Positions 1 to 10,726 of a stretch of 10,726 nucleotides of DNA are shown piece by piece. The stretch spans positions 1 through 10,726 of the forward strand of contig JAHEEB010000061.1 of assembly GCA_024640925.1 (NCBI GenBank), given 5' to 3'. The first letter of the stretch is position 1; each line of letters starts with the position of its first letter. The notes under the pieces are model-generated. The model worked only from the letters and a program-made list of their open reading frames with translations, had not been told where the DNA came from and did not search any database. The position numbers and the translations under genes are program-made. This DNA comes from Bacteroidota bacterium. Its GTDB lineage: Bacteria; Bacteroidota; Bacteroidia; Bacteroidales; UBA10428.

Positions 1-896
1 CCTCCGGAAGTAGCAAACCATAACCCGTTTTTTGCATCTCTTAAAATATCTTTTACACTGCCGCTTGTAAAACCATCTTCGTTAAAATAATCTTTAATGT
101 TACCTGTTTTCATATCAATGGCATGCGCACCATTAATTGCTCCAACCCAGATTTTATGGTTATATTCTTCAATTCCACTTATAATACCAATATTATCGCC
201 TTTAAAATTTTTAACGCTAAATTGTTTTATAGTACTATTTTCAAAGTCGATTTTACAAACTCCATTTTCAGTTGTACCAATCCATATATTATTTTCAGAA
301 TCCTGATAAAATTCTACAAGATCATCATAATTGATTTTTTTATTCAGTTGTTTAATTAATGGTGGGACTAAAAAGGTAAGTTGTGTATATTTCTCACTTA
401 TGTTAATATTACATTTACATAATCCATTATCGGTTCCTACCCAAATGTTGTTATTCTTATCGCGATTAATTGTATATATGTTACTACCTATTAGGCTTGT
501 AGAATCGCCTGGATTGTGAAAAAAACGATAGAATTTATCATCTTTTGCATTAAATAAATTGAGTCCATTATTCGTTCCAACCAGAAAAATACCATCGGAG
601 TATTCCAGAATAGCTTTTATAGTATTGTGGCTAATTGTAAGTGAATCAAAACTATTATTTGTATATACTTTAAAGTTATATCCATCGAAACGGTTTAACC
701 CCTGCATTGTACCAAACCACATAAAACCTTTGCTGTCACGCAACTCACAGTAAATATAGTCATTGGAAAGTCCATCTTCCATGGTAAAATGTTTGAATTT
801 TAAATCAGAAGGACTCCCAGCAGCAGCGCATAAATGATGCAAAATGTAAAAACAACAGAAGAATATTAATATAATATTCTTAAAAAAACAGTTCAT
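1..896 (-). CDS. Two-component sensor with Reg_prop beta-propeller, N-terminal part (runs off left edge)
   Basis: The reverse strand is open from an ATG at 896 to the window edge, giving 298 codons with no stop. Residues 1-25 form a hydrophobic signal peptide ending in CAAAG. The rest is a series of Reg_prop propeller blades, each with a W-[FIV]-G-T-x-x-G-L type motif: WFGTMQGL at about 60-67, VGTNNGL at 106-112, WVGTDNGL at 152-159, WIGTTENGV at 205-213, WVGAINGA at 250-257, and the start of another at 293. MEDGLSND at 39-46 is the usual lead-in to the first blade. In Bacteroidetes this periplasmic propeller normally continues into more blades, a Y_Y_Y domain, a membrane helix and a histidine kinase, all of which would lie left of this window. 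The ligand cannot be told; many relatives sense polysaccharide fragments. The assignment to the propeller family is firm, but the kinase part is inferred. Confidence 0.9.
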   Translation of the reverse strand, partial: MNCFFKNIILIFFCCFYILHHLCAAAGSPSDLKFKHFTMEDGLSNDYIYCELRDSKGFMWFGTMQGLNRFDGYNFKVYTNNSFDSLTISHNTIKAILEYSDGIFLVGTNNGLNLFNAKDDKFYRFFHNPGDSTSLIGSNIYTINRDKNNNIWVGTDNGLCKCNINISEKYTQLTFLVPPLIKQLNKKINYDDLVEFYQDSENNIWIGTTENGVCKIDFENSTIKQFSVKNFKGDNIGIISGIEEYNHKIWVGAINGAHAIDMKTGNIKDYFNEDGFTSGSVKDILRDAKNGLWFATSG

Positions 897-951
897 CAAA
901 ATCCTTTTAATTAAATATAATTAAAATAGAGATAAATAATGTTCTTAATTT

Positions 952-959
952 CAAATATA
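952..959 (-). promoter_or_regulatory. Candidate -7 element (TATATTTG) of the propeller sensor
   Basis: Read on the minus strand this is TATATTTG, an exact match to the Bacteroidetes TAnnTTTG -7 consensus. It would give a leader of about 50 bases before the ATG at 896. No clear TTTG -33 element is seen about 20 bases upstream, so the call rests on the -7 box and its position. Confidence 0.4.
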
Positions 960-970
960 TTGTTGTATGA

Positions 971-1135
971 GCTCTTTTAATTTCAGGTTTTGACGCAGGT
1001 GGTAATCCAGTTACATATCATACAATGGATGAAACTGCTCAACCCGGTGATCCGAAATTTGTTGATACGGATGGCGATTATGTTATCAAACTGCCGTATT
1101 CAGTTATGTACGGTGGTGAGAGAGGGCAGCAATGA
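971..1135 (+). pseudogene. Gene remnant with a GNPVTY...DTDGDY peptide, ending in a repeat
   Basis: After a TGA at 968-970 this frame is open for 54 codons to a TGA at 1133-1135. It has protein-like composition, with stretches such as SGFDAGGNPVTYHTMDETAQ and DPKFVDTDGDYVIKLPYS. There is no good start codon near the beginning; the first ATG is internal, at MDETAQ. The last codons (MYGGERGQQ) are read out of the group II-like repeat that overlaps its end. The best reading is a fragment of an older, unidentified gene, possibly a secreted protein with a DxDGD loop, joined to a repeat. The longer overlapping frame at 990-1205 gives an unconvincing peptide and was not chosen. Confidence 0.35.
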
Positions 1136-1174
1136 GAAATATTTCGTATCTTTCACTACTCGATTAGCGCCAAT
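1093..1174 (+). repeat. Group II intron DV/DVI-like 3' module, copy 1
   Basis: This copy has TACGGTGGTG, then GAGAGGG, then GAAATATTTCGTATCTTT, then CTACTCGATTAG and GCCAAT. It lines up with the modules near 2392, 5329 and 6391. CCGTA (1094-1098) can pair with TACGG (1109-1113) as a shortened domain V-like hairpin. GAG can pair with the CTC of CTACTC, leaving an unpaired A as expected of a domain VI branch site. The left arm of the apical palindrome is damaged (AATGAG in place of GATGCG). It lies about 130 bases before the fic gene. Confidence 0.5.
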
Positions 1175-1243
1175 GCAAAAAACCGCGCATTACTCATGGA
1201 TTTAGGAAATTTTTATACTGAGTCTATTTTTAATGTAAAGATA

Positions 1244-1276
1244 TTGCAGATTTCTATACAGAACAATCTATCTTTG
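1244..1276 (+). promoter_or_regulatory. Bacteroidetes-type promoter of the fic gene
   Basis: TTG at 1244-1246 is followed after 22 bases by TATCTTTG at 1269-1276, an exact TAnnTTTG -7 box. Transcription would start near 1283, leaving a leader of about 20 bases before the ATG at 1303. No Shine-Dalgarno sequence precedes that ATG, only an A/T-rich stretch, which is common in this phylum. Confidence 0.6.
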
Positions 1277-1302
1277 CATAGATTTTTAAATAATCTTTAC
1301 AA

Positions 1303-2373
1303 ATGACAACTTGGGGATTAACGAAATTACCATTAATTATTGACTTAGAATCTAAAAAGGTATTAAAAGCTTTACCTTCTGCGCATGCCGCTTTGGCTGA
1401 GTTAAAAGGAATTGCATCAACAATTCCAAATCAAAATATTCTGATTAACACTCTTGGATTACAAGAAGCAAAAGACAGTTCTGCAATTGAAAATATAATT
1501 ACGACTCATGATGATTTATATAAATCAGAATTGAATCTTGACGCTTTTAAATCGCTTCAAGCAAAGGAGGTTCAGAACTATATTACAGCTTTGAAAAAGG
1601 GATTTGAACTAATCACAAAGACCGGATTACTGACAAATAATAGTATTCTCCAAATTCAAGAAGTATTAGAGGATAATAAAGCTGGATTCAGAAAATTACC
1701 CGGGACTTCCTTAAAAAATGCAGCTACAGGAGAAACTATTTACACGCCACCTCAAGATTTTGAAGAAATAATGGGTTTAATGGCTAATTTAGAGCAATAC
1801 ATCAATGATTCGGAAATGCAAGATTGCGACCCATTGATTAAGATGGCAATTATACATTTTCAATTTGAGAGTATTCACCCATTCTATGATGGAAATGGTA
1901 GGACTGGCAGGATAATAAACATACTTTATTTGATTCTGGAAAAGCTTCAATCTTTGCCGATTTTATATTTGAGTAATTATATAATCAAACACAAACCTGA
2001 TTATTATCGACTTTTACAGAAGGTACGGGATGAAAATATATGGGAGGAGTGGTTGTTGTTTATGATAAATGGAGTCGAACAAACGGCAAAAGAGACGATT
2101 GATTTGATTATCCAAATTAAGGAACTAATGCTTCGATATAAGCACAGATTGCGAGATAATTACAAATTTTATAGTCAAGATTTGTTGAATAATTTGTTCA
2201 AACATCCTTACACAAAGATTGAATTTGTTGTAAATGATTTGGGAGTATCACGATTAACTGCGGCAAATTATTTAAATAAATTGGCAGATGATAAAATGTT
2301 GAGAAAAGATAAATTGGGGACTGGAAATTATTATATTAATGAGGAATTATTTAATTTATTGACAGTGAGATAA
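1303..2373 (+). CDS. Fic family protein (protein AMP-transferase), self-inhibited class
   Basis: The 356-residue protein is a full-length Fic enzyme. These transfer AMP, or occasionally another nucleotide moiety, from a nucleotide to a hydroxyl side chain of a target protein. The active-site motif HPFYDGNGRTGR is intact at 192-203, with catalytic H192. An N-terminal Fic_N region at about 20-75 carries the inhibitory motif S-x-x-x-E-N at 59-64 (SSAIEN), whose Glu63 would block productive ATP binding, so the protein should be auto-inhibited and need no separate antitoxin. The ETIYTPP stretch at 144-150 matches the target-docking flap. The C-terminus (about 300-350) looks like a winged helix, with VVNDLGVSRLTAANYLNKL as the helix-turn-helix. 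It has its own promoter and is followed 18 bases later by a repeat module. The target is unknown. The family call is firm. Confidence 0.95.
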   Translation: MTTWGLTKLPLIIDLESKKVLKALPSAHAALAELKGIASTIPNQNILINTLGLQEAKDSSAIENIITTHDDLYKSELNLDAFKSLQAKEVQNYITALKKGFELITKTGLLTNNSILQIQEVLEDNKAGFRKLPGTSLKNAATGETIYTPPQDFEEIMGLMANLEQYINDSEMQDCDPLIKMAIIHFQFESIHPFYDGNGRTGRIINILYLILEKLQSLPILYLSNYIIKHKPDYYRLLQKVRDENIWEEWLLFMINGVEQTAKETIDLIIQIKELMLRYKHRLRDNYKFYSQDLLNNLFKHPYTKIEFVVNDLGVSRLTAANYLNKLADDKMLRKDKLGTGNYYINEELFNLLTVR

Positions 2374-2391
2374 AATGCACAGGCGATAACC

Positions 2392-2436
2392 CGGAGATGC
2401 GAAATATTTCGTATCTTTCCTTCGATTATGGCCAAT
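2392..2436 (+). repeat. Group II intron DVI-like 3' module, copy 2 (short)
   Basis: CGGAGATGC leads into a near-perfect 20-base palindrome at 2396-2415 (GATGCGAAATATTTCGTATC). TTTCCTTCGATTATGGCCAAT follows with one gap, matching the other copies. The domain V-like part is absent; the sequence upstream is unrelated. The bulged A and CTC seen in the 5329 copy are lost, so this is a decayed fragment. It fills the 92-base gap between the fic and FISUMP genes. Confidence 0.5.
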
Positions 2437-2465
2437 ACTGACATCATACAATAAGAAATAATAAT

Positions 2466-3461
2466 ATGAAAAAAGAGTTAGTTACAATTTTCACTTGTTT
2501 TGTAACAATTGTTACAGCAGCACAAACTGTGATTGATATTGATGGAAATATCTACAAAACAGTTATTATAGGAAAACAAGAGTGGATGGCTGAAAATCTT
2601 CGTGTTACCCATTATGCAGATGGTACATCAATACCAAAAGTTACAAACGATACTTCTTGGCAGTTATTAAAAAATGATTATAACGATGATGCTTATTGTT
2701 GGTATAATTATGACAGTTTAACTTATTATCAATATGGCGCATATTATTCATGGGCAGCAGCAATTAAAAAAGATAGCATTAATGCAATTGATACTAATGA
2801 AATAAAAGGTGTTTGCCCTATGGGTTGGCATATACCTAGCAAGGCTGAGTGGGAAGAATTATTGACATATGTTGATTCCAACACTACCGAAGAAAGCATA
2901 GCTTTTGCCCTAAAGAGTAAAAGTAAGTGGAATAATGATAAAAATGGTTCAGATGAATTTGGTTTTAATGCATTTCCTTATTCATGGAATAATCCATATT
3001 ATGGTTTTGAAAATGTCGGTAATGCTGGACTCTGGTGGAGTAGTCAACCTTATGGTACATGGAGTGATAATGATATATATGAGGATATTTTTGCGTATCG
3101 TTTGAAAATAAGTAAAGGTGATACTGCCGATATAGGTGGAAATTATTACGCTGATTACCTCAATGCGAGTAGATCGGCTGGATTATGTGTCCGTTGTGTT
3201 AAAAATGATGTTACTTCAGGTAATAATCATTATAGAAACAACTTCAATATTTTTCCAAATCCTGCAAATGATAAGATTTATTTTAGTTTTTCGGGATATT
3301 TTAATGGTACGCTCAATATTTACGATCTTCAAGGCAAGAGAGTATTATCAAAAAGGATTAACTCAAATTCAATTGATATTTCGACTTTAAACAAAGGGGT
3401 ATACTTTCTCCAAGTTTCTAATACAAATCAAAAAATAATGAGTAAGTTGATTATTGAATAA
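2466..3461 (+). CDS. FISUMP-domain secreted protein with type IX sorting domain
   Basis: The 331-residue protein starts with a signal peptide (about 1-19, MKKELVTIFTCFVTIVTAAQ). Residues 20-245 match the FISUMP (Fibrobacter succinogenes major paralogous) domain. Its hallmarks are IDGNIYKTVIIGKQEWMAEN at 25-44, YGAYYSWAAA at 90-99, VCPMGWHIPSKAEWEEL at 116-132, LWWSS at 189-193 and the closing RSAGLCVRCVK at 236-246. A C-terminal Por/T9SS type A sorting domain follows at about 258-331 (FNIFPNPANDKI, then KGVYFLQV and KIMSKLIIE). It should be exported by Sec, passed through the type IX system and released or anchored at the cell surface. The domain's biochemical role is unknown. It stands alone, with repeats on both sides. 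Confidence 0.9.
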   Translation: MKKELVTIFTCFVTIVTAAQTVIDIDGNIYKTVIIGKQEWMAENLRVTHYADGTSIPKVTNDTSWQLLKNDYNDDAYCWYNYDSLTYYQYGAYYSWAAAIKKDSINAIDTNEIKGVCPMGWHIPSKAEWEELLTYVDSNTTEESIAFALKSKSKWNNDKNGSDEFGFNAFPYSWNNPYYGFENVGNAGLWWSSQPYGTWSDNDIYEDIFAYRLKISKGDTADIGGNYYADYLNASRSAGLCVRCVKNDVTSGNNHYRNNFNIFPNPANDKIYFSFSGYFNGTLNIYDLQGKRVLSKRINSNSIDISTLNKGVYFLQVSNTNQKIMSKLIIE

Positions 3462-3462
3462 A

Positions 3463-3567
3463 GTAGTTCATGTGGGCTAACAGCCTAACCCCGAAGGGCT
3501 CAGCGAAGCTAACCGACTAAAAGGAGTTCAGCGAAGCTAACCGACTAAAAGGAGCTAGCGCAGCTAA
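3463..3567 (+). repeat. 5' hairpin-type repeat, copy A, with internal 28-bp tandem duplication
   Basis: GTTCATGTGGGCTAACAGCC and CTAACCCCGAAGGGCTCAGC match the copy at 5068 almost base for base. Copy A lacks the leading GGA and the closing ACATGAACTCC arm, so the large hairpin cannot form. A 28-base unit, CAGCGAAGCTAACCGACTAA plus AAGGAGTT, lies at 3501-3528 and is repeated at 3529-3556 with one difference. A third partial unit follows (AGCGCAGCTAA). It begins within two bases of the FISUMP stop codon and runs straight into a gene remnant. Confidence 0.75.
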
Positions 3568-3571
3568 TAAT

Positions 3572-3709
3572 GTTTTGATTTATCTTGTTTCAATTGGTAA
3601 TTTGAATAATTTGTACGTAATTAATGGAATGTCATATAATTATAAAAATCAAAAAGAATCGATTAAAGAATTTAGGAATACGATAAAGACCTTTAAATTT
3701 AAACAATAA
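3572..3709 (+). pseudogene. C-terminal remnant of an unidentified protein
   Basis: The frame reads VLIYLVSIGNLNNLYVINGM followed by SYNYKNQKESIKEFRNTIKT and FKFKQ, ending at TAA 3707-3709. Residue order and composition look like a genuine protein C-terminus (beta strand, then an amphipathic KEFRNTIKTFKF end) and not chance. There is no start codon: upstream the frame runs directly into repeat copy A, which appears to have replaced the 5' part of the gene. The parent family is not recognised. Confidence 0.45.
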
Positions 3710-3751
3710 ACGCTTGCCAACAATATAGGATTTAAGGCACAGTTGAGCCAA

Positions 3752-3789
3752 AAAAGAGGCAGTAGATTATTTATACTACTGCCCCTTTT
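3752..3789 (-). terminator. Rho-independent terminator of the decayed cupin unit
   Basis: GGCAGTAG (3758-3765) and CTACTGCC (3776-3783) form a perfect 8-base stem with a 10-base loop. Flanking AAAAG and CTTTT extend it with one mismatch. On the minus strand the stem is followed by six T residues, placing a terminator just after the TAA at 3798-3796. The shorter T run on the plus side might allow weak termination the other way. Confidence 0.75.
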
Positions 3790-3795
3790 AAAAGA

Positions 3796-3993
3796 TTAGA
3801 CTTTGATATGGCCATGCACCCAGTGTGTATGAAACCTTGCCTTCTGGCACATTTCACGTACAGCCGAAACTCACAGATTTGTACCTTTGCCACCAGCATC
3901 CTCGAATAGTACATTTGTTTTTTGTGCCATGGTTTGTTGCTCGCATCCTAATAGCATCAGGATTGAGGCCAATAAAATAAATGTTGTTTTTTT
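3796..3993 (-). pseudogene. Decayed cupin-like lipoprotein gene
   Basis: On the minus strand a continuous 66-codon frame (counting the stop) encodes KKTTFILLASILMLLGCEQQ, a classic lipoprotein signal peptide with lipobox LLGC. TMAQKTNVLFEDAGGKGTNL follows, then an in-frame TGA at 3873-3871, then VSAVREMCQKARFHTHWVHG and HIKV ending at TAA 3798-3796. There is no ATG: the position before KK reads TAT, suggesting a lost start. The residues GGKGTN and FHTHWVHGH recall a metal-binding cupin core, but most of the fold is missing. So the gene has lost its start, gained a stop and been shortened internally. It sits downstream of the regulator operon, in the same direction, and was probably controlled with it. 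Frame and lipobox are plain; the cupin label is tentative. Confidence 0.6.
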
Positions 3994-4012
3994 ATAACTA
4001 AAATATTTAAGT

Positions 4013-4022
4013 AAGTAGTTAA
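4013..4022 (-). promoter_or_regulatory. Shared motif AAGTAGTTAA, site 1
   Basis: The ten bases AAGTAGTTAA lie just upstream of the decayed lipoprotein gene, about 20 bases from where its start should be. The identical word occurs at 4966-4975 beside the promoter of the membrane protein/regulator operon. It is a candidate operator for the winged-helix regulator at 4050-4340. Confidence 0.3.
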
Positions 4023-4049
4023 TTAAATTAACCAAATTGACAAAAAAAA

Positions 4050-4340
4050 TTATTGCTTAGGGTGAATGTATTTTTGAAGGTTTTTTACATATTCTTCAAA
4101 TGCTGTTCTGCCTTTGTCAGTTATGGAAATAGCTGTGTTTGGATAATTATTTTTAAATGTTTTCTCCACATTAATGTAGCCAGCCTCCTGCAATTTGGTA
4201 ATCTGGATGCTTATATTGCCTGCAGCAGCTTTGGTTGTATCTTTTATAAAGGTGAAATTGGCTTCTCCAACGGTTATTAGAATAGAAACAATTGACAACC
4301 GAAGCTGCGAATGTAATATGGGGTCTAAATCGTTAAACAT
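4050..4340 (-). CDS. Winged-helix transcriptional regulator (HTH_34-like)
   Basis: The 96-residue protein is a single winged-helix DNA-binding domain of the MarR/ArsR-like HTH_34 type. LDPILHSQLRLSIVSIL (5-21) is the usual first helix, and FTFIKDTTKAAAGNISIQIT (29-48) contains the helix-turn-helix. KLQEAGYINVEKTF (49-62) leads into the wing, and ITDKGRTAFEEYVKNLQKYI (73-92) is the final dimerisation helix. It has no ligand or metal-binding domain. Its ATG at 4340 lies inside the last codons of the membrane protein gene (8-base overlap), preceded by AAAGGAA, so the two are probably translationally coupled. In Bacteroidetes such regulators are often paired with a small membrane protein. Its target is probably its own operon and perhaps the decayed lipoprotein gene. 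Confidence 0.88.
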   Translation of the reverse strand: MFNDLDPILHSQLRLSIVSILITVGEANFTFIKDTTKAAAGNISIQITKLQEAGYINVEKTFKNNYPNTAISITDKGRTAFEEYVKNLQKYIHPKQ

Positions 4341-4926
4341 TTTCCTTTTTTTTAGCTATATTAAGTAGTATTCCCGGTATAATAAATCCTACCACCGATC
4401 CCAGCATCAAGCTGAACCCATGATATTCCCTACCAACTAAGAAAGTACCGAATCCAATTAAATTCAATAAAATACCACCAATTATAAGCGGTTTAAATTT
4501 TATTGATACTCCGGCCATAATAATCATTATAGCTAGCAAAATTATAAAAATTGGGGCTAAATCATTACCAAGATGATCACCAAAGACAAAACCTAATATC
4601 ATAAGGTTCATACCAACCACCCAACCTATTGTTCCTAATATCCTTCCAAGGATATTCTTGGGTATCTGATTCTTTTTTTCTTTTCCCCTTACATAGATAA
4701 ATGTATAGATTGCCCCAAGCGGGAATAAAACACAAGTCCACACAATATCAAATTTCTTGTACAATCCCACTAATTCAAAAAAATACTGAAGAAAAAATAC
4801 AGAAAACGTTATACTGCCCCACAAAACAATGATGTGGCCATTTTCCTGAAATCTTTGTTTAGTCTCTTCTATTGTCTTAGAAATTAGTAAGAGACTTTCT
4901 TCTGGTGTTAAATTATGTTCATCCAT
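4333..4926 (-). CDS. Six-helix membrane protein paired with the regulator
   Basis: This 197-residue protein has a soluble N-terminal helix at about 7-28 (TPEESLLLISKTIEETKQRF), then six hydrophobic segments at about 32-52, 62-80, 93-117, 123-143, 146-165 and 171-190. It ends in a basic tail, KKKENV. I do not recognise a named family and see no enzyme motif. The 8-base overlap with the winged-helix gene and the shared promoter indicate one operon. The inner-membrane protein may sense a signal for the regulator or be its main target, but this is inference. Confidence 0.85.
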   Translation of the reverse strand: MDEHNLTPEESLLLISKTIEETKQRFQENGHIIVLWGSITFSVFFLQYFFELVGLYKKFDIVWTCVLFPLGAIYTFIYVRGKEKKNQIPKNILGRILGTIGWVVGMNLMILGFVFGDHLGNDLAPIFIILLAIMIIMAGVSIKFKPLIIGGILLNLIGFGTFLVGREYHGFSLMLGSVVGFIIPGILLNIAKKKENV

Positions 4927-4957
4927 AGTTTAATTTGTTAATGAATTTAAATTAACA

Positions 4958-4989
4958 CAAATATAAAGTAGTTAAAGTTATAAACCAAA
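4958..4989 (-). promoter_or_regulatory. Promoter of the membrane protein/regulator operon
   Basis: On the minus strand TTTG (4989-4986) is followed after 20 bases by TATATTTG (4965-4958), an excellent match in sequence and spacing to the Bacteroidetes TTTG/TAnnTTTG promoter. The -33 box lies inside the palindrome CAAATATATTTG (4986-4997). The leader to the ATG at 4926 would be about 25 bases. Confidence 0.7.
4966..4975 (-). promoter_or_regulatory. Shared motif AAGTAGTTAA, site 2
   Basis: AAGTAGTTAA abuts the -7 element and lies between it and the -33 box, where a bound repressor would block RNA polymerase. It is identical to the word at 4013-4022. The neighbouring AAAGTTA partly repeats it. 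Autoregulation by the winged-helix protein is the likely use, but it is not shown. Confidence 0.35.
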
Positions 4990-5067
4990 TATATTTGACA
5001 ATTATTATTAAAATTGTATTCGAACATAGAGTAATAGATGAATAATAACTACTAGCCACAACAAATA

Positions 5068-5412
5068 GGAGTTCATGTGGGCTAACAGCCTAACCCCGAA
5101 GGGCTCAGCGCAGCTAACCGACTATAAGGAGCTCACCGTAAGGTAAACATGAACTCCCGGTTGAACTAAAACTAAAACCCGGACTGGCGGCTATGTTAAA
5201 AGAGCAGAAACGCTGAAATCAAAGGGTTGAATTAAAAAATAAAAAAGCACCCCAATTTTAAAAACTACCATAAACAAAAGGCTTTACACCTATGAGTGAA
5301 ATATTCGTCAGATATAGCCAGGTTTAACGAACCGCCGCATACCGGCCGACACGGTGGTGTGAGAGGGCGGAGATGCGAAATATTTCGTATACTTCCTACT
5401 CAATTAGCCGCA
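5068..5412 (+). repeat. Full-length structured repeat, copy B (putative non-autonomous group II-like element)
   Basis: This is the most complete element. Its 5' part is a large hairpin closed by GGAGTTCATGT (5068-5078) and ACATGAACTCC (5147-5157), with inner stems GGCT/AGCC and CCC/GGG. A shared middle segment follows, with GGCGG, GTTAAAAGAGCAGAAAC, GCTGAAATCAAAGGG and GCACCCC. The 3' end is a domain V/VI-like module. Copy C at 6200-6486 shares the same order over its whole length. No reverse transcriptase or other reading frame lies inside. The upstream edge is shared with the copies at 6200 and 8353 as AAATAGGAGTTCAT, and the downstream edge is near TTAGCCGCAA. It lies between the regulator operon and the toxin-antitoxin pair. 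Confidence 0.7.
5329..5405 (+). ncRNA. Group II intron domain V/VI-like structure within copy B, copy 3
   Basis: ACCGCCG (5331-5337) pairs with CGGTGGT (5352-5358) over seven bases with one G-U, as in the lower stem of a domain V hairpin. The upper part is about four bases shorter than the canonical 34. After TG, GAGAGG (5361-5366) pairs with CCT-A-CTC (5395-5401), leaving A5398 unpaired 6-7 bases from a possible 3' end at CAAT or CAATT, as expected of a domain VI branch point. The domain VI tip is the 20-base near-palindrome around CGAAATATTTCG. Pairings are read directly; intron ancestry is inferred. Confidence 0.5.
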
Positions 5413-5426
5413 ACCTAAAAAGATAA

Positions 5427-5498
5427 TTACGTGTAGCCATAAAAAAATATCACGTAAGATTTAAAATGTACGTAATTATTTATTATATTTGCACGTAA
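5427..5498 (+). promoter_or_regulatory. Operator-like cluster of four ACGTAA repeats before the antitoxin gene
   Basis: ACGTAA occurs at 5452-5457, 5470-5475 and 5493-5498, and as its complement TTACGT at 5427-5432. The outer pair forms an inverted repeat (AATTACGT with ACGTAATT), and two copies share the longer CACGTAA. They flank and overlap the -7 box at 5484-5491. Type II antitoxins with DNA-binding heads usually repress their own promoter through such repeats, so this is a likely autoregulatory operator. Confidence 0.5.
5484..5491 (+). promoter_or_regulatory. -7 element (TATATTTG) of the toxin-antitoxin operon
   Basis: This is an exact TAnnTTTG match 20 bases before the ATG at 5511, giving a very short leader. 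A clear TTTG is missing at the expected -33 position, where the ACGTAA repeats sit instead. This would suit a promoter controlled by the antitoxin. Confidence 0.5.
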
Positions 5499-5510
5499 AA
5501 TATTTTGATT

Positions 5511-5756
5511 ATGGATACTAAATTAACATTGAATGTAGATAAAAATGTGATTGAACAAGCTAAAGAATATGCTAAATCACATAAAATAAGCCTTTCTCGA
5601 TTAGTAGAATCCTATCTTTCTTCTTTAAATTCCAAAAAAGATAGGGAGATAGAGATTACTCCCTTAGTTAAAAGTTTAAGTGGTGTAATCAAATTGGAAA
5701 ATGATTTTAACTATAAGGAAAGCTATACTGACTATTTAATTGAGAAATACAAATGA
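5511..5756 (+). CDS. Antitoxin of the DUF6364 / ribbon-helix-helix type
   Basis: The 81-residue protein begins MDTKLTLNVDKNVIEQAKEY, the pattern of DUF6364 antitoxins. A short beta strand (KLTLNV) is followed by two helices (VIEQAKEYAKSH and LSRLVESYLSS), i.e. a ribbon-helix-helix DNA-binding head in residues 1-45. The C-terminal tail, with TPLVKSLSGVI at about 46-56 and a charged YTDYLIEKYK end, should bind and neutralise the toxin. I chose the ATG at 5511 over an in-frame TTG at 5505, because conserved homology begins MDTKLTL. The stop overlaps the toxin start in ATGA. It should dimerise, bind the ACGTAA cluster and repress the operon. Confidence 0.85.
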   Translation: MDTKLTLNVDKNVIEQAKEYAKSHKISLSRLVESYLSSLNSKKDREIEITPLVKSLSGVIKLENDFNYKESYTDYLIEKYK

Positions 5757-6178
5757 GTAAAATACTGATAGATACTAATATCGTGATTGATTTATTAGCT
5801 AAAAGGGAACCATTTTATAAAAGTGCTGCACAATTATTTTCTTTAGCTGATAAACAAAAATTAGAATTATCAATTAGTTCGCTGACTTTTGCAAATACCA
5901 ATTATGTTTTATCCAGATTAAAATCGACTCAAGAAGCTCGTGAGATTTTAAGACGATTCCGTGTCTTGATTGAAGTATTACAGCTAAATGATAAATTAAT
6001 TGATTTAGCCTTAAATGATAATAATTTTAAAGATTTTGAAGATGGATTACAATATTATACAGCGATTGAAAATGAACAAGATATTATAATCACAAGGGAT
6101 TTAAAGGATTTTAAGGAATCAAAAATTCCAGTAATGACAGCAGATGAATATTTGGTATCAATAGATCAACAAAGATAA
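5753..6178 (+). CDS. PIN-domain toxin (VapC-like ribonuclease, PIN_3 group)
   Basis: The 141-residue protein is a single PIN domain. Members of such pairs are metal-dependent ribonucleases that cleave specific RNAs and stop growth when free of antitoxin. The first acidic residue is D7 in ILIDTNIVIDLL. A second acidic cluster is E96-D97 in DFEDGLQYYTA, and D116 lies in IITRDLKDF; KIPVMTADEYL closes the domain. Many VapC proteins have a conserved Glu near residue 45. Here the matching stretch reads SSLTFANTNYVL with Asn, which also occurs in the PIN_3 subgroup and need not mean inactivity. The start overlaps the antitoxin stop by four bases (ATGA), typical of coupled translation. No other gene lies in the operon. 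Confidence 0.88.
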   Translation: MSKILIDTNIVIDLLAKREPFYKSAAQLFSLADKQKLELSISSLTFANTNYVLSRLKSTQEAREILRRFRVLIEVLQLNDKLIDLALNDNNFKDFEDGLQYYTAIENEQDIIITRDLKDFKESKIPVMTADEYLVSIDQQR

Positions 6179-6390
6179 AAGACCAGTGGCTAATAAATAG
6201 GAGTTCATATGGGCTAACAGCCCAACCACGATGGGCTCAGCACAGCTAACCGACTAAAAGGAGCTCACTGCAAGCTAAACATGAACTTCCTGTTGAACTA
6301 AATTCAGCCTGGCGGTTATGGTAAAAGAGCAGAAACACTAAAATCAAAGGGTGAAAAAAAAATAAAAAGAGTCAACACGCCATGTTTATC

Positions 6391-6486
6391 GGACCACCGT
6401 TTACCGATCGGTATCCCGAAGTACTTCGGGAGTGGTGTGAGGGTAGCGATGCAAAATATTTCGTATCTTTCCCTCGATTGTGCCAT
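6391..6486 (+). ncRNA. Group II intron domain V/VI-like structure within copy C, copy 4
   Basis: GGACCACCGTTTACCGATCG carries the left lower arm (ACCAC, which pairs with GTGGT at 6432-6436). Its intact upper stem is TACCGATCGGTA (6402-6413), complete where copy B is shortened. An 18-base palindrome splits the right arm. In the domain VI part GAGGG (6439-6443) pairs with CCCTC (6471-6475) around ATGCAAAATATTTCGTATC, and the unpaired branch A of copy B is gone. CGATTGTGCCAT closes it, as in the other copies. Confidence 0.5.
6414..6431 (+). repeat. Perfect 18-bp palindrome inserted in the DV-like hairpin
   Basis: TCCCGAAGTACTTCGGGA is its own reverse complement. It sits between the upper stem and the right lower arm of the domain V-like hairpin, where copy B has only a few bases, so it looks like an insertion into copy C. 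Short self-complementary inserts of this sort are scattered in Bacteroidetes genomes. Confidence 0.6.
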
Positions 6487-6547
6487 TGTAAAAAAAGACG
6501 GTGCAACTATGAAAACTTTTTTTGTCATTTAAGGAATATTTGAAAAT

Positions 6548-7636
6548 ATGAAAATCAGCCTACTTATTACATGGATATTGTTTTCAATTTTAGTCTACTC
6601 CCAACAAAAAGATGGATTTAAGATTGTAAAACTAATTGAAAGCACACCGATTAAAAATCAGCAATCATCAGGAACATGTTGGAGTTATGCGACAACTTCG
6701 TTTATTGAAACAGAAGCTATTAGGGCGGGTAAGAAGTCTGTGATTCTTTCTCCGATTTTTTATGTACACCCAACATATATGGGAAAAGCGGAAAAATATG
6801 TTAGACTACAGGGAAATGGTTATTTTGCTGATGGTGACTTAACATTTAGTGTTATGGATGCCTACAAAAAATATGGTGCTATACCTGATGCAATTTATAA
6901 TGGATTTGTTGATAATGAAAATCGCCATGATGACGGCGAAATGCAAAATCTATTACAGGCAATGGTTAAATCCGTTGCAACTTCGGGATATGATAAAATA
7001 AAGCAAAACAGCTGGCGAAAAGCATTTGAAGGGACATTAAATGCTTATCTTGGTGCAATTCCAGACTCTTTTGATTACGAGGGCAGGTATTATTCTTCAA
7101 GGTCATTTGCCGATAAATATATCGGGATAAATCCGGAAAATTATTTAGAAATTACAAGTTATAGCCATCACCCTTTTGATAATAAATTCATTTTGGAAAT
7201 TCCCGCAAACTGGAATAATAACTACTATGTAAATTTAACAATTTTGGATTTTAAAAACGTGATTGATAATGCTATTAATCAAGGTTACTCGCTTTGTTGG
7301 GATGGCGATGTTACCGAATCTGGATTTGATGAAGAAAAAGGGCTTGCAGAAATAAAAGGGAGATATCAGAATGAAAAAGTTATTACCCAAGAGATGAGAC
7401 AATTTACTTTCAACAACTATACTACCAAAGATGATCATAATATGCATCTGATTGGAATAGCGAAAGACAAAGACGGTAAAAACTATTATATTCTTAAGGA
7501 TTCGAATGGAAACAATAATGATTGTGGAGGATATATTTATATGTCAGAGAACTATTTGCTTTTAAAAACAATTTCAGTGATGGTAAATAAAGATGCTATT
7601 CCAAATGATATTAAATTGAAATGTAAATTTGAATAA
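6548..7636 (+). CDS. Secreted C1-family cysteine peptidase (PepC / bleomycin hydrolase-like)
   Basis: The 362-residue protein has a signal peptide (1-18, ending VYSQQ). A papain-fold peptidase of the Peptidase_C1_2 (PepC, bleomycin hydrolase) type follows. The oxyanion Gln is Q38 and the nucleophile C44, in PIKNQQSSGTCWSYATTSFI (34-53); the six-residue spacing equals that of papain. The catalytic His is most likely H300 in DDHNMHLIGIAKD. The third residue, normally Asn in NSWG, is Asp: the segment reads KDSNG with D318. GGYIYMSENYLL and VNKDAIPNDIK match the family C-terminus. Classical PepC enzymes are cytoplasmic hexamers, whereas this one is exported, as are several Bacteroidetes relatives. 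It appears to be a single-gene unit. Peptidase identity is firm; full activity is uncertain because of D318. Confidence 0.9.
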   Translation: MKISLLITWILFSILVYSQQKDGFKIVKLIESTPIKNQQSSGTCWSYATTSFIETEAIRAGKKSVILSPIFYVHPTYMGKAEKYVRLQGNGYFADGDLTFSVMDAYKKYGAIPDAIYNGFVDNENRHDDGEMQNLLQAMVKSVATSGYDKIKQNSWRKAFEGTLNAYLGAIPDSFDYEGRYYSSRSFADKYIGINPENYLEITSYSHHPFDNKFILEIPANWNNNYYVNLTILDFKNVIDNAINQGYSLCWDGDVTESGFDEEKGLAEIKGRYQNEKVITQEMRQFTFNNYTTKDDHNMHLIGIAKDKDGKNYYILKDSNGNNNDCGGYIYMSENYLLLKTISVMVNKDAIPNDIKLKCKFE

Positions 7637-7682
7637 ACTGATAAAACAACGTTGCATAAAAACAAGGTATAACCAATAAAGG

Positions 7683-7714
7683 GTTTAGCTTTGCTGAGCT
7701 CCCTTCGGTCGGTT
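7683..7714 (-). repeat. Inverted fragment of the 5' hairpin repeat, copy D
   Basis: Read on the minus strand, AACCGACCGAAGGGAGCTCA followed by GCAAAGCTAAAC matches the AACCGACTAAAAGGAGCTCA and GCGCAGCTAAAC core of the plus-strand copies at 27 of 32 positions. Neither outer arm is present. It is the only copy in opposite orientation. Confidence 0.5.
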
Positions 7715-7734
7715 CAGTGATATGCGAAGCTCAT

Positions 7735-7788
7735 ATATATGATGAAAAAGGCAATAGGATTAAAAAGCTAGAAAATGCAAACACATAA
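7735..7788 (+). pseudogene. Possible C-terminal gene scrap (IYDEKGNRIKKLENANT)
   Basis: After the inverted repeat fragment, a short frame reads IYDEKGNRIKKLENANT and ends in TAA at 7786-7788. The peptide is protein-like, but it is only 17 codons, has no start, and its parent is unrecognised. It could be chance. The rest of the 228-base gap between 7637 and 7864 shows nothing I can name. Confidence 0.2.
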
Positions 7789-7864
7789 AAACTAGAGTAA
7801 TCATACGATTTATTGAATATTATTAGTGGAAAACTTATACCAATAATTATAATCACCATTTTAT

Positions 7865-8257
7865 ATGAATACTAAAAAACTTATTTCTATTGGAAAATCT
7901 TTAGCAGTAGCTATTTTGATTTTAGGAATAATCCATGATATTGCAACTTTTACGCCTGTAATTCAAGGTGGCTTAACATGTTTAGCTTCTTCTGATTTTA
8001 AGGCTGTTGTATACATTAGCTTGATATGTGGCACGTCTCTAATATTATGCGGGTTGCTTCTGATATTGTTATTCAAAAAAGTAGAACAATTTTCGTTTTT
8101 AGTTTTACACATTTTAGTTATCGGGACTTTTCTTGCAATTAATGGAATTTTAGCAGTTGTAAGTGTGATTGAGAATCCATTTGGTTGGATTGCTCTATTA
8201 TTAAGCCTGATAATGGTTGGGATTATTATTAAAATCAAGGCAGATTTAAAAGTTTGA
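7865..8257 (+). CDS. Small four-helix membrane protein of unknown function
   Basis: The 130-residue protein has four hydrophobic segments, at about 12-30, 48-70, 77-101 and 107-123, joined by short loops, with basic ends (MNTKK and KIKADLKV). I recognise no family and see no catalytic motif. HDIATFTPVI after the first helix and ENPFGWIALLL before the last are the most distinctive stretches. The codon pattern and clean ATG support a real gene. An overlapping minus-strand frame at 7963-8268 is its antisense shadow. It stands alone, with no gene in the same direction within 200 bases. Confidence 0.75.
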   Translation: MNTKKLISIGKSLAVAILILGIIHDIATFTPVIQGGLTCLASSDFKAVVYISLICGTSLILCGLLLILLFKKVEQFSFLVLHILVIGTFLAINGILAVVSVIENPFGWIALLLSLIMVGIIIKIKADLKV

Positions 8258-8352
8258 ATCGAACCCATGTTGAGACTAATTACTTAACCCGATTTAAAAT
8301 GTTTAAAAAATACTGGAATAATTTAGAAATATAGCACAACACCCAATAAATA

Positions 8353-8451
8353 GGAGTTCATATGGGCTTACAGCCCAATCCCAGGGCACACAGGTAGGCA
8401 ACCGACTGAAAGGAGCTCAGCGCAGCTAAATATGAACTCCCGGTTGAAAAA
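8353..8451 (+). repeat. 5' hairpin repeat, copy E (without the 3' module)
   Basis: GGAGTTCATAT (8353-8363) pairs perfectly with ATATGAACTCC (8430-8440). Copy B has GT and AC at the matching positions, so a base pair changed from G-C to A-T with pairing kept. The inner stem GGGCT/AGCCC and the core AACCGACTGAAAGGAGCTCA with GCGCAGCTAAA are present. After CCCGGTTGAA similarity to copies B and C stops, so the middle and the DV/DVI-like end are missing. The upstream edge AATAAATAGGAGTTCAT is the same as in copy C. It fills most of the gap at 8258-8608. Confidence 0.7.
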
Positions 8452-8467
8452 CTCCTTCAGCAAGGAG
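8452..8467 (+). other. Perfect short hairpin after repeat copy E
   Basis: CTCCTT (8452-8457) and AAGGAG (8462-8467) form a 6-base stem with a CAGC loop. There is no T run, so it is not a standard terminator. It starts where similarity to the repeat ends and may be a remnant of it. Confidence 0.4.
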
Positions 8468-8573
8468 AAGATTAAGCAGAATATTCTAAACGTAAGAGTT
8501 TGTGAATCAAATAAAATTTAAATTTATTTTAAAATTGTTTTTGATTGATAACAAGAAACATTTTATAACAATA

Positions 8574-8581
8574 TAGATTTG
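8574..8581 (+). promoter_or_regulatory. Candidate -7 element (TAGATTTG) of the nitroreductase gene
   Basis: TAGATTTG fits TAnnTTTG and lies 27 bases before the ATG at 8609, giving a short leader. TTG words at 8541 and 8545 are 26-30 bases upstream, farther than ideal for a -33 box, so only the -7 part is supported. Confidence 0.4.
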
Positions 8582-8608
8582 TTATGAAATGCAATTGATA
8601 ATTCAATT

Positions 8609-9208
8609 ATGACAAATAGATTGAAGCTTCCAAAGCCACAAAAAGACCTTGATTTTCCTTTAATGAAAGCAATAGAAATGCGTCGGACAAAAAGAAAATG
8701 GAATGATTCATGCCTTTCTGATCAAGAGATTTCTAATGTATTATGGGTTGCTTGTGGAATTACTCACGAAGAAACGAAAAGAAGCAAAAGCAGAAGAACA
8801 GCTCCTTCTGCCTGTAATTCGCAGGAAATAAAAGTATTTATTGCTATGCATAAAGGACTTTTCCTTTATGATGAAAAAAAACATCAGCTTATTAAAATTC
8901 TTTCAGAAGACATCAGAAAAGATATAAGTACTCAAAAAATGATGCATTCTGCACCAGTTGGACTTATTTATGTTTCTGATTTTACTAAAATGAAGACATT
9001 TCTCTTCAAGGATGATAACCGAAAATGGTTTACTTCAACAGCCGATACGGGTTTTATCAGTCAAAATGTTTATCTGTATTGTGTAGCAGCCAATTTGAGT
9101 ACAGCAATCATCAGTTTGGTAGACCGTGAAAAACTTCATAAGATTATGGGATTGGCCGATTTTGAAAAAGTTATTTATACGCAGGCAATAGGTAAATTAG
9201 ACAACTGA
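8609..9208 (+). CDS. Nitroreductase family flavoprotein
   Basis: The 199-residue protein is an FMN-dependent nitroreductase-fold oxidoreductase; these usually work as homodimers using NAD(P)H. MKAIEMRRTKRKW (19-31) holds the FMN-phosphate-binding basic residues, and RRTAPSACNSQEIKVFIAM (62-80) is the family's RxxPSxxNxQ-type second flavin segment. HSAPVGLIYVSD follows at about 133-144. STADTGFISQNVYLYCVAAN begins near 162 and forms the central helix that lines the flavin site. It has no signal peptide, so it is probably cytoplasmic, whereas some Bacteroidetes relatives are exported. Length is normal. Substrate cannot be predicted: nitro compounds, quinones or enones are possible. It is a single-gene unit between repeat copy E and the small frame at 9352. 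Confidence 0.88.
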   Translation: MTNRLKLPKPQKDLDFPLMKAIEMRRTKRKWNDSCLSDQEISNVLWVACGITHEETKRSKSRRTAPSACNSQEIKVFIAMHKGLFLYDEKKHQLIKILSEDIRKDISTQKMMHSAPVGLIYVSDFTKMKTFLFKDDNRKWFTSTADTGFISQNVYLYCVAANLSTAIISLVDREKLHKIMGLADFEKVIYTQAIGKLDN

Positions 9209-9239
9209 TTTTAAGATGACAATATTCCATAGTATTATT

Positions 9240-9267
9240 AAAGCAATAGAAACACGAGTGCTTTTTT
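9240..9267 (+). terminator. Weak terminator-like hairpin after the nitroreductase gene
   Basis: AAAGCA (9240-9245) can pair with TGCTTT (9259-9264), followed by further T residues to 9267. The stem is only six bases with a 13-base loop, so it is a marginal terminator, but its position 30 bases past the stop fits. The rest of 9209-9351 shows nothing else. Confidence 0.3.
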
Positions 9268-9351
9268 GGGGGATAATGCCAATGTGACTTATTCCTGCTA
9301 AAAAAGAGGGTTTGAAACACAACCAATTAAAAATGATAAAAAAGGAATTGT

Positions 9352-9495
9352 ATGACATTGAACGGAGAAATAGAAAAATATTATAGATATAACTATACCC
9401 AGGTTGAAACTGTTGAACTTTTATTAAAAAAAGGATATAGTGAAAATGAAATTAAGAACGAAATATTCAATGTATATATTATTCCTGATTTCTGA
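9352..9495 (+). CDS. Possible 47-residue small protein
   Basis: An ATG at 9352, preceded by AAAAAAGGAATTGT with AGGA about nine bases upstream, opens a 47-codon frame ending in TGA at 9493-9495. The product begins MTLNGEIEKYYRYNYTQVET and continues with VELLLKKGYSENEIKNEIFN, ending VYIIPDF. It is charged and helical in the middle, with no membrane segment or known motif. VELLLKKGYSENEIKNEI resembles the segment of a longer protein, so it may be a remnant. It ends 29 bases before the convergent response regulator gene. Confidence 0.45.
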   Translation: MTLNGEIEKYYRYNYTQVETVELLLKKGYSENEIKNEIFNVYIIPDF

Positions 9496-9524
9496 AGTAT
9501 TAATTAAAACACACTCAAATTATT

Positions 9525-10331
9525 CTAACTTACATGCAAGTTATTATAATGAATTAAAAAGTTCTGTTTCTTCTGCGGGGATATAAAAAGGATTTTATTG
9601 TCTATTAGTAACAATTCCCATGAAGCATTTTTGCGTGAAAATGATTTGATATGGGAAAGATTTATAAGATCAGTTTTGCTTATTCTGAAAAAACCAAAAT
9701 CAGTCAAACGATCTTCGAATAATTTAAGGTTACCATTTATTAGACTACTGGTATTATCGAGATAATAGAAACGGGTATAATTACCCTGCGACTCACATCG
9801 GATAATATTTCTGATAGTTGTTGGCTTATATGTGAAACCCTCCTGCAATGAAATTTTCGCTTCCTGCATATTCAATACAGAGGCATTATGTTTGAATATT
9901 TCAATCTCATGTAGATTTTGTTGCTTAAGGTTATTTATCTGTTCAAATATTTTTTTTATGGGTACCTCAAAATCAGAAATCTTGGTGGGTTTAATCAAAT
10001 AATCTATGCAGCTTAATCGTATAGCTTTCAGTAAATCGTCTTGTTCGTTTTTTGCGGTAACAAATATTATCTTAAAGTTATGCTTAACTTTTTCTAGTAT
10101 ATCAAAAGCTCCATTCCTGTTGCCATTCAACTCAATGTCGAGAAACAAAAGTTCGGGATTGTTTTTATTAATTGCATTAATTGCCTCATTAACAGAGCTT
10201 ACCGAATCAAGTACTTCAATAAATTCACTATAATTGTTCTCCAGGATTTTTTCAATTATCTTTCTGTCATAAATCTCATCTTCGATTATAATCGTCTTTA
10301 TTCTTCGTGGCTCCATACTTTCATTCTTCAT
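9525..10331 (-). CDS. LytTR-type response regulator
   Basis: The 268-residue protein has a receiver domain at about 11-130 with the full phosphorylation set: acidic pocket E17/D18, phospho-acceptor D65 in LLFLDIELNG, T92 and K114 in LIKPT. A linker at about 130-160 leads to a C-terminal LytTR DNA-binding domain (about 163-268) with RCESQGNYTRFYYLDNTSSL, FFRISKTDLINLSHIKSFSR and a final FLIHYNNL helix. LytTR proteins bind paired direct repeats upstream of their targets. The ATG at 10331 follows the kinase stop by two bases, so kinase and regulator form one operon and almost surely a cognate pair. An alternative start at residue 6 (MEPRRIK) is possible. Target genes are unknown. Confidence 0.92.
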   Translation of the reverse strand: MKNESMEPRRIKTIIIEDEIYDRKIIEKILENNYSEFIEVLDSVSSVNEAINAINKNNPELLFLDIELNGNRNGAFDILEKVKHNFKIIFVTAKNEQDDLLKAIRLSCIDYLIKPTKISDFEVPIKKIFEQINNLKQQNLHEIEIFKHNASVLNMQEAKISLQEGFTYKPTTIRNIIRCESQGNYTRFYYLDNTSSLINGNLKLFEDRLTDFGFFRISKTDLINLSHIKSFSRKNASWELLLIDNKILFISPQKKQNFLIHYNNLHVS

Positions 10332-10333
10332 TA

Positions 10334-10726
10334 TTAATTATAAATTCCTCTGGGCATTCCGGAATGCGGATTAAAAATGATAGGCATTGGAAATTCCAAC
10401 GTCACTTTTGTTCCTGGTTCTTCTTCGTCAGGCAGAAGGTCTGTTATCTTGACTTTAATATTTATGTCATATAATTTATTAATTATTTCTATCCTTTTTT
10501 GTGTATTTATCATACCTATTTTGCTCCTATCGATCTTTGAGGATGTCTGCAATTTCTTTGATGCTTTAATACCTATCCCATTATCAGAAATTTCACAGAT
10601 TAATTTACTGTTACAATAATGGAAATCAATCATTAAAAAGCCTTTGCTCTTTTTTGGTTTTAATCCATGTTCAATTGCATTTTCAATATATGGATGGATC
10701 AACAAAGGAGGCAATACAAAGACCTC
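10334..10726 (-). CDS. LytS/YehU-type sensor histidine kinase, C-terminal part (runs off right edge)
   Basis: The minus strand is open from the window edge to TAA at 10336-10334, giving 130 residues. They form the ATP-binding half of a LytS/YehU-type histidine kinase: PPLLIHPYIENAIEHGLKPK is the N box, ISDNGIGI the G1 box, and SKIGMINTQKRIEIINKLY the G2 region. PGTKVTLEFPMP is the last strand. The phospho-acceptor His and any sensor domain lie outside the window. The TTG giving the LPP of this segment is internal and not a start. Two bases separate it from the response regulator gene. In this phylum the missing part is often a Reg_prop propeller or a TPR array, which cannot be seen here. Confidence 0.92.
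   Translation of the reverse strand, partial: EVFVLPPLLIHPYIENAIEHGLKPKKSKGFLMIDFHYCNSKLICEISDNGIGIKASKKLQTSSKIDRSKIGMINTQKRIEIINKLYDINIKVKITDLLPDEEEPGTKVTLEFPMPIIFNPHSGMPRGIYN

Follow-up and report, generated by a model that had tools for sequence, protein, structure and literature searches.

What is the origin of an element that joins a long palindrome to the 3' end of a group II intron and occurs twice in one bacterial contig? The window analyzed here is that whole contig (10,726 nt, the 10.7-kb G000:C313), from a Bacteroidota assembly of 5.67 Mb in 1131 contigs that is 82% complete. The two elements, copies B and C, have the layout that a first-pass annotation had described, namely a long palindrome, a common middle and an end resembling intron domains V and VI (DV, DVI), as seen in repeats D1 and D6 and in the sequence itself; also as described, neither contains a reverse transcriptase, and no such ORF appears in the ORF list of the window. 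The borders first given (5068-5412 and 6200-6486) hold roughly, but the conserved unit begins at 5060 in B and 6192 in C, and the intron-like 3' end lies at 5404 and 6478. From 1303 to 9208 the majority of genes are co-oriented with the elements: Fic, a FISUMP protein with a type 9 secretion tail, a DUF6364/PIN-toxin pair, a C1-like peptidase, a small membrane protein and a nitroreductase. The opposite strand carries an HTH and membrane-protein pair (4050-4926) and also genes at both contig ends. The features needed below are as follows.

1088..1164, plus strand: third junction, an intron end alone, upstream of the Fic gene (covariance model 32.1 bits; RF00029 24.2 bits)
2392..2427, plus strand: fourth junction, with just a DVI hairpin and an ATT core left, past the Fic gene (repeat D4; blastn 100% over 28 nt)
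3455..3565, plus strand: palindrome without intron end, continuing from the FISUMP stop codon (repeat D1)
5049..5062, plus strand: left box of copy B (R''-like), last bases CAAC (sequence; set from 30 aligned palindrome starts)
5060..5170, plus strand: large palindrome of copy B, AGGAGTTCATG...CATGAACTCCCGGTTGAAC, read as attC-type (repeat family D1)
5171..5247, plus strand: shared middle of copy B, with AAAAGAGCAGAAAC (repeat D6)
5248..5404, plus strand: intron 3'-end remnant of copy B, with maturase C-terminal codons, DV and DVI (blastn, covariance model)
5403..5416, plus strand: right box of copy B (R'-like), ATTAGCCGC
5505..6178, plus strand: cassette between B and C, a toxin-antitoxin pair of a DUF6364 protein and a PIN-domain (VapC-like) protein (ORFs, Pfam PF19891 and PF13470)
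6181..6194, plus strand: left box of copy C, GACCAGTGGCTAAT, partly complementary to the box after B
6192..6302, plus strand: attC-type palindrome of copy C (repeat D1, 89% to B)
6379..6478, plus strand: intron 3'-end remnant of copy C (blastn, covariance model)
6477..6490, plus strand: right box of copy C, ATTGTGCCATTG
8345..8448, plus strand: palindrome without intron end, upstream of the nitroreductase gene (repeats D2 and D7)

A degenerate palindrome-like stretch with its order inverted also lies past the peptidase gene (7640-7740); its arm at 7684-7714 is 87% complementary to 8400-8430, and it is perhaps an older cassette junction. The loop of the palindrome contains a roughly 28-nt unit, AACCGACTAAAAGGAGCTCAGCGCAGCT, whose copy number varies, as seen at 3481-3565 in the window, at 6043-6190 of L046 (contig C140) and at 29-270 of L044 (C314), so that site length varies by tandem repeat.

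Rfam models, with which the first-pass annotation had proposed to compare the DV/DVI part, gave no match to B or C in the window up to E 1; the sole window match was RF00029 at 1089-1164, whose 24.2 bits fall under the gathering threshold of 40. A covariance model (R1) made from 19 intron ends of other genomes, with E-values that are rough, recovers both copies in a search of 134 kb: 5329-5404 in B (39.3 bits, E 1.2e-7) and 6391-6478 in C (22.2 bits, E 0.0022), with 1088-1164 between them in score (32.1 bits, E 7.5e-6). A regular expression for an intact domain V matched 0 of 27 ends and was set aside, since it matched 0 of the 19 references either.

The full intron with a matching end and a reverse transcriptase, which the first-pass annotation had proposed to look for, is present in the genome. 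It lies on contig C234, is 1854 nt long, begins GTGCGCCCGG and ends CTACTCGAT, and encodes a 442-aa maturase (intron-encoded protein, IEP) scoring 368.8 bits against a group II maturase cut-off of 300, with RVT_1 and GIIM as its only domains (E 0.001). By blastn, the remnant in B corresponds to nt 1664-1854 of this intron (77%), and that in C to nt 1750-1847 (87% over 6379-6474), which bears out the suggestion of a group II intron end in the 3' part. The shared middle at 5171-5247 has no match to the full C234 intron, and its source was not found. Neither copy matches the intron 5' of nt 1664 or 1750, respectively, and domain I, which holds the exon-binding sites for target recognition, is therefore absent from both. 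By eye, domain V lacks some distal-helix and bulge bases in B, and has lost the CGC triad in C. With the 5' part missing and DV damaged, B and C do not read as complete, splicing group II introns, and neither splicing nor retrotransposition is expected of the remnant.

The C234 intron is itself assigned to class IIC by the stem-loop insertion of its relatives, the lack of an En domain and the CGC triad. The triad is that of class IIC domain V as described in PMC7923331, and its columns are invariant in 19 relatives. Among the matches listed (one genome per species, best 80), the closest relative is in Carboxylicivirga linearis (69%); in a tree of 29 rows with a midpoint root, the two group together with full support, next to another clade made up of mostly Bacteroidota introns. 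A CCCGATGTACATCGGG hairpin in the 3' strand of the C234 domain V (L040 1486-1578) is also found in several remnants; the C234 intron may itself be dead, or the hairpin insert in DV may be tolerated. A second intron, on C226, retains nt 1-337 and 1332-1854, with the maturase gene cut.

The borders of both introns are informative about the target. They read ...TATACTCACCGT/GTGCGCCC...CTCGAT/TAGGCAC in C234 and ...CATATAGTTCCGACCGT/GTGCGCC...CTCGAT/TAGCTG in C226, and by eye both introns follow attC-like palindromes, inserted between the GT and T of a GTT box (...CACCGT/.../TAGGC and ...GACCGT/.../TAGCTG). Among 79 loci gathered from relatives, 38 were examined for borders and both ends were readable in 18: all seven Bacillota introns follow T-rich, terminator-like hairpins (by eye), and 10 of the 11 Bacteroidota introns are inserted at GT/T, including one of Carboxylicivirga (L077) inserted in the cassette direction. 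The longest ORF downstream of these 11 Bacteroidota introns points the opposite way in six (L094, L115, L124, L136, L149, L150) and the same way in four (L077, L130, L146, L151), and is absent in one. By eye, a palindrome of the B/C type stands directly before the intron of Leeuwenhoekiella L151, and stands without an intron in L070 of genome G026; on this ground we take the hairpin on the 5' side for the attC and the rest, on the 3' side, for the remnant of the intron.

The composite elements are numerous in this genome. Copy B has at least 55 matches on 20 contigs (best 40 of 77 candidates scored), and pattern searches in 24 of the 1131 contigs found 30 palindrome starts and 27 intron ends, spread over 17 of those searched. 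Three further pattern matches without a DVI hairpin were excluded, of which the one on C314 may be real with a decayed end. The end pattern demanded ATT, leaving an end on C142 (core ATC) uncounted, so cores other than ATT are under-counted. At E 0.001 the covariance model finds at least 25 intron ends here (best 150 of 287 candidates) and 0-5 in each of 22 other family genomes. Twenty of the 25 belong to the remnant family and five to other intron types (C286, C234:52, C637:1757, C633 and C419). These other group II intron-type ends, at L036 (C637) 1757-1832, L040 (C234) 52-181, L179 (C286), L180 (C633) and L181 (C419), lie in some cases near GTT/ATT-like borders, and that at C637 1757-1832 scores 68.8 bits against Rfam RF00029.

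Site length is 148-460 nt in 17 of 19 sites, and 1147 and 7967 nt in two with other inserts or genes; interiors are as little as 67% identical, and some sites lack the palindrome or DVI. At the junctions L043 (C329) 2681-3906 and L039 (C875) 2903-3465 there is an additional insert, which carries CCAACCCCTTAGTAAGG repeats and a small, disrupted ORF that we take to resemble a DUF559-type endonuclease. When the C234 intron was compared by BLAST to 21 contigs, the junctions matched its 3' end only. Alignments at 11 junctions start at nt 1726-1727, and others at approximately 1654-1664, 1733-1750 and 1803-1818; the shared breakpoint of the 11 points to their common descent. Identity to the intron ranges from 100% over its last 128 nt (the C637 remnant) down to 72%. 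Beyond its own genome copy B has matches in 7 of 59 genomes, all of 26-46 nt and mostly in unrelated settings; only the palindrome in G026 and introns in that genome and in G008 depart from this. In a distant relative, G059, a 26-nt palindrome piece around CCCCGAAGGGCTCAGCG (L060, L068) is present 11 times; both of the loci that were read have it within an inverted repeat of another kind.

Complementary end boxes are the relation between the two ends of an integron cassette. We found this relation on the far side of the genes that follow the elements: the bases after an intron end (ATT and about 12 more) are complementary to those before the next palindrome, beyond the gene. Over 17 intervals from intron end to palindrome, a mean of 6.6 of 11 variable bases pair, versus 3.65 for all combinations, and none of 20,000 permutations was as good. 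For nine of the 17, no other palindrome among 30 scores higher than the cassette's own partner, while in eight the own partner is not top. An ORF was called in 16 of the intervals, in all 16 on the strand of the element. Across the element itself (20 elements) there is no pairing (p 0.94), ruling out that its two flanks form one inverted repeat. The pairing set comprised 30 ends including the three later excluded, none of which is in the 17 cassettes and one (C314) in the 20 elements.

Read in the other direction, an upstream partner box scoring at least 11/13 exists for 12 of 29 palindromes (controls 6.2%), and the remaining 17 have no strong partner. Seven of the 12 partners have ATT and are preceded by an intron end, a group that overlaps with the 17 cassettes; the other five have GTT and are preceded by other sequence. 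The base before TT thus goes with the upstream site, which is what exchange at G^TT predicts. Of these five, the partner on C637 is located 11 nt past the end of another intron type. Ordinary attC-like palindromes were recognized by eye on C329 and C793, and a cassette on C329 running from one ordinary site to another obeys the pairing rule, including a fixed mismatch at position 11 (by eye).

The cassette-specific complementary R''/R' boxes of attC sites, with end boxes as given in PMC7923331, are thus found over the 17 cassettes and weakly in the window. The cassette between B and C pairs at 5 of 11 positions by Watson-Crick rules (7 of 11 with G-T; rank 4 of 30), and in a wider partner scan the left box of C scored highest elsewhere, with a value like that of controls; how B and C are read therefore rests on their family. 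The RYYYAAC/GTTRRRY consensus with G^TT does not hold for the composite sites, which read ATT, though RRRY partly does (by eye). The predicted bottom-strand fold joins a site's own right box to its left box (at least three expected pairs) in five of nine sites, with copy C among the four others.

We conclude that B and C are very probably attC-like sites of an integron-type cassette array, the right half of each being a group IIC intron remnant inherited through the array. Counting for this reading are the far-side pairing, the cassettes that start after ordinary sites, the intact insertions at GT/T, the shared breakpoint, the enrichment of intron ends in this genome and an integron integrase in a congener. 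Weighing against it are the missing integrase in this genome, the weak pairing between B and C, the cassettes and palindromes lacking a strong partner of their own, the long sites, the ATT core and the four sites whose predicted fold does not join the boxes. Of the two origins first proposed, a structured repeat with a borrowed intron end came nearer; we read its 5' hairpin as an attC-type palindrome and the units as separators of gene cassettes, which the first-pass annotation could not see. Four steps can be drawn up, of which the sequences show the first two: (i) A group IIC intron inserted on the cassette strand into the right box of an attC-like site, between GT and T, as at the two intron borders above; the GTT box then becomes ATT, because the intron ends in GAT and the T of the box follows. 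In copy B the ATT core of the right box is indeed the intron's final AT plus the cassette's T. (ii) Later deletions removed domain I and most of the maturase gene. (iii) The last bases of the intron (fewer than 40 to approximately 190) were kept, presumably since the right core of the site now comes from them. (iv) The composite site would afterwards have been propagated across the array, either together with cassettes or from one to another, the putative agent being integrase, gene conversion or cassette formation. Integrase alone moves whole cassettes; gene conversion of interiors, or new cassettes formed with an existing site, would both fit. The composite site is still a candidate for recombination, in which the intron's AT would belong to the core.

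Alternatively, the array may be dead, its composite forms being fossils of attC sites that can no longer recombine and that spread by homologous recombination or gene conversion. This agrees with our reading on origin, of which it is a sub-case, and competes with it on function; we regard it as a serious possibility, though not the probable one. No integrase was found in this 82% complete genome, where a search for integron integrase gave seven weak matches, the best at 71.2 bits versus a cut-off of 265; a match on C909 is a partial recombinase beside what looks like an IS91-type transposase, and one on C432 we take for a XerC/D-like protein. The arrangement that defines an integron, intI with attI in cis, was thus not seen in this genome. 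Of 23 family genomes one, the congener G006, has an integron integrase above the curated cut-off (422.5 bits; cut-off 265), on a contig where no cassettes were seen. Loss of the palindrome or DVI at some sites also favors a dead array, as does a pair of composite sites on C329 (L043 1419-1764 and 4893-5238) that are 99.7% identical over 346 nt. Their identity runs about 22 nt beyond the core into the leaders of two different genes, and the left box matches in one cassette and not in the other; exchange confined to the core would not produce such an extension. On exchange at the core, the homologous cassettes of C111 and C226 (93% over 816 nt) decide nothing, since the homology continues through DVI. 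Against a dead array, box pairing has been kept in about half of the cassettes (the nine of 17 that are top-ranked) despite the divergence of site interiors.

That the elements are instead an independent structured repeat (REP- or MITE-like), unrelated to integrons, which captured an intron end, is improbable. The 26-nt hairpin pieces found in other settings in distant relatives such as G059 would suit it, but it explains neither the far-side pairing rule, nor the GT/T insertions in ordinary attC-like sites, nor the palindrome of the same type directly before the Leeuwenhoekiella intron. Least likely, to the point that we give it hardly any weight, is a bacterial SINE-like family of deleted, IEP-less intron derivatives mobilized in trans by the C234 maturase, as also first proposed: a full intron with its IEP and the same 3' end is at hand (as the C637 remnant illustrates) and copies are many in one genome, but domain I with its exon-binding sites is absent in B and C, domain V is damaged in B and without its CGC triad in C, what predicts the flanks is the far-side gene and no common target, and the borders act like cassette junctions rather than recent intron insertions.

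Group IIC introns in attC sites are already known; what appears to be new here is the use of intron ends as part of attC-like sites. As described in PMC7923331, group IIC-attC introns insert after the attC stem-loop at the GT/T core (TTGT/T), within the R'' sequence of the attC bottom strand, with an orientation opposite to that of the cassettes. Those introns (e.g. S.ma.I2 of Serratia marcescens) resemble ours, so far as that account goes, in IIC type, attC stem-loop and GT/T, and the Bacteroidota relatives of the C234 intron do likewise; unlike them, C234, C226, Carboxylicivirga L077 and the remnants occupy the right box and are oriented with the cassettes, and the remnants, which lack an IEP, are numerous. 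Integron attC sites and CALINs (attC clusters without integrase) share the one-direction array, the complementary cassette-specific boxes and the toxin-antitoxin cargo, whereas here the right core ATT comes from an intron end, most sites measure 148-460 nt, and the genome has no visible integrase.

Both group IIC-attC introns of integrons, on the opposite strand, and class IIB introns, some of them truncated, have been reported in arrays (PMC7923331, PMC4424553). In particular, 5'-truncated introns occur in cassette arrays of Halorhodospira halochloris and the Tanatar-5 soda lake (Sonbol and Siam 2021; PMC7923331), where UHB.I2 directly follows an attC and has the orientation of the cassettes. 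As set out in that account, the set comprises four introns from three arrays; three of the introns are class IIB, and IEP pieces are recognizable in them, while we count 27 IIC-type ends, 11 with one breakpoint, that form part of the site. Intron-assisted cassette formation is likewise a published proposal (Leon and Roy 2009, as told in PMC3053210). In the open-access literature searched, we found no description of attC-like sites that have an intron end as a fixed and multiplied component, and no paper bringing together integron, Bacteroidetes, attC and group II intron.

A bolder, speculative extension, which taken as a whole we hold to be rather unlikely, is that group IIC introns in attC right boxes supply a substitute core, the intron end both functioning in recombination at the site and recording how cassettes originate, and that recombination or reverse transcription of such intron-bearing sites attaches attC to new genes. 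If so, the 11 junctions beside different genes with one tagged attC would be a natural trace of intron-assisted cassette formation. The intron scar marks some two dozen cassette junctions in this genome, and the descent of attC sites can therefore be traced from gene to gene. It also suggests that the right box of an attC can be rebuilt from foreign sequence.
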